64,000 nt of DNA, taken from NCBI RefSeq assembly GCF_900177765.1, contig NZ_FXWI01000003.1, positions 682,001 to 746,000 of the forward strand. The letters are read 5' to 3'. This document shows, piece after piece, positions 1 through 64,000 of this stretch; positions within the stretch are counted from its first letter, which is position 1; each line of letters begins with the position of its first letter. Both the position numbers and the translations under genes were made by a program. Under the pieces are notes generated by a model that worked only from the letters and a program-made list of their open reading frames with translations, ran no database searches and was not told the origin of the DNA. This DNA comes from Agreia sp. VKM Ac-1783 (GTDB lineage: Bacteria; Actinomycetota; Actinomycetes; Actinomycetales; Microbacteriaceae).

Positions 1-202
1 ACACACTTCAATCCTTTTTCTTTGCACTGCAGATCAGTCTGCGCGCGGGGCTAGGCGGGTTGGGTCCGTAAGGACATTGACAGAAGAACAGTGGTGCGAC
101 CGACTGCGGGCGTATCGAGCACGGGCTGCAAGGCTCGGGCAAGCAAGCGCGTCCAATGCTGCCTACAGGCGGTAAGACGCAAGACAAGAGAGTGAGTCAC
201 AC
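1..202 (+). other. Upstream leader of the S10 ribosomal operon
   Basis: Non-coding stretch ahead of rpsJ. A TTGACA hexamer lies at 77-82, but no convincing -10 box follows at 16-18 nt, so no promoter is called. GAGAGTGAG just upstream of the rpsJ ATG can serve as a ribosome binding site. The T-rich start (15-24) might belong to a terminator of an upstream gene outside the window. Confidence 0.35.
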
Positions 203-511
203 ATGGCGGGACAGAAGATCCGCATTCGACTTAAGTCGTACGACCACGAGGTCATCGACTCCTCGGCGCGCAAGATCGTCGACACGGTGACCCGCGCGGG
301 TGCGACCGTCGTCGGTCCGGTACCGCTGCCGACCGAGAAGAACGTGATCGCAGTGATCCGTTCGCCCCACAAGTACAAGGACAGCCGCGAGCACTTCGAA
401 ATGCGCACGCACAAGCGTCTGATCGACATCATCGATCCCACGCCCAAGGCCGTCGACTCGCTGATGCGTCTCGACCTGCCGGCTGACGTCAACATCGAGA
501 TCAAGCTCTAA
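203..511 (+). CDS. rpsJ: 30S ribosomal protein S10
   Basis: S10 is a small-subunit head protein that also acts as NusE in transcription antitermination. The 102-residue product begins [19 protein letters not shown] and carries the family hallmarks [20 protein letters not shown] and [12 protein letters not shown]; the length is typical. It is the first gene of the S10 cluster and is followed 17 nt later by rplC. The identification is secure from whole-length family resemblance and gene order. Confidence 0.98.
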
Positions 512-528
512 GCGGGGGACTGAACACT

Positions 529-1200
529 ATGTCTACGCCTACACAAGCAGCCGCCACCAAGACCAGCAAGGGTCTCCTCGGCAAGAAGCTCGGCATGACC
601 CAGGTCTGGGACGAGAACAACCGTCTCATCCCCGTCACGGTCGTCGAGATCACGCCCAACGTGGTCACGCAGATCCGCACCGTCGAGCGCGACGGCTACG
701 TGGCCGTTCAGATCGCCGCCGGCCAGATCGACCCCCGCAAGGTGAACAAGCCGGCCACGGGTCACTTCGACGCCGCCGGTGTCACGCCTCGCCGTCACAT
801 CACCGAGATCCGCACCGCCGACGCGGCCGACTACACGGTGGGCCAGGAGCTCACCGTCGACGCCGTCTTCGAAGCCGGCAAGAAGGTCGACGTCGTCGGC
901 ACTTCCAAGGGCAAGGGTTTCGCCGGTGTCATGAAGCGTCACAACTTCCGAGGCGACAACGCCTCGCACGGTGCGCACCGCAACCACCGCAAGCCCGGTT
1001 CCATCGGTGCATCCTCGACCCCGTCGCGCGTCTTCAAGGGCATGCGCATGGCCGGTCGCATGGGTGGAGAGCGCGTCACCGTGCTCAACCTCGCCGTGCA
1101 CTCCATCGACGCCGAGAAGAACGTCATCCTCATCAAGGGTGCTGTTCCCGGAGCGCGTGGCCGTCTCGTTTTCGTTCGTACCGCAGTGAAGGGGGCCTAG
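529..1200 (+). CDS. rplC: 50S ribosomal protein L3
   Basis: L3 is a primary 23S rRNA-binding protein near the peptidyl transferase centre. The 223-residue product contains [15 protein letters not shown] near residue 17 and the loop [17 protein letters not shown], which reaches toward the catalytic centre. A GGGGG tract before the ATG at 529 serves as the Shine-Dalgarno sequence. The N-terminus has about 14 extra Thr/Ala/Lys-rich residues relative to short homologues. It lies in the S10 operon between rpsJ and rplD, 3 nt from the latter. Confidence 0.98.
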
Positions 1201-1203
1201 TTC

Positions 1204-1866
1204 ATGGCTACCGCAACTACCACGGTTGACGTCGTCGACGTCAAGGGCAAGAAGGCCGGCACCGTCGACCTTCCCGCCGAGCTGTTCGACGTCCAGACCA
1301 ATGTTCCGCTTATCCACCAGGTCGTCGTCGCTCAGCTCGCCGCCGCCCGCCAGGGAACCCACAAGACCAAGCGTCGTGGCGAGGTCTCCGGTGCCGGTCG
1401 CAAGCCGTTCAAGCAGAAGGGAACCGGTCGCGCTCGTCAGGGCTCGATCCGCGCTCCTCAGATGACCGGTGGTGGCATCGTCCACGGACCGACCCCGCGC
1501 AGCTACGACCAGCGCACCCCCAAGAAGATGATCGCCGCAGCTCTGCTCGGTTCGCTGTCCGACCGCGCACGCGGTGGACGCGTTCACGTGGTCGAGTCGC
1601 TTGCTCAGGGCGACGTGCCCTCGACCAAGGGCGTTCTCGAGCTGCTCAGCCAGGTCGCGACCTCGAAGCACGTTCTGATCGTGCTCGAGCGTGACGACGT
1701 GCTGAGCTTGAAGAGCGTTCGCAACATCCCGACCGTGCACGTGCTGCCGGCCGACCAGCTGAACGCATACGACGTGCTCGTCTCCGACGACATCATCTTC
1801 ACCAAGGCTTCGTTCGACGCGTTCGTCGCAGCCAAGTCGAAGAACACTGCTCAGGAAGAGGTCTAG
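1204..1866 (+). CDS. rplD: 50S ribosomal protein L4
   Basis: L4 lines the nascent peptide exit tunnel, and in enterobacteria it represses the S10 operon. The 220-residue product shows the tunnel-loop motif around [20 protein letters not shown] and ends in the globular Rossmann-like half. The start ATG lies 3 nt after the rplC stop, so translation is probably coupled. An E. coli-type L4-binding leader is not evident upstream of rpsJ, so autoregulation by L4 cannot be claimed here. Confidence 0.98.
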
Positions 1867-1868
1867 AC

Positions 1869-2174
1869 ATGAGCAACGCTGCATTCAACAAGGATCCGCG
1901 CGACATCATCCTGTCGCCGGTCGTCTCCGAGAAGAGCTACGGCCTGATCGACGAGGGCAAGTACACGTTCATCGTCGACCCCCGCTCGAACAAGACCGAG
2001 ATCAAGCTCGCTATCGAGAAGATCTTCAAGGTCGAGGTCGCGTCGATCAACACGCTCAACCGTGTCGGCAAGACCCGTCGCACCAAGTTCGGCATCGGCA
2101 AGCGCAAAGACACCAAGCGCGCCATCGTCACGCTCAAGTCCGGCACCATCGACATCTTCACCGCTGTCGGCTAG
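1869..2174 (+). CDS. rplW: 50S ribosomal protein L23
   Basis: L23 sits at the polypeptide exit port and docks trigger factor and the signal recognition particle. The 101-residue product contains [20 protein letters not shown] and [12 protein letters not shown], typical of bacterial L23, and ends at normal length. It begins 2 nt after rplD and belongs to the same transcription unit. Confidence 0.98.
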
Positions 2175-2192
2175 GGCCAGAGGGATATAGAA

Positions 2193-3032
<840 letters not shown>

Positions 3033-3044
3033 GAGTTGTAGAAG

Positions 3045-3326
3045 ATGCCACGCAGTCTCAAGAAGGGCCCCTTCGTTGACGACCACCTGTATCGCAAGGT
3101 TGTCACTCAGAACGAAGCCGGTTCCAAGAACGTCATCAAGACCTGGTCGCGCCGATCGATGATCATCCCCGCGTTCCTCGGCCACACGATCGCCGTCCAC
3201 GACGGTCGTAAGCACATCCCGGTGTTCGTCACCGAAACCATGGTTGGGCACAAACTCGGCGAGTTTGCTCCCACCCGCACCTTCCGTGGTCACGTGAAGG
3301 ACGACAAGAAGGACCGTCGCCGCTAA
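3045..3326 (+). CDS. rpsS: 30S ribosomal protein S19
   Basis: S19 is a head protein that contacts S13 and the A-site tRNA. The 93-residue product opens [19 protein letters not shown] and contains [16 protein letters not shown], both diagnostic. GGAG precedes the ATG. It is followed 24 nt later by rplV, whose start has the strongest Shine-Dalgarno sequence in the operon. Confidence 0.98.
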
Positions 3327-3350
3327 CGCGGTGGCGAAAGGAGGAGAGAA

Positions 3351-3746
3351 ATGGTGGAGTCAATCGCACGTGTGCGACACATCCGCGTCACCCCCATGAA
3401 GGCTCGTCGCGTCGTCAACATGATCCGCGGCAAGCAGGCAGTCGAAGCGCTGGCGATCCTGAAGTTCGCCCCGCAGGGTGCGTCCGACCCGGTCTACAAG
3501 CTCGTCGCGTCCGCCATGGCGAACGCCCGGGTCAAGGCCGACGCGTCGAACAGCTACCTCGACGAGCAGGACCTGTTCGTCTCGGCTGCGTTCGTCGATG
3601 AGGGAACCACCCTCAAGCGTTTCCAGCCCCGTGCACAGGGTCGCGCGTTCCAGATTCTGAAGCGCACGAGCCACATCACGGTCGTGCTGAACACGCCCGA
3701 CGAGGCAGCAGTGGCACAGTCCACGAAGAAGGCAGGTAAGAAGTAA
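3351..3746 (+). CDS. rplV: 50S ribosomal protein L22
   Basis: L22 contributes the beta-hairpin that narrows the exit tunnel and is a known site of macrolide resistance changes. The 131-residue product includes [20 protein letters not shown]-type family sequence near the N-terminus and the hairpin region [21 protein letters not shown] strong AAAGGAGGAG lies just upstream of the ATG at 3351. The last base of its stop is the first base of the rpsC start (TAATG), implying coupled translation. Confidence 0.98.
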
Positions 3747-4555
3747 TGGGACAGAAAGTAAACCCGTACGGCTTCCGTCTCGGTATCACCACCGACCACG
3801 TGTCGCGTTGGTTCTCCGACTCGACGAAGCCGGGACAGCGTTATGCGGACTTCGTTGCAGAAGACGTCAAGATCCGCAGACTGCTCAGCACCTCGCTCGA
3901 CCGTGCCGGCGTTGCTCGCATCGAGATCGAACGCACCCGTGACCGTGTTCGCGTCGACATTCACACCGCCCGCCCGGGCATCGTGATCGGTCGTCGTGGA
4001 GCCGAGGCCGAGCGCATCCGCACCGACCTCGAGAAGCTCACGGGTAAGCAGATCCAGCTCAACATCCTCGAGGTCAAGAACCCCGAGGCCGAAGCCCAGC
4101 TCGTGGCCCAGGGAATCGCGGAGCAGCTCACCGCTCGCGTCGCGTTCCGCCGTGCCATGCGCAAGGGAATGCAGGGCGCTCAGCGCACCGCATCGGTCAA
4201 GGGTGTTCGTATCCAGGTCTCCGGTCGTCTCGGCGGCGCCGAGATGAGCCGCTCGGAGTTCTACCGTGAGGGTCGCGTGCCGCTGCACACCCTTCGCGCG
4301 AACATCGACTACGGCTTCTACGAGGCCAAGACCACCTTCGGCCGCATCGGCGTGAAGGTCTGGATCTACAAGGGTGACATCACCAACAAGGAGCTTGCCC
4401 GCGAGCAGGCCAACCAGAAGTCGACGCGCCCCGACCGTCGTGACGACCGCCGCGATGGCGACCGTCCCCGTCGTGGTGCTGCCGGCACGAATTCAGGCGC
4501 TGGCGCCTCCGCCCCCAAGGCAGAGGCTCCCGTTGCAGCAGGAGTTGAGGCATAA
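3746..4555 (+). CDS. rpsC: 30S ribosomal protein S3
   Basis: S3 forms part of the mRNA entry channel. The 269-residue protein has the KH-type RNA-binding domain with [16 protein letters not shown] near residue 80 and the C-terminal S3 domain with [21 protein letters not shown]-like sequence. Residues from about 220 form a charged and then Ala-rich tail ([20 protein letters not shown] and onward) beyond the conserved core, so it is longer than the 233-residue E. coli protein. It overlaps rplV by one base and is followed 2 nt later by rplP. Confidence 0.98.
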
Positions 4556-4557
4556 CC

Positions 4558-4977
4558 ATGTTGATTCCACGCAGAGTCAAGCACCGTAAGCAGCACCACC
4601 CGGGACGCAGTGGCCACGCCACCGGCGGTACCACGGTGAGCTTCGGCGAGTACGGCATCCAGGCCCTTACTCCTGCATATGTGACGAACCGCCAGATCGA
4701 GTCCGCTCGTATCGCCATGACGCGTCACATCAAGCGTGGCGGAAAGGTGTGGATCAACATCTACCCCGACCGCCCGCTCACCAAGAAGCCCGCCGAAACC
4801 CGCATGGGTTCCGGTAAGGGTTCACCCGAGTGGTGGATTGCGAACGTCAAGCCGGGTCGCGTGCTCTTCGAGCTCAGCGGCGTCAGCGACACGATCGCAC
4901 GCGAAGCCCTCACTCGGGCCATCCACAAGCTGCCGCTCAAGGCACGCATCATCAAGCGCGAGGAGGGCGACGCATAA
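4558..4977 (+). CDS. rplP: 50S ribosomal protein L16
   Basis: L16 helps position A-site tRNA on the large subunit. The 139-residue product begins [20 protein letters not shown] and contains [20 protein letters not shown], a very conserved block. Length is typical. Its stop shares a base with the ATG of rpmC (TAATG), a coupling arrangement repeated at several junctions in this operon. Confidence 0.98.
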
Positions 4978-5306
4978 TGGCGATCGGTTCCAAGGAGCTC
5001 GCCCCTGTCGAGCTCGACACATTCGAAGACGCCCGCCTGGTCGAAGAGCTGCGGAAGGCGAAGGAAGAGCTGTTCAACCTTCGCTTCCAGTCGGCTACCG
5101 GCCAGCTCGAGAGCCACGGACGCCTGCGCGCCGTGAAGCGCGACATCTCGCGCATCTACACGATCATCCGTGAGCGTGAGCTGGGCATTCGTGCCACGCC
5201 CGCTCCGGTTGCGGTGGCTCCCAAGGCAGAAAAGAAAAGCAAGGCCAAGAAGGATGCGGCCGCTCCGGCGGACGCCCCGGCCGCTGAGGCTGAGGAGGCC
5301 AAGTAA
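4977..5306 (+). CDS. rpmC: 50S ribosomal protein L29 with Ala/Lys-rich C-terminal tail
   Basis: L29 sits by the exit tunnel near L23. The conserved helical hairpin is residues 1-75, with [20 protein letters not shown] and [20 protein letters not shown]. The ATG at 4977, overlapping the rplP stop, is preferred over longer in-frame extensions because it gives the family N-terminus. Residues from about 76 to 109 form an Ala/Pro/Lys-rich acidic-ended tail absent from the ~65-residue classical L29. This tail resembles extensions on L15, L17, S3 and S9 in the same window. Confidence 0.95.
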
Positions 5307-5611
5307 TGGCAAAGGTTAACGAGGCGGCTGCAACGCCGGCCGACGAGACCAAGGCAGTCGTTCGCGGCTACCGCAAGTCACGTCGTGGATACGTCACGAG
5401 CGACAAGATGGAGAAGACCATCGTCGTCGAGGTCGAAGACCGCGTGAAGCACCCCCTGTACGGCAAGGTCATCCGCCGCACGTCCAAGGTCAAGGTCCAC
5501 GACGAGGCGAACTCCGCCGGCATCGGCGACCTCGTCCTCATCAGCGAGACCCGTCCCCTCAGCGCCACCAAGCGCTGGCGCCTGGTCGAGATCCTCGAGA
5601 AGGCCAAGTAG
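5306..5611 (+). CDS. rpsQ: 30S ribosomal protein S17
   Basis: S17 is a primary 16S rRNA-binding protein of the body. The 101-residue product carries the OB-fold hallmark [20 protein letters not shown] and [18 protein letters not shown] near its middle. The first ~20 residues ([19 protein letters not shown]) are an extension relative to the ~84-residue E. coli protein. Its ATG overlaps the rpmC stop by one base. Confidence 0.97.
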
Positions 5612-5646
5612 GCCTCGCGCTTACTTCGCCTAAGGAAGAGTAGAAA

Positions 5647-6015
5647 ATGCTGCAGCAGGAATCCAGAGTCAAGGTCGCCGACAACACCGGCGCCAAGGAG
5701 CTCCTCACGATCCGCGTTCTCGGTGGCTCAGGCCGCCGGTACGCCGGTCTCGGTGACGTCATCGTCGCCACCGTCAAAGACGCGATCCCGGGCGGAAACG
5801 TCAAGAAGGGCGATGTGGTCAAGGCCGTCATCGTTCGCGTGAAGAAGCAGACCCGTCGTCCCGACGGTTCGTACATCAAGTTCGACGAGAACGCCGCAGT
5901 GATCTTGAAGACCGACGGTGACCCCCGTGGTACCCGTATCTTCGGCCCCGTCGGCCGCGAGCTTCGCGACAAGAAGTTCATGAAGATCATCTCGCTGGCA
6001 CCGGAGGTTATCTAA
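5647..6015 (+). CDS. rplN: 50S ribosomal protein L14
   Basis: L14 forms an inter-subunit bridge. The 122-residue product starts [20 protein letters not shown] and shows [20 protein letters not shown] and [20 protein letters not shown], all family hallmarks at standard length. AAGGAAGAGTAGAAA precedes the ATG. Three nucleotides separate it from rplX. Confidence 0.98.
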
Positions 6016-6018
6016 GTC

Positions 6019-6378
6019 ATGGCAAACATCAAGAAGGGTGACCTGGTTCAGGTCATCACGGGCGCGACCCAGGCCCGCGGCGGAGACCGCGGCAAGCAGG
6101 GTCGTGTTCTCGAGGTACTCGTCGAGAAGAACCGCGTCGTCGTCGAGGGCGTGAACTTCATCACGAAGCACGTCCGCGTCGGACAGACGCAGCGCGGTAC
6201 CAAGACCGGCGGAATCGAGACCCACGAGGCCCCGATCCACGTGTCGAACGTCGCGATCGTCGATCCCGAGACCAAGAAGCCGACCCGCGTCGGTTTCCGC
6301 ACCGAAGAGGTAACGAAGGACGGCGTCACCAAGACCGTCCGCATCCGTTACGCCAAGAAGTCAGGTAAGGACCTGTAA
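6019..6378 (+). CDS. rplX: 50S ribosomal protein L24
   Basis: L24 is an early assembly protein of the large subunit. The 119-residue product has a KOW motif at the N-terminus ([20 protein letters not shown], with [10 protein letters not shown] following) and [11 protein letters not shown] in the C-terminal half. Its stop shares a base with the rplE start (TAATG). Length is slightly above the bacterial norm of about 105. Confidence 0.98.
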
Positions 6379-6968
6379 TGACCGATACTGCAGTGGTGTC
6401 TGGCAAAATCCAGCCCCGTCTCAAGCAGAAGTACCGCTCCGAGATCTCGAAGAAGCTCCAGGAGGAGTTCGGCTTCACGAACGTGCACCAGGTGCCCGGA
6501 CTCGTGAAGATCGTGGTCAACACCGGTGTCGGCGAGGCCGCCCGCGACGGCAAGATCATCGATGGTGCCGTCAAGGACCTCACCGCGATCACGGGCCAGA
6601 AGCCGCAGGTCACCCTTGCCCGCAAGTCGATCGCTCAGTTCAAGCTGCGCGAGGGCCAGCCCATCGGCGCACACGTCACGCTTCGTGGCGACCGCGCCTG
6701 GGAGTTCCTCGACCGTCTCCTGTCGCTCGCGCTTCCCCGCATCCGCGACTTCCGTGGTCTCAGCGACAAGCAGTTCGACGGACGTGGCAACTACACGTTC
6801 GGTCTGACCGAGCAGTCGATGTTCCACGAGATCGACCAGGACAAGATCGACCGCGTTCGTGGTTTCGACATCACCGTCGTCACGACCGCCAAGAACGACG
6901 ACGAGGGTCGCGCGCTGCTCAAGGCGCTCGGGTTCCCGTTCCGCAACGCGGAGAACACCCCCGTATAG
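6378..6968 (+). CDS. rplE: 50S ribosomal protein L5
   Basis: L5 binds 5S rRNA in the central protuberance. The 196-residue product includes [18 protein letters not shown] and [20 protein letters not shown], family signatures, plus the C-terminal [20 protein letters not shown]. It is the last gene before a 183-nt gap that lacks the rpsN gene usually found between rplE and rpsH. Confidence 0.98.
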
Positions 6969-6974
6969 TCTCGT

Positions 6975-6999
6975 CCCGCGCGGTTTTCGACCGCGTGGG
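6975..6999 (+). terminator. Hairpin after rplE
   Basis: CCCGCGCGG (6975-6983) pairs with CCGCGTGGG (6991-6999), giving a 9-bp stem with one G-U pair and a 7-nt loop. It lies 7 nt after the rplE stop. The downstream sequence is only mildly T-rich (AAGCTTTGTTGTTTG), so it may attenuate, terminate or protect the upstream mRNA; which one cannot be decided from sequence. Confidence 0.5.
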
Positions 7000-7023
7000 A
7001 TAAGCTTTGTTGTTTGCCGTTTC

Positions 7024-7050
7024 GCCTGGGCCGTGTCTCACGGCCCAGGC
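7024..7050 (+). terminator. Perfect 12-bp hairpin between rplE and rpsH
   Basis: GCCTGGGCCGTG (7024-7035) is followed by a TCT loop and its exact complement CACGGCCCAGGC (7039-7050). No U-tract follows, so it would be a U-less actinobacterial-type terminator or an RNA-stability element. It lies in the gap where rpsN is usually encoded. Confidence 0.55.
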
Positions 7051-7151
7051 GTGACGCATACAGCGAAAAGCTCCTCAGGTTTTGCGGAGTTCACCACCAA
7101 AGGTCGGCTCCCTCGTAAAGGGTGTCGAAACCAGGCGAAAGGCACTACACA

Positions 7152-7550
7152 ATGACAATGACAGATCCGGTCGCAGACATGCTGACCAGACTGCGCAACG
7201 CGAACTCGGCATATCACGACACCGTGTCCATGCCGCACTCGAAGCTCAAGTCTCACATCGCAGACATCCTCAAGGCCGAAGGTTACATCTCGGCGTGGGA
7301 CGTCAAAGACGCAGAGGTCGGCAAGACCCTGACGCTCTCCCTCAAGTTCGGACCGAACCGCGAACGCTCCATTGCGGGCATCAAGCGCGTGTCGAAGCCG
7401 GGCCTTCGGGTCTACGCGAAGTCGACGGAGATCCCCACGGTTCTCGGTGGCCTCGGCGTTGCAATCCTCTCGACTTCCTCCGGTCTGCTCACAGACCGCC
7501 AGGCTTCCAAGAAAGGCGTAGGTGGGGAAGTCCTCGCCTACGTTTGGTGA
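7152..7550 (+). CDS. rpsH: 30S ribosomal protein S8
   Basis: S8 is a primary 16S rRNA-binding protein, and in E. coli it is the translational repressor of the spc operon. The 132-residue product begins [20 protein letters not shown] and ends with the signature [20 protein letters not shown]. The ATG at 7152 is chosen because it gives the usual N-terminus and has GCGAAAGG upstream; an in-frame GTG at 7122 would add ten atypical residues. Confidence 0.97.
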
Positions 7551-7556
7551 TCACTG

Positions 7557-8093
7557 ATGTCACGTATTGGACGACTTCCCATTGAGATCCCTGCGGGGGT
7601 CGAAGTAAAGATCGACGGCCAGGCCGTCGCCGTCAAGGGACCGAAGGGTGAGCTCGCGCTCACCGTTGCAAGTCCCATCGAGGTCAAGATCGAGGATGGC
7701 CAGGTTCTGGTCACCCGTCCCGACGACGAGCGCGAATCGCGTTCGCTGCACGGTCTTACCCGTACCCTGATCGCCAACCAGATCATCGGTGTCACCGAGG
7801 GCTACTCCAAGAGCCTCGAGGTCGTCGGAACCGGTTACCGCGTTGCAGCCAAGGGCGCTGGCGTCGAGTTCGCACTCGGCTACTCGCACCCCATCACCGT
7901 CGAGCCGCCCGCGGGCATCAGCTTCTCGGTCGAGGGCGTCAACAAGCTCACGGTCACCGGAATCGACAAGCAGGCCGTCGGTGAGGTTGCCGCAAACATT
8001 CGTAAGTTGCGCAAGCCTGAGCCCTACAAGGGCAAGGGTGTGCGTTACGCCGGCGAGGTCGTTCGCCGCAAGGCCGGAAAGAGTGGTAAGTAA
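7557..8093 (+). CDS. rplF: 50S ribosomal protein L6
   Basis: L6 lies near the factor-binding centre at the base of the L7/L12 stalk. The 178-residue product begins [20 protein letters not shown] and ends with the C-terminal signature [20 protein letters not shown]. It starts 6 nt after rpsH and is followed 2 nt later by rplR. Length is standard. Confidence 0.98.
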
Positions 8094-8095
8094 CC

Positions 8096-8467
8096 ATGGG
8101 TCTCGGAACTAGAGGAAAGAGCAAGTCTGCTGCGCGTTCGCGCCGGCACGACCGTCTCCGCAAGAAGGTCGAGGGCACAGCCCTCCGCCCCCGTCTCGTC
8201 GTGTCTCGCTCGGCTCGCCACGTCTTCGTGCAGGTCGTCGATGACGCCCTGGGTCACACCCTGGCGTCGGCATCGACCCTCGAGGTCGACATGCGTTCGT
8301 TCGATGGCGACAAGACGGCCAAGGCCCGCAAGGTCGGCGAGCTCGTCGCCGAGCGTGCGAAGTCAGCCGGCATCGAAGCAGTCGTCTTCGACCGCGGCGG
8401 AAACCGTTACGCAGGACGCGTTGCGGCCATCGCCGAGGGCGCTCGTGAAGGTGGGCTGAACCTGTGA
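8096..8467 (+). CDS. rplR: 50S ribosomal protein L18
   Basis: L18 binds 5S rRNA together with L5. The 123-residue product shows [20 protein letters not shown] and the C-terminal [20 protein letters not shown], both diagnostic. It follows rplF by 2 nt. Its TGA overlaps a GTG at 8464 that could serve as an upstream start for rpsE. Confidence 0.98.
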
Positions 8468-8496
8468 GCACCGAAAACACTACTAAGGAGAACGCT

Positions 8497-9168
8497 GTGG
8501 CTGTTGAAGCCCCGGTAGAGACCGCCGCATCGACGGAGGCAAACCAGACCGAGCCCCGCGAGGCTCGTCGCGGAGGCCGTGAGCGCAACCCCAACCGCGG
8601 AGACCGCGGAAGCCGTGACGCCGACAAGAGCCAGTTCCTCGAGCGCGTCGTCACGATCAACCGCGTGTCGAAGGTCGTCAAGGGTGGTCGTCGCTTCAGC
8701 TTCACCGCTCTGGTCGTCGTCGGAGACGGCAACGGACTCGTCGGTGTCGGCTACGGCAAGGCCCGCGAGGTTCCCACCGCCATCTCGAAGGGCGTCGAAG
8801 AAGCCAAGAAGAACTTCTTCCGCGTTCCCCGGGTCGGCAACACCATTCCGCACCCGGTTCAGGGAGAGGCCGCCGCAGGCGTCGTTCTCCTTCGTCCCGC
8901 GGCCGCCGGTACCGGTGTTATCGCAGGTGGCCCCGTCCGCGCCGTGCTCGAGTGCGCCGGCATCCACGACGTCCTCTCGAAGTCGCTCGGTTCGTCGAAC
9001 ACGATCAACATCGTGCACGCGACCGTCGAGGCTCTGAAGATGCTCGAGGAGCCCCGCGCCGTCGCCGCACGCCGTGGTCTTTCCTACGAAGACGTGGCTC
9101 CGGCCCGTCTGCTCCGCACCGAGGCAGCGCTTCGCGAGGCCGCGGCAACTGCGAAGGCAGGTGCATGA
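8497..9168 (+). CDS. rpsE: 30S ribosomal protein S5
   Basis: S5 affects decoding fidelity and the mRNA channel. The core contains [20 protein letters not shown], the signature region [18 protein letters not shown], and [17 protein letters not shown]. The GTG at 8497 is preferred because AAGGAG (8485-8490) lies 6 nt upstream; an in-frame GTG at 8464 overlapping the rplR stop would add 11 residues. The first ~50 residues are an acidic then Arg/Gly-rich extension. The stop overlaps the rpmD start. Confidence 0.96.
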
Positions 9169-9353
9169 TGGCCGCGCGCCTCAAGGTAACCCAGATCAAG
9201 TCCAAAGTCAGTGAGAAGCAGTACCAGCGCGATACCCTTCGCAGCCTGGGACTCAAGCGCATCGGCGACGTCACGATCCGCGAGGACAACTCGCAGAACC
9301 GTGGCTACGTCAACACCGTCGCTCACCTGGTGAAGGTTGAGGAGATTGACTAA
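9168..9353 (+). CDS. rpmD: 50S ribosomal protein L30
   Basis: A small large-subunit protein of 61 residues, [20 protein letters not shown] to LVKVEEID, with the L30 signature around [15 protein letters not shown]. Two adjacent ATG codons (9165 and 9168) are possible; the second gives the usual N-terminus. It overlaps the end of rpsE, and its TAA shares a base with the rplO ATG, so translation is coupled on both sides. Confidence 0.96.
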
Positions 9354-10039
9354 TGGCTGAAGAAGCTAAGAAGGAGACGGCCGCCAAGGCTGCTCCGAAG
9401 AAGGCCGCTGCTCCCAAGGCAGAGACCGCTGCGAAGGCCCCCAAGGCCGCCAAGGCCGAGGCCGCCCCCAAGGCGGAGAAGGCTGCAGCTCCGAAGAAGG
9501 CCGCAGCCCCCAAGGCTGACAAGGCCGAGTCGGCTGCTGCCGCTCCCAAGGCTGCGGCGAAGGCCGCACCGAAGGAGAAGACCGAAGAGGCTGCTCCCCG
9601 CGAGCAGGTTCTCAAGGTTCACCACCTGCGCCCGGCGCCCGGTGCCAAGAAGGCGCGTACGCGCGTCGGTCGTGGTGAGGGATCCAAGGGTAAGACCGCC
9701 GGCCGTGGAACCAAGGGAACGAAGGCTCGTTACCAGGTCCGCGTCGGATTCGAAGGTGGGCAGATGCCTCTGCACATGCGTACGCCGAAGCTGCGCGGGT
9801 TCAAGAACCCGTTCCGCGTCGAGTACCAGGTCGTCAACCTCGAGAAGCTCGCCGAGCTCTACCCGTCTGGTGGAGAGGTCACGATCAGTGACCTCGTCGC
9901 CAAGGGTGCCGTACGCAACAACGAGAAGGTCAAAGTTCTCGGACAGGGCGACATTACGGTTAAGCTGAACGTTGCGGTCGACAAGGTCTCCGGTTCAGCT
10001 GAACAGAAGATCGTTGCCGCCGGTGGCTCCGTAAAGTAA
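9353..10039 (+). CDS. rplO: 50S ribosomal protein L15 with long histone-like N-terminal extension
   Basis: L15 is a late-assembly protein. The canonical domain begins near residue 84 ([20 protein letters not shown]) and includes [20 protein letters not shown] and [19 protein letters not shown]. Ahead of it lie about 80 residues made almost entirely of Ala, Lys, Pro and Glu in AAKAAPKK-like repeats, resembling histone H1 tails. The ATG at 9353 overlaps the rpmD stop, so the extension is probably translated; no start with good context lies near residue 84. Total length is 228 residues versus about 145-150 for typical L15. Confidence 0.95.
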
Positions 10040-10094
10040 CGCACCTTCCGGTGCGGTGAGTGATGAATCACTCGCGCGCTACGGTTTCGACGAG

Positions 10095-10131
10095 AGCCCC
10101 CGATAGACTCCCTGAGTCTGCCGGGGGCTTT
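10095..10131 (+). terminator. Terminator-like hairpin between rplO and secY
   Basis: AGCCCCCG (10095-10102) pairs with CGGGGGCT (10122-10129), and an inner stem AGACT/AGTCT extends the structure. TTT follows. It would end or attenuate the spc transcript before secY, making secY-adk-map at least partly separate. Confidence 0.65.
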
Positions 10132-10168
10132 CGCGCCATCACTTTCGCCAATTAGCAGGAGGCATTTT

Positions 10169-11491
10169 TTGTTTAGAGCCGTCGCGCGGATCTTCCGCAC
10201 CCCGGATCTCCGCCGGAAGATCGGGTTCACGCTCGGCATCGTCGCGCTGTTCCGTCTGGGATCGTTCATCCCTGCGCCATTCGTGGACTTCGGAAACGTG
10301 CAGTTGTGCCTCGCTGCGAACCAAAACACCTCGGGCCTCTACGAGCTCGTCAACCTCTTCTCCGGTGGCGCTCTCCTGCAGTTGAGTATCTTCGCGCTGG
10401 GCATCATGCCGTACATCACGGCATCGATCATCACCCAGCTGCTCCGCGTGGTCATCCCGCACTTCGAGACTCTCCACAAGGAGGGTCAGGCGGGCCAGTC
10501 CAAGCTCACGCAGTACACGCGCTACCTCACCATCGCGCTGGCTGTGCTGCAGTCGACGACGCTCATTACTGTGGCGCGCTCCGGAGCTCTCTTCGGCACC
10601 ACGACGGTGGCCGAATGTACTCAGCTCATCACCGACGACGCCTGGTACGCGATCATGCTGATGGTCATCACGATGACCGCCGGAACCGGACTGATCATGT
10701 GGATGGGCGAGCTCATCACCGAGCGCGGCATCGGCAACGGCATGTCGCTGCTCATCTTCACGTCCATCGCCGCTCAGTTCCCCACGTCGCTGTGGAGCAT
10801 CGCGCAGGCGAAGGGCTTCGAGACATTCCTTCTGGTCATAGCGGTCGGTCTCGTGATCGTCGCGGCCGTGGTGTTCGTCGAGCAATCCCAGAGACGCATC
10901 CCCGTTCAGTACGCCAAACGCATGGTCGGTCGGCGAACGTACGGTGGCAACAACACCTACATCCCGATCAAGGTCAACATGGCGGGTGTTGTCCCGGTCA
11001 TCTTCGCGTCGTCGCTGCTGTACCTGCCGGCGCTCATCGCCCAGTTCAACCAGCCGGCGGCCGGGCAGTCGCCCGCACCGTGGGTCACCTGGGTCACGAA
11101 CTACCTCACCAAGGGCGATCACCCGCTCTACATGATCCTGTACTTCCTGCTCATCGTCGGATTCACCTACTTCTACGTCGCCATCACCTTCAACCCTGAA
11201 GAGGTCGCCGACAACATGAAGAAGTACGGCGGCTTCATTCCTGGCATCCGTGCAGGTCGACCCACTGCCGAGTACCTCGACTACGTGCTTACTCGTGTCA
11301 CCCTGCCCGGATCGATCTACCTCGGTCTGATCGCCCTGATTCCTTTGGTGGCGCTCGCGCTCGTCGGGGCCACGTCGAACTTCCCCTTCGGTGGAGCGTC
11401 GATCCTGATCGTGGTCGGTGTCGGACTCGAGACGGTCAAGCAGATCGACTCGCAGCTGCAGCAGCGTCATTACGAAGGCCTCCTGCGATGA
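10169..11491 (+). CDS. secY: Preprotein translocase subunit SecY
   Basis: SecY is the membrane channel of the Sec translocon, acting with SecE and SecG. The 440-residue product has about ten hydrophobic segments; family sequences include the start [20 protein letters not shown], the segment [16 protein letters not shown], and the cytoplasmic stretch [20 protein letters not shown]. The start is TTG at 10169, fixed by a strong AGGAGG at 10157-10162; a T6 run directly precedes the start codon region. It overlaps adk by 4 nt (ATGA). Confidence 0.97.
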
Positions 11492-12084
11492 CTTCGGTCG
11501 ACACGGTGACGGGAACCGTGCGGCTGCTGATCATCGGTCCTCCCGGGGCCGGCAAAGGCACTCAGGCGGCGAAGCTCGCCGAGATCTACGGCATCCCCGC
11601 AATCTCGACCGGTGACATCTTCCGCGCGAACATCAAAGAAGGCACCGAGCTGGGCAAGCAGGTCCAGGCGCTCGTCGAATCGGGTTCGTATGTGCCCGAC
11701 TCCCTGACGAACGATCTGGTTCGCGACCGGCTTCTGCAGCCCGACGTGGCGGGTGGGTTCCTGCTCGATGGCTACCCGCGAACGACGGAGCAGGTCGACG
11801 AGCTCGATCGAATCCTCGCCAAGGCTCACGCGCATCTCGATGCTGTCGTGCAGCTCGTGGCCGACGTCGACGAGGTCGTCGATCGCCTGCGCAAGCGTGC
11901 GCTCGTCGAGGGCCGAGCCGACGACACCGAAGAGGTGTTGCGACACCGCCAAGAGGTCTACGCCGACCAGACGGCCCCCCTGATCGACGTCTACGCCAGC
12001 CGCGGACTCGTCGTCGCGGTCGACGCGCTCGGTGAGGTCGACGAGGTCACCGAACGCATCGTCACCGCACTCGCTTCTCGATGA
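11488..12084 (+). CDS. adk: Adenylate kinase
   Basis: Catalyses reversible phosphoryl transfer between ATP and AMP in the cytoplasm. The 198-residue product has the P-loop [20 protein letters not shown] (lysine near residue 23), the AMP-binding stretch [12 protein letters not shown], and [13 protein letters not shown]. The LID is the short, non-zinc form typical of actinobacteria. About ten extra residues precede the P-loop strand; the ATG overlapping secY is the best start. The gene overlaps map by 4 nt. Confidence 0.97.
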
Positions 12085-12911
12085 GCTTTCGCAAGAACAT
12101 CTACAAGACGCCCGATGAGCTGCGGCTCATGGTGCGCCCGGGTCTGGTGACGGCAGCATCGCTCGACGCGGTGCGCGCCGCAATCCGCCCTGGCGTGAGC
12201 ACACTCGAACTCGATTCGATCGCAGAGCGCGTGATCGTCGAGGCCGGGGGAGTGTCGAACTTCAAGCTGGTTCCGGGCTACCGACACACGATCTGTGCGT
12301 CGGTGAACGACGATGTCGTTCATGGCATCCCGGGTGAACGCATCCTGCAGCCCGGCGACATCGTCTCGATCGACAACGGAGCGGAGGTCGAGGGCTGGAA
12401 CGGCGACTCGGCATTCACCGTGGTCCTCCCCGACGAGTCACGACCCGAGCTCGTGGCAGAACGTCAGCGGTTGTCCGATGTCACAGAGGGTTCGCTGTGG
12501 GCAGGCATCGCCCGGCTCAGCACCGCTCGCCACCTGAACGAGGTCGGCGAGGCGATCGAGGAGTACATCGAGGCGCAGGGCACCTTCGGAATCGTCACCG
12601 ATTACATCGGCCACGGCATCGGTCGCAGCATGCACGAGGCTCCGCCCGTCTTCAACTATCGCGTTCGTGCCAAGGGCCCTGATGTGAAGCACGGCCTGGT
12701 GGTGGCGATCGAGCCGATGGTCACCCTCGGATCGATCGAGACGTTCGTGCGAGACGACGACTGGACCGTCGCTACCGACGACGGAAGCGTCGCAGCGCAC
12801 TGGGAGCATTCCGTCGCCGTGCACGCCGACGGGATCTGGGTCACCACCGCTCACGACGGCGGTGCAGCGGGCCTGGCCCCGTTCGGTGTGACGCCGACCC
12901 CCATCCCGTAG
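12081..12911 (+). CDS. map: Methionine aminopeptidase, type I
   Basis: Removes the initiator methionine from nascent proteins. The 276-residue product has all five metal ligands of the family in order: D98 and D109 ([17 protein letters not shown]), H178 ([12 protein letters not shown]), E211 (AIEPMV) and E242 (HWEHSV). The ATG at 12081 overlaps the adk stop. It is the last gene before the mannitol cluster; in most actinobacteria infA would follow directly. Confidence 0.97.
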
Positions 12912-12949
12912 CCGGCGTTCCCTGAGTCCGTCGAGGGCGCCCGTGCGGA

Positions 12950-14860
12950 CTATTTGTCCATGACGTGCACGAGCTCGTCGATGAAGCTGGGGAAGTCGAT
13001 CGCGCGCTTGATGATGCGCTGAACGTCCTCCCGGTCGGAGAACACCTCGACGAACTGGTCGAAGACCTCCTGAAACGACGTGCGTCCGGTGGCAGCGAAT
13101 GCGATGAACGCGATGACGTTCACGCGGTTCTCGCCCCACGCCATGGCCGAATCGTTGATCACGATGGCGATTGAGGTGCGGTTGGCCGTCATCGCCATCG
13201 CATGCGGCACCGCGATGCTGTCGGTGAACGCGGTCGACGACATGAGCTCTCGCTCGATGGCTCCGTCGACGTAGGAGCGGTCGATCACACCGTGTTCGAC
13301 CATGCGCTGACCGAGAGTCTCGATCATCTCCACCTCGCTCGATGCGTGCATCTCCCTGAAGAAGAGTGCGTCGTCGAAGTAGAGCAGCAGGTCGTCTTTG
13401 ATCTGCATGCGGCGGGCATGCCGACGCACACGGCTGATCGCCCGGCGAACGTTCTCGATATCGCCGTCGGTCAGAAACGGCTGGATGACGACTTCGTTCT
13501 CGCGCGGGGTACGGGAGGCGATCGTCGAGAGTACGAGATCGGCGTCGAGCTCCGTCCAGTCGACGTCGGTGCGGGTGATCACGATGGCAACGTCGAGCTC
13601 GTCGCCCAGCGCCTTGGTGATCCGCTCGGTCAACATCTCGTGCATGTCGTAGTAGTTCGGACACACCACGGCGCAGCGCAGCCGGTCACCCCGGCGTTGC
13701 TTGCGTTCGAGGTATGAACCGACGTGCAGCGCGATGAATGCGATCTCGTCGTCGTTGATGTGGATCCCCGCGCGGCGCTGAAGCTGGCTCGCGATGAAGA
13801 CCGAGAGCTCGTAGGTCATCGGGTACGAGGTCTTCATCGAGCGGGTCAGAGGATTGACCGAATACGCGTTGTCGTGTGCGCGAGCCACGAGGTTGCGCAC
13901 GTGCAGCGAGAGCCGAACCATGAACTCCTCGTCGTCGAGGTCGATCAGGTACTCCTGATGCACGAGCGCGACGATGTCGCGCACGGTGGCGAGCACATCG
14001 GCGTCGACATAGTTCTCGACCACCTGCGTCGTCGACTCGTCGTGACCCGGTGTCACGACCCGCGTCGTCAGCAGCACCGCGAGGTAGTCGAGGTCGGGCG
14101 CGCTCAGCGACACGTCGAAGTGATTCACGACGAGGCCCGAGAGTGCCGCTGCGATCTCTGCGACCCGCGGGCCTGCGGCCACGAGCGGTACGTCAGACTG
14201 AGCGCGATCGTGCCTTTCGAGGGCGATCATCAGATGCAGCAGCACGTTGTTCAGGCCGTACTCGTTCACGAAGTAGCCGTGCGCGTCGAGCATCTCGATC
14301 AACTCGGTCTTGAAGCTCCCGAGGTTCTCGGACTCGAACTCGCGCTGCACTCGCTCGAGCTCGAGGAATCCCTGCGCGCTCTCCTCGCGGAACATCCGAC
14401 TGAGGAGGCGACGGTGGTTCGCCTCCGAGCCAACGATCGAGACGAGGTTGTCGCGCCTCACCAAGGAGAGATCATCGGCCTCGACCAGCAACTTGACCTT
14501 GCGCAGGTCTTGCTCGAGGGTCGAGTCGCTGACGAACAACCGGCTTGCCAGGCTGCGAGCCTCGAGCCCCTCGGGCGCATTGCCGAGAAGGCGCACGAGC
14601 TGATAGATGCGGTCGCGAGGCGTCTCGGGTTCGACGACCCTGCCCTCCGCTCGGAACGCACTCAGCGCATCGCGGTCGACACGGTATCCGAGGACGCCGG
14701 ACTGAATGGTCTCGTGGGGATGAGATGCGCTCTTGGCGGCCGTCACATAGCTCCGCACACTGCGGCTGGTGACACCGAGTTTGTCGGCGAGCTCAGCAGC
14801 GGTCACCCAGCCGTCGGCTTGGGACAGATAGTCCAACAGCCGTTCGTACTTCTCATTCAT
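12950..14860 (-). CDS. mtlR: PTS-regulated transcriptional activator of the mannitol operon, MtlR-type (PRD family)
   Basis: Likely activates the divergent mannitol genes in response to phosphorylation by the PTS. The 636-residue protein has a helix-turn-helix at about 10-45, a second winged helix near 85-140, PRD1 about 175-285 (H209), PRD2 about 290-395 (H320, H379), a IIB-like domain about 395-490 with C400 in AVVCPNYYD, and a mannitol-type IIA domain about 500-636 with H553 in AVPHAMA. The residues usually phosphorylated in this family are thus present. The start at 14860 (MNEKYERLLDYLSQ) puts the helix-turn-helix at the N-terminus; longer in-frame starts add low-quality sequence. It is convergent with map and divergent from the PTS genes. 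Confidence 0.9.
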   Translation of the reverse strand: MNEKYERLLDYLSQADGWVTAAELADKLGVTSRSVRSYVTAAKSASHPHETIQSGVLGYRVDRDALSAFRAEGRVVEPETPRDRIYQLVRLLGNAPEGLEARSLASRLFVSDSTLEQDLRKVKLLVEADDLSLVRRDNLVSIVGSEANHRRLLSRMFREESAQGFLELERVQREFESENLGSFKTELIEMLDAHGYFVNEYGLNNVLLHLMIALERHDRAQSDVPLVAAGPRVAEIAAALSGLVVNHFDVSLSAPDLDYLAVLLTTRVVTPGHDESTTQVVENYVDADVLATVRDIVALVHQEYLIDLDDEEFMVRLSLHVRNLVARAHDNAYSVNPLTRSMKTSYPMTYELSVFIASQLQRRAGIHINDDEIAFIALHVGSYLERKQRRGDRLRCAVVCPNYYDMHEMLTERITKALGDELDVAIVITRTDVDWTELDADLVLSTIASRTPRENEVVIQPFLTDGDIENVRRAISRVRRHARRMQIKDDLLLYFDDALFFREMHASSEVEMIETLGQRMVEHGVIDRSYVDGAIERELMSSTAFTDSIAVPHAMAMTANRTSIAIVINDSAMAWGENRVNVIAFIAFAATGRTSFQEVFDQFVEVFSDREDVQRIIKRAIDFPSFIDELVHVMDK

Positions 14861-15019
14861 GTGCTGGTCGCTCCCGACCTGAGTCAACCATCTCGGGCGT
14901 CTCCAGACTAATTGCAACCAGGCGGCTTCCTCCCCTGCGGAAACTTTTCTACGGCGCAACCCGGCGCGAAGCCGCGACTTCTCCGAGAGTATTGAACGTA
15001 GATCGCAAGGAGGCGAGAG

Positions 15020-15343
15020 ATGCACAGAGTTCTGGTTGTCTGCGGTGCTGGTGCATCCAGCACGTTCCTGGCCCATCGCATCCGGGCCGCCGCCGGCCGT
15101 CGCGAGATCGACGTGACCGTTTCGGCATCGAGCACCGCGGGGCTCTCAGAACGACTCGGCTCCGTCGACGTTCTGCTGGTGGGCCCCCACCTCGCGCAAC
15201 AGTTCGACGAACTGTCGAAGCTGGCCGACGCCGCCGGCTCGGCGTGCGCCCTTTTGCCTGACACGATCTTCGGCTCAGGAGGTGAGGAGACCGCGCTCGA
15301 TCTCGTACTGAATCGTGTCTCCGACACCGCCAGCTCGTCGTGA
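15020..15343 (+). CDS. Orphan PTS IIB component, lactose/cellobiose-like family
   Basis: A 107-residue soluble phosphocarrier domain. MHRVLVVCGAGASSTFLAHR places the phospho-accepting cysteine at residue 8, followed by the family phosphate loop, and LLVGPHLAQQFDEL sits where Lac-type IIB proteins have VLLAPQ. AAGGAGG precedes the ATG. No matching Lac-type IIA or IIC is in the cluster, although mannitol IICB and IIA are encoded downstream. It may relay phosphate to or from MtlR or serve a transporter elsewhere; neither is shown by sequence. Confidence 0.8.
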   Translation: MHRVLVVCGAGASSTFLAHRIRAAAGRREIDVTVSASSTAGLSERLGSVDVLLVGPHLAQQFDELSKLADAAGSACALLPDTIFGSGGEETALDLVLNRVSDTASSS

Positions 15344-15379
15344 CCCACCCAACGAACCACGAAATACCAAGGAGAAATC

Positions 15380-15646
15380 ATGGCTGAACGCACCGTCACC
15401 ATCGCCTCGACCCACGGGCTGCACGCGCGTCCGGCGTCGATCTTCACTCAGGCCGCGGCCAAAGCGGGAGTTCCCGTGCAGCTGACGAAGGGTGACAAGT
15501 CCGTGAACGCGGCCAGCATCCTCGGCGTGATCTCGCTCGGCATCGACCACAACGACGATGTTGTGCTGTCTGCCGAGGGCGACGATGCCGACGCCGTGCT
15601 CGACGAGCTCGCGGCACTGCTCACGACCGACCACGACGCCGCGTGA
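15380..15646 (+). CDS. ptsH: Phosphocarrier protein HPr
   Basis: HPr carries phosphate from enzyme I to sugar-specific IIA proteins. The 88-residue product has the active histidine H15 in THGLHARPAS and keeps the regulatory serine position S46 in NAASILGVISLG. AAGGAG precedes the ATG. It overlaps ptsI (GTGA). The general PTS proteins are thus encoded within the mannitol cluster, so their expression may follow MtlR control. Confidence 0.96.
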   Translation: MAERTVTIASTHGLHARPASIFTQAAAKAGVPVQLTKGDKSVNAASILGVISLGIDHNDDVVLSAEGDDADAVLDELAALLTTDHDAA

Positions 15647-17304
15647 GCGCCATGACTTTTCAGGGAGTAGGCATCGGTCGCGGCATGGCGATGGGAACGG
15701 TGCTGCAGATGCCCGCGCCGCTGCCGGAGCCTCAGGATGCGCCGTCGACGCTGAGCGCCGACGCCGAGAAAGAGCGTGCCGCCGTAGCGCTGGCCGCCAC
15801 CGCGGCCGGCATTCGCGCCCGAGGGGAGCGCGCAGGCGGATCGGCCAAGGACGTGCTCGAGGCCCAGGCCTTCATGGCAGAGGACCCGACGCTCTCCGAT
15901 GATGTCAAGGCGCGCATCGGCACGGGCAAGACCGCGGAGCGCGCGGTGTTCGAGGCGTTCGCGAGCTTCCGTGACCTTCTCGTGAGCATGGGCGGCTACA
16001 TGGGGGAGCGGGCGACCGACCTCGACGACGTGTCACAGCGCGTCGTCGCTCAGCTGCAGGGAGTCGAAGCGCCCGGCGTGCCCGACCCCGATCACCAGTT
16101 CGTACTCGTGGCGCGCGACCTCGCTCCAGCCGACACCGCGCTTCTCAACCTCGACAAGGTATTGGGCCTCATCACGAGTGATGGCGGACCGACATCGCAC
16201 ACGGCGATCCTCGCTCGGGAGAAGTCGATCGTCGCCGTGGTCGGTGTTGCCGGAGCGCTCGAGATCGCCAACGGAACCACGGTCATCGTGGACGCCTCGA
16301 CGGGCACGATCACCGTCGACCCGGATGACGACGAGCGGTTCGCCGCGAAGATGGCTATCCAGGAGCGCGCCTCGCTGGCCAACGCGCCGGCGGGGCCCGG
16401 ACGTCTCGCCGACGACACGGAGATCCCCCTTCTCGCCAACCTCGGTTCGGCGGGCGGAGCGGAGGAGGCTGTCGAGCTCGGTGCCGAGGGCGTCGGACTC
16501 TTCCGCACCGAATTCCTCTTCCTCGACTCGGCTCAGGCACCGACGGTCGAGGAGCAGCAGTCGCAGTACTCCTCGCTCTTCGCCGCATTCCCGGGCAAGA
16601 AGGTCGTGGTTCGCGCGTTGGATGCCGGAGCAGACAAACCACTCAGCTTCTTGAACGACGCTCCTGAGGAGAACCCGGCCCTCGGCCTTCGTGGTCTGCG
16701 GGCCCTGCGGGCGAATGAGCAGATCCTGCGCGACCAGCTCACCGCCATCCGTAACGCCGAAGCCGAGAACACGGCCGACGTGTGGGTCATGGCGCCCATG
16801 GTGTCGACCCTCGAGGAGACCCGCTACTTCACGTCCATCGCGCGCGAGATCGGGCTGAAGACCGCCGGTGTCATGATCGAGGTTCCGTCGTCTGCCCTGC
16901 TGGCCGATCGCATCCTCGTCGACGCCGACTTCGCATCGATCGGAACCAACGATCTGACGCAGTACACGCTGGCCGCCGACCGCCTCCTCGGAAGCGTCGC
17001 CTCGTTCCAGGACCCGTGGCACCCCGCCGTACTGCGCCTGGTAGGCGAGGTCGGCAAGGCCGGAGCGGCCCTGGGCAAGCCCGTGGGCATCTGTGGCGAG
17101 GCCGCTGCAGACCCTCTGCTCGCGGTCGTGCTCGTCGGCCTCGGAGCGACCAGCCTCTCGATGTCGCCCGCCGCGCTCGCCGACGTTCGCGCAGAACTGC
17201 GCCTCTACACGATCGAGCAGGCACAGCACTTCGCCGAACTCGCCCTCAAGGCGAACAGCGCGATGGAGGCCCGCGCCGCGGTGTCCGCCAGCGCGTCCTC
17301 CTGA
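15643..17304 (+). CDS. ptsI: Phosphoenolpyruvate-protein phosphotransferase (PTS enzyme I)
   Basis: Takes phosphate from PEP and passes it to HPr. The 553-residue protein has the N-terminal HPr-binding region, the phosphohistidine H186 in SDGGPTSHTAILAR, and the C-terminal PEP-binding barrel with GLRALRANEQILRDQL-type sequence, SIGTNDLTQYTLAADR and PVGICGEAA. A GTG at 15643 overlaps the ptsH stop; ATG at 15652 is an alternative start three codons in. Length is slightly short of the ~570 norm but no domain is missing. Confidence 0.96.
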   Translation: MSAMTFQGVGIGRGMAMGTVLQMPAPLPEPQDAPSTLSADAEKERAAVALAATAAGIRARGERAGGSAKDVLEAQAFMAEDPTLSDDVKARIGTGKTAERAVFEAFASFRDLLVSMGGYMGERATDLDDVSQRVVAQLQGVEAPGVPDPDHQFVLVARDLAPADTALLNLDKVLGLITSDGGPTSHTAILAREKSIVAVVGVAGALEIANGTTVIVDASTGTITVDPDDDERFAAKMAIQERASLANAPAGPGRLADDTEIPLLANLGSAGGAEEAVELGAEGVGLFRTEFLFLDSAQAPTVEEQQSQYSSLFAAFPGKKVVVRALDAGADKPLSFLNDAPEENPALGLRGLRALRANEQILRDQLTAIRNAEAENTADVWVMAPMVSTLEETRYFTSIAREIGLKTAGVMIEVPSSALLADRILVDADFASIGTNDLTQYTLAADRLLGSVASFQDPWHPAVLRLVGEVGKAGAALGKPVGICGEAAADPLLAVVLVGLGATSLSMSPAALADVRAELRLYTIEQAQHFAELALKANSAMEARAAVSASASS

Positions 17305-17373
17305 TGTAACACCCGCACCACGCACCACCTGATCACGCACCCCCTACAACACAGAAATCAAGGAGAAACACTC

Positions 17374-18939
17374 ATGACGACGACGTCAGCTCCCGCCAAG
17401 TCGGGAGGTGCCCGCGTTCGCGTTCAGCGATTCGGCACATTCCTGTCCGGCATGATCATGCCGAACATCCCCGCCCTCATCGCGTGGGGCCTGTTGACGG
17501 CTCTCTTCATCGATGTCGGCTGGCTCCCCAACGAGCAGCTCGCCACGATCGTCGGGCCGTTCATCCATTACCTGCTGCCGATCCTGATCGCCTACACGGG
17601 CGGCCACATGATCTATCAGGTTCGTGGTGGCGTCGTGGCCTCGATCGCCCTGATGGGTGTCATCGGTGGCTCTGACTACCTGATCGCTCAGGTCAACGCG
17701 GCTGCGCTGGCTGAGAACCCCGACGCGTCTGAACTCGGACAGGTGCACATGTTCATCGGTGCGATGATCATGGCTCCGATCGCCGCGTACTCCATGAAGT
17801 GGCTCGACGGCCTATGGGACGGCAAGATCCGACCCGGCTTCGAGATGCTGGTCAACATGTTCTCGGCCGGAATCTGGGGCTTCGTGCTGCTCATCATCGG
17901 GTTCTATCCGGTGGCCTGGGTCATCAACGGCATCATGTCTGCGCTGAGCGGTGCGGTCGGATGGCTCGTCGACACCAACCTGCTGCCTCTGACGAGCATC
18001 ATCATCGAGCCGGCCAAGGTGTTCTTCCTGAACAACGCCATCAACCACGGCGTGCTGACCCCGCTCGGTATCGAGCAGGCCGCCGGTGAGAGCCACAAGT
18101 CGATCCTGTTCCTGCTCGAGGCGAACCCCGGCCCCGGTGTCGGCCTGCTGCTCGCCTTCGTCGTGTTCGGAATCGGCGCGGCCCGCGCCTCCGCCCCTGG
18201 CGCGGCCATCATCCAGTTCTTCGGTGGCATCCACGAGATCTACTTCCCGTACGCCCTGATGAAGCCGACCCTGATCATCGCCCTGATCGCCGGTGGCATG
18301 ACCGGTGTCACGACCAACATGCTGCTCGACACGGGCCTCCGTGCCCCAGCTGCCCCGGGAAGCATCATCGCGATCTTCGCGCAGACAGCATCGGACAGCT
18401 ACCTCGGTGTCGCTCTGTCGGTTGTTCTCTCGGCGGCGGTCACGTTCTTCGTCTCGATGATCATTCTGCGGGCGAGCCGTAAGAAGGACCTCGCAGCCGA
18501 GGCCGCCGGCGAGGATGCCCTGGGCGCAGCGCTCGCGGCGAATGCCGCGAACAAGGGCGGCGAGAGTCGCGTCGGTTCCCTTCTGGGCAACGGTGCAGCG
18601 GCACCGGCGTCCGCCGCCGGCGGGGTCGCGACCGCTGCGAAGCTCGAGAACATCGTTTTCGCCTGCGATGCCGGCATGGGATCGAGCGCCATGGGCGCGT
18701 CTGTTCTGCGGAACAAGCTCAAGAAGGCGGGTATCACCGACGTGTCGGTGAAGAACCTCGCGATCGCCAACCTGACCGACGACATCGATCTGGTGATCAC
18801 GCAGAAGGAGCTCACCGACAGGGCGAAGCAGAAGACGCCGAACGCCCAGCACGTCTCGGTCGACAACTTCATGAACAGTCCGAAGTACGACGAGGTCGTG
18901 AACCAGGTGGCAGCGCAGCACCCCCAGGACCAGGCGTAA
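17374..18939 (+). CDS. mtlA: Mannitol-specific PTS enzyme IICB
   Basis: Transports mannitol across the membrane and phosphorylates it to mannitol 1-phosphate. Residues 1-350 form the hydrophobic IIC domain with the IIC motif GGIHEIYFPYALMKP and FLNNAINHGVLTPLG. An Ala-rich linker follows, then the IIB domain near 420-515 with the phosphocysteine about residue 431 in IVFACDAGMGSSAMG. The IIA domain is a separate gene (mtlF). AAGGAG precedes the ATG. Confidence 0.95.
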   Translation: MTTTSAPAKSGGARVRVQRFGTFLSGMIMPNIPALIAWGLLTALFIDVGWLPNEQLATIVGPFIHYLLPILIAYTGGHMIYQVRGGVVASIALMGVIGGSDYLIAQVNAAALAENPDASELGQVHMFIGAMIMAPIAAYSMKWLDGLWDGKIRPGFEMLVNMFSAGIWGFVLLIIGFYPVAWVINGIMSALSGAVGWLVDTNLLPLTSIIIEPAKVFFLNNAINHGVLTPLGIEQAAGESHKSILFLLEANPGPGVGLLLAFVVFGIGAARASAPGAAIIQFFGGIHEIYFPYALMKPTLIIALIAGGMTGVTTNMLLDTGLRAPAAPGSIIAIFAQTASDSYLGVALSVVLSAAVTFFVSMIILRASRKKDLAAEAAGEDALGAALAANAANKGGESRVGSLLGNGAAAPASAAGGVATAAKLENIVFACDAGMGSSAMGASVLRNKLKKAGITDVSVKNLAIANLTDDIDLVITQKELTDRAKQKTPNAQHVSVDNFMNSPKYDEVVNQVAAQHPQDQA

Positions 18940-18964
18940 CCTGATCCCGAATCCCCAGGACGCC

Positions 18965-18997
18965 CCCGGCCGTCGGAGCACGACTCCGGCGGCCGGG
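18965..18997 (+). other. GC-rich hairpin between mtlA and mtlF
   Basis: CCCGGCCGTCGGAG (18965-18978) and CTCCGGCGGCCGGG (18984-18997) form a 14-bp stem with one G-U pair and a 5-nt loop, 25 nt after the mtlA stop. No T-run follows, so it probably stabilises the mtlA 3' end or reduces read-through into mtlF-mtlD, not full termination. Confidence 0.5.
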
Positions 18998-19048
18998 CGG
19001 CCCGGGACTCTATCTACGAAGACCTACGAAGCGAACGAAGAGGACGTC

Positions 19049-19486
19049 ATGAGCGACAACGTACTGGATCTCGAATCAATCAGCGTCACCGGCACCGCGA
19101 CCACGCAGGAGGAAGCGATCCGCGAAGCGGCATCCATTCTCGTGGCCGCCGGCGCGGTGACCGACGACTACGTCGACTATATGCTCGAGCGTGAGAAGAG
19201 CGTCTCGACCTACATGGGCAACTTCCTCGCCATCCCGCACGGCACGAACGAGGGCAAGGACACGATCCTGAACTCCGGTCTGTCGTTCGTTCGCTATGCG
19301 ACCCCCATCGACTGGGCCGGCAACGAGGTGCGCTTCGTCGTCGGCATCGCCGGCAAAGACAACGGTCACCTCGACATCCTCTCGAAGATCGCCATCATCT
19401 TCTCCGATGACGACGAGGTTCAGAAGCTTCTGGATGCGCCTGACGCCCCCGCACTCTTCGCTCTGCTGGGCGAGGTCAACGAATGA
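19049..19486 (+). CDS. mtlF: Mannitol-specific PTS enzyme IIA
   Basis: Carries phosphate from HPr to the IIB domain of MtlA. The 145-residue product has the active histidine H64 in [14 protein letters not shown], and [18 protein letters not shown] is typical of this family. Its domain is homologous to the C-terminal part of MtlR encoded on the other strand of this cluster. It overlaps mtlD by 4 nt (ATGA). Confidence 0.95.
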
Positions 19487-20631
19487 AGGCGGTTCACTTC
19501 GGTGCCGGCAACATCGGTCGCGGATTCGTCGGGCTCATCCTGCATAACGCCGGCTACGAGGTGGTCTTCGCCGACGTGAACGCCGAGCTCATCGACGCCC
19601 TCGCCGAGACACCGAGCTACCAGGTGCACGAGGTGGGAGCCTCGTCGAAGAGCTGGACGGTCGACAACTATCGAGCGCTGAACTCGGCCACGCACGAGGC
19701 CGATGTCGTCGCCGAGATCGCGTCGGCCGACATCGTCACCACGGCGGTCGGCCCGAACATCCTGCGCTTCGTCGCGCCACTCATCGCCCGAGCCATCAAT
19801 GAGCGCGAGGGGGCGTCGAAGCCGCTCGCCGTCATGGCGTGCGAGAACGCCATCAACGCGACCGATCTGTTGAAGCAGGAGATCGTGGCTGGTCTCGACG
19901 ACGCGGCCCTCGCAGCGCTCGATGAGCGAGCCGTCTTCGCCAACACGGCCGTCGACAGGATCGTTCCGGGGCAGGCAGCGGATGCCGGACTCGACGTGAC
20001 CGTAGAGGACTTCTTCGAGTGGGCCATCGAATCCGGCCCCTTCGGCGACGACCTGCCCAAGATTCCCGAAGCCCACTTCGTGGATGACCTGGCGCCCTAC
20101 ATCGAGCGCAAGCTCTTTACCGTGAACACGGGTCACGCGACGACGGCGTACTTCGGATTTCTGGAAGGCGCAGGCACCCTGAGCGACGCCATGCGCAGCC
20201 CCGAGGTCTTCGCCCGGGTCGCCGCCGTTCTCGACGAGACCAAGACGTTGCTCATCGCGAAGTACGACTTCGACCCCGAGGTGCAGGAGACGTACGTTCA
20301 GAAGAACCTCACGCGCTTCGCGAACCCTTTCCTGCCCGACACGCCGGCTCGGGTCGGACGACAGCCCGTGCGTAAGCTCGGTCGGCACGAGCGCTTCATC
20401 GGACCAGCCGCGGAGCTCGCCGAGCGCGGCCTCGTACCCGAGGCTCTTCTCGGTGCGATCGGCGCGGCCCTGCGCTTCGATCTGCCGGAGGACGCGCAGA
20501 GCGTGGAGCTGAGAGAACTGCTCGCGACGGCGTCCGCCGCCGACGTCACCTCACGGCTCACCGGGCTCGATGCGTCGCATCCGCTCTATGCCCATGTCGT
20601 GCGCGTCGTGGAGCGGGTGCAGAAGAGCTAG
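19483..20631 (+). CDS. mtlD: Mannitol-1-phosphate 5-dehydrogenase
   Basis: Oxidises mannitol 1-phosphate to fructose 6-phosphate with NAD, feeding glycolysis. The 382-residue product begins with the nucleotide-binding [20 protein letters not shown] and includes [13 protein letters not shown], the family block [13 protein letters not shown], and [16 protein letters not shown] with the catalytic-region lysine. It is the last gene of the mannitol operon and ends tail-to-tail against a possible small reverse-strand reading frame. Confidence 0.95.
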
Positions 20632-20887
20632 ACGGCTCCGTCGTCTTCGTCGTGGCATCCCACTCCGGAGCACCGACACCGCCACGATCCGGTCTGCCAG
20701 ATCGAGCCAGCATCGAGCGGCACCGCGAGCCGTCGCATCCAGCCCTGCTCCAGCACGACGATGAGCACGACGATGAGGACGACGGTCGGCCCGAGAACTG
20801 TAGCCAGCAGCGAGGCGAGCCGCGAGGTGAAGACGAGGGCGGACGTCCCCTGAATCGTACTCGGATCGACTTGCCAGAAAGGCTCAT
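20628..20887 (-). pseudogene. Possible frameshifted small membrane protein
   Basis: On the reverse strand a frame ending at 20628 reads LASLLATVLGPTVVLIVV (a membrane span), then VLEQGWMRRLAVPLDAGSIW, then a short Cys-containing tail, but it has no canonical start. An ATG at 20887 with AGGTGAT just upstream opens MSLSGKSIRVRFRG in a different frame. One added base in the GGGG run near 20850 would join them into an 87-residue single-span protein. It may be a decayed gene, a sequence error, or chance. No family is recognised. Confidence 0.35.
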
Positions 20888-21011
20888 ATCACCTAAGCTC
20901 GATCTTTGGTGTTTGTACGCCCTTTTCGGCGTGCCGCGTTCGGAGTCAATCCGGCGCAATCACCCATCCAAACGCACGACCAGCAATCAATAACTTTAGC
21001 GATAGTGAGTA
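20632..21011. other. 380-nt interval between mtlD and infA
   Basis: No intact gene was recognised. It holds the possible frameshifted membrane frame on the reverse strand and a plausible plus-strand promoter at 20871-20899. The remaining sequence up to infA is comparatively AT-rich, as expected for a 5' leader. Confidence 0.5.
20871..20899 (+). promoter_or_regulatory. Probable promoter of the infA-rpmJ-rpsM operon
   Basis: TTGCCA (20871-20876) and TAAGCT (20894-20899) are separated by 17 nt, fitting a vegetative sigma promoter. It would give a leader of about 105 nt before infA. It sits where the ribosomal cluster resumes after the mannitol insertion, so the alpha-operon genes need their own promoter here. 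Confidence 0.45.
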
Positions 21012-21233
21012 ATGGCCAAAAAAGACGGTGTCATCGAGATCGAAGGCGCAGTGGTCGAGGCTCTGCCCAACGCGATGTTTCGTGTCGAGCTGACCAACGG
21101 ACACAAAGTACTCGCCCACATTTCGGGCAAGATGCGTCAGCACTACATCCGAATCCTCCCCGAGGACCGGGTGATCGTAGAGCTGAGCCCCTACGACCTG
21201 ACCCGCGGTCGGATCGTCTACCGCTACAAGTAA
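21012..21233 (+). CDS. infA: Translation initiation factor IF-1
   Basis: IF-1 binds the A site of the 30S subunit during initiation. The 73-residue OB-fold product begins [20 protein letters not shown] and ends [12 protein letters not shown], matching the family over its whole length. It heads the second block of the ribosomal cluster; elsewhere it usually follows map directly, but here about 8 kb of mannitol genes intervene. Confidence 0.98.
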
Positions 21234-21318
21234 CGCTCATTCGAGCGATGTTGATCGCTGGAAAGTAACGGCCCGGGGCATCCTCCGGGTACGAAGACAG
21301 CGAAAGCAAGGAATCACC

Positions 21319-21435
21319 ATGAAGGTCAACCCCAGCGTCAAGCCGATGTGCGAGCACTGCCGTGTCATTCGTCGCAACGGCAACGTGATGGTCATCTGCA
21401 AGAGCAACCCGCGCCACAAGCAGCGCCAGGGCTAA
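21319..21435 (+). CDS. rpmJ: 50S ribosomal protein L36, zinc-binding form
   Basis: A 38-residue protein, [20 protein letters not shown] to HKQRQG, with C11, C14, C27 and H33 as zinc ligands. It is the zinc-containing (C+) form; many actinobacteria also carry a zinc-free paralogue elsewhere, regulated by zinc. AAGGAATCACC precedes the ATG. It lies 85 nt after infA and 145 nt before rpsM. Confidence 0.95.
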
Positions 21436-21471
21436 GCAGCCAGCTCCACCCGTTTCACCCTCACAACACAA

Positions 21472-21548
21472 CAGCAGAACCAGATCCGAGAAGCCGAAAG
21501 GCTGATCGGGGACACCCGCGGTCGGAGGCCGCGGCACCGGTTCTGCTG
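21472..21548 (+). ncRNA. Candidate structured RNA in the rpsM leader
   Basis: The leader can fold into a three-way junction. P1 is CAGCAGAACC (21472-21481) with GGTTCTGCTG (21539-21548), 10 bp perfect. P2 (21486-21509) has CCGA/TCGG, a symmetrical GA/GA internal loop, AGCC/GGCT and a GAAA tetraloop. P3 is CCGCGG (21516-21521) with CCGCGG (21529-21534). It ends 32 nt before the rpsM ATG. The position matches that of the S4-binding alpha-operon leader of E. coli, but the fold does not look like that pseudoknot. Function is inferred only. Confidence 0.5.
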
Positions 21549-21580
21549 CAGACCTCCACACACAAACAGGAGCCACCACC

Positions 21581-21955
21581 ATGGCACGTCTAGCAGGCGT
21601 AGACATTCCGCGCGACAAGCGCGTGGAAGTCGCACTCACCTACATCTACGGAGTCGGTCGCACCAGTGCGCTCAAGACTCTGGCCGACACCGACATCTCG
21701 GGCGACATCCGAGTCAAGGATCTCAGCGATGACCAGCTCATCGCGCTGCGCGACTACATCGAAGGCAACTTCAAGGTAGAAGGTGACCTTCGTCGTGAGG
21801 TCGCAGCAGACATCCGTCGCAAGGTCGAGATCGGCAGCTACCAGGGTGTCCGTCACCGTCGTGGCCTGCCCGTTCACGGACAGCGCACCAAGACCAACGC
21901 TCGCACCCGCAAGGGCCCGAAGCGCACCGTCGCCGGCAAGAAGAAGGCCCGATAG
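21581..21955 (+). CDS. rpsM: 30S ribosomal protein S13
   Basis: S13 lies in the head and contacts P-site tRNA. The 124-residue product begins [20 protein letters not shown] and contains the signature region [20 protein letters not shown] near the C-terminus. CAGGAGCC lies upstream of the ATG. It is preceded by the structured leader and followed 51 nt later by rpsK. Confidence 0.98.
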
Positions 21956-22006
21956 CGAGAGGCCCCAGAGCCTCACGCATCGCCATAAACGTTTTAGGAG
22001 AAAACA

Positions 22007-22405
22007 ATGGCAGCACCAAAATCGGCCGCTCGTAAGCCGCGTCGTAAAGAGAAGAAGAACATCGCCGTGGGCCAGGCCCACATCAAGTCGACGTTCAACA
22101 ACACCATCGTCACCATCACCGACCCCCAGGGTGCTGTGCTGAGCTGGGCTTCGTCGGGAACCGTCGGCTTCAAGGGATCGCGTAAGTCGACTCCCTTCGC
22201 CGCGCAGCTCTCCGCCGAGTCGGCCGCGCGCCAGGCTCAGGAGCACGGCGTCAAGAAGGTCGACGTCTTCGTCAAGGGCCCGGGTTCCGGTCGCGAGACC
22301 GCCATCCGTTCGCTCCAGGCCGCTGGCCTCGAGGTCGGATCGATCAACGACGTCACCCCGCAGGCGCACAACGGTTGCCGCCCGCCGAAGCGCCGTCGCG
22401 TCTAA
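22007..22405 (+). CDS. rpsK: 30S ribosomal protein S11
   Basis: S11 forms the platform of the 30S subunit. The 132-residue product contains [20 protein letters not shown], the conserved [20 protein letters not shown], and the terminal [21 protein letters not shown] precedes the ATG. The gene that usually follows, rpsD (S4), is missing; rpoA follows after 213 nt containing a palindromic repeat. Confidence 0.98.
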
Positions 22406-22441
22406 CTCGCGCAGCGAGCTAGACGCACGACGGCGGGTCGT

Positions 22442-22518
22442 GTAACGAGCGCCAGCGAGTGTATCGAGACACCGGTGACGGGTCTCGATACGCTCGTTCC
22501 TCGCTACTCGACCAGCGC
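22442..22518 (+). repeat. REP-like palindromic element
   Basis: CGAGTGTATCGAGAC (22456-22470) and GTCTCGATACGCTCG (22482-22496) form a 15-bp inverted repeat with one G-U pair, followed by TTCCTCGCTACTCGACCAGCG. This resembles a short interspersed palindrome with a GGTCTCGATACGCTCG core that I recall as common between genes of Microbacteriaceae and relatives. Only one copy was noticed in this window. It separates rpsK from rpoA. Confidence 0.65.
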
Positions 22519-22618
22519 AACTTCACGATTTCACATAACTCAATAACCAGCCGGGCCCGCCACCCGGTTGTCACTGCACGGTGTCATATAGCGGACATCT
22601 GGCCGAAAGGAATCAATA

Positions 22619-23608
22619 GTGCTTATTGCACAGCGCCCCACGCTCACCGAAGAAAACATCTCCGAATTCCGCTCGCGGTTCGTCATCGAGCCCCTGGAAC
22701 CCGGTTTCGGTTACACGCTCGGCAACTCGCTCCGTCGCACCCTGCTCTCGTCGATCCCCGGAGCAGCTGTCACCAGCATCCGTCTCGACGGTGTGCTGCA
22801 CGAGTTCTCGACGATCCCCGGTGTTAAAGAAGACGTCACCGAGATCATCCTGAACATCAAGGGTCTGGTCGTCTCCAGCGAGCACGACGAGCCGATCACC
22901 GCTTACCTGCGCAAGCACGCGTCGGGCCAGGTCACGGCTGCAGACATCTCGGCTCCGGCCGGTGTCGAGATCCACAACCCCGAACTCGTGATCGCCACGC
23001 TCAACGAGAAGGCCAAGTTCGAGCTCGAGCTCATCATCGAGCGCGGTCGCGGATACGTCTCTGCGACGCAGAACCGCAGCGAGTTCTCCGAAGCCGGCCA
23101 GATCCCGGTCGACTCGATCTACTCGCCCGTTCTCAAGGTGACCTACCGCGTCGAGGCGACTCGTGCCGGTGAGCGCACCGACTTCGACCGCCTGGTCGTC
23201 GACGTCGAGACGAAGAACGCCATCACCCCGCGCGACGCCATCGCTTCGGCCGGCCGCACGCTGACCGAGCTCTTCGGTCTGGCACGCGAGCTCAACACGG
23301 CTGCAGAGGGCATCGAGATCGGCCCCGCGCCGGTCGACGCCGTTCTCTCGAGCGAACTCGCCGTTCCGATCGAAGACCTCGACCTGAGCGTCCGTTCGTA
23401 CAACTGCCTCAAGCGCGAGGGAATCAACACGGTGAGCGAACTGGTCGCCCTGAGCGAGACCCAGCTCATGAACATCCGCAACTTCGGACAGAAGTCAGTG
23501 GATGAGGTCAAGGACAAGCTCGTTGAGCTTGGCCTGTCGCTGAAGGACACGGTTCCCGGTTTCGACGGAGCCCACTTCTACGGCGGCTACGACGACGAGA
23601 ACATCTAG
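22619..23608 (+). CDS. rpoA: DNA-directed RNA polymerase subunit alpha
   Basis: Scaffold for RNA polymerase assembly and contact point for activators. The 329-residue product has the N-terminal dimerisation domain ([20 protein letters not shown], then [18 protein letters not shown]) and the C-terminal domain with [20 protein letters not shown] and [19 protein letters not shown]. The GTG at 22619 is chosen because GAAAGG lies 8 nt upstream. It follows rpsK after a palindromic repeat and precedes rplQ. Confidence 0.98.
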
Positions 23609-23665
23609 TCGCGCCCCGTACGCCGACTCGAACCTACTTACCTGAACTGATTCTGGAGAAACACC

Positions 23666-24214
23666 ATGCCTAAGCCCACCAAGGGACCCCGTCTCGGTGG
23701 CGGACCGGCGCACGAGCGCCTGCTGCTCGCCAACCTGGCCGCCGCCCTCTTCACCCACAAGAGCATCAAGACCACCGAGACCAAGGCCAAGCGCCTGCGT
23801 CCGGTCGCCGAGCGTCTGATCACGTTCGCGAAGCGCGGAGACCTGCACGCTCGGCGTCGCGTTCTCGGTGTCATCGGTGACAAGAGCGTCGTGCACGAGC
23901 TCTTCACCGAGATCGCTCCGCTCGTCGCCGAGCGTGAGGGTGGCTACACCCGCATCACGAAGCTCGGCTTCCGCAAGGGTGACAACGCCTCGATGGTCCA
24001 GATCGAGCTCGTTCTCGAGCCCGTCGTGAAGACGCCGTCGAAGTCCAAGTCGAAGAAGGCTGCCGACGCTCCTGTCGCCGCGCCGGTCGAAGACGCCCCG
24101 GTCGAAGAGACCGAGACCGTCGAAGAGAGCGCGCCCGTCGAAGACGAGGTCGTGACCGACGCCGCTGCAGAGGTCGAGGCCGACGCAGCTGCAAAGGCCG
24201 ACGACGCCAAGTAG
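23666..24214 (+). CDS. rplQ: 50S ribosomal protein L17 with acidic C-terminal tail
   Basis: L17 lies near the exit tunnel. The conserved core (about residues 1-115) begins [20 protein letters not shown] and contains [20 protein letters not shown]. Residues from about 120 to 182 are a Ser/Lys stretch followed by an Ala/Val/Glu/Asp-rich acidic tail not found in the ~120-residue form. GGAG lies before the ATG. The gene ends the operon ahead of a strong terminator. Confidence 0.97.
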
Positions 24215-24228
24215 TCAGCACCACCTGC

Positions 24229-24264
24229 GAACGCCCCGCCATCCACTCGGATGGCGGGGCGTTC
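24229..24264 (+). terminator. Strong terminator of the alpha operon
   Basis: GAACGCCCCGCCATCC (24229-24244) pairs perfectly with GGATGGCGGGGCGTTC (24249-24264), a 16-bp stem with loop ACTC. TCTCGTTC follows. It lies 15 nt after the rplQ stop and separates the ribosomal operon from truA. Confidence 0.85.
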
Positions 24265-24307
24265 TCTCGTTCTAAGCTCGTACGTGACGATCGACCGGAG
24301 ACCCGAC

Positions 24308-25153
24308 ATGACGCTCATCCCGAGTGCCGAAGAGCTCATCCGTGTTCGCCTGGGCATCGCCTACGACGGCACGGCATTCTCCGGTTGGGCGAAGCAGCCC
24401 GCTCTGCGCACCGTGCAGGGGGTGCTCGAAGAAGCGCTCGACACGATCTATCATCGCCACGGCCCCGCTCCCATGCTCGTCGTCGCCGGTCGAACGGATG
24501 CCGGGGTGCACGCGACGGGGCAGGTCGCCCACCTCGATCTGACGCCGGCCCAGGCTGCGCGGGTGGCGCCGGAGGCTCTGGCTCGTCGCATCAATGGCGT
24601 TCTGGGCTCGACGTCGGATGTCGTGATCACCTCGAGCGGGCCGGCCGACGAGCACTTCGACGCGCGATTCGCGGCAACGTGGCGTCGTTACGAATACCGT
24701 CTGGCAGATGCGTCGTCCGAGCGGAATCCGCTGGAACGGACATTCACGGCCGCCTACACAGGCGCGCTCGACGTGGCGCTGATGCAGGACGCCGCGCAGA
24801 GCCTCCTGGGTCTGCGCGACTTCGCCTCGTTCTGCAAGCCGCGCGAGGGGGCGACGACCATCCGGTCTCTGCAGTCTTTCACCTGGCAGCGCGACGACGA
24901 GGGTGTGCTCGTGTCGAGGCTCCAGGCCGATGCGTTCTGCCACAGCATGGTGCGGGCGCTGGTCGGCGCCTGCGTCGCCGTAGGGGAGGGGCGCCTCGAC
25001 ACGAGCGAACTCGTCTCACTGAGCGACGCACTCGAGCGCACGAGTGCCTTCAAGGTCATGCCGGCGCGTGGCCTCATCCTTCGTGAAGTGGGCTACCCCG
25101 AGGCATCCGGTCTCGCCGACCGTGCCGTTCAGACCCGCGCCAAACGTGCGTGA
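24308..25153 (+). CDS. truA: tRNA pseudouridine(38-40) synthase
   Basis: Converts uridines 38-40 of the tRNA anticodon arm to pseudouridine. The 281-residue product has the catalytic aspartate D64 in GRTDAGVHATGQVAHLDL, RIAYDGTAFSGWAKQP-type sequence at the N-terminus, and FCHSMVRALVGACVAVGEG near the C-terminus. The ATG at 24308 (MTLIPSAEELIRVRLG) follows GGAG at 24297-24300; longer in-frame starts would overlap the terminator. TruA commonly follows rplQ in bacteria. Confidence 0.93.
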   Translation: MTLIPSAEELIRVRLGIAYDGTAFSGWAKQPALRTVQGVLEEALDTIYHRHGPAPMLVVAGRTDAGVHATGQVAHLDLTPAQAARVAPEALARRINGVLGSTSDVVITSSGPADEHFDARFAATWRRYEYRLADASSERNPLERTFTAAYTGALDVALMQDAAQSLLGLRDFASFCKPREGATTIRSLQSFTWQRDDEGVLVSRLQADAFCHSMVRALVGACVAVGEGRLDTSELVSLSDALERTSAFKVMPARGLILREVGYPEASGLADRAVQTRAKRA

Positions 25154-25197
25154 TCCGCGCCCCGCAGTCGCGGTGCGGCCGCAAATAGGCTAGTCTC

Positions 25198-25360
25198 GAT
25201 TCTTGGTGTCCACGCAGCTTCGTGTGGCGCCCGAACTTGAGCCCTCCACGGGCCGCGTTCCCGGGCTTCTTGCCCGTGGTCGACTTCAGTCGATTGAGGA
25301 ACACGCCACCGGAGTGGGATTTCACGGACTCCTCATTTCGACAAAGAAAGCAGTAATACT
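25198..25360 (+). promoter_or_regulatory. Structured 5' leader of rplM-rpsI
   Basis: About 160 nt of non-coding sequence precede rplM. CCACGGGC (25246-25253) pairs perfectly with GCCCGTGG (25272-25279), and TCGAC/GTCGA forms a small hairpin directly after. A TAGGCT box near 25187 could be a -10. Long leaders before rplM are common regulatory sites for L13 in other phyla; no known motif is recognised here. Confidence 0.35.
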
Positions 25361-25807
25361 GTGACGCGCACTTATTCCCCCAAGATCAGCGAGGTCACCC
25401 GTAACTGGGTCATCATCGACGCCGAAGACGTAGTCCTCGGCCGCCTCGCCAGCCACGCAGCGGTCATCCTCCGCGGCAAGAACAAGGCCACCTTCACCCC
25501 CCACATGGACATGGGTGACTTCGTCATCATCATCAACGCCGAGAAGGTCGCCCTCACCGGCAAGAAGCTCGCGCAGAAGCTGGCTTACCGCCACTCGGGT
25601 TACCCGGGCGGTCTGTCTTCGGTGACGTACGCCGAGCTCCTCGAGAAGAACCCGACTCGCGCAATCGAGAAGGCCGTTCGCGGAATGCTCCCGAAGAACT
25701 CGATCGGTCGCGCCCAGCTGACGAAGCTCAAGGTGTACACCGGCTCCGAGCACCCTCACGCTGCCCAGCAGCCGACGCCGTACACCCTCGACCAGGTCGC
25801 CCAGTAG
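25361..25807 (+). CDS. rplM: 50S ribosomal protein L13
   Basis: An early assembly protein of the large subunit. The 148-residue product begins [20 protein letters not shown] and contains [20 protein letters not shown] and [17 protein letters not shown]. The start is GTG at 25361 with a weak AAAGAAAG upstream. rplM and rpsI form a conserved pair, here following truA as in many actinobacteria. Confidence 0.97.
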
Positions 25808-25857
25808 CGACCGGCCCAGACACTTCTTCTAAGACAAGCTAAGGATTCGTAACCATC

Positions 25858-26358
25858 GTGGCGAAGATCGCAGACCAGATTGACGTTGCTCCCGCCGAGG
25901 AGCAGCAGAGCTATTCCACCGAGACGCCCGCCGAGGCAGCCGCACAGGCCGCCCCGCGCCCCGCGCTCACCGTTTCAGGAGCGGCCGTCGGCCGTCGCAA
26001 GCAGGCCATCGCACGCGTGCGCCTCGTTCCGGGTGCCGGCACTATCACGGTCAACAGCCGTGAGTTCGCCGACTTCTTCCCGAACAAGCTGCACCAGCAG
26101 CTGATCACCGACCCGTTCAAGGTCCTCGATCTGCTGGGCAGCTACGACGTCGTCGCCAAGATCTCCGGTGGTGGCCCCTCGGGCCAGGCCGGTGCTCTTC
26201 GCCTGGGCATCGCCCGTGCGCTGAACGAGATCGACGAAGAGAACAACCGCGCGACGCTGAAGAAGGCGGGCTTCCTCAGCCGCGACGCTCGCGTCAAGGA
26301 GCGCAAGAAGGCCGGTCTCAAGAAGGCCCGCAAGGCTCCTCAGTTCTCGAAGCGCTAA
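25858..26358 (+). CDS. rpsI: 30S ribosomal protein S9 with N-terminal extension
   Basis: S9 reaches the P-site tRNA with its C-terminal tail. The conserved core starts near residue 43 with [20 protein letters not shown] and ends in the basic tail [12 protein letters not shown]. The first ~40 residues are an acidic, Ala/Pro-rich extension. The start is GTG at 25858, with CTAAGGATT upstream. It follows rplM by 50 nt. Confidence 0.97.
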
Positions 26359-26397
26359 TCGCAGTCGTTTCCCGACTGCACTGAATACAGCAACACA

Positions 26398-27762
26398 ATG
26401 CCTCCCCGTCTGTTCGGTACGGACGGCGTTCGCGGCCTCGCGAACGCCGACCTCACAGCCGACCTCGCACTCTCCCTCGCCCAAGCCACCGCGGTGGTCC
26501 TCGGCCAGGGGCGCAGTGCGGCCGCTCGCGCGGCGACGGGGAGGCGTCCTGTTGCGGTGGTTGCTCGCGATCCCCGCATCTCGGGAGAGTTCATCTCCGC
26601 CGCAGTGGCGGCCGGTCTGGCCAGTTCGGGTGTCGACGTGCTCGACGCCGGAGTGATCCCGACCCCGGCGATCGCGTTTCTGATAGCCGACATCGACGCC
26701 GACTTCGGCTTCATGGTCTCGGCCTCGCACAACCCGGCTCCCGACAATGGCATCAAGATCTTCGCCCGCGGCGGCACGAAGCTGCCCGATGAGGTAGAAG
26801 ACCGCATCGAGGCCGCCATGTCCGGCCCGAAGAAGGCGCCCACCGGCAAAGACGTCGGTCGCATCCGCCGCTTCGCCGATGCCGAGGACCGCTACGTGGT
26901 CCACCTGCTCGCGAGCCTTCCGCACCGCCTCGATGGCATTCACGTCGTGCTCGACTGCGCCAATGGCGCGGCGGCGGGTGTCTCGCCCCAGGTCTTCACG
27001 GATGCCGGTGCGCGCGTCACCGTGATCGGTGACGACCCCGACGGCCTCAATATCAACGACGGAGTCGGCTCCACCCACCTCGACAAACTGGCCGAGGCCG
27101 TCTTGCTGCACGGTGCCGACGTGGGAATCGCTCACGACGGCGATGCAGACCGCTGCCTGGCCGTCGACCGCGACGGCAACATCGTCGACGGAGACCAGAT
27201 CATGGCGATCCTCGCGATCGGCATGAATGAGCGCGGCGCTCTGCGCGACAGCACCCTGGTCGCCACGGTCATGAGCAACCTCGGCCTTCTGGTCGCGATG
27301 CGCCAGAACGGCATCGAGGTCATCCAGACGAGCGTGGGCGACCGCTACGTGCTCGAAGAGATGAACGCCCACAACTACTCGCTGGGTGGTGAGCAGTCCG
27401 GTCACGTCATCATGAGCGACTTCGGCACGACAGGCGACGGCATCCTCACCGGCCTGCATCTCGTCGCCGAGATGGCCTGGCGAGGCAAGACTCTGGCCGA
27501 GCTGGCCGAGGTCATGACGGTCTTCCCCCAGATCATGGTCAACGTCAAGAACGTCGATCACCACGCCGTGCACACCGACGAGGTACTGGCCGAGGCCGTG
27601 CGCGATGCTGAGGCCGAGCTCGGCGACACCGGCCGTGTACTCCTTCGCAAGTCGGGTACTGAACCGCTCGTTCGAGTGATGGTCGAAGCGGCCGATCAGA
27701 CGACCGCGGATCGGATCGCGCACTCGTTGGCTGACGTCGTCCGCGCGCGTCTGGGCGTCTGA
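26398..27762 (+). CDS. glmM: Phosphoglucosamine mutase
   Basis: Interconverts glucosamine 6-phosphate and glucosamine 1-phosphate for UDP-GlcNAc and peptidoglycan synthesis. The 454-residue product has the active phosphoserine S110 in [16 protein letters not shown], the metal-binding loop [13 protein letters not shown], the sugar-binding [10 protein letters not shown], and the C-terminal [15 protein letters not shown]. Together with glmS downstream it encodes both ends of glucosamine phosphate supply. No clear Shine-Dalgarno sequence precedes the ATG. Confidence 0.96.
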
Positions 27763-27843
27763 CCCTCTCCGGTCGAGCGCTCCCTTATCGGGCGGGCGCT
27801 CCATCGCAGTCCGCTCGCTCGCCCGCTGACCGCGCGCTCGGCG

Positions 27844-27849
27844 TAGCCT
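27844..27849 (+). promoter_or_regulatory. -10 box predicting a leaderless SDR transcript
   Basis: TAGCCT lies 7 nt before the ATG at 27857 and no Shine-Dalgarno sequence intervenes. Transcription should start at or next to the start codon. Confidence 0.5.
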
Positions 27850-27856
27850 TGGCGGC

Positions 27857-28711
27857 ATGGACATGTCTTCCGCCAGCTCGTCATCGTTGCCTCTGGCCGG
27901 TCGTACGGCTCTCGTCACCGGGGTGTCCCGACATCGCGGCATAGGCCTCGGCGTGAGTCGTCGTCTCGCCGAACTCGGAGCGAGTGTCTTCGTTCAGCAC
28001 TTCTCTCCCCACGACGCCGACCAGCCGTGGGGTGCAGACGACATCGACTCCGTTCGCGCCGCGGTTCGTTCCGCGCTGGCACCGGGTGCGGACTTCGGCG
28101 ACTGGGGTCTAGACCTCGCCGAGCCCACGGCACCCGGTCGCCTGATCGACGCGGCGGTCGATGCCTTCGGCCGGCTCGACATCCTGATCTGCAATCACGC
28201 GCAGAGCGGTGGAGACGGCTCGATCTTTGAGATGACGTCAGAGAGCCTCGACGCCCACTGGTCGGTCAACGCGCGCTCGACCCTGCTGCTGACGCGATGC
28301 TTCGCCGAGCAGTTCGCCCCCGACCCCTCCGCTCCCATCGACGAGCTGGCGACGGGAAGAGTGATCTGGATGACGTCAGGCCAGCACGAGGGGCCGATGC
28401 CGGGGGAGGTGGCCTACGCCACGAGCAAGGCCGCTCTCGCGGGCATCACCCCGACAGTCGCCGCCGAACTCCTGACCCGGGGGATCCTGCTCAACACGGT
28501 CAACCCCGGCCCTGTGAACACGGGATACCTCGACGACGTGCCCACCGATCGACCGGCCGAGGTCAAGGAGGGCGTGCTCGGGTCTATGCCGTTGGGACGC
28601 TTCGGACTGCCGAGCGACCCCGCGCGCCTGATCGCGTGGCTCGTGTCTAACGAGGGCCGGTGGATGGTCGGTCAGGTCCTCACGAGCGACGGCGGCTTCT
28701 CGCTGAGCTGA
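27857..28711 (+). CDS. Short-chain dehydrogenase/reductase family oxidoreductase
   Basis: A 284-residue NAD(P)-dependent enzyme of the SDR superfamily. The cofactor loop is ALVTGVSRHRGIGLGVSRRL, with three extra residues against the usual TGxxxGIG spacing; CNHAQSGG replaces the NNAG motif; the catalytic tetrad includes the serine in WMTSGQHEG and VAYATSKAAL (Y, K). The ending WMVGQVLTSDGGFSLS is typical of FabG-like reductases. Substrate is unknown. The start ATG is supported by the -10 box just upstream. It is convergent with coaA. Confidence 0.85.
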   Translation: MDMSSASSSSLPLAGRTALVTGVSRHRGIGLGVSRRLAELGASVFVQHFSPHDADQPWGADDIDSVRAAVRSALAPGADFGDWGLDLAEPTAPGRLIDAAVDAFGRLDILICNHAQSGGDGSIFEMTSESLDAHWSVNARSTLLLTRCFAEQFAPDPSAPIDELATGRVIWMTSGQHEGPMPGEVAYATSKAALAGITPTVAAELLTRGILLNTVNPGPVNTGYLDDVPTDRPAEVKEGVLGSMPLGRFGLPSDPARLIAWLVSNEGRWMVGQVLTSDGGFSLS

Positions 28712-28731
28712 GCAGCGGAGCCGCCATCCGC

Positions 28732-29688
28732 TCAGATCTTGCGCAGCAGGACTCTGTCGACGGCGTGCGTCGATGATTTGCGCAGCACCAGAGTGGCCCG
28801 CGATTTCGTGGGCTGAATGTTCTCGACGAGGTTCGGCTCGTTGATCGAACGCCAGATCTCGGCGGCCGTCGAGCGCGCGTCGTCGTCGCTCAGGTCGGCG
28901 TAGCGGTGGAAGAACGAATTCGGGTTGGCGAACGCCCCCCGCTTGAGAGCCAGGAACCGATCGACGTACCAGGCGGCGATATCGCTGGTGCGGGCATCCA
29001 CGTAGATGGAGAAGTCGAACAGGTCGCTCACCGCGAGGCCCTGGCCGGGCTGCGGCGGCTGCAGCACGTTCAGGCCCTCGACGATGAGGATGTCGGGCTG
29101 CCGCACGACGATCTGCGCCTCGGGCACGATGTCGTACGCAAGGTGCGAGTAGAACGGAGCGCGGACCTCGGGCACCCCGCTCTTGACCGCACTGATGAAG
29201 CGCAGCAGGGCGCGCCTGTCGTAGGACTCGGGAAACCCCTTGCGGTGCATGATGCCGCGGCGGTTCAGCTCGGCGTTGGGATAGAGGAATCCGTCGGTGG
29301 CGACGAGCTCGACTCGGGGGGTATCCGACCACCGGGCCAGGAGTTCGCGCAGCAGGCGGGCGATCGTCGACTTGCCGACCGCGACCGAGCCCGCGACGCC
29401 GATGACGAAGGGCGTGGCGGTCTGTCTCTCTCCCAGATAATCGCTGGTCGATGCGTGCAGTCTCTTGGCTCCGGCCGCGTACAGATTGAGCAGGCGGCTC
29501 AGTGGCAGGTACACCTCCGCGACCTCTGTCATGTCGAGCGGCTCTCCGAGTCCACGCAGCTGAACGATCTCTGTTTCGGAGAGCGGTTGCGGGGTGGAGG
29601 GTGCCAGCGCGGCCCACTCTTTGCGGGCGATGTCGCGGAACGGAGTCGGGTGGCCCGTGGTTGGAGAGGAGTGCCCGGTGTCAGCCAT
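28732..29688 (-). CDS. coaA: Pantothenate kinase, type I
   Basis: Phosphorylates pantothenate, the first committed step of coenzyme A synthesis. The 318-residue product has the P-loop [20 protein letters not shown], the substrate region [20 protein letters not shown], and [13 protein letters not shown]. The start at 29688 ([17 protein letters not shown]) has AGGGGA (29692-29697, complement) before it; a much longer in-frame extension runs antisense through glmS and is not coding. It is divergent from glmS and convergent with the SDR gene. Confidence 0.95.
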
Positions 29689-29724
29689 AGATCCCCTATT
29701 GTGCCCCACGCCCGATCCAGGCCG

Positions 29725-29730
29725 TAAACT
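29725..29730 (+). promoter_or_regulatory. -10 box predicting a leaderless glmS transcript
   Basis: TAAACT lies 6 nt before the glmS ATG at 29737. A transcript starting about 7 nt after the box would begin on the start codon itself. No well-spaced -35 is clear (TTGTGC at 29699-29704 leaves a 20-nt spacer). Confidence 0.55.
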
Positions 29731-29736
29731 CGAGGG

Positions 29737-31587
29737 ATGTGTGGAATCGTGGGTTATGTCGGTAACAACTCCAGTCTCGATGTTCTGATGGGTGGGTTGG
29801 GTCGTCTCGAGTACCGCGGATACGACTCCGCCGGCGTCGCGATCATCACCGAGTCGGGCGAGCTCGTCACGCGCAAGCGGGCCGGCAAGCTGGCCGTCCT
29901 CGCCGCCGATCTCGAGGCATCCGCTCTCACCGACGGCAGCACAGGCATCGGCCACACGCGGTGGGCTACCCACGGTGGACCGACAGATGTCAACGCGCAC
30001 CCGCACCTGAGTGCCGACGGTCGCATCGCCCTCATCCACAACGGCATCATCGAGAACTTCGCCGGTCTCCGCGACGAGCTGTTGGCCGACGGGTACACCT
30101 TCGAGAGCGAGACCGACACCGAGGTCGCCGCCAAGCTCCTCGGCCGTGAGTACCTCGAGGGCGAAGGCGGCCTGGCCGAAGCGCTCGGCCGCGTCGTGGC
30201 ACGTCTCGAGGGAGCCTTCACGCTGCTGGCGCTTCACCAAGACGAGCCCGGCGTCGTCGTCGGCGCCCGCCGCAACTCCCCGCTCGTCATCGGCTTGGGT
30301 GACGGCGAGAACTTCCTCGGCTCCGACGTCGCCGCGTTCATCGAGCACACCCGCCGGGCGATGGAGATCGGACAGGATCAGATCGTCACGATCACCCCCG
30401 ATTCCGTCTCGGTCACCGACTTCGCCGGCAACGGTGTCGAGGCCCACGAGTACGAGGTCTCGTGGGATGCGTCGGCCGTCGAGAAGGGCGGCTGGTCGAG
30501 CTTCATGGCGAAGGAGATCAGCGAGCAGCCCGAGGCCGTCTCCAACACCCTCCTGGGTCGCATCCACAACGGCCACGTGGTTCTGAGCGAGCTCGAGGCA
30601 ATCGACGAGCTGCTCACCGAGATCGACCGCATCGTGATCCTCGGCTGTGGCACCGCGGCGTATTCGGCCATGCTCGGAAAGTACGCCATCGAGAAGTGGG
30701 CACGCATCCCGGTCGAGGTCGAGCTCTCGCACGAGTTCCGCTACCGTGACCCGGTGGTCAACGCATCGACGCTCGTGATCTCGATCAGCCAGTCGGGCGA
30801 GACCATGGACACTCTGGTGGCCGTCCAGGAGGCGAAGGCCAAGGGCGCTCGCACTCTGTCGATTTGCAACACGCAGGGCGCCACCATTCCGCGCGAGTCC
30901 GACGCCGTGATCTACACGCACGCCGGCCCCGAGGTCGCGGTCGCGTCGACCAAGGCCTTCATCGCTCAGATCACCGCGCTCTACCTCTTCGGTCTGCACC
31001 TCGCTCGTGTTCGCGCGACGCTCGACGACGAGACCATCTCCAGCTCCATCGTCGAACTCCAGGAGATTCCCGACAAGATCCGTTGGGTGCTCGAACAGCA
31101 CGGCGAGATCACCGAGCTGGCGAACTGGATGAGCGACTCCCGTGCCGTGCTCTTCCTCGGCCGCCACGTGGGATTCCCCGTAGCGCTGGAGGGCGCGCTG
31201 AAGCTCAAGGAGCTGGCGTACATCCACGCCGAGGGCTTCGCCGCCGGCGAGCTCAAGCACGGCCCGATCGCACTGATCGAGCCGGGCCAGCCCGTGTTCG
31301 TCGTGGTGCCCAGCCCGCGTCACCCCAACTCGCTGCACGCCAAGGTCGTGTCGAACATCCAGGAGATCAAGGCTCGAGGCGCGAAGGTTCTCGCGATCGC
31401 GGAAGAGGGCGACGTCGCTGTGCTTCCGTACGCATCAGACGTGTTCCGCATCCCGCTGGCGGGCCCGCTGTTCGAGCCGCTGCTCGCCGTCATCCCCCTG
31501 CAGATCTTCGCCATGGAACTGGCGACGGCGAAGGGGCTCGACGTCGACCAGCCGCGCAACCTGGCCAAGTCCGTCACCGTCGAGTAG
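29737..31587 (+). CDS. glmS: Glutamine-fructose-6-phosphate aminotransferase (isomerizing)
   Basis: Makes glucosamine 6-phosphate from fructose 6-phosphate and glutamine. The 616-residue product begins MCGIVGYVG, with the nucleophile Cys2 exposed after Met removal. The glutaminase domain (about 1-240) includes [18 protein letters not shown]; two SIS sugar-isomerase domains follow ([18 protein letters not shown] near 349), and the protein ends KSVTVE. It starts a run of overlapping genes acpS, alr and onward for envelope synthesis. Confidence 0.97.
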
Positions 31588-31596
31588 GTCTCGCCG

Positions 31597-31974
31597 GTGA
31601 TCGTCGGCATCGGCGTCGACCTCGTCGACGTGCCCCGATTCGTGCGCTCGATCGATCGCACGCCGGGACTCGTCGAGCGCTTGTTCGCTGAGGGCGAACG
31701 CGGTCGGGCTCCGCGGTCGCTCGCCGCACGGTTCGCGGCCAAGGAGGCCCTGATCAAGGCGCTGGGCGATTCCTCCGGATTTCGGTGGCACGACATGGAG
31801 GTCGTGACCGACGACGACGGCAAGCCGTCGTTCCTCCTCGGCGGGCGGGTGGCCGAGACGGCCCGGGCTCGTGGCGTCGGGACGATCCACCTCTCTCTCA
31901 GTCACGACGGTGACTCGGCCCTCGCGTTCGTGGTCGCCGAGCGTGCCGAACGCGTCAGCAGCGCCGCGCAATGA
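31597..31974 (+). CDS. acpS: Holo-[acyl-carrier-protein] synthase
   Basis: Transfers 4'-phosphopantetheine from coenzyme A to acyl carrier protein. The 125-residue product has the magnesium-binding aspartate in MIVGIGVDLVDVPRF and glutamate in ARFAAKEALIKALG, and ends with LSLSHDGDSALAFVVAE. The start is GTG at 31597, 9 nt after glmS. It overlaps alr by 4 nt. A commonly adjacent NAD(P)HX epimerase gene is absent here. Confidence 0.94.
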   Translation: MIVGIGVDLVDVPRFVRSIDRTPGLVERLFAEGERGRAPRSLAARFAAKEALIKALGDSSGFRWHDMEVVTDDDGKPSFLLGGRVAETARARGVGTIHLSLSHDGDSALAFVVAERAERVSSAAQ

Positions 31975-33083
31975 CGGCTCCCGAGATCGGCACTGCCGCG
32001 GCGCCCGACTCGGTCGCGGCGATAGACCTCGGCGCGGTTCGCCACAACGTCGCCCGATTCGTCTCCCTCGCCGAGGGCGCCCAGGTGATGACCGTGGTCA
32101 AGGCGAACGCTTATGGGCACGGCGCCGCCCAGGTTGCGCGCGCCGCGCTCGACGGCGGGGCCACCTGGTTGGGCGTTGCCGACCTCTCGGAGGCCTTCGA
32201 GCTGAGGCATGCCGGCATCACGCAGCCCGTGCTCGCCTGGCTGCACGAATCGCACGACAACTTCGCGGCCGCGCTCGAGGCCGGCATCGACCTCGGCGTG
32301 AGCGATCTCGGTCAGCTCGCGTCGATTGCCCAGGCCCAGCAGGCTGTCGGGGGAGTTCCCGCGGCCGTGCATCTCAAGCTCGACACGGGGCTGGGGCGCA
32401 ACGGTGCCGGCGAGTCCCAGTGGGGTGCACTCTTCGACGACGCGAGACGACGTGAGCTCTCAGGTCAGCTGATCATCAGAGGCATCTTCAGCCACCTCTC
32501 CAACGCCGACGACGACGAAGACGCACGCCAGCTCGAACGCCTGCACGTCGGGGTGGAGACCGCGCGACAGGCCGGTCTGCGGCCGCGACTTCGGCATCTG
32601 GCCTCGACCGCCGCCGCCCTGCGACTGCCCGCAACGCGACTCGACCTCGTGCGCATCGGTATCGGCGCCTATGGGCTGTCGCCTCTCGATGATGCGGACT
32701 CCGCCGACCTCGGTCTCCATCCGGCGATGACCCTGCGCAGCACGATCGTCGCCGTCGCCCCCTCGTCCGACGCGGATTTCGCAGCCCGATCGGGCATCGT
32801 GCCCCTCGGCTACGGAGACGGTATTCCTCCGCAGGCCGCAGGCCGCATCCACGTGACCGGAAGCTACGGGCGACTTCTCGTGACGCGCGTCGAATCCGAC
32901 CATCTCGTCGTAGAGCCCGTCTCGGCTGGCGCAGATCCTGCACGCGGCGATATCGTGACGCTGTTCGGCGATCCGACCGAGGGCGTCTCCTCTGCCGACG
33001 ACTGGGCACGGGCAGCCGACACGATCAACTACGAGATCGTCACTCGGCTGGGTGACCGTGTGGCCAGGGAGTACATCGCATGA
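31971..33083 (+). CDS. alr: Alanine racemase-like protein retaining the PLP-lysine half
   Basis: A 370-residue member of the PLP-dependent alanine racemase family, which makes D-alanine for peptidoglycan. The barrel keeps K44 in MTVVKANAYGHG (Schiff-base lysine), K136 and R143 in HLKLDTGLGRNG, H175 in GIFSHLSNAD, and R228 in VRIGIGAYG. The C-terminal domain is abnormal: the stretch with the catalytic tyrosine (usually VSYGATY) is deleted between TLRSTIVAVAP and GIVPLGYGDG, and the MDQ motif is replaced by ESDHLVVE. It may therefore need a partner. It overlaps acpS and the next gene by 4 nt each. Confidence 0.85.
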   Translation: MTAPEIGTAAAPDSVAAIDLGAVRHNVARFVSLAEGAQVMTVVKANAYGHGAAQVARAALDGGATWLGVADLSEAFELRHAGITQPVLAWLHESHDNFAAALEAGIDLGVSDLGQLASIAQAQQAVGGVPAAVHLKLDTGLGRNGAGESQWGALFDDARRRELSGQLIIRGIFSHLSNADDDEDARQLERLHVGVETARQAGLRPRLRHLASTAAALRLPATRLDLVRIGIGAYGLSPLDDADSADLGLHPAMTLRSTIVAVAPSSDADFAARSGIVPLGYGDGIPPQAAGRIHVTGSYGRLLVTRVESDHLVVEPVSAGADPARGDIVTLFGDPTEGVSSADDWARAADTINYEIVTRLGDRVAREYIA

Positions 33084-33856
33084 GCGAGCTCGATGACACC
33101 GTCGACCCGACGTCCCTCGGTCGCGACGCCGCGATCGACCTCGGCGCCTTCCGGGCCAACGTGTCGATCCTCGCCGCTCGGGCCGTCGGCGGCCCTCTCG
33201 TGATCGACATGACCGCGGATGCCTATGGCCACGGACTCGTTCGTCTCGCCCGCGTCGCGGCGGAGTCCGGGGCCGACATCCTCAGTGTGCGCGACGAAGG
33301 TGATGCGCGGAGCATCGCCGACGCGGGAATCGGCATCGACGTGCGCTGGTGGCACACCGAGCGGTTCTCCATTCCCCCCGCAGGATCGGGCATCGCCGCG
33401 TTCGGTTTCGGCATGGAACTCACCGACGGCGCACCGGCCGGCGTCGTTCCCGTGATGACGGTCTCTGCGCCCGTGCTCTCGGTGAAGCGCGTGCCAGAAG
33501 GACACGGAGTCTCGTACGGATTCGTCTATCGGGCCACAAAGGAGACCACGCTCGCCCTGGTCCCGCTCGGTTACGCAGACGGTATACCGCGTGCCGCGAC
33601 GGGCTCCGGACGCATGGCGATCCATGGTCGGCCGTATCCGATCGCCGGCCGCATCGCCATGGACCAGGTCGTGCTCGACGTGGGAGATGCGCCCGTGGCT
33701 CCGGGGGATCGAGCCGTCGCATTCGGGCCAGGCCTCGAGGGTGAGCCGACGGCCGCCGGCTGGGCCAGAGACTCGGGTTCGACGGCGGGGGAGATCCTCG
33801 CGCGCATAGGCCGTCGTGTTCCCCGTCGCTACATCGACCAGGAGGCGGCACGATGA
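33080..33856 (+). CDS. Truncated alanine racemase-like protein retaining the tyrosine/C-terminal half
   Basis: A 258-residue paralogue of the preceding protein. Its PLP-lysine position is Thr45 (MTADAYGHG instead of VKANAYGHG), and roughly 110-130 residues of barrel carrying the other PLP and substrate ligands are missing. The C-terminal domain is canonical: VPEGHGVSYGFVYRATKET with catalytic Tyr146, LVPLGYADGIPR with Tyr165, and PIAGRIAMDQVVLDVGD with Met194-Asp195. It cannot bind PLP covalently alone but could complete the active site of the upstream protein. Overlaps of 4 nt on both sides imply co-translation and argue against a dead gene. Confidence 0.85.
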   Translation: MSELDDTVDPTSLGRDAAIDLGAFRANVSILAARAVGGPLVIDMTADAYGHGLVRLARVAAESGADILSVRDEGDARSIADAGIGIDVRWWHTERFSIPPAGSGIAAFGFGMELTDGAPAGVVPVMTVSAPVLSVKRVPEGHGVSYGFVYRATKETTLALVPLGYADGIPRAATGSGRMAIHGRPYPIAGRIAMDQVVLDVGDAPVAPGDRAVAFGPGLEGEPTAAGWARDSGSTAGEILARIGRRVPRRYIDQEAAR

Positions 33857-34347
33857 CCACCCTGCACAGAGAAATCGTCATCGCAGATCCCGAGCAGATG
33901 GCGTCTCTCGCCCACGAGATAGCCGGGTTGCTCGCTGCCGGCGACGTGATTCTGCTCACCGGCGAGCTCGGCGCGGGCAAGACGACGTTCACGCGGGGTC
34001 TCGGCGAGGCGCTCGGGGTGCGCGGCGCGGTGACGAGCCCCACCTTCGTCCTCGCCCGAACGCACCCCCGACTCGATCCGTCCCAACCTCCCCTCGTGCA
34101 TGTCGACGCCTACCGGCTCTCGAGCGCGGTCGAGCTCGACGACCTCGACATCGACTTCGAGCACTCCATCGTGGTCATCGAGTGGGGCGCCGGCCTCGTC
34201 GAGGAACTCACCGACTCATGGCTCTCGATCACCATCGATCGGCCGCGCGGCGCATCCGATGATCTGGATGCGGAGGCCTGCGACGACGAGGAGCCCATCG
34301 AACCACGCCGGGTCACCATCGACGGCGTCGGCCCACGCTGGCCGTGA
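33853..34347 (+). CDS. tsaE: tRNA threonylcarbamoyladenosine biosynthesis protein TsaE
   Basis: ATPase partner of TsaB-TsaD in making t6A at position 37 of ANN-decoding tRNAs. The 164-residue product has the Walker A LLTGELGAGKTTFTRGLG, then TSPTFVLARTH, VHVDAYRLSS and VVIEWGAGL. It overlaps the truncated racemase gene by 4 nt. A short acidic insertion and tail follow the core. tsaB, rimI and tsaD follow directly. Confidence 0.95.
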   Translation: MTTLHREIVIADPEQMASLAHEIAGLLAAGDVILLTGELGAGKTTFTRGLGEALGVRGAVTSPTFVLARTHPRLDPSQPPLVHVDAYRLSSAVELDDLDIDFEHSIVVIEWGAGLVEELTDSWLSITIDRPRGASDDLDAEACDDEEPIEPRRVTIDGVGPRWP

Positions 34348-34378
34348 GCGGAGGGGCACCCGCTCGCTCGCGGGCGAC

Positions 34379-34384
34379 TAACCT
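34379..34384 (+). promoter_or_regulatory. -10 box predicting a leaderless tsaB transcript
   Basis: TAACCT lies 7 nt before the GTG at 34392; the overlapping TATAAC (34384-34389) is too close to be the -10 for that start. No Shine-Dalgarno sequence is present. This could uncouple tsaB-rimI-tsaD from the upstream racemase operon. Confidence 0.5.
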
Positions 34385-34391
34385 ATAACTC

Positions 34392-35009
34392 GTGCTTCTG
34401 GCCATCGACACCTCCGCGGGTACCTCCGTCGCCATCGTCGACCCCTCGACGGGTGAGATCATCGTCGAACGGTCGACCCCCGACACCATGAGGCACGCCG
34501 AGGTCATCGGCACCCTGCTCGCCGACGCACTCTCCGCCGCGGGGGTGCGGCCCTCGTCGCTCGATGGCGTGGTCGTCGGAATGGGACCCGGCCCCTTCAC
34601 CGGCCTCAGGGTCGGCATCGCCGCCGCCCGCACCTTCGCACTGGGCGCCGGAATCCCGCTCTACCCCATGGTCAGCGCCGACGCCGTCGCGCGCCAGCAG
34701 GTACTCTCGGGCGCATCGGACACCGCCATCGTCGTCACCGACGCACGTCGCAAAGAGGTCTTCTGGTCGCTGTACGACCTCTCGGCGCCCGAGCCGGTGC
34801 GACTCGACGGGCCTGGGCTCTCCAAGCCGGATTCGCTTCCACATACCGACGCCAGAAGAGTGGATGCCACGGAGATCCCCGCCGCCCAGCTCGCCCTGGC
34901 CGCGGCGGCGCTTCTGGCCACCGGATTGCCACTCGCGTCGGACGAGGCGCTCTACCTGCGCTCGCCCGACGTCACCATGCCATCCGGCATCAAACGGGTC
35001 ACGCAGTGA
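34392..35009 (+). CDS. tsaB: tRNA threonylcarbamoyladenosine biosynthesis protein TsaB
   Basis: Scaffold paralogue of TsaD in the t6A-forming complex. The 205-residue product begins with the ASKHA fold [16 protein letters not shown] and contains [20 protein letters not shown], the family hallmark. The start is GTG at 34392, consistent with leaderless transcription. It overlaps rimI by 4 nt. Confidence 0.94.
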
Positions 35010-35527
35010 GCTGGCAACTGCGGCAAGCCGGCATCGACGATCTCGACGCGATCATGACGATCGAGTCGAGCGTGTTCACGACGGATGCGTGGACGTCGGA
35101 TGCCATGCGCGCAGACCTCACGAGCCCGCACTGCTACTACCTCGTCGCCCTGGGTTCCGACGATTCGCCGACGAACGCAACGATCGCGGGCTACGCGGGT
35201 CTGCTTGCTCCTCGGGGTGCGAAGGAGGGCGACATTCAGACGATCGCCGTGGCGCCCGAGGCCCGGCGCAAGGGACTCGGCCGCGTACTGATGACGAGTC
35301 TGATGAACGAGGCTCGGCGACGAGGCGCTCGCGAGATCTTTCTCGAGGTGCGCGCCGACAACCCGACTGCCGAGGCGTTGTACGCGTCGCTGGGATTCGA
35401 ACGGCTCGGGGTGCGCCCCGGCTACTACCAGCCCGACAACGTGGACGCCATTGTGATGCGCGCCGCCGTCCCCGATGCCCAGACGCGCTGGGCGGCCGTC
35501 GGCGACCCCGAGGAGATCGAATCGTGA
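35006..35527 (+). CDS. rimI: Ribosomal protein S18-alanine N-acetyltransferase RimI
   Basis: GNAT-fold enzyme, named for acetylating S18; the family also has broader substrates. The 173-residue product has the acetyl-CoA loop [20 protein letters not shown] and [20 protein letters not shown] followed by [17 protein letters not shown]. The start is GTG at 35006 within the tsaB stop region; it overlaps tsaD by 4 nt. Its place between tsaB and tsaD is conserved in actinobacteria. Confidence 0.92.
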
Positions 35528-36615
35528 ACACCGACAATCCCCTCGTTCTCGGCATCGAGACGTCGTGCGACGAAACCGGCGTAGGAATCGTGCGGGGCGC
35601 GACGCTGCTCAGCAACACCATCGCCTCGTCCATGGACGAGCACGCCCGCTACGGGGGAGTCGTGCCCGAGGTCGCCGCGCGGGCGCACCTCGAGGCGATG
35701 ACGCCCGCCATCACCTCGGCGCTCGCCGACGCGGGAGTCACCCTCGACGAGATCGATGCAATTGCGGTGACGAGCGGTCCCGGACTCGCAGGAGCGCTGA
35801 TGGTCGGTGTCGGAGCAGCGAAGGCGCTCGCGCTCGCGATCGAGAAGCCGATCTACGCGGTGAACCATCTGGTCGGACACGTCGGCGCCGACGTATTGAG
35901 GTCGCCGCAGCAGGAGAGCGACGAAGCGAGCGAGGTGGATGGCGGACAGATTCAGTACCCCACGATCGCCCTGCTCGTCTCGGGCGGCCATACCTCGCTG
36001 CTATTGGTGCGCGATCTGGTCTCCGATGTCGAGCTTCTCGGCGAGACGATCGACGATGCGGCGGGGGAGGCGTTCGACAAGGTCGCACGCCTGCTCGGAC
36101 TGCCTTATCCGGGCGGTCCCGAGATCGATCGCGCGGCCGTCGGCGGCAATCCGAAGGCCATCCGTTTTCCCCGCGGACTGAGCCTCCCGAAGGACCACGA
36201 TGCTCACCGCTACGATTTCTCGTTCTCGGGGCTCAAGACCGCAGTCGCGCGCTGGGTCGAGAAGAAACAGGATGCGGGTGAGGAGGTGCCGCTTGCCGAT
36301 GTCGCTGCCAGCTTCCGCGAGGCGGTCGTCGATGTCCTGATCACGAAGGCGCTCGCGGCCTGTGCAGAATACGGCGTGCCTCGACTTCTGCTCGGAGGCG
36401 GAGTCGTGGCGAACGCGCGCGTTCGCGAGGTCGCCGCTGTGCGGGCCGAGGCCGCAGGCGTGGCCCTGCGCATCCCGCCCCTCAGTCTCTGCACCGACAA
36501 CGGCGCGATGATCGCCGCCCTCGGCGCGCAGCTCATCATGGCGGGCCACGGGCCATCGGGGCTGGGCTTCGGGGCCGACTCGACTCTGCCGGTCACCGAT
36601 ATCCAGGTCGGATAG
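35524..36615 (+). CDS. tsaD: tRNA N6-adenosine threonylcarbamoyltransferase TsaD
   Basis: Catalytic subunit that transfers the threonylcarbamoyl group to A37 of tRNA. The 363-residue product has [18 protein letters not shown], the metal-binding [23 protein letters not shown] and [12 protein letters not shown]. The GTG at 35524 overlaps the rimI stop and gives the family N-terminus; longer in-frame extensions are shadows. A short acidic insertion (near [15 protein letters not shown]) follows the metal motif. Confidence 0.96.
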
Positions 36616-36618
36616 GCT
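36613..36618 (+). promoter_or_regulatory. -10 box predicting a leaderless transcript for the first DUF4190 gene
   Basis: TAGGCT overlaps the tsaD stop codon and lies 6 nt before the ATG at 36625, with no Shine-Dalgarno sequence between. Confidence 0.5.
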
Positions 36619-36624
36619 CGGTCC

Positions 36625-36951
36625 ATGTCGAGTCAGCCTGCCTACGCGCCGCATTCGCCCGATTCCGGGGCGGCTCCTGGCGCACAGACCGGCCCGGCCG
36701 TTCAGGCGCGCCGCACGCTCAACATGCCTGCCCTGTTCTCGCTCATCACCGGGGTCTTGCTCATCTCGCCCGTCGCCATCGTTCTCGGCCACATCGGCAT
36801 CGCACAGGTGAGGCGACGTCGGCAGTCCGGCATGGTCCTGGCGGTCATCGGTCTGGTTCTGGGGTATCTGGGCTTGATCGCGACCATCGGCATCCTGGTC
36901 GCTCTGGTGATGTTCGTCACGTCGGGCCCCACCCCGCAGACCACGTTCTAG
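36625..36951 (+). CDS. Small DUF4190-type membrane protein
   Basis: A 108-residue protein with a Pro/Ala-rich N-terminal 35 residues and two membrane spans: LFSLITGVLLISPVAIVLGH and GMVLAVIGLVLGYLGLIATI, joined by a short basic loop (QVRRRRQSG). The hairpin and the spacing IxxGHIxxxQ fit DUF4190, a family of unknown function common in actinobacteria. It starts 9 nt after tsaD but appears to have its own -10 box. A second, related gene follows. Confidence 0.75.
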   Translation: MSSQPAYAPHSPDSGAAPGAQTGPAVQARRTLNMPALFSLITGVLLISPVAIVLGHIGIAQVRRRRQSGMVLAVIGLVLGYLGLIATIGILVALVMFVTSGPTPQTTF

Positions 36952-37028
36952 ACTCACGCTCCGAGCGGCTGAGCCCATCGAGCCGGGCCAATCGGGGTGT
37001 CCCGTAGATGTGGGTGACCGAGCTTCAG

Positions 37029-37034
37029 TAGTCT
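37029..37034 (+). promoter_or_regulatory. -10 box predicting a leaderless transcript for the second DUF4190 gene
   Basis: TAGTCT lies 6 nt before the ATG at 37041, with no Shine-Dalgarno sequence. Confidence 0.5.
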
Positions 37035-37040
37035 TGTCCC

Positions 37041-37562
37041 ATGACTGATCCCAATACCCCGTCGACCGAGGGCACGCCGTCGGTCCCGCCGCTGCCTCCC
37101 ACGGCACCGTCCACCCCGTCTGCGCCGAGCTACGGAGCGCCGAGCGCGCCGTCGGCCCCGCCCGCCTACACGCCGCCCGCCACCGAGCAGTCGACCCCGT
37201 CGTACGGAGCGCCCAGCTACCAGCAGGCCCCGCCGGCCAACCCCTACGCGCAGGCTCCGAACGGCGCCTCCCCGTACGGCCAGCCGTACTCGCCCGTGGC
37301 CTCGGCCCCGAAGACGCTCAGCCTCATCGGCATGATCGCCGGTATCGTCGGCATCCTGTTCTTCGGATGGTTCGGCATCGCCTCCATCGCGGCTGTCGTG
37401 CTCGGATTCATGGGTAAGAAGCGTGAGCCGGCCGCCAAGGGCTTCTGGCTGACCGCTATCATCACCGGATTCGTCGGCATCGGAATCCTCATCATCTGGG
37501 CCCTGGTCATCGGTCTCGGCGTGATCGCGAGCCTGAACGACAGCTCGTACTCCTCGTACTAA
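37041..37562 (+). CDS. DUF4190-type membrane protein with Pro/Tyr-rich N-terminus
   Basis: A 173-residue protein. Residues 1-88 are a low-complexity region rich in Pro, Ser, Ala and Tyr (for example PAYTPPATEQSTPSYGAPSY), probably disordered and cytoplasmic. Two spans follow (SLIGMIAGIVGILFFGWFGI and AIITGFVGIGILIIWALVIG) with MGKKREPAAKG between them. It resembles the preceding gene in its hairpin. Function unknown. A perfect bidirectional terminator follows. Confidence 0.75.
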   Translation: MTDPNTPSTEGTPSVPPLPPTAPSTPSAPSYGAPSAPSAPPAYTPPATEQSTPSYGAPSYQQAPPANPYAQAPNGASPYGQPYSPVASAPKTLSLIGMIAGIVGILFFGWFGIASIAAVVLGFMGKKREPAAKGFWLTAIITGFVGIGILIIWALVIGLGVIASLNDSSYSSY

Positions 37563-37569
37563 GCCATAC

Positions 37570-37609
37570 ACGAAAGGCCCCTCGTCGACTTCGACGAGGG
37601 GCCTTTCGT
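37570..37609. terminator. Bidirectional terminator between DUF4190 and methyltransferase genes
   Basis: ACGAAAGGCCCCTCGTCG (37570-37587) and CGACGAGGGGCCTTTCGT (37592-37609) form a perfect 18-bp stem with loop ACTT. It lies between convergent genes. A-rich and T-rich flanks are short, but the stem is exceptionally stable. Confidence 0.85.
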
Positions 37610-37627
37610 CGTGATGGAGACCTGGCC

Positions 37628-38815
37628 TCAGGCCCGCTCTGCGAGGATCGCCGTGTGGCGGCCGCCCACCCGCGTCATCACGAGGGTGGCCTCCGCGTCT
37701 CCCGACAGCGACAGTCGTCGGCGTAGTGCGGCCGGATCGATGTCGACGCCGCGCTTCTTGATCTCGAGCCGCCCGATGCCGCGTCGGCGCAGTTCCTTCT
37801 TGAGCTTCGACTCGTCGGTCGGCAGCGTATCGACCACGCGGAACGCTGCGACGAAGGGCGACGAGACGAGACTGTCGGAGGTGAGATACGCGATCTGTTC
37901 GCTCAGCATACGAGCGTCGAGGGAGCGCGCGAGGTCTCCGATCAACCGGGCGCGGATCACCGAACCATCGGGCTCGTACAGATATGTACCGAGCTCGGCG
38001 ACGTCGGCGTCGAGGCTGTCGCCCGCCGCGACCAGTTCGGCGCTGTGCCCGCCACGCAGCACGAGTGCGCTGCGCGTGATGCCCTCACGGGCAAGCGAGC
38101 CGAACCACAGGCTGTTCTCTACGAGCTGGCCGTCGACCGAGATCCACTGAGCCTCCGCCTCGGCAGGTATGAGCGAGCGATCGAATCCGGGTCCGAGCTT
38201 GACGCCCGTGGGCCGTGTGCGCGCGACACCGAAGGCGAAGTCGAGCGATGGAGAATAGTCGCGCGGGTCGGGCAGGCGACGTGTGTCCGAGTGCCCCGAG
38301 GTGCGCCGTGCCGGGTCGAGGTACACGGATTCGACGCCGGCGAGATCGTGCTCGGCCGCGTCTCCGAGGCTGACGCTGACGTTCGTGAACGGGGCCAGAT
38401 TGTAGGAGGCGATCGCTGCCGTCACCTCGTCGCGTTCGACGGCCTGCACCTCGAGGTCGAGAGCAGCGAAGGCGAGGGCGTCGGCACCGATGCCGCACCC
38501 CAGATCCGCCACGCTCCGGATGCCGGCGGCCTGGTATCGCCCGGCATGCAGGGCGGCGACGCGCAGGCGCGTGGCCTGTTCGAGGCCCGCTTCGGTGAAC
38601 AGCATGCGCGAGGCGAACTCGCCGAACTTGGCCGTGGCCTTCGCCCGCAGCCTCGACTGCGTGAGCACCGCCGAGACGAGATCGGCCGGGTGGCCATCGC
38701 GCCGCAGATCGGCGACCGTCTTGACGATGTCGGTGGAATCGCTGTATTCGGGCAGTGAGTCGAGCAGCCTCAGGGCTGCCGAGGTCATCACTAGGCCGAG
38801 CTCGTCTTTGTTCAT
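37628..38815 (-). CDS. THUMP-like class I SAM-dependent methyltransferase
   Basis: A 395-residue protein with an N-terminal helical region, a Rossmann methyltransferase core (SVADLGCGIGADALAFAALD as the SAM loop, VYLDPARRTSGHSDTRR as motif IV) and a C-terminal THUMP-like region with LRRRGIGRLEIKKRGVDIDP. The THUMP-like domain suggests an RNA substrate, but none is known. It ends against the bidirectional terminator and diverges from groES. Confidence 0.8.
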   Translation of the reverse strand: MNKDELGLVMTSAALRLLDSLPEYSDSTDIVKTVADLRRDGHPADLVSAVLTQSRLRAKATAKFGEFASRMLFTEAGLEQATRLRVAALHAGRYQAAGIRSVADLGCGIGADALAFAALDLEVQAVERDEVTAAIASYNLAPFTNVSVSLGDAAEHDLAGVESVYLDPARRTSGHSDTRRLPDPRDYSPSLDFAFGVARTRPTGVKLGPGFDRSLIPAEAEAQWISVDGQLVENSLWFGSLAREGITRSALVLRGGHSAELVAAGDSLDADVAELGTYLYEPDGSVIRARLIGDLARSLDARMLSEQIAYLTSDSLVSSPFVAAFRVVDTLPTDESKLKKELRRRGIGRLEIKKRGVDIDPAALRRRLSLSGDAEATLVMTRVGGRHTAILAERA

Positions 38816-38879
38816 TCGCGGTGCCTATTCACCCCGTCAGCCTAGACGGCGGTCCGCGCGGAGCGGGGTGCCACGGCGG

Positions 38880-38906
38880 TTGGCACTCGGATTGACCGAG
38901 TGCCAG
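38880..38906 (+). promoter_or_regulatory. CIRCE operator 1 upstream of groES
   Basis: TTGGCACTC, nine bases, GAGTGCCAG: a HrcA-type inverted repeat with three differences from TTAGCACTC-N9-GAGTGCTAA. The -35 hexamer TTGACC (38892-38897) lies in its spacer, so repressor binding would block RNA polymerase. Confidence 0.75.
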
Positions 38907-38921
38907 TCCACCCCCTAAACT
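38892..38921 (+). promoter_or_regulatory. groES promoter
   Basis: TTGACC (38892-38897) and TAAACT (38916-38921) are 18 nt apart. The -35 lies inside CIRCE 1, and the predicted start falls at the left end of CIRCE 2, a classic heat-shock repression layout. Confidence 0.75.
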
Positions 38922-38925
38922 CGTC

Positions 38926-38952
38926 TTAGCACTCTCGGTGTGAGTGTGCTAA
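38926..38952 (+). promoter_or_regulatory. CIRCE operator 2 upstream of groES
   Basis: TTAGCACTC, nine bases, GTGTGCTAA: one mismatch from the HrcA consensus inverted repeat. It lies just after the -10 box and overlaps the expected transcription start. Confidence 0.88.
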
Positions 38953-38980
38953 TCAGACGTGAAGAAAGAAGAGGTCAACC

Positions 38981-39277
38981 GTGTCGGTCTCCATCAAGCC
39001 GCTCGAGGATCGCATCGTCATCCGCCAGGTCGAGGCGGAGCAGACCACAGCCTCGGGCCTGGTCATTCCTGACACTGCTAAAGAGAAGCCCCAGGAGGGC
39101 GAGGTCGTGGCCGTCGGCCCCGGTCGCGTAGACGACAATGGCAACCGCGTTCCGATCGACGTCGCCGTCGGCGACAAGGTCATCTACTCCAAGTACGGCG
39201 GAACCGAGGTCAAGTACGGCGGAGAAGACCTTCTCGTGCTGTCGGCTCGCGACGTGCTCGCCGTCGTGGTTCGCTGA
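38981..39277 (+). CDS. groES: Co-chaperonin GroES
   Basis: Lid of the GroEL folding chamber. The 98-residue product has [19 protein letters not shown], the mobile-loop stretch [17 protein letters not shown], and [20 protein letters not shown]. The GTG at 38981 is preceded by AAGAGG. groEL does not follow: the transcript ends at a strong terminator and the next gene is a transporter, so groEL must be elsewhere. Two CIRCE operators predict HrcA control. Confidence 0.97.
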
Positions 39278-39295
39278 ACCTAGACAAACAGACAA

Positions 39296-39329
39296 AGACC
39301 CGGGTGGCTCTGCCATCCGGGTCTTTTTT
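39296..39329 (+). terminator. Rho-independent terminator of groES
   Basis: AGACCCGGGTGGC (39296-39308) pairs with GCCATCCGGGTCT (39312-39324) with one G-U pair, then a run of T to 39329. It makes groES monocistronic. Confidence 0.92.
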
Positions 39330-39364
39330 GTTGCCACGGCCGTTCGGCCGACCCGGCCCGGAGG

Positions 39365-39370
39365 TAGCAT
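39365..39370 (+). promoter_or_regulatory. -10 box predicting a leaderless rarD transcript
   Basis: TAGCAT lies 6 nt before the GTG at 39377; no Shine-Dalgarno sequence is present. It supports the GTG start. Confidence 0.5.
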
Positions 39371-39376
39371 TCATCA

Positions 39377-40333
39377 GTGCCTCGCCCCGCCGCTCCCTCA
39401 GTTCCAGCCCCCACTTCCGGCGACCAGCCGTCTCGCTCGGGCATCCTCTACGCCGTAGGCGCCTACACGATGTGGGGCTTCCTCCCCGCCTACTTCCTTC
39501 TGCTGCTGCCCTCTGGCCCCTTCGAGATCGTGGCCGTGCGCATCTTCTTCTCGCTCGCTTTCTGTGCGGTGATCATCACGGCGACCCGTGCCTGGCCCGC
39601 GTTCGTCGCCATTGTGCGGCAGCCGCGTCTGCTTTTCACGATGGGGCTCGCCGGTCTCCTGATCTACGTCAACTGGCAGACCTACGTCATCGGCGCGACG
39701 AGCGGCAACGTCGTCGAGACAGCGCTCGGGTACTTCATCAATCCGATCGTCACGATCCTGCTCGGTGTCGTCATCCTCGGAGAGAGACTGCGCGCGGTGC
39801 AGTGGGTCGCCCTCGGCATCAGTGTCGTCGCCGTCGGCGTGCTCACGGTGGGCTTCGGATCCGTTCCCTGGATCGCCCTGATTCTGGCGTTCTCCTTCGG
39901 GCTCTACGGCTTCGTCAAGAAGCGCATCGGCCCGGTGGTCGACCCCGTGTCTGGCCTCACCCTCGAGACGTTGTGGCTGCTTCCGGTCGCCGCGGTGCAA
40001 GCCGTCATCGTCTCTGCCACTCCGCCCGGTCTCGCCTTCGGCTCGTCGGGCACCGTGCACGTCGTTCTGATGGTCGGCGCCGGGATCATCACGGCTGTTC
40101 CGCTCCTGCTCTTCGCGTCGGCCGCGAAGAGGCTTCCGCTCGTCTATATGGGGTTCATCCAATACATCGCACCCATCCTGCAATTCCTCTTCGGAGTATT
40201 CGTCATGCACGAGCCGATGCCGATCGAGCGATGGGTCGGATTCGGTCTCGTCTGGCTCGCATTGATCGCGCTCACATTCGACATGGTCAAAACGAGTCGA
40301 TCGGGCCGGATGCCTGTCGCTGAGCCGGTCTGA
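39377..40333 (+). CDS. rarD: RarD-type EamA family transporter
   Basis: A 318-residue inner-membrane protein with about ten hydrophobic spans in two EamA repeats. GILYAVGAYTMWGFLPAYF at the N-terminus, VNWQTYVIGATSGNVVETAL and LGYFINPIVTILLGVVILGE are typical of the RarD subfamily. The substrate is not established for the family. The first ~22 residues are a Pro/Ser-rich cytoplasmic lead. The gene stands alone between the groES terminator and the binding-protein gene. Confidence 0.88.
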   Translation: MPRPAAPSVPAPTSGDQPSRSGILYAVGAYTMWGFLPAYFLLLLPSGPFEIVAVRIFFSLAFCAVIITATRAWPAFVAIVRQPRLLFTMGLAGLLIYVNWQTYVIGATSGNVVETALGYFINPIVTILLGVVILGERLRAVQWVALGISVVAVGVLTVGFGSVPWIALILAFSFGLYGFVKKRIGPVVDPVSGLTLETLWLLPVAAVQAVIVSATPPGLAFGSSGTVHVVLMVGAGIITAVPLLLFASAAKRLPLVYMGFIQYIAPILQFLFGVFVMHEPMPIERWVGFGLVWLALIALTFDMVKTSRSGRMPVAEPV

Positions 40334-40359
40334 CGGGGTCAAGGTAACGATTGGGTCGC

Positions 40360-40375
40360 GTTACACGCCCGTAAC
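40360..40375 (+). promoter_or_regulatory. Possible GlnR-like nitrogen regulator box
   Basis: GTTAC (40360-40364), 6 nt, GTAAC (40371-40375); a further GTAAC is at 40344-40348. The pattern resembles actinobacterial GlnR half-sites spaced by 6 nt, and lies about 100 nt ahead of an amino acid uptake gene. The spacing of the third half-site does not fit the 11-nt period, so the call is weak. Confidence 0.3.
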
Positions 40376-40473
40376 AGGAATGTATTGTCGGTGCGACTTT
40401 GGGCCGTTAGCTTTACAGGACGGCCAACTTCGTTACGCCGTGCACCACAAAACAATCACATTCAAGGAGCATC

Positions 40474-41745
40474 ATGGGCGTATTCGCCAAGACCGGTTCC
40501 CGGTCGCTGAAGACCACCCTCGGTGGCGCGGCCATCCTGGGAATCAGCGCGCTCGTTCTCGTCGGCTGCTCGAGCGGCTCGACCAGCAGCGGCGGCAGCG
40601 ACTCCGGTGACCTGTCCCTCAAGATCGGCACGATTCTTCCGCAGACCGGTACGCTCGCCGTGCTCGGCCCGCCCGAGATCGCGGGCGTCGACCTTGCTGC
40701 GAAAGACATCAACGATGCCAAAGCCGGCATCTCGATCGACGTCACGCAGAAGGACTCGGGCGACACCACGACCGACATCGCGACGCAGTCAGCCACGTCG
40801 CTGATCGCTGACGGCGTCTCCGCCGTCATCGGTGCAGCCTCCTCGGGCGTCTCGAAGACGTTCATCGATCAGGTCACCCAGGCCGGCGTCGTTCAGATCT
40901 CGCCCGCCAACACCTCGCCCGACTTCACGTCGTACGAAGACGACGGGTACTACTGGCGCACCGCCCCGTCCGACGTTCTCCAGGGTCGCATCCTCGGAAA
41001 CAAGATCGTCAAGGACGGCAAGACGAACGTCTCCATCCTCTACATGAACGACGCCTACGGCACCGGTCTTGAGAAGAACGTCAAGGAGGCCCTCGAGGCC
41101 GGCGGAGCGAAGGTCGGAGCAGAAGAGACCTTCGAGCCCGCTTCCACCGACTTCAACTCGGCGCTCACGAGCGTTCTCGCCACCGACCCCGACGCGCTGG
41201 TCGTCATCTCGTTCGACGAGATCAAGACCATCGCCGAGCAGCTCGCAGCCAAGGGCTTCGACTTCTCGAAGCTCTACGGAGCTGACGGAAACTACGGCGT
41301 GATCACCGACAAGGACACCAACGTCGACATCGCCGGCGCCCAGTTCACCAACCCCGGTGTCGAGGCCAAGGCCGAGTTCCAGGAGAAGCTGCAGGCGCTC
41401 GTAAAGGATCAGGGCAGCGACCCGCTGACGGTCTTCAGCTACGCGGCCGAGTCCTACGACGCGACCACGCTGCTGGCGCTGGCCTCCCTCCAGGGCAAGG
41501 CCACCGACGGTGCGACCATCAAGGACAACCTGCAGTCGGTCTCCGAGGGTGGAACCAAGTGCGAGTCGTTCGCTGACTGTGCCAAGCTCATCGCCGATGG
41601 CACGGACATCGACTACGACGGCATCTCGGGCCCGATCACCTTCGACAAGAACGGTGACCCGACCGAGGCCTACGTGTCGATCTACAAGTACTCGACCGGC
41701 AACAAGACGTCGTTCGAAGAGCAGGTGTTCGGCAAGCTCGACTAA
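40474..41745 (+). CDS. livK: Branched-chain amino acid ABC transporter substrate-binding lipoprotein
   Basis: Periplasmic-type binding protein (type I fold) tethered by lipid. The 423-residue product has a signal peptide with lipobox LVLVGCSSG (cysteine about residue 32), a Ser/Gly linker, then LSLKIGTILPQTGTLAVLGP and AAKDINDAKAGI typical of the Leu/Ile/Val-binding family. AAGGAG precedes the ATG. The matching permease and ATPase genes are on the opposite strand downstream. Exact ligand (branched-chain amino acids or related amides) is inferred from family only. Confidence 0.92.
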   Translation: MGVFAKTGSRSLKTTLGGAAILGISALVLVGCSSGSTSSGGSDSGDLSLKIGTILPQTGTLAVLGPPEIAGVDLAAKDINDAKAGISIDVTQKDSGDTTTDIATQSATSLIADGVSAVIGAASSGVSKTFIDQVTQAGVVQISPANTSPDFTSYEDDGYYWRTAPSDVLQGRILGNKIVKDGKTNVSILYMNDAYGTGLEKNVKEALEAGGAKVGAEETFEPASTDFNSALTSVLATDPDALVVISFDEIKTIAEQLAAKGFDFSKLYGADGNYGVITDKDTNVDIAGAQFTNPGVEAKAEFQEKLQALVKDQGSDPLTVFSYAAESYDATTLLALASLQGKATDGATIKDNLQSVSEGGTKCESFADCAKLIADGTDIDYDGISGPITFDKNGDPTEAYVSIYKYSTGNKTSFEEQVFGKLD

Positions 41746-41766
41746 TTCCTCGTAAGCGAGGTGGGA

Positions 41767-41800
41767 GGGGCTCGGTCTTCGGACCGGGCCCCTTCTTCTT
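41767..41800. terminator. Terminator with UUCG tetraloop after livK
   Basis: GGGGCTCGGTC (41767-41777), loop TTCG, GACCGGGCCCC (41782-41792), followed by TTCTTCTTT. The stem has one G-U pair and closes on C-G around the extra-stable UUCG loop. It lies between convergent livK and the reverse-strand lipoprotein gene. Confidence 0.9.
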
Positions 41801-41820
41801 TGCCTCAGCGAGGTCGAAGG

Positions 41821-42702
41821 TCAGCTCCAGTGACAGAAGTCATGAGCGATGTAGTCGTAGATCTGGCCGCGCAGGGCGTCGCTCACGCCGACGTAGAAGG
41901 TGCCCGTGCCTCCTTGACTCGTCGAGACCTGAACCGGAAAGAACGTTCCGCGCTTGTCTTCGGCGACCGTGTGCGTGTTGCAGTTGTTCGGCACGATGTC
42001 GAGAGTGATCAGGGCGGGATCGCTCTGAGCAGAGAACGTGCTGCCCACGGGCCAGGAGTCGGTCGCGGGCGGCCGGATCAGCACGGTGCGCCCGAGCGAC
42101 TGCACCGTGACCGTTCCTGACGAGTCCGACGTCGCGCGTGGCGTGATCGCGACGTCGAGTTGGGCTGTCGGGGTGCCAGCGACATCCACCACGCGCAGCG
42201 TTTCAGACGGCACGATGTCGACGATCGAGAGGGTGGTCTCCTCGAGGCAGTCTTGCGCGTGCACGCGCGCGATGGCGCCGAAGGCGTCGCCGGGCGTCAC
42301 GACGGCCTCTCCGGACTGCCCATCCGGCATCCGGAACTGGAGCCTCACACGAGTGTCTTCAGCTGTTCCTGGGGCGCACACGGTGTCTTCGAGCGTCACC
42401 TTCAGGTCGCGCGTCACGCCCGTCGGTATTTCCGAGCTGCGCTCCGTCGACGTGTCCGCCGCGAAGACGGCGCTCTCCAGGGTCGCGCGGGTGACCGTGA
42501 TCTCGTCCTCGCCGTCGTTGGTGACGGAGATCTCGAGGCGCCGGGGGCCGTAGTCGTCGCGATTCTGATGGATGCCGACGGTCACACCATCGGGGAGCGC
42601 CTCGAGCGGCGGTGCTGCCTGGCACGCGGAGAGGCCCAGCACCCCGGCCGCCACGACGCCCGAGAGGGCGATGCGTGGGCCTCGGGTACTGGGCCTCTTC
42701 AT
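41821..42702 (-). CDS. Secreted lipoprotein of unknown function, last gene of the liv operon
   Basis: A 293-residue protein. The N-terminus has a basic start, a hydrophobic segment and a lipobox VLGLSACQA (cysteine near residue 27). The mature part is beta-rich in appearance, with VTVGIHQNRDDYGPRRLEIS and an even number of cysteines that could pair. No enzyme motif was recognised. It lies 11 nt after livF, so it is probably co-transcribed with the amino acid transporter; whether it assists uptake is unknown. Confidence 0.75.
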   Translation of the reverse strand: MKRPSTRGPRIALSGVVAAGVLGLSACQAAPPLEALPDGVTVGIHQNRDDYGPRRLEISVTNDGEDEITVTRATLESAVFAADTSTERSSEIPTGVTRDLKVTLEDTVCAPGTAEDTRVRLQFRMPDGQSGEAVVTPGDAFGAIARVHAQDCLEETTLSIVDIVPSETLRVVDVAGTPTAQLDVAITPRATSDSSGTVTVQSLGRTVLIRPPATDSWPVGSTFSAQSDPALITLDIVPNNCNTHTVAEDKRGTFFPVQVSTSQGGTGTFYVGVSDALRGQIYDYIAHDFCHWS

Positions 42703-42713
42703 GGTGCGGGTCG

Positions 42714-43484
42714 TCAGCCACCCACCGTCGGCGTCGAGGTGGTGACCTCGTTCGTCGTGGCGAGAGTGCCGAGGTAGAGCTCGATGACCTTGGGGTCATT
42801 CATCAGTTCGCGGCCAGGGCCCTCGTACGCGTCCTTGCCCTGATCGAGCACGTAGCCGCGATCACAGATCTGCAGCGCGCGACGGGCATTCTGCTCGACG
42901 ATCATGATCGAGACGCCAGCACGGTTGATGCGCTGCACGTTCACGAAGGTCTCGTCCTGACGCATGGGGGAGAGGCCTGCACTCGGCTCGTCGAGGAGCA
43001 GCATGCTCGGATCCATCATCAGAGCCCTCGACATTGCGACCATCTGCCGTTCGCCTCCCGAGAGAGAGCCGGCGCGCTGCTTGAGCCGCTTGGACAGCTC
43101 GGGAAACAGGTCTTCGACGAAGGCGAGCCGCGTCTTGAAGAGCTTCGGCTTCTGGTACATGCCCATCTCGAGGTTCTCTTCGATGGTGAGCGAGGGAAAG
43201 ACGTTGTTGTTCTGCGGCACGAAGCCCACGCCCTTGGAGACCAGCTTGTCGGCCTTCAGCCCGGTGATGTCCTCTCCGTTCAGCTCGACGGAGCCGCTGC
43301 GGATGTTGACGAGGCCGAAGATGGCTTTGAGCAACGTGGACTTGCCGGCGCCGTTGGGGCCGATGATTCCCACGAGCTCGCCACGCTTCACGTAGACGTT
43401 GGAGCCGTTGAGGATGTTTACCCCCGGGACGTATCCGGCGAAGAGCTCCTTGGTGACGAGGACGCGATCGGTCTCGGTGCTCAC
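42714..43484 (-). CDS. livF: Branched-chain amino acid ABC transporter ATPase LivF
   Basis: One of two ATPases powering the transporter. The 256-residue product has Walker A VGIIGPNGAGKSTLLKAIFG, the signature SLSGGERQMVAMSRALM, Walker B MLLLDEPSAGLSPM, and MIVEQNARRALQICDRGYV, all LivF-like. It overlaps livG by 4 nt. The lipoprotein gene follows. Confidence 0.94.
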   Translation of the reverse strand: MSTETDRVLVTKELFAGYVPGVNILNGSNVYVKRGELVGIIGPNGAGKSTLLKAIFGLVNIRSGSVELNGEDITGLKADKLVSKGVGFVPQNNNVFPSLTIEENLEMGMYQKPKLFKTRLAFVEDLFPELSKRLKQRAGSLSGGERQMVAMSRALMMDPSMLLLDEPSAGLSPMRQDETFVNVQRINRAGVSIMIVEQNARRALQICDRGYVLDQGKDAYEGPGRELMNDPKVIELYLGTLATTNEVTTSTPTVGG

Positions 43485-44482
43485 TTCTTTTCCTCTCCGT
43501 CGACCGGGGTCGGCGCGGCATCGGTGCTGGGCGAGGGCTCATGGTTCGGCACGGCGATGCCGGCGGCCTCCGCATCCTGCTCCACCTCCGAGCGGATCAG
43601 GTCTGATTCCATCTCCTCCGCCACCTCGAGCTGCCCCTCGATCGTGCCGAGGTCGCTCGCGTGGTGGGCGCCGAGGTAGGCATCGATAACGGCGGGGTCG
43701 GACATGACCGTAGAGGGCGGACCCTCGGCGACGACCTTGCCCTCCGCCATCACGACCACCCAGTCGGCGATCGTGTTGACCATGTGCATGTCGTGCTCGA
43801 CGAAGAGCACGGTCATGCCCTCGTCTTTCAGGTTGACGATGTGGCCCAGCAGTGACTGGGTGAGCGCCGGGTTGACTCCGGCCATCGGCTCATCGAGCAT
43901 CACCAGCTCGGGGCTCGACATCAGGGCACGAGCCATCTCGAGCAGCTTCTTCTGTCCACCGGACAGGCTCGACGCGTAGTCGTCTTTCTTGGTGTCGAGT
44001 TTGAACTTCGCCAGCAGCTGCATCGCGCGTTCGGTGATCTCGTCTTCTTTGGCCTTCCACAGCGGCTTGAAGAGAGAGACGAAGATGTTCTCGCCGCCCT
44101 GCTTCGTGGCGCCCAGACGCATGTTCTCGAGAACGGTCATGCCGCTCAGCGCCTTCGTGAGCTGGAATGTGCGCACCATGCCCATGCGGGAGACCTTGAA
44201 TGCGGGAACACCGGCGAGGCTCTTGCCCTTGAACGTCCAGTTGCCCGTGTTCGGTTTGTCGAAGCCGGTGAGCAGGTTGAAGAACGTGGTCTTGCCGGCG
44301 CCGTTCGGGCCGATGAGAGCGGTGATCGAACCACGCGGGATCTCGAGGTGGGCGACGTCGACGGCGGTGAGGCCGCCGAAGCGACGGCTCACTGCGTGGG
44401 CGACGACGATGGGGTCTTTCTTCTTGACGCCCGGAACGATCACATCGTCTGTGATGTCGGATACGAGAGTTTTTTCAGGCAA
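43481..44482 (-). CDS. livG: Branched-chain amino acid ABC transporter ATPase LivG
   Basis: The second ATPase. The 333-residue product has Walker A LIGPNGAGKTTFFNLLTGF, TFQLTKALSGMTVLENM, signature SLSGGQKKLLEMARAL, Walker B MLDEPMAGVNPAL and VLFVEHDMHMVNTIADWVVV. The core ends near residue 265 (AVIDAYLGAHHAS); about 65 further residues form an acidic, Ala/Pro-rich tail. A ~20-residue N-terminal lead precedes the first strand. It overlaps livM by 8 nt. Confidence 0.94.
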   Translation of the reverse strand: MPEKTLVSDITDDVIVPGVKKKDPIVVAHAVSRRFGGLTAVDVAHLEIPRGSITALIGPNGAGKTTFFNLLTGFDKPNTGNWTFKGKSLAGVPAFKVSRMGMVRTFQLTKALSGMTVLENMRLGATKQGGENIFVSLFKPLWKAKEDEITERAMQLLAKFKLDTKKDDYASSLSGGQKKLLEMARALMSSPELVMLDEPMAGVNPALTQSLLGHIVNLKDEGMTVLFVEHDMHMVNTIADWVVVMAEGKVVAEGPPSTVMSDPAVIDAYLGAHHASDLGTIEGQLEVAEEMESDLIRSEVEQDAEAAGIAVPNHEPSPSTDAAPTPVDGEEKK

Positions 44483-45452
44483 AGTGCAGATCCTTCTTCT
44501 TGCCGAAGATTCCTTGCGGACGGAATATCACGAGGAGCATCAGGGCGACACCGACGATGATGAATCGGATCGGGCCCGTCTGTGTCGTCGTGAGCGGGAG
44601 GACTCCGGCTTCGATGCCGAGGCTGAGGAGCCCGTCTGTGAGCGACAGTGTGACCCAGAAGAGGATCGATCCCACGACCGGGCCGAAGACGGTCGCGGCT
44701 CCACCGAGCAGCATGATCGTATAGAGGAAGAACGTCAGCTGGGTGCCGTAATTATCGGGCTGTAGAGACCGCGGCAGGATGAAGACGACTCCGGCGAGAC
44801 CACCGAGCACACCACCGAGAATCAGCGCCTGGATCTTGTACGAGAAGACGTTCTTGCCGAGCGAGCGCACGGCGTCCTCGTCTTCGCGGATTCCCATGAT
44901 GACCCGGCCCCAGGGGCTGCGCATCAGGAGGAAGACGAGGAGACAGGCCAGCGCTACGAGGCCCCAGCCCACGATGCGAACCCACCACTGGTCTTGGTTG
45001 TAGACCAGGGGAGTGCCCATGAGGCCCCAGCGGCCATCGGGAAGAGGGTTCACGTCGTTGAACGCGCGTGCTGCGCCGTTGATGCCTTCCGAACCACCCG
45101 TGACCTCGGAGAACTCCGGTGTCTTCACGGATAGCCGGATGATCTCCGCCGCCGCGATGGTCACGATGCTCAAATAGTCGGCCCTGAGCCTCAGCGTGGG
45201 TATACCGAGAATGAGAGCGAAGACGGTGGCCGCCACGATGGCCGCGAGGAAGGATCCCCAGAGGGGCCAGTCGTAGACGACCGACGTGATCGCGAAGGCG
45301 TAGCCGCCGACGGCCATGAAGCCCGCCTGCCCGAAGTTGAGGAGACCGGTGAAGCCGAAGTGGATCACGAGGCCGATCGTGGCCAGGGCGTAGGCCGCCA
45401 CGGTGGGGTCGAATATCTGCCCGATTGTGAGCCAGATGAAATTGCCGTTCAT
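44475..45452 (-). CDS. livM: Branched-chain amino acid ABC transporter permease LivM
   Basis: Membrane subunit with about eight to ten spans in 325 residues. GLVIHFGFTGLLNFGQAGFM and ILGIPTLRLRADYLSIVTIA are typical of LivM, and the segment SPWGRVIMGIREDEDAVRSL matches the cytoplasmic loop that meets the ATPases. The C-terminus reads IFRPQGIFGKKKDLHFA. It begins 11 nt after livH. Confidence 0.94.
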   Translation of the reverse strand: MNGNFIWLTIGQIFDPTVAAYALATIGLVIHFGFTGLLNFGQAGFMAVGGYAFAITSVVYDWPLWGSFLAAIVAATVFALILGIPTLRLRADYLSIVTIAAAEIIRLSVKTPEFSEVTGGSEGINGAARAFNDVNPLPDGRWGLMGTPLVYNQDQWWVRIVGWGLVALACLLVFLLMRSPWGRVIMGIREDEDAVRSLGKNVFSYKIQALILGGVLGGLAGVVFILPRSLQPDNYGTQLTFFLYTIMLLGGAATVFGPVVGSILFWVTLSLTDGLLSLGIEAGVLPLTTTQTGPIRFIIVGVALMLLVIFRPQGIFGKKKDLHFA

Positions 45453-45463
45453 AAGGACCTTCC

Positions 45464-46885
45464 CTAGCCGACGCGCTCTTTACGGCCCAGGATGCCCTGG
45501 GGCCGAACGAGCAGAATGATGATCATGAGCACGAGCGGGGCGACGAACTTGAGGTTCTCCGGAATCCACAGCGTCGACAGGTTCATGATGAGGCCGATGA
45601 TCACGGCTCCGACGAGAGCGCCATAGGCCGAACCGAGGCCACCGAGAGTGATCGCCGCGAAGATCAGCAGCAGGATCGACGCCCCCGTGTCCCAGCGGAG
45701 CGACTGGTAGTAGCCCACGTAGACGCCTGCCAGCGCAGCAAGCGCACCCGAGCCGACCCACACGACGCGGATGACCCGCTCGACGTTGATGCCCGAGGCC
45801 GAAGCCAGGGCACGGTTGTCGGACACGGCGCGCATGGCCTTGCCGATCTTGGTCTTCGTGAGCACCAGTGCGACGCCCAGGATGACGACGATCGCGATGA
45901 CCGCGCCCGCCACGTCGGTGAACTTCAGGCTGACCGAACCGATCACGAGGAAGGGCTTCGTGCTGTTCGGAAGGGTCAGCCGGTCGGGTCCGAAGAGGAG
46001 CACGAACACGTAGCGCAGCGCGAGCGAGAGTCCGATGGTGACGATCATCATCGGGATCAGACCGAGACCGCGCTTGCGCAGGGGTCTCCAGATGCCCGCA
46101 TCCTGCGCCCAGCCGAAGAGGCCGCCGAGAACCATCGCCGCGGGGATCGCGATCACGGCCGGCAGCCCGATGATTCCCGAGAACAGGTAGGCCATCAGCG
46201 CACCGAAGGTCACCAACTCGCCGTGGGCGAAGTTGTTGAGCCCGGTCGTTCCATAGATAAGGGATGCGCCGATGGCCGCGAGTGCGATGAGCAGACCGAA
46301 GATCAGGCCGGTGACGAGCTGCGGCCAGAATCGAAGCCAGAACGTATCGACGGTGACCGGAGCGGTCGTGGTACCCGTTCCTGCATCGTCGGTCGCACCC
46401 GGGGCCGGAGTGGAGGTCGACTCGTCGGAGGGTGCAGCGACGGCCCCCTTCGCGTTGTCGGGCGACAGGAAGAAGATGGAGGGCACCTCGGTGTTGCCGG
46501 CGAACACCTCGACCTCTGCCGGGTTGGTCGAGGGGCGTGGGTAGCCCGTCTCGACCGGGAGGGCGTCTTCGTCGATGGTCACGGTGTAGGTGCCGGGTTC
46601 GCTCACGGGGATGACGGCCTTGCCGTCTGCGCCGGTGACCCCCGTCGCGGTGCCGCCATCGCCGTCGACGGTGATCGACACGTTGGCCACCCCGACCTTG
46701 TCTGCGTCGGTGCGAACCCAGACGAGGATCGATTGCTCGGTTGCGGTGGATGTGGAAGCGGTCGTCTCAGCAGCTGATGCGCCGAGGGCGGATCCTCCGA
46801 GGACGACGGATAGACAGAGAACGACCGACGCGATGAGCATCGCGATCAATCGAGCCGACTGCCCGGGTCTTATGCCAGCGAGCAA
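45464..46885 (-). CDS. livH: LivH permease fused to an N-terminal secreted beta-sandwich domain
   Basis: A 473-residue protein. Residues 1-40 form a signal peptide-like segment with ASA cleavage context; about 50-140 resemble a carboxypeptidase-regulatory/Cna-B type fold (VANVSITVDGDGGTATGVTG then GTYTVTID); 141-180 is a Ser/Thr/Pro linker; from about 182 it is a normal LivH permease (GTTGLNNFAHGELVTFGALM, and KIGKAMRAVSDNRALASASG). Ordinary LivH is about 290-310 residues. The start is TTG at 46885, fixed by GGAGGTG (46891-46897, complement) 5 nt upstream. It is the first gene of livHMGF. Confidence 0.9.
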   Translation of the reverse strand: MLAGIRPGQSARLIAMLIASVVLCLSVVLGGSALGASAAETTASTSTATEQSILVWVRTDADKVGVANVSITVDGDGGTATGVTGADGKAVIPVSEPGTYTVTIDEDALPVETGYPRPSTNPAEVEVFAGNTEVPSIFFLSPDNAKGAVAAPSDESTSTPAPGATDDAGTGTTTAPVTVDTFWLRFWPQLVTGLIFGLLIALAAIGASLIYGTTGLNNFAHGELVTFGALMAYLFSGIIGLPAVIAIPAAMVLGGLFGWAQDAGIWRPLRKRGLGLIPMMIVTIGLSLALRYVFVLLFGPDRLTLPNSTKPFLVIGSVSLKFTDVAGAVIAIVVILGVALVLTKTKIGKAMRAVSDNRALASASGINVERVIRVVWVGSGALAALAGVYVGYYQSLRWDTGASILLLIFAAITLGGLGSAYGALVGAVIIGLIMNLSTLWIPENLKFVAPLVLMIIILLVRPQGILGRKERVG

Positions 46886-48598
<1,713 letters not shown>

Positions 48599-48614
48599 CC
48601 TCTCGCTCGACCGG

Positions 48615-48620
48615 TAGGGT
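48615..48620 (+). promoter_or_regulatory. -10 box predicting a leaderless guaB3 transcript
   Basis: TAGGGT lies 6 nt before the GTG at 48627 with no Shine-Dalgarno sequence, 16 nt after the guaB stop. guaB3 may be transcribed on its own as well as by read-through. Confidence 0.5.
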
Positions 48621-48626
48621 TGTCGG

Positions 48627-49751
48627 GTGAGTATGGAAATCGAAATCGGCCGCAACAAGCGGGGCCGTCGTGTCTACGCATTCGACGACATCGCGGTAGT
48701 GCCCTCGCGGCGCACCCGTGACCCGCAGGACGTGTCGATCAACTGGACGATCGACGCCTATCACTTCGATATGCCCGTGCTGGCGGCACCCATGGATTCC
48801 GTGGTCTCGCCTGCCACGGCCATCCGCATGGGCCAGCTCGGTGGACTCGGAGTGCTCGACCTCGAGGGCGTGTGGACGCGCTACGAGAACCCCGAGCCGA
48901 TCCTCGAGGAGATCCGCTCCCTCGACGCAGCCTCGGCCACGGCTCGCATGCGCGAGATCTATGCCGAGCCCATCAAGCCCGAACTCGTCACCGCCCGCCT
49001 CGCCGAGATCCGGGCCGCCGGGGTCACTGTTGCAGCAGCCCTGTCGCCTCAGCGCACTCAGGAGCTCTACGAGACGGTCGTCGCCGCGGGCGTCGACCTC
49101 TTCGTGATCCGCGGAACGACCGTCTCCGCCGAGCACGTGTCGAAGAGCACCGAACCGCTGAACCTCAAGAAGTTCATCTACGAGCTCGACGTTCCTGTCA
49201 TCGTCGGCGGAGCGGCCACCTACACCGCCGCGCTGCACCTGATGCGCACCGGCGCAGCGGGCGTGCTCGTCGGATTCGGCGGAGGAGCCGCGTCGACCAC
49301 CCGGGCGACCCTCGGCATCCACGCACCCATGGCCACGGCTGTCGCCGACGTCGCGGGCGCTCGTCGCGACTACATGGACGAGTCGGGAGGCCGCTACGTG
49401 CACGTCATTGCAGACGGCGGTCTCGGAACCTCGGGCGACATCGTGAAGGCCATCTCGGTCGGCGCGGACGCCGTGATGCTGGGTACCGCTCTGGCTCGCG
49501 CGACAGACGCGCCGGGTGGCGGATACCACTGGGGCAGCGAGGCTCACCACACCCAGCTTCCGCGGGGAAACCGGGTCCACGTCGGGCAGGTCGCACCGCT
49601 GGAGGAGATCCTCAACGGGCCGTCGCCTGTGGCAGACGGAACGGCCAACCTCATGGGGGCGCTCCGCCGCTCGATGGCAACCACGGGGTACTCCGACCTC
49701 AAGGAGTTCCAGCGCATCGACGTCGTGGTCGCGCCGTATCTCGCCCACTAG
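48627..49751 (+). CDS. guaB3: GuaB3 family IMP dehydrogenase-related protein
   Basis: A 374-residue TIM-barrel paralogue of GuaB lacking CBS domains. It begins EIEIGRNKRGRRVYAFDDIA and has VLAAPMDSVVSPATAIRMGQ and HVIADGGLGTSGDIVKAISV. The catalytic-loop cysteine region of true IMP dehydrogenases is replaced by GVLVGFGGGAASTTRATLGI, so activity as an IMP dehydrogenase is doubtful. This family is typical of actinobacteria, commonly next to guaB; its role is not settled. Confidence 0.9.
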   Translation: MSMEIEIGRNKRGRRVYAFDDIAVVPSRRTRDPQDVSINWTIDAYHFDMPVLAAPMDSVVSPATAIRMGQLGGLGVLDLEGVWTRYENPEPILEEIRSLDAASATARMREIYAEPIKPELVTARLAEIRAAGVTVAAALSPQRTQELYETVVAAGVDLFVIRGTTVSAEHVSKSTEPLNLKKFIYELDVPVIVGGAATYTAALHLMRTGAAGVLVGFGGGAASTTRATLGIHAPMATAVADVAGARRDYMDESGGRYVHVIADGGLGTSGDIVKAISVGADAVMLGTALARATDAPGGGYHWGSEAHHTQLPRGNRVHVGQVAPLEEILNGPSPVADGTANLMGALRRSMATTGYSDLKEFQRIDVVVAPYLAH

Positions 49752-49807
49752 TCACCCGCCGCGGGTAAACTGGCGCCACCGATTCTCTATGACGAGGAGG
49801 CCTGAAG

Positions 49808-51538
49808 ATGGCTGAAACGAACACCGTGTCCCGATCAGCGAAACTCGGGCCAGAAGAGCGCGAAGCGGCCATCGAGGCGCTGAAGACCAAAGAACTCGAC
49901 ATCCTCGTCGTGGGCGGCGGCATCGTCGGGGCGGGTGCGGCCCTCGACGCCGCGACGCGCGGCCTGCGGGTCGGAATCGTCGAGGCTCGCGACTGGTCGA
50001 GCGGCACGAGCTCGCGTTCGTCGAAGCTCGTGCACGGAGGTGTGCGGTACCTCGAGCAGCTGAACTTCCGTCTCGTGCGCGAGGCTCTCATCGAGCGTGG
50101 CCTGCTCCTGCAGCGCATCGCACCGCACCTCGTGAAGCCCGTGCGCTTTCTCATTCCGCTGAAGCGCCGCTTCATCGATCGCTTCTACATCGGTGCCGGA
50201 ATGGTGCTCTACGACCTCTTCTCCTACACGGGAGGGCGTCCGCCCGGAGTTCCACACCACCGTCACCTGACCCGCGGCCAGGTCCAACGAGCCATTCCGA
50301 GCATGGCGCACGACGCTCTCATCGGCGGCATCACGTACTACGACGCCCAGGTCGACGATGCCCGCTACGGCGCCAGCGTCGTTCGCACGGCCTCGTTCTA
50401 TGGTGCGCACGCCGCGAGCCGAGTGCGTGTCGAAGGATTTATCAAGGTGGGCCAGCGGGTGGTCGGAGTTCATGCTCACGACCTGCAGACCGGCGAGAAG
50501 TTCGACATCCGCGCCAAGCAGGTCGTCAACGCGACAGGCGTGTGGACCGATGACACGCAGGCGATGGTCGGCGAGCGTGGTCAGTTCAAGGTGCGCGCAT
50601 CGAAGGGCATCCACCTCGTCGTTCCTCGCGACCGCTTCCAGTCGTCGATGGGTCTGCTGCTGCGCACCGAGAAGAGCGTTCTCTTCGTCATTCCGTGGGG
50701 CCGCCATTGGCTGGTCGGCACGACCGACACCGACTGGCACCTCGACAAGGCCCACCCCGCCGCGACGGCCGCCGACATCGACTACGTCCTCGAACACGTC
50801 AACACGGTTCTCAACGTGCCCCTCACTCGCGACGACGTCGAGGGCGTCTACGCCGGCCTCCGGCCGCTCCTCGCCGGCGAAAGCGATCAGACATCGAAGC
50901 TGTCGCGTGAGCACCTCGTCGCGCACTCGGTTCCCGGCCTCGTCGTGATCGCCGGTGGCAAGTGGACGACCTACCGTGTGATGGCCAAAGACGCGATCGA
51001 CGCCGCGGTCTCGGCGCTCGACGGCAAGATCGCCGGCAGCGTCACAGAAGACATCGCACTGCTCGGCGCCGAGGGCTACCAGGCGGCGTGGAACAAGCGC
51101 AGCAAGATCGCCCGCAAGTTCGGCGTGCACACCGTGCGCATCGAGCACCTGCTCAACCGCTTCGGAACGCTGACCGACGAGCTGCTCGATCTGATCTCGT
51201 CGAACCCGGAGCTCGCTGAGCCGCTGCCTGGCGCCGACGACTACCTCGCGGCGGAGGTCGTCTACGCGGCCAGCCACGAGGGCGCTCTTCATCTCGAAGA
51301 CGTGCTGGCTCGTCGCACCCGCATCTCGATCGAGGCGTGGGACAGGGGTGTGTCTGCGGCGCCCGTCGCTGCCCGGCTCATGGCCGGGGTGCTCGGATGG
51401 GACGAGGCGCGTATCGAGCGGGAGGTCGCGAACTACCTCCGCCGGGTTGCGGCGGAGCGCGCGAGCCAGGAGCAGCCCGACGACGAGTCGGCCGATCGCA
51501 TCCGACTCGAGGCACCCGACATCGCTGCAGAGGCGTAG
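49808..51538 (+). CDS. glpD: Aerobic glycerol-3-phosphate dehydrogenase
   Basis: FAD-dependent membrane-associated oxidation of glycerol 3-phosphate to dihydroxyacetone phosphate, feeding electrons to quinone. The 576-residue product has the FAD loop DILVVGGGIVGAGAALDAAT, then SSGTSSRSSKLVHGGVRYLE and WLVGTTDTDWHLDKAHP, and the GlpO-type C-terminal domain. A TAAACT box at 49767-49772 and GAGGAGG at 49795-49801 give it its own leadered promoter. Confidence 0.95.
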   Translation: MAETNTVSRSAKLGPEEREAAIEALKTKELDILVVGGGIVGAGAALDAATRGLRVGIVEARDWSSGTSSRSSKLVHGGVRYLEQLNFRLVREALIERGLLLQRIAPHLVKPVRFLIPLKRRFIDRFYIGAGMVLYDLFSYTGGRPPGVPHHRHLTRGQVQRAIPSMAHDALIGGITYYDAQVDDARYGASVVRTASFYGAHAASRVRVEGFIKVGQRVVGVHAHDLQTGEKFDIRAKQVVNATGVWTDDTQAMVGERGQFKVRASKGIHLVVPRDRFQSSMGLLLRTEKSVLFVIPWGRHWLVGTTDTDWHLDKAHPAATAADIDYVLEHVNTVLNVPLTRDDVEGVYAGLRPLLAGESDQTSKLSREHLVAHSVPGLVVIAGGKWTTYRVMAKDAIDAAVSALDGKIAGSVTEDIALLGAEGYQAAWNKRSKIARKFGVHTVRIEHLLNRFGTLTDELLDLISSNPELAEPLPGADDYLAAEVVYAASHEGALHLEDVLARRTRISIEAWDRGVSAAPVAARLMAGVLGWDEARIEREVANYLRRVAAERASQEQPDDESADRIRLEAPDIAAEA

Positions 51539-51587
51539 CCCGCTCCGACAGACGTTCAGGCAACGGTCGGGCCATTCTGTGCGCGGG

Positions 51588-51593
51588 TAGAAT
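51588..51593 (+). promoter_or_regulatory. -10 box upstream of the antiporter genes
   Basis: TAGAAT at 51588-51593 is a good vegetative -10, about 45 nt before the ATG at 51639. GAGGAG lies upstream of the ATG, so this transcript carries a normal leader. Confidence 0.45.
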
Positions 51594-51638
51594 GGAGTCT
51601 TCCGCCCGCACGATGCAGCTACCCCGAGGAGTTCAGTC

Positions 51639-52172
51639 ATGGTCGATGTCCGACGGGTCAAGCTCCCCGGCGTCGGGGTACTGCACACCTTCATCACGGC
51701 AGACGGCGGCAAGGTCGGAGTCATCGCTCACCGTTCGGGTCACAGCGATCTGATCACCTTCTCCGACGAAGACAACACCTCAGACGCGGCCAAGGTGTCG
51801 CTTCGTCTCAGCGAAGACGAGGCGCGCACTCTCGCCGAGCTCCTGGGCGGCACGCAGATCACCGAATCGCTGACGGCGCTCGACCAGATTCCCGGACTCA
51901 GCATCGACTGGTTCACGGTCGACTACGAAGACCACATCGCCGGGCAGCCCTTGGGCAATACGGCGGAACGCGACATCGTCGGGCTCACCGTCGTCGCCGT
52001 CGTGCGCGGCGAGTCGGCGAATCCCGCACCTGCACCCGACTTCAAGGTCTTTCCGGGCGACACCCTCGTCGTCGCCGGTTCGCCCGAGAAGGTCGCCAAG
52101 GCGTTCAACTTCTTCCGCACGGGTGAGATGCGCTCCAAGAGCGGCGCCGCCGACGGCTCTCCCGGGCGCTAG
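51639..52172 (+). CDS. KhtT-like regulatory subunit of a cation/proton antiporter
   Basis: A 177-residue cytoplasmic protein: an N-terminal domain (VDVRRVKLPGVGVLHTFITA, ending near 85) and a C-terminal RCK_C/TrkA-C domain (about 90-165; IVGLTVVAVVRGES and FPGDTLVVAGSPEKVAKAFN). This is the layout of KhtT, which controls the KhtU K+/H+ antiporter in Bacillus. The membrane partner starts 3 nt downstream. Ligand (a nucleotide such as c-di-AMP in some homologues) is not shown by sequence. Confidence 0.85.
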   Translation: MVDVRRVKLPGVGVLHTFITADGGKVGVIAHRSGHSDLITFSDEDNTSDAAKVSLRLSEDEARTLAELLGGTQITESLTALDQIPGLSIDWFTVDYEDHIAGQPLGNTAERDIVGLTVVAVVRGESANPAPAPDFKVFPGDTLVVAGSPEKVAKAFNFFRTGEMRSKSGAADGSPGR

Positions 52173-52175
52173 GCG

Positions 52176-53621
52176 ATGCACTTCGGGCCCGATCTCCTCA
52201 TTCTGGGCGCCCTGTTCGTCATCGCCTACGTGCTCGGCCGGCTCGGTAAGAGCATCGGTCTGCCCGCGATTCCGATCTACATGGCCGTCGGACTCCTGGC
52301 GAGCCCGAACTTCCATCTCTTCCCCCTCGAGTTCGTCCACACCGAGTACATCGAACTCATGGCCGTGTTCGGCCTCGTGCTGCTGCTGTTCAACCTCGGC
52401 CTCGAGTTCGATCAAGACGAATTCTTCTCGAACGCGGGCAAGCTCATCATCTCGGGCGGCTCGTACATCGCGCTCAACATGGGCGCGGGCTTCGCGTTCG
52501 GGTTCATGCTCGGCTGGGGAACACGCGAGGCGCTCATCGTCGCGGGGATCACCGCCACGAGTTCGAGCGCGATCGTCACGAAGCTCCTGATCGAACTCAA
52601 GCGCCTGGCCAACCCGGAAACGCCGATGATCCTGGGCGTCACCGTCGTCGAAGACATCTTCATCGCCATCTACCTCGCGATCGTCTCGGTGGTCCTCTCG
52701 GGAGAGACCGAGATCTGGCCCGTCGTCGGCAAGCTCGGCATCGCCTTCCTGTTCCTCATCGTTATGTTCACGGTGGCTCGATGGGGCGGCCGGTACGTGT
52801 CGCGGTTGTTCCGTACGAAAGACGACGAGCTCTTCACGATCCTGTTCTTCGGGCTCGCGATCATGTTCGGCGGCATCGGCGAGATCCTCGGCGTCACGGA
52901 TGCGATCGGCGCGTTCCTGATCGGCCTCGTGCTGGGCGCGACCCGGTACCGCAACCGCATCGAGCACATCGCCATACCGTTGCGCGACGTCTTCGGCGCG
53001 TTCTTCTTCCTCAACTTCGGTCTCGGCCTCGACCCCACCAAGTTCGCTCCGGTGATCGTGCCCGTTCTCGGCGCCGTGCTGATGACGGTGGTGCTGAACG
53101 CGGGTGCGGGCCAGTTCGTCGCGTGGCTGAACAAGCTCGGTCCCCGAGCTGGAATCAACGCCAGCGTCATTCTGCAGAACAGGGGAGAGTTCGCCCTCAT
53201 TCTCGCGACCCTGTCGTTGTCTGCGGGCCTCGACGAACGCATCCAACCGTTTGCCGGCCTCTATGTGCTGATCATGGCGATCATGGGACCGATCCTCGCG
53301 GCCAACTCCGAGAAGATCTCGTCGTTCATTCTTCGGCCCAGGTCCGCCGCGGCGCGGGAGAAGAGCGCGCGGAAGAGTCGCGATCCGATGCTCGACGAGG
53401 AGATCGCGCTGGTTGCCGCCGTCACTGCAGGGCAAGACGTGTCGCTGCCGCGGGCCGACGACGATTCGGAGCCCACTCTCGATACGACGCCGCGTGCACA
53501 GGCGGCCCCGCAGGAACCCGCTTCCGGCGATGTCGACGCGCTCATCGAGCAAGCCATGCGGCAATCCGACGACCTCGGCTCCCGTGATCGCGCTCCGCGC
53601 GAGAGAGATAGCGAATATTGA
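52176..53621 (+). CDS. KhtU-like CPA2 family cation/proton antiporter
   Basis: A 481-residue membrane protein with about twelve spans in residues 1-385, beginning FGPDLLILGALFVIAYVLGR. ITATSSSAIVTKLLIELKRL and VTDAIGAFLIGLVLGATRYR are typical of the CPA2 Na+/H+ or K+/H+ exchangers, with the acidic residue in the latter expected to take part in ion binding. A ~95-residue hydrophilic tail replaces the RCK domain, which is supplied by the upstream gene. It overlaps the SURF1 gene. Confidence 0.88.
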   Translation: MHFGPDLLILGALFVIAYVLGRLGKSIGLPAIPIYMAVGLLASPNFHLFPLEFVHTEYIELMAVFGLVLLLFNLGLEFDQDEFFSNAGKLIISGGSYIALNMGAGFAFGFMLGWGTREALIVAGITATSSSAIVTKLLIELKRLANPETPMILGVTVVEDIFIAIYLAIVSVVLSGETEIWPVVGKLGIAFLFLIVMFTVARWGGRYVSRLFRTKDDELFTILFFGLAIMFGGIGEILGVTDAIGAFLIGLVLGATRYRNRIEHIAIPLRDVFGAFFFLNFGLGLDPTKFAPVIVPVLGAVLMTVVLNAGAGQFVAWLNKLGPRAGINASVILQNRGEFALILATLSLSAGLDERIQPFAGLYVLIMAIMGPILAANSEKISSFILRPRSAAAREKSARKSRDPMLDEEIALVAAVTAGQDVSLPRADDDSEPTLDTTPRAQAAPQEPASGDVDALIEQAMRQSDDLGSRDRAPRERDSEY

Positions 53622-54445
53622 CCCTGTTCAGCGTCATGCGGCGACCGCGATGGATCGCCGCCCTCGTGCTCGCCCTCGCCATCGCGGCCATCTTCGCCGG
53701 CCTCGGTCAATGGCAACTCGAGCGTGCCGTCTCGAGCGGTCAGGTCGACGACCGGCCCACCGAGACCGTGAAGCCGCTCTCCGAGGTCGCCTCTCCGCAG
53801 CAGCCTGTTCTTGCCGTCGAGGCTGCGCAGAAGGTGCAGACGCAGGGGATCTTCGAACCTGCCGACTACGGGATCCTGGCCGACCGCATCAACGGAGGGC
53901 GGTCGGGATACTGGGTCATCGCGCATCTCGCGGTCGATGAACCGGGGGCGCCGGCTCTCGCCGTGGCTCTCGGGTGGGCACCCGATCGCGAGGCGGCCGT
54001 CGCCGTGCGCGACAGGCTGGCCGCCCAGCCCCGCACATCCGAACCCGTGTCTGTCGAGGGGCGCTACGTCGACCCCGACGCGCCCACCGTCGATGACGCC
54101 GAGAAGGCCAAGGGCGGCGACTACGACGTGACGACCATGAGCCCGGCCGCGCTGGTGAACATCTGGACGGCGCTCACCGATTCGACGGACGTCTACGGGG
54201 GCTACGTGGTCTCTGGCACAGCGCCCGAGGGGCTCGACCTCATCGCCGCGCCCGAGCCGGATCGCTCTGTCGAACTCAACTGGCTCAACATCTTCTACGC
54301 CGCGGAATGGGTGATCTTCGCGGGCTTCGCCGTCTTCCTCTGGTACCGCCTCGCCCGCGACGCCTGGGAGCGTGAGATCGAAGAGCTCGAGGAAGCGGAG
54401 AGCGACCTGGACGACCAGCGCCTCGTCGAGCACGGAATACACTAG
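53618..54445 (+). CDS. SURF1 family protein
   Basis: Membrane assembly factor associated with cytochrome c oxidase biogenesis. The 275-residue product has a first span near RWIAALVLALAIAAIFAGLG ending in GQWQLERAV, a long extracytoplasmic domain with GYWVIAHLAV, VALGWAPDRE and VEGRYVDPDAP, and a second span near residues 225-245. A TTG at 53618 overlapping the preceding stop is chosen; ATG at 53636 is an alternative. The C-terminus is acidic. Confidence 0.85.
   Translation: MTLFSVMRRPRWIAALVLALAIAAIFAGLGQWQLERAVSSGQVDDRPTETVKPLSEVASPQQPVLAVEAAQKVQTQGIFEPADYGILADRINGGRSGYWVIAHLAVDEPGAPALAVALGWAPDREAAVAVRDRLAAQPRTSEPVSVEGRYVDPDAPTVDDAEKAKGGDYDVTTMSPAALVNIWTALTDSTDVYGGYVVSGTAPEGLDLIAAPEPDRSVELNWLNIFYAAEWVIFAGFAVFLWYRLARDAWEREIEELEEAESDLDDQRLVEHGIH
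54438..54443 (+). promoter_or_regulatory. -10 box predicting a leaderless DUF3817 transcript
   Basis: TACACT overlaps the SURF1 end and lies 6 nt before the ATG at 54450; no Shine-Dalgarno sequence intervenes. Confidence 0.45.
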
Positions 54446-54449
54446 AGCC

Positions 54450-54902
54450 ATGGCCCTCGAACCCAAACCCCGCGATTTTCCGCGCATCCGAAGCGCGGTC
54501 AAGCTCTATCGGGTCTCGTCCATCATCACCGGTGTGATGCTGCTGCTTCTGTGCCTCGAGGTCGTGCTCAAGTACGTTCCCGTGTTCGGCGTCGAGCTGG
54601 AACTGGGCGGCCCCCAGGGCTTCCTCGCCCTTGTGCCCGAGGGTACGGTCACGGCCGTCAACCTGTCGACCGGAATCCTCATCGCGCACGGCTGGTTCTA
54701 TGTTCTCTACCTGTTCGCCGACTTCCAACTCTGGAGCCGCATGCGGTGGCCTTTCTGGAAGTTCGTGCTGATCGCTCTCGGTGGCATCGTGCCGCTGCTC
54801 TCTTTCTTCCTCGAGGTCAGAATCGCCCGCGAAGTGAAGACCTACCTGGCCGGCCGCGAGGCCGAGCTGTCCGCATCCGCTCCCGTGGAGGTCACCCATT
54901 AG
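54450..54902 (+). CDS. DUF3817 integral membrane protein
   Basis: A 150-residue protein with three or four spans, including [39 protein letters not shown] and [19 protein letters not shown]. The [19 protein letters not shown] stretch and [10 protein letters not shown] match DUF3817, a family of unknown function often located beside guaA in actinobacteria. The ATG at 54450 is favoured by the -10 box. Its stop codon overlaps the probable guaA start. Confidence 0.85.
54887..54892 (+). promoter_or_regulatory. Shine-Dalgarno sequence that fixes the guaA ATT start
   Basis: GGAGGT lies 5 nt before ATT at 54898, inside the 3' end of the DUF3817 gene. No ATG, GTG or TTG lies in the guaA frame between the upstream in-frame stop (near 54836) and a GTG at 54985 that would remove conserved residues. 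Confidence 0.7.
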
Positions 54903-56487
54903 CACGCCCAGCCCCGACAGCCAGTCCCGGCCTGTCCTCGTCGTCGACTTCGGTGCGCAGTACGCACAGCTCATCGCCCGTCGGGTGCGCGAGGCCAGCG
55001 TCTACTCCGAAGTCGTTCCCTCGTCGATCACCGCCGAGGAGGTCGCCGCCAAATCTCCCGTGGGCATCGTGCTCTCGGGAGGACCGTCGAGCGTCTATGA
55101 GCCCGGCTCGCCCGAGCTCGACCCCGCGATCTTCGACCTCGGCGTGCCCGTTCTCGGCATCTGCTACGGATTCCAGGTCATGGCTCGCGCCCTCGGTGGT
55201 GAAGTGGCCAACACGGGACTTCGCGAGTACGGGTCGACCGACATGACGGTCACCGGTGAGGGCGGATCGCTCCTCGGCGGCCAGCCCGAGGCGCAGACGG
55301 TGTGGATGAGCCACGGCGATTCGGTCTCGAAGGCGCCCGAGGGCTTCGAGGTTCTCGCCAGCACGTCGTCGACTCCCGTGGCCGCGTTCGGCTCGAAGGA
55401 GCGGCGCATGTATGGGGTGCAGTGGCACCCGGAGGTGAAGCACTCGGAGTTCGGCCAGCGTGTGCTCGAGAACTTCCTGCACGACACCGCCGGCATTCCG
55501 GCCGACTGGACCAGCAACAACGTCATCACCGATCAGGTCGCTCTGATCAAGAAGCAGGTCGGTGACGGCAAGGTCATCTGTGCTCTATCAGGCGGCGTCG
55601 ACTCGTCTGTCGCCGGCGCGATCGTGCACCAGGCTGTCGGTGACCAACTCACCTGCGTCTTCGTCGATCACGGTCTTCTTCGCCAGGGCGAACGCGAGCA
55701 GGTCGAGATCGACTACGTCGCCTCGACCGGCGTGCGTCTGATCACCATCGACGCTCGCGAGCAGTTCATGGACGCCCTCGCGGGTGTGACCGACCCCGAG
55801 CAGAAGCGCAAGATCATCGGCCGGGAGTTCATTCGCAGCTTCGAGGCTGCAGCAGAGGCGCTCGTGCTCGAGGCCGCCGCGACCGACGGCGAGCCCGTGA
55901 AATTCCTCGTTCAAGGGACTCTGTACCCCGATGTCGTGGAGTCCGGCGGCGGAACCGGCACCGCGAACATCAAGAGCCATCACAACGTCGGAGGCCTTCC
56001 CGAAGACCTGCAGTTCGAGCTCGTCGAGCCGCTTCGGGCCCTCTTCAAAGACGAGGTGCGCGCCATCGGTCGCGAGCTCGGGCTTCCCGAGGCCATCGTG
56101 GGACGCCAGCCGTTCCCCGGACCCGGCCTCGGCATCCGGATCGTCGGAGAAGTCACCTGGGAGCGACTCGAGCTGCTTCGTCAGGCCGACGCCATCGTGC
56201 GCGCCGAGTTGACCGCGGCCGGTCTCGATGACGAGATCTGGCAGTGCCCTGTCGTGCTTCTCGCCGACGTGCGCTCGGTCGGTGTACAGGGCGATGGCCG
56301 CACCTATGGCCACCCGATCGTGCTGCGCCCCGTCTCGAGCGAAGACGCGATGACCGCCGACTGGACTCGACTGCCCTACGATCTTCTGGCCCGCATCTCG
56401 AACCGCATCACGAATGAGGTCTCGGGTGTGAACCGCGTCGTGCTCGACGTGACCAGCAAGCCGCCGGGAACTATCGAGTGGGAGTAG
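54898..56487 (+). CDS. guaA: GMP synthase (glutamine-hydrolysing), apparent ATT start
   Basis: Converts XMP to GMP with glutamine and ATP. The 529-residue product has a glutaminase domain with [20 protein letters not shown], nucleophile C89 in [16 protein letters not shown], and the WHPEVKHSE His/Glu; the ATP pyrophosphatase domain has [18 protein letters not shown], and it ends PPGTIEWE. The conserved first strand lies upstream of every ATG/GTG/TTG in frame; the only well-placed initiator is ATT at 54898, 5 nt after GGAGGT. The start overlaps the DUF3817 stop. Alternatives are a sequence error or a non-functional N-terminus, the latter unlikely given the conservation. Confidence 0.93.
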
Positions 56488-57604
56488 TGCTCCGGGTCTG
56501 ATGACCCGGGCCTGCTGCGTCCCGTGGAGTTCTCCACGGTCGACGCAGTGTCAGCCGTGCGAAGAGCCACTCGAGGGGTCCCTGCGCGAACCGCAGCCTC
56601 CATGCGGTGGCGAACACGAGCGTGCCGATTGCGAGGCTGAGAAAGAGAGTCCACGAGAACGCGTCGTCGGGCGCCTCGGGGTGGAGCACGTCGACCGCCG
56701 CGATGGCGAGGACCTGCGCCGTGTAGATGCTCAGCGGCATCGCTCCGGCGGCGATCAGAGGCGATAGGGCGGTGCGCCCGACGGCGGTTCTCAGACGCCC
56801 GACGATGGCGACGAGGAGCCCGATCACCGCGAGGGCGAGTGCTCCCGACGAGATCGCCTCCATCGTCGTGTCGGTGTGTGCCACGACGGGGTCGCCGAAG
56901 GCATCCGACAGCCCGTATCCGAGAGCGGCGGCGACGACGCCACCGACGATGATGGTGAGCTGAACCCGAGGACGGGTGACTCCGAACCGGGCGACGGCGA
57001 GGCCCGCGAGTACATAGGCCAACCAGACCGGCGCTGGATAGTAGGAGTCGAGCCAGGAGAGGGGCACGGCGAGAGGGTTGTCAGCGGATATCGGCATCGG
57101 GCCGTCCCACGATGTGGCGTCGACGAGCGCTTCGACCACAGCGGGACCGAGGAGCGCGCAGACGACGGCCAGGGCAGCCAGAACCCAGCGGTTCAGGAAC
57201 AGCAGCGGCAGACAGATCAGAAAGAGAAAGCCGTACGAGTCGAGGATGATCGCGATATTTGTCTCGAGCAGCCAGAGACCGAGCCCGAGCGCGATCAGAA
57301 GAAGTGCCCGGATGGCGATCGACAGTCGGGCGCGCGTGCGTGACGCAGCCGCGACGCGGGCGACCGGATGCTGTCCTCCCGTCATCAGCCCGAGTGAGAT
57401 CCCGGCAAGGGTGGCGAAGAGAATCGAGCTGCGGCCGTCATAGAACGAGTTGCCGTCGCCGGGAAGAGTGTGGGCGGCGAGCATGCCGAGGATGGCGAGC
57501 CCCCGTGCGGCGTCGAGACCCGGGATGCGGGTATCGCCGAGTCGAGAGACGACGACGGCGGGGCCGCCCCGAAGGACGACCCCGCCGTTGCTGTCTGTCG
57601 ACAC
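56471..57604 (-). CDS. DUF418 / heparan-alpha-glucosaminide N-acetyltransferase-like membrane protein
   Basis: A 377-residue membrane protein with about eight to ten spans. It opens [20 protein letters not shown], a pattern shared by acyltransferase-like membrane proteins, and its last third ([39 protein letters not shown]) matches the DUF418 family. Substrate unknown. The GTG at 57604 has a TAGCTT box 7 nt upstream. Its last 17 nt overlap the end of guaA tail-to-tail. Confidence 0.75.
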
Positions 57605-57611
57605 TGTCTAG

Positions 57612-57617
57612 AAGCTA
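57612..57617 (-). promoter_or_regulatory. -10 box predicting a leaderless DUF418 transcript
   Basis: On the reverse strand TAGCTT lies 7 nt before the GTG at 57604. It overlaps the stop codon of the upstream Bax-inhibitor family gene. Confidence 0.45.
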
Positions 57618-58400
57618 GTTGCGGAAGATCGCGATGAGACGAAGCAACTCGACGTAGAGCCACACGAGCGTGACGGTCAAGCCGAAGGCCGCCGACCATC
57701 CGTACTTACGCGGCGCCCCGGACTTGACTCCACGCTGTACGAAGTCGAAGTCGAGAACCAGCGAGTAGGCGGCCATGATCACGGCGAGCACGCCGATGAT
57801 GATGCCGAAGATACCGGAGCGCAGGCCGAACACGTTGTCGGCGGGGAATACGCCGGCGATCATGAGCACGAAGTTGAGCAGCGAGAAGACCGCGTAACCG
57901 ACCATGGCGATCAAGAAGATCTTAGTAGCCCGCTTGGACGCGCGGATCTTGCCGTTGGCGAAGAGCGCCAGGGTGGTACCGAACACGGCGAGCGTGGCAA
58001 GCACGGCCTGCACGACGATGCCCTCGTACCTGGTCTCGAAGAACGCCGAGATTCCGCCGACGAAGAGACCTTCTGCCGCGGCGTAACCGATGATCAGCGC
58101 GGGAGAAGGCTCACGCTTGAACGAGTTGACGAGGCCGAGCACGAGGCCGACGATGGCCCCGACGACGAGCAGGCCGGGCACGATCCAGCCGACGACGGCG
58201 CCGGCCAGAAGCACGCCGAACAGCAGCGCTGTCTTGACGATCGCGTCGTCGTAGGTCATGCGCGAGGTGTCTGCCGGTGTGGCAGACGGGCGCTCGTAGA
58301 GGTCTTGCAGCTGTGTGCTCGACATCGTGGGCGCAGCGTCAGCGGCACCCTTTCCGTTGAAAACAGGGTTGCGTGTGAACGCGGGGTTCGCCGACGGCAT
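57615..58400 (-). CDS. Bax inhibitor-1/YccA family membrane protein
   Basis: A 261-residue protein with a hydrophilic N-terminal ~50 residues and seven predicted spans. MTYDDAIVKTALLFGVLLAG, GYAAAEGLFVGGISAFFETR and AAYSLVLDFDFVQRGVKSGA are typical of the actinobacterial YccA/BI-1-like family, whose eukaryotic relatives are calcium-leak channels. The bacterial role is not established. AGAGGAACTC precedes the ATG at 58400. Confidence 0.87.
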   Translation of the reverse strand: MPSANPAFTRNPVFNGKGAADAAPTMSSTQLQDLYERPSATPADTSRMTYDDAIVKTALLFGVLLAGAVVGWIVPGLLVVGAIVGLVLGLVNSFKREPSPALIIGYAAAEGLFVGGISAFFETRYEGIVVQAVLATLAVFGTTLALFANGKIRASKRATKIFLIAMVGYAVFSLLNFVLMIAGVFPADNVFGLRSGIFGIIIGVLAVIMAAYSLVLDFDFVQRGVKSGAPRKYGWSAAFGLTVTLVWLYVELLRLIAIFRN

Positions 58401-58515
58401 GAGTTCCTCTTGTACGTAGGTGGACGGAGTTCAAATCTACCGGGTCGAGGTCGCCTGCTGCCCGTGAATGTGGGCATTTCGCAGGCTTTCCGCGCAGGGC
58501 GGAGCCGATTCGCAC

Positions 58516-58521
58516 TACCGT
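58516..58521 (+). promoter_or_regulatory. -10 box predicting a leaderless GDPD transcript
   Basis: TACCGT lies 6 nt before the GTG at 58528. It favours that start over the in-frame ATG at 58468, which would add 20 residues unlike the family. Confidence 0.45.
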
Positions 58522-58527
58522 GGTGGC

Positions 58528-59586
58528 GTGACTTCAGCCCGTCTGCCCCTCGTCATCGGACATCGGGGCGCTCCGGGGTACCGCCCCGAACACACTCTCC
58601 CGTCGTATGAATTGGCCATCGCGCTCGGTGCCGATGCCGTCGAACCCGACATCGTCGCATCCCGAGACGGAATCCTCGTGCTGCGGCACGAGAACGAGAT
58701 CTCGGGAACCACCGACGTGGCGTCTCGCGCCGAGTTCGCCTCGCGCCGCACGACCAAGACGATCGACGAGGCGCGGCAGACCGGCTGGTTCACCGAGGAC
58801 TTCACCTGGGCAGAGCTGTCGACGCTGCGCAGTCGTGAGCGTCTGCCTAAGATCCGGCAGTCGAGCGCATCGTACGATCTGCAGTCGCCGATCATGCGTC
58901 TGTCGGAACTGCTGCACGTTCTCGATCGCGCCAGAGAGGAGTCAGATCGCCCGATCGGGCTCGTGGCCGAGATCAAGCACGCCGCGTACTTCGACTCGAT
59001 CGGCCTCCCGCTCGACGAGTTGGTGGCGGCCGAGTTGACGGCGGCCGGATGGAACTCTGACGACGGCCGTCTCACCGTCGAATCGTTCGAGAAGACGGTA
59101 CTCGATCAGCTGAGGAGCAGAGGGCTTCGGTCGAAGAACGTCTTTCTGCTCGAGGCGGCCGGGTCACCGCCCGACCTCGTGGCCCGGTTCGGTGCGGACG
59201 CAGACAGCTACGCGTCGTTCCTCACCCGCGATGGCCTCCGGATGCTGCGGCGCGATATCGAGGGAATCAGCGTCGACAGGCGCATGATTCTTCCCCGCAC
59301 AGATCCGGACTCGGGGGCCGTGTCGTCGGTCCTCGTCGACGATGCGCACGCCGCGGGTCTCGAGATCTACTCCTGGACTCTCCGGCCGGAGAACAGATTC
59401 CTCGACCGCGCCCTGCGTCGAGGCAGCGACCCCTCGGCATTCGGCGATTGGCAGAGAGACTTCGCGCTGATTCTCGCCACGGGCGTCGACGGGGTGTTCG
59501 CCGACCACGTGGATCTCGCGATCGCGGCCCGGAACGCAGCGTCGCCGTCGTTCGAGCCGCGGGGAACTGTCGGAGGATCGGCTTAA
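58528..59586 (+). CDS. Glycerophosphodiester phosphodiesterase family protein
   Basis: Hydrolyses glycerophosphodiesters to glycerol 3-phosphate and an alcohol; with glpD nearby this could supply its substrate. The 352-residue product begins with the catalytic IGHRGAPGYRPEHTLPSYE, then GADAVEPDIVASRDGILVLR with the metal-binding Glu and Asp and the catalytic HEN, and ends with EIYSWTLRPENRF and GVDGVFADHVDLA. No signal peptide is seen with the GTG at 58528, so it is probably cytoplasmic. Confidence 0.9.
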   Translation: MTSARLPLVIGHRGAPGYRPEHTLPSYELAIALGADAVEPDIVASRDGILVLRHENEISGTTDVASRAEFASRRTTKTIDEARQTGWFTEDFTWAELSTLRSRERLPKIRQSSASYDLQSPIMRLSELLHVLDRAREESDRPIGLVAEIKHAAYFDSIGLPLDELVAAELTAAGWNSDDGRLTVESFEKTVLDQLRSRGLRSKNVFLLEAAGSPPDLVARFGADADSYASFLTRDGLRMLRRDIEGISVDRRMILPRTDPDSGAVSSVLVDDAHAAGLEIYSWTLRPENRFLDRALRRGSDPSAFGDWQRDFALILATGVDGVFADHVDLAIAARNAASPSFEPRGTVGGSA

Positions 59587-59589
59587 ACT
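59584..59589 (+). promoter_or_regulatory. -10 box just upstream of the helicase gene
   Basis: TAAACT overlaps the stop of the preceding gene and lies 9 nt before the ATG at 59599, leaving a leader of only two or three nucleotides if used. Confidence 0.4.
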
Positions 59590-59598
59590 GGAGCCGAC

Positions 59599-62013
59599 AT
59601 GACAAGCCTCTTCGATCTCCCCTCGACCGACTCCGGCGCCACCGGCCTGAAGCCCGTCATCCTCGACGGGCACGGGCAGAGTGCCGCACAGAGCGACCTG
59701 CTCGACGGTCTCAATCCCGAGCAACGCGAGGCGGTCGAGTACCGCGGCCCCGCGCTGCTCATCGTCGCGGGCGCAGGGTCGGGCAAGACTCGTGTTCTCA
59801 CGCATCGCGTGGCGAGTCTGATCGAGAGCCGTGAGGCGTGGCCGAGCCAGATTCTGGCGATCACCTTCACGAACAAGGCCGCCGCCGAGATGCGCGAGCG
59901 CGTCGAACAGCTGCTGGGCCAGGCGTCTCAGGGAATGTGGATCTCGACGTTCCACTCGGCGTGCGTGCGGATTCTTCGCAGGGAGGCCGAGAATTTCGGC
60001 TTCACCAAGAGCTTCACCATCTACGACTCCGCCGACAGTCGCGTTCTGATCAAGCGCATCATCAAGGAGCTGCAGGCCGACACCTTCGGGTTCACCGTCG
60101 GCTCCGTCTCGGCCAAGATCTCGAAGCTCAAGAACGAGCTCGCCGACGTCGAGAGCTACGCCCGCACCGCCAACTTCGCCGACCCCCAAGAGTCGCTCTT
60201 CGTCGAGATCTTCCGTCAGTACACACGCAGCCTGCAGGCGGCCAACGCGTTCGACTTCGACGACCTGATCAGCCAGACCGTCTTCCTGTTCCGCGCCTTC
60301 CCTCGGGTAGCAGAGCAGTATCGGCGCCGGTTCAGGCACATCCTGGTCGACGAGTATCAAGACACGAACCATGCGCAGTACTCGCTCATTCGCGAGCTCA
60401 CCCTCTCGCCCGGATCTGTCGACCCCGGGCAGCCACCCGTCGAGGGTGCGTCGCTCACCGTGGTCGGAGACTCCGATCAGTCGATCTACGCGTTCCGCGG
60501 AGCCGACATCCGCAACATCGTCGAGTTCGAACGCGACTATCCGGGCGCCAAGGTCGTGCTCCTCGAACAGAACTACCGGTCGACCCAGAACATCCTCTCT
60601 GCGGCCAACGCGGTGATCTCGAACAACTTCGACCGCAAAGACAAGAAGTTGTGGACCGCGATCGGTGATGGCGACAGGATCCTCGGCTACACGGGCTATT
60701 CCGGCCACGACGAGGCGCAGTTCGTCGCCGACGAGATCGCGAAGCTGCACGACGCCGGCACGGCCTATAAAGACATCGCCGTCTTCTATCGAACGAACGC
60801 GCAGACGCGTGCGCTCGAAGAGATCTTCATCAGGTCGGCTCTTCCCTACCGCGTGCTCGGTGGAACGAAGTTCTACGAGCGCGCCGAGATCAAAGACGTG
60901 ATGGCCTATCTGATCTCCGTCGCCAATCCCCAGGACGCGTTGGCGCTGAGGCGCATCCTGAACAGCCCCAAGCGCGGAATCGGTCCTGCGACCGAGACCC
61001 AGCTCGCGAGTTTCGCCGAGGCGAACGAGATCACGTACCGCGAGGCGATGCGCCGGGCGGCTTCGCTCGGCCTCGGACCGAAGGTCACGTCGGCGATTCT
61101 GCAGTTGGCCGGGCTGCTCGACGAGGCATCCGACCTCATCGATCCGCAGCGTGAACAGGGGCCAGCCCCCGTGTTCGACGTCCTCGCCCTTCTGCTCGAG
61201 AAGAGCGGGTATCTCACGGCACTCCGGGCGAAGCGCGATCCACAAGACGAGGCGCGGGCCGAGAACGTCGAAGAACTTCTCGCGGTCACGAAGGAGTTCG
61301 GCAAGAACAACCCCGACGGCGGGCTCATCGACTTTCTCACCGAGGTGTCGTTGGTCGCAGCGGTCGACGACCTCGACGACTCCAGTGGAACGGTGTCGTT
61401 GATGACGCTGCACACGGCCAAGGGTCTCGAGTTCGAGGCGGTGTTCCTCACCGGCATCGAAGAAGATCTGCTGCCACACCGCATGTCGGCGAACGAACCG
61501 GGCGGCCCGGCAGAGGAGCGTCGCCTGTTCTATGTCGGCATCACCCGTGCGCGCAAGCGGCTCTATCTCTCGCTGGCCATGACACGCGCCCAGTACGGCG
61601 AGACGGCTGTGGCGATGCCCAGCAGGTACCTCCAAGAGATCCCCGCCGAACTGATCGAGTGGGTGCAGTCTCCGGGTATGGCCACGTCGCGCGGCGGCAC
61701 GCAACCTCGCGCCCTCAACGCGAATCGCTCGTCTCGCCAGGGCTGGGGGTCTACCGGCTCCTCGTCGACGAGCGACTTCCCCCCGCTGCCGCCACGCCCG
61801 AAAGCGGAATGGGCGAACACGATCACGAACAAGGTGCGAGACAACGGTGACCTCGAGCTGGCCCCCGGTGATCGCATCCGGCACAGCGATTTCGGCGAGG
61901 GCCGGGTCAACCAGGTCACGGGCGAGGGCACGAAACGGGTGGCGCACGTGCTGTTCGAGAGCGCCGGAGCCAAGAAGCTGCTGATCAAGATCGCGCCCAT
62001 CGAGAAGATCTAG
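59599..62013 (+). CDS. pcrA: ATP-dependent 3'-5' DNA helicase, UvrD/PcrA family
   Basis: Superfamily 1 helicase for excision repair and replication restart. The 804-residue product has LNPEQREAVEYRGPALLIVA, Walker A VAGAGSGKTRVLTHR (K63), Walker B LVDEYQDTNHAQY (D251-E252), GDSDQSIYAFRGADIRNIVE, LEQNYRSTQNIL, SLMTLHTAKGLEFEAVFLTG and RRLFYVGITRARKRLYLS. The C-terminus has the PcrA-type Tudor-like domain (DRIRHSDFGEGRVNQVTGEG) after a Ser/Arg-rich linker. Length and order are normal. Confidence 0.95.
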   Translation: MTSLFDLPSTDSGATGLKPVILDGHGQSAAQSDLLDGLNPEQREAVEYRGPALLIVAGAGSGKTRVLTHRVASLIESREAWPSQILAITFTNKAAAEMRERVEQLLGQASQGMWISTFHSACVRILRREAENFGFTKSFTIYDSADSRVLIKRIIKELQADTFGFTVGSVSAKISKLKNELADVESYARTANFADPQESLFVEIFRQYTRSLQAANAFDFDDLISQTVFLFRAFPRVAEQYRRRFRHILVDEYQDTNHAQYSLIRELTLSPGSVDPGQPPVEGASLTVVGDSDQSIYAFRGADIRNIVEFERDYPGAKVVLLEQNYRSTQNILSAANAVISNNFDRKDKKLWTAIGDGDRILGYTGYSGHDEAQFVADEIAKLHDAGTAYKDIAVFYRTNAQTRALEEIFIRSALPYRVLGGTKFYERAEIKDVMAYLISVANPQDALALRRILNSPKRGIGPATETQLASFAEANEITYREAMRRAASLGLGPKVTSAILQLAGLLDEASDLIDPQREQGPAPVFDVLALLLEKSGYLTALRAKRDPQDEARAENVEELLAVTKEFGKNNPDGGLIDFLTEVSLVAAVDDLDDSSGTVSLMTLHTAKGLEFEAVFLTGIEEDLLPHRMSANEPGGPAEERRLFYVGITRARKRLYLSLAMTRAQYGETAVAMPSRYLQEIPAELIEWVQSPGMATSRGGTQPRALNANRSSRQGWGSTGSSSTSDFPPLPPRPKAEWANTITNKVRDNGDLELAPGDRIRHSDFGEGRVNQVTGEGTKRVAHVLFESAGAKKLLIKIAPIEKI

Positions 62014-62027
62014 CGTCTGGCGTCGGC

Positions 62028-62843
62028 TCAGAGCCGAGCGGTCTTCCTCGTCGCAGACCTGAGTGCGCGGTCGCGGGGCAGCTGGCGAAGCGCGCGCGGC
62101 ACCCGCGGATACACGACGCGCGTGATCGCCATGAGGCAGGTGAAGAGGCGCTGCCGCCCCGGCGACCAGGGCAGTCGGAACGCCGCCCGAACCGACTCGG
62201 GCAGAAGCCCTGCCGTGACCAGGCGGGCGACGGGCATCGCAGCTCTGAGCCAGAGCGGGCCCGCGACCGGGTGGAGCAAGGCATCGGCGACCCGCCTTGT
62301 CGTCTCGTCGGTATTCAGGGTCTCGAGCTCACGTGAGAAGTACGCGCGAAAGGCAGCCCTGTCTGCGGGCCACATCTCTCGGGGAACCTGGAGCGCGGTT
62401 CCGAGCACCGCGTAGTCCTGATAGATCTGTTCGGCCGACGCTTCATCGAGGACCCCGTAGACGCGTTCGTGCATGTCGATCGCCGAATCGTAGAGCGTGG
62501 CCGCAACCCACAGCTGCAGTCGCGGGTCGAAAGCGGAGTACGACGGGCCGGATGCGTCTGCCGCTCGGCGCACCGGTGCGTGCGCACGAGAGACAGAGCG
62601 GACGACAGCATCGACCTGCTCCGGGTCGCCGTAGACGACGGTGTAGACGTAGTCGAGAGTTCGCACGAGTCGATCGAGTGGACGTGCGGCGAAGTCGCTG
62701 TGTTCTGCGACCCCGTGCCCGACACCCGGATTCGCGATCTGCAGCAGGATGGCGCGGCCCCCAGCGCCGATGAGGGCGGACTCCGCGGCGATGTCGCGGA
62801 TGCCCAGCGAGCCGAATCGCGCGGGTGGCGGCCTGCGAGCCAT
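62028..62843 (-). CDS. DUF2236 (oxygenase MpaB family) protein
   Basis: A 271-residue protein. DIAAESALIGAGGRAILLQI, GVAEHSDFAARPLDRLVRTL and ATLYDSAIDMHERVYGVLDE match DUF2236, a family containing haem-dependent latex oxygenases (Lcp) and mycophenolic acid oxygenase MpaB as distant members. The H in VAEHSDF and HERVYG are candidate haem-region residues. Substrate unknown. AAGGA lies before the ATG at 62843. It is convergent with the helicase gene. Confidence 0.85.
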   Translation of the reverse strand: MARRPPPARFGSLGIRDIAAESALIGAGGRAILLQIANPGVGHGVAEHSDFAARPLDRLVRTLDYVYTVVYGDPEQVDAVVRSVSRAHAPVRRAADASGPSYSAFDPRLQLWVAATLYDSAIDMHERVYGVLDEASAEQIYQDYAVLGTALQVPREMWPADRAAFRAYFSRELETLNTDETTRRVADALLHPVAGPLWLRAAMPVARLVTAGLLPESVRAAFRLPWSPGRQRLFTCLMAITRVVYPRVPRALRQLPRDRALRSATRKTARL

Positions 62844-62903
62844 GGGGTTCCTTACCTCTCGGGCATCGGATGCGACGCGCGTTCGGAGAGGAACCCCGAC
62901 GAC

Positions 62904-64000
62904 TCAGTCTGTTGTCGGCTGCATGACACCCACGCTCAGCCGACGACGCCACAGTACTCCGACACCGATGAGGGTTCCCAGCGCAAGCGCCGCTCCGGAT
63001 ACCAGCAACAGGACGCCGGTGCCGGTGGTTCCGGTCTCCGCGAGTACGGGCGCTGCGGCCGGCGCCGCGGGCACCGCGGGGATCTCCGGGGTCGGCGGCG
63101 GAGCGACAAAGGTCACCTCGCTTGCCGTGCCGAAAGCGGACTGCCACGGCAGCATCCTGGTTCCGCCCTGATCGACCGGCGTCCGAGATGGGCTGATGCG
63201 TTCGACCCACACGAAGTAGCCGCTGCTCGGGAGAACGCAGTCGGGTGTTCTATAGGTGCCGGGGCCGGTCTCGATGCGCACCTCGACGGTGCAGACCACA
63301 GGGGCGCCGGCCGGCGGTTCGGCCGCGGGCTCGATCGGGTCACTGAACGGGCCGAGAAGCGAACTCTCGACCACGACGGGAATGGGCAGCATGCCGTTCT
63401 CGTCGACAGCAGGGACGGCGCCTGAGGCCGGGGGAGTCGCCGGGCGGTACACGCCCCAGCCAGGCAGCAGATCCTCGCGGCTCTCGTCGACCAGTGCAGA
63501 GACGACGAGCTCATCGCTGATCGCTTCACCGGCGGCGGCCGTCGCCGCGCTTGTCTTCGTGTTCACAATGGGCTGGAACTTCTTGGTCGACGGAACAGTG
63601 GAGGTGACCGTTGCGCTGCCAGAGGCTGAGCCCGGGCGGGCGACGAGCACCTGCTGAACGTCGTCACCGGCATTTCCCGCAATGAAACCGGAGCCGTAGG
63701 GGAGATCGGTGTAGCGCACCGCGGCGACGATCGACGCGGTCGGGTCGGTTCCCGTGGTCGTGATGGACACGGTCTCTCCGTTCGAGATCGTGCGTTCGGC
63801 CTTCCCGTCATCGAAAACAGCGCCGGAGAGACTCATCGTGCCCGAGTGGCTGCCGGGCGTCAGGACAGTAGGCCCGGTTGCCAGGAAGTCGACCGTCAAA
63901 CCGCTGGTGACGGTCATGCGGCCGTCGCTGTCGGCCGCTGTCAGCGCGACAGAACCTGTGACAGACCGCGACGCACCCGACGGCGCGTCTGCTGTGGCAA
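62904..64000 (-). CDS. Cell-wall-anchored surface protein, partial (N-terminus beyond the window)
   Basis: The reading frame stays open to the right end of the window, so only the C-terminal ~365 residues are present; an ATG near 63917 is internal. The sequence is Ser/Thr/Gly-rich and beta-like (SGLTVDFLATGPTVLTPGSH; GSATVTSTVPSTKKFQPIVN). The C-terminus has a sorting signal: LAETG, a hydrophobic span near VLLLVSGAALALGTLIGVGV, and WRRRLSVG. LAETG suits class E sortases of high-GC actinobacteria better than LPXTG. Function unknown. Confidence 0.8.
   Translation of the reverse strand, partial: ATADAPSGASRSVTGSVALTAADSDGRMTVTSGLTVDFLATGPTVLTPGSHSGTMSLSGAVFDDGKAERTISNGETVSITTTGTDPTASIVAAVRYTDLPYGSGFIAGNAGDDVQQVLVARPGSASGSATVTSTVPSTKKFQPIVNTKTSAATAAAGEAISDELVVSALVDESREDLLPGWGVYRPATPPASGAVPAVDENGMLPIPVVVESSLLGPFSDPIEPAAEPPAGAPVVCTVEVRIETGPGTYRTPDCVLPSSGYFVWVERISPSRTPVDQGGTRMLPWQSAFGTASEVTFVAPPPTPEIPAVPAAPAAAPVLAETGTTGTGVLLLVSGAALALGTLIGVGVLWRRRLSVGVMQPTTD

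Follow-up and report, generated by a model that had tools for sequence, protein, structure and literature searches.

A split pair of alanine racemase-like genes in Agreia sp. VKM Ac-1783: a candidate obligate heterodimeric enzyme

Two overlapping genes of Agreia sp. VKM Ac-1783 very probably encode the subunits of an obligate heterodimeric alanine racemase (Alr), derived from a complementarily decayed tandem duplicate. Alr is the textbook homodimer, an essential enzyme of the cell wall and a drug target. Its active sites lie at the dimer interface, the PLP-lysine and barrel being provided by one subunit and the catalytic tyrosine, together with Met-Asp and Arg, by the C domain of the other. 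Because the sites are shared in this way, the only full site that the two proteins could build is one between the barrel of the longer and the C domain of the shorter. The evidence comprises the residues themselves, their conservation, the co-occurrence of the two genes, natural fusions, the lack of an intact alr and the placement of the genes in trees.

The gene pair and its complementary lesions

The window analysed is a stretch of 64,000 nucleotides (G000:C3:682001-746000) from a 3.76 Mb genome in 7 contigs that is rated 100% complete. The initial annotation had described two alr-like open reading frames there, with four-base overlaps upstream, between the pair and downstream, all of which can be read in the sequence. 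These window genes are referred to below as LONG1 and SHORT1, and LONG2 and SHORT2 denote a second pair elsewhere in the genome; the same names serve for the corresponding proteins of related genomes. The upstream neighbour is presumed to be acpS and the downstream one tsaE, from the usual actinobacterial order glmS-acpS-alr-tsaE; the wider flanks are likewise taken to be glmS-acpS on one side and tsaE-tsaB on the other. The features of the locus are as follows.

31597..31974, + strand: upstream open reading frame, taken as acpS, overlapping LONG1 by four bases (31971-31974)
31971..33083, + strand: LONG1 (apparently alr1-derived, 370 aa), full PLP barrel; C domain in which the catalytic-Tyr loop is missing
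32100..32102, + strand: codon of the LONG1 PLP lysine K44 (equivalent of K39)
32754..32790 (ends approximate), + strand: gap in LONG1 where about 11-12 residues with the catalytic Tyr (GVSYG) are absent, from alignment to intact Alr
32892..32903, + strand: ESDH (residues 308-311) of LONG1, replacing AMDQ, with M312 lost
33030..33032, + strand: codon of the Tyr354 equivalent of LONG1, within TINYE, retained
33080..33083, + strand: ATGA, in which the LONG1 stop overlaps the SHORT1 start
33080..33856, + strand: SHORT1 (apparently alr2-derived, 258 aa), barrel truncated and lacking the PLP Lys, C domain intact
33212..33214, + strand: Thr45 (ACC) of SHORT1 at the PLP-lysine position
33515..33517, + strand: catalytic Tyr146 of SHORT1 (equivalent of Y265')
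33572..33592, + strand: YADGIPR of SHORT1, with the equivalents of Y284' and R290'
33650..33664, + strand: R-I-A-M-D of SHORT1, with the equivalents of R309', M312' and D313'
33853..34347, + strand: downstream open reading frame, taken as tsaE, overlapping SHORT1 by four bases (33853-33856)

The residues first assigned to the two proteins were recovered without exception: K44, K136, R143, H175, R228 and ESDH (308-311) in LONG1, which lacks the catalytic-tyrosine stretch (some 11-12 residues in alignment to intact Alr), and T45, S145-Y146-G147, Y165 and M194-D195-Q196 in SHORT1. Both PF01168 and PF00842 score above cut-off in each protein. LONG1 covers the Pfam N domain completely (1-220 of 220) and the C domain only over 31-127, its first 30 positions being missing; SHORT1 contains the C domain entire (1-127) and only positions 1-71 of the 220 of the N domain, in line with the earlier description of a barrel lacking over 100 residues. 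Against the NCBIfam alr equivalog TIGR00492 (cut-off 168), LONG1 scores above the cut-off at 233 and SHORT1 below it at 125, and the top solved-structure matches of both are alanine racemases. The letters SYG do occur in LONG1, at about 298-300 (HVTGSYGRLLVT), away from the catalytic place; its relatives have GDGG, GSGG or similar at that spot. LONG1 additionally retains the cis residue Y354 (in TINYE), the equivalent place in SHORT1 being occupied by G. Judged by residues, the full catalytic set is absent from each single chain.

A survey of 48 pair loci (14 from Agreia and 34 others) was carried out with the residue numbering of G. stearothermophilus Alr, and with roles in the active site assumed for H166 and M312. 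The division of the remaining active-site residues into cis and trans follows PMC3485190, PMC3245724 and PMC4517790. The LONG proteins number 47, since one locus cut by a contig end (L126) was left out, and 46 of them have a visible C domain, L124 being cut before it. In all 47, K39, K129, R136, H166, R219 and G221 are retained in the barrel, with Tyr at position 43 in 46; Y265 is found in none of the 46 visible C domains, and a regular-expression check detected no SYG at the catalytic place of the LONG tails. Other trans residues persist in LONG to varying degrees (n=47: D313 in 36, Y284 in 15, R309 in 9, R290 in 4, M312 in 2). The SHORT proteins present the converse picture. K39 occurs in none of the 48, its position being filled by R (30), T (9), S (3) or G (2), and four (L109, L110, L112 and L114) lack that part of the barrel altogether; the R of L123, unaligned in the main alignment, was read separately. 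By contrast Y265, M312 and Y or F at 284 are present in 48/48, R290 in 47, R309 in 46 and D313 in 44, with N in the other four. The complementarity proposed from the window alone thus extends to every pair locus examined, K39 being confined to LONG and Y265 to SHORT, and as neither chain shows the full residue set, only a heterodimer would offer a complete site, as had been predicted. Many of these loci belong to close relatives, so they do not count as independent events.

The same pattern emerged from a comparison that involved no choice of residues, based on columns at least 95% identical among 44 distinct intact Alrs (31 in the barrel, 39 in the C domain). The window LONG1 matches 31/31 of the barrel columns and the window SHORT1 35/39 of the C-domain columns. 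Over all pairs, conserved barrel cells are retained in 212/217 cases by LONG1 and 1105/1240 by LONG2, as against 85/217 for SHORT1 and 358/1271 for SHORT2; conserved C-domain cells are retained in 243/273 cases by SHORT1 and 1135/1599 (71%) by SHORT2, as against 184/273 for LONG1 and 849/1560 for LONG2.

Co-occurrence, natural fusions and origin

The pairing itself is constant: at all 48 loci each SHORT adjoins a LONG (one of which, L126, is cut by the contig end). Among 120 genomes of the family, five (G020, G049, G073, G100 and G119) have a single open reading frame at the acpS-tsaE locus that holds the LONG and then the SHORT part; two of these frames (G049 and G119) include the TsaE part as well. 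Apart from the fusion, no PF00842 match was found in G020, G100, G049 or G119; a further PF01168-only frame of 363-395 aa is present in G049 and G119, and weaker PF01168 matches in G020 and G100. G073 has the fusion plus a split pair plus another Alr-like gene. Long-short fusions occupy the same locus as the window pair in Gulosibacter (for example G. macacae, L129 4792-6678, - strand) and Pseudoclavibacter also.

A T/S variant of a DNA pattern for lysine-less SHORT genes, which fits only 7/48 of the known ones, matched 20 loci in the genome_contigs collection. Every one of them is from Microbacteriaceae, the sources being MAGs and Agreia, Gulosibacter, Pseudoclavibacter, [Zimmermannella] faecalis and Labedella. 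Ten fusions of 597-673 aa as cut were aligned, the rest of the 20 loci being cut, split pairs or left out. The first halves of these ten share K32, R135, H167, R220 and TINYE (346-350) among their invariants, and the second halves S514-Y515-G516, Y534, R540, R560 and M563-D564. The joining of LONG to SHORT, with locus and gene order matching those of the window, is strong evidence that the partners work as one unit, and fusions that carry the complementary residues of both halves at the acpS-tsaE locus argue for the heterodimer.

The origin of the pair was addressed with quick trees over 150-215 columns, for which SH-aLRT is the only support. The barrel tree (97 rows) joins LONG1 to the tandem alr1 of G125, G007, G011 and G026 (96), the other four of the eight tandem alr1 placing elsewhere; 39 of the 40 LONG2 proteins form one group with all eight tandem alr2 (95), outside which falls the long-branched L125. 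The C-domain tree (98 rows) places SHORT1 with the eight tandem alr2 (95) and separates it from both Agreia SHORT2, which has its own group (99), and the short halves of the fusions (99; eight of nine). On this placement the window pair would therefore be alr1 minus its trans residues and alr2 minus its barrel, and it reads as the product of reciprocal decay of a tandem alr1-alr2 duplicate. The tyrosine loop appears to have been lost separately in LONG1 and LONG2, and the fusions probably represent a third such loss, support for the grouping of their long halves being only 88. Apparent intermediates exist in L094, L097, L099 and L105, where proteins at the SHORT position have much of the barrel and no lysine.

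Both subunits are under purifying selection, with median dN/dS values (21 species pairs each) of 0.177 for LONG1 and 0.116 for SHORT1; the values for LONG2 and SHORT2 are 0.194 and 0.213. An RTGA in which a start codon overlaps the stop of the preceding gene exists in 14/14 Agreia pairs and in 26/32 of the others examined.

Alr genes in the genome, the genus and the family

PF00842 has four matches in the genome, which form two pairs: that of the window and another on contig C6. The second pair, on the reverse strand, is set out below.

L007 6651-5896, - strand: SHORT2, 251 aa, with Arg in place of the lysine, and with SYG, GYSDG and AMDV
L007 5899-4826, - strand: LONG2, following SHORT2, with VVKNDAYGHG, no SYG, and EVDR for AMDQ

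Upstream of the second pair lie MurT- and GatD-like genes, with MurT_C and GATase_3 above the Pfam cut-offs and scores far under those of the NCBIfam MurT and GatD equivalogs, and a gyrB-like gene is convergent with it. The search with PF01168 added only a 233-aa open reading frame that looks YggS-like by eye and an open frame of 517 aa that looks LysA-like. No intact Alr was therefore detected by PF00842 and PF01168 in this assembly, nor in the other six Agreia genomes of the same layout, each of which has four PF00842 matches, all in pairs. The initial annotation had named an intact alr elsewhere in the genome as one of the observations that would speak against a heterodimer; a third gene of this kind can be set aside. 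The second pair, the fusions and the tandem alr1-alr2 origin are features from beyond the window, which that annotation did not cover.

D-Alanine is nonetheless needed, since Ddl, which consumes it, scores above cut-off in 13/13 genomes. The D-amino-acid transaminase family TIGR01121 was above cut-off in 0/13 of these, with one to three matches per genome below it, and on that basis was discarded as the source, for a family that exceeded its cut-off in just 1/14 genomes of the control set. An enzyme of some family other than those searched could also supply D-Ala.

Seven of the eight Agreia genomes, the present one included, have both pairs. In the eighth (G125, 96% complete) all PF00842 matches belong to a tandem of full-length alr1 and alr2, so the split state is not universal in the genus. 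In the family sample, PF00842 has a match in 119/120 genomes, 40 of which were re-searched, chosen for matches beyond those first listed; candidate loci were annotated by BLAST against the genes of the present genome and with an HMM built from 16 tandem copies. The other 80 were mostly judged by match coverage and open reading frame length, loci L009-L038 and L082-L088 being residue-checked. A SHORT-LONG pair was found in 34/120 genomes, not counting G077, the only Agreia of the sample. Of these 34 non-Agreia stretches, 32 have a gyrB-like gene and 21 have MurT- and GatD-like genes together; F420_ligase-like and/or ATPgrasp_ST genes occur at four others scanned (L099, L103, L109 and L110). By match coverage and frame length, 33 of the 34 genomes, all but G015, contain at least one additional Alr-like gene whose C domain is complete, and the ten that were residue-checked are intact. 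The pattern for lysine-less SHORT genes found 2/396 genomes overall, the present one and one other of the family, and 0/362 of the order outside the family; as it detects only 22/48 known SHORT genes, restriction of the split Alr to Microbacteriaceae is only indicated.

Proposed mechanism, rival readings and known systems

Alr is reported to depend on dimer formation as an essential requirement (Strych & Benedik 2002, cited in PMC3245724). The mechanism proposed here begins with a tandem alr1-alr2 duplicate, whose complementary decay would have left two subunits of an obligate heterodimer. The barrel of LONG1 (K44, K136, R143, H175, R228 and Y354) would meet the C domain of SHORT1 (Y146, Y165, R171, R191, M194 and D195) in one complete site, the other half-site being dead and neither homodimer capable of a full site. 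From the sequences we infer physical association and activity of the two proteins, their substrate, and, from the gene overlap, coupled translation of LONG1 and SHORT1.

As to the substrate, the window pair probably makes D-Ala, because its neighbours are the same as those of the full-length alr in eight inspected genomes, whose place it would fill, and because Tyr354 is retained. Tyr354 acts in cis, contacts the PLP phosphate and serves as the substrate gate. Across 47 LONG proteins this position is D in 23, E in 16, Y in 7 and a gap in one; the seven Tyr are precisely the LONG1 (7/7), while 7/7 SHORT1 have G. Charged residues at 354 lowered the activity of another Alr towards Ala (PMC4517790), and in lysine-preferred and broad-specificity racemases the position is occupied by Thr or Ala (PMC3485190). 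LONG2, with Glu in place of Tyr354, resembles Lyr and Bar in having no Tyr at this position, a feature that the window LONG1 does not share. Since LONG2 has Glu at 354 and the peptidoglycan of Agreia is assigned to type B2-gamma, containing L-DAB and D-Orn (PMC5945732), it is tempting to guess, at slightly under even odds, that the second pair is a D-Orn/DAB racemase.

These same observations bear on a different assignment, in which the window pair is a working heterodimeric racemase for another amino acid (ornithine or diaminobutyrate, for instance) and the second pair supplies the D-Ala. The two pairs in the genome are compatible with such an arrangement, and a peptidoglycan containing both L-DAB and D-Orn, as PMC5945732 has it, would lead one to expect two racemases; the assignment is nevertheless unlikely, as it is the window pair that sits between the neighbours of the full-length alr genes and its LONG1 that has the Ala-selective gate Y354, LONG2 having E. 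It is also improbable, and a little more so, that LONG is active alone, through a substitute for the tyrosine or some other PLP chemistry, with SHORT as an allosteric activator or chaperone in the manner of AdoMetDC/prozyme. LONG does retain the whole PLP site, and activators that are dead paralogues do exist (PMC5201418 and PMC3663545), but a mere activator would have no need of the trans catalytic Y265 and M312 that SHORT keeps in 48/48 cases, and Tyr265 occurs in 0/46 of the LONG proteins with a visible C domain. That both genes are functionless decaying duplicates, or an assembly error, is scarcely credible. Each alone does miss parts of the active site, yet the same architecture is seen in 7/8 genomes of the genus, purifying selection is strong, the genome has no other Alr, and fusions occur elsewhere; pseudogenes, misassembly and sequencing error were rejected on the grounds of that selection and of the arrangement in 7/8 genomes.

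A broader picture may be sketched, with a little less than an even chance of being right. Alr-type homodimers in one bacterial family would have turned repeatedly, at two loci, into obligate single-site heterodimers, fused in some genera (in two genomes with TsaE attached); Agreia would use such heterodimers for making D-Ala and also as the D-Orn/DAB racemase for B-type peptidoglycan, with no self-sufficient Alr. The second pair is a candidate supplier of D-diamino acids for type-B peptidoglycan. Related genomes contain an apparent series of full-length tandem alr1-alr2, lysine-less barrel intermediates, split pairs and fused forms; with these ancestor-like and later states at hand, the transition from homo- to obligate hetero-oligomer becomes directly testable on one enzyme.

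No report of a natural heterodimeric Alr was found in the literature searched, largely without subscription journals, and within it this would be, to our knowledge, the first natural obligate heterodimeric Alr. The reference system is homodimeric Alr/DadX (TIGR00492, PF01168 plus PF00842, fold type III; for example PDB 1vfh, 5fac and 1xfc), with which the window pair shares the fold, as judged from sequence, the PLP lysine, the catalytic tyrosine and the interface-shared sites, here distributed across two proteins; it differs in consisting of two different genes with complementary lesions and in having at most one site per dimer. Mutants of Alr and DadX were reportedly found by Strych and Benedik in 2002 to complement, mutant subunits acting on each other. 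The need for a dimer and the interplay of subunits are alike in those laboratory mutants; they are engineered point mutants, whereas the window pair consists of natural paralogues. Serine palmitoyltransferase LCB1/LCB2 is a PLP-enzyme heterodimer in which one paralogue is lysine-less. It resembles the window pair in its lysine-less partner, but belongs to fold type I, unrelated in fold and reaction. In trypanosomatid deoxyhypusine synthase (PMC3663545) and AdoMetDC/prozyme (PMC5201418), impaired and dead paralogues together form the active enzyme; these have other folds and reactions, and both papers describe them as activation by a dead paralogue.

Full-length, reduced and fused forms

In seven other genomes the acpS-tsaE locus carries a tandem alr1-alr2, both copies full-length (loci L082-L088). 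Tyr354 (G. stearothermophilus numbering) is replaced by Asp or Glu in the second copy, and this sequence difference suggests a different substrate.

The proteins at the SHORT position vary in how much of the barrel they keep:

L097 3716-5005, barrel partly retained
L105 2532-3632, barrel partly retained
L094 2980-4233, barrel partly retained
L099 3637-5094, barrel partly retained
L109 2548-3504, no recognisable barrel
L110 4200-4793, no recognisable barrel
L112 2533-4350, no recognisable barrel
L114 4179-4829, no recognisable barrel

The first four lack the PLP lysine yet retain much or most of the barrel, and are apparent intermediates. The last four have no recognisable barrel; a C domain alone seems, from sequence, to suffice for the partner role.

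At the acpS locus of genomes G049 and G119, a single ORF encodes LONG, a barrel-less C-domain donor and TsaE in succession:

L118 2186-4555, plus strand
L119 1688-3952, minus strand

Other split pairs and their neighbours

The 0.93-Mb genome G015 contains one split pair:

L125 3726-5649, plus strand

Its short half is the sole Ala_racemase_C match in that genome and its long half, in which Tyr43 is Asn, the sole Ala_racemase_N match.

The window's own genome holds a second pair of lysine-less SHORT and tyrosine-less LONG:

L007 4826-6651 (G000:C6), minus strand

It adjoins MurT/GatD-like genes, has Glu at position 354 and is a candidate D-diamino-acid racemase.

Near four racemase pairs lie F420_ligase-like and/or ATPgrasp_ST genes:

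L099 2318-4123, plus strand
L103 3179-3970, minus strand
L109 4418-5146, minus strand, and 3278-4342, plus strand
L110 3105-4199, plus strand

These genes, possibly for other peptidoglycan-bridge ligases, occupy the place of the MurT/GatD-like genes of other loci.
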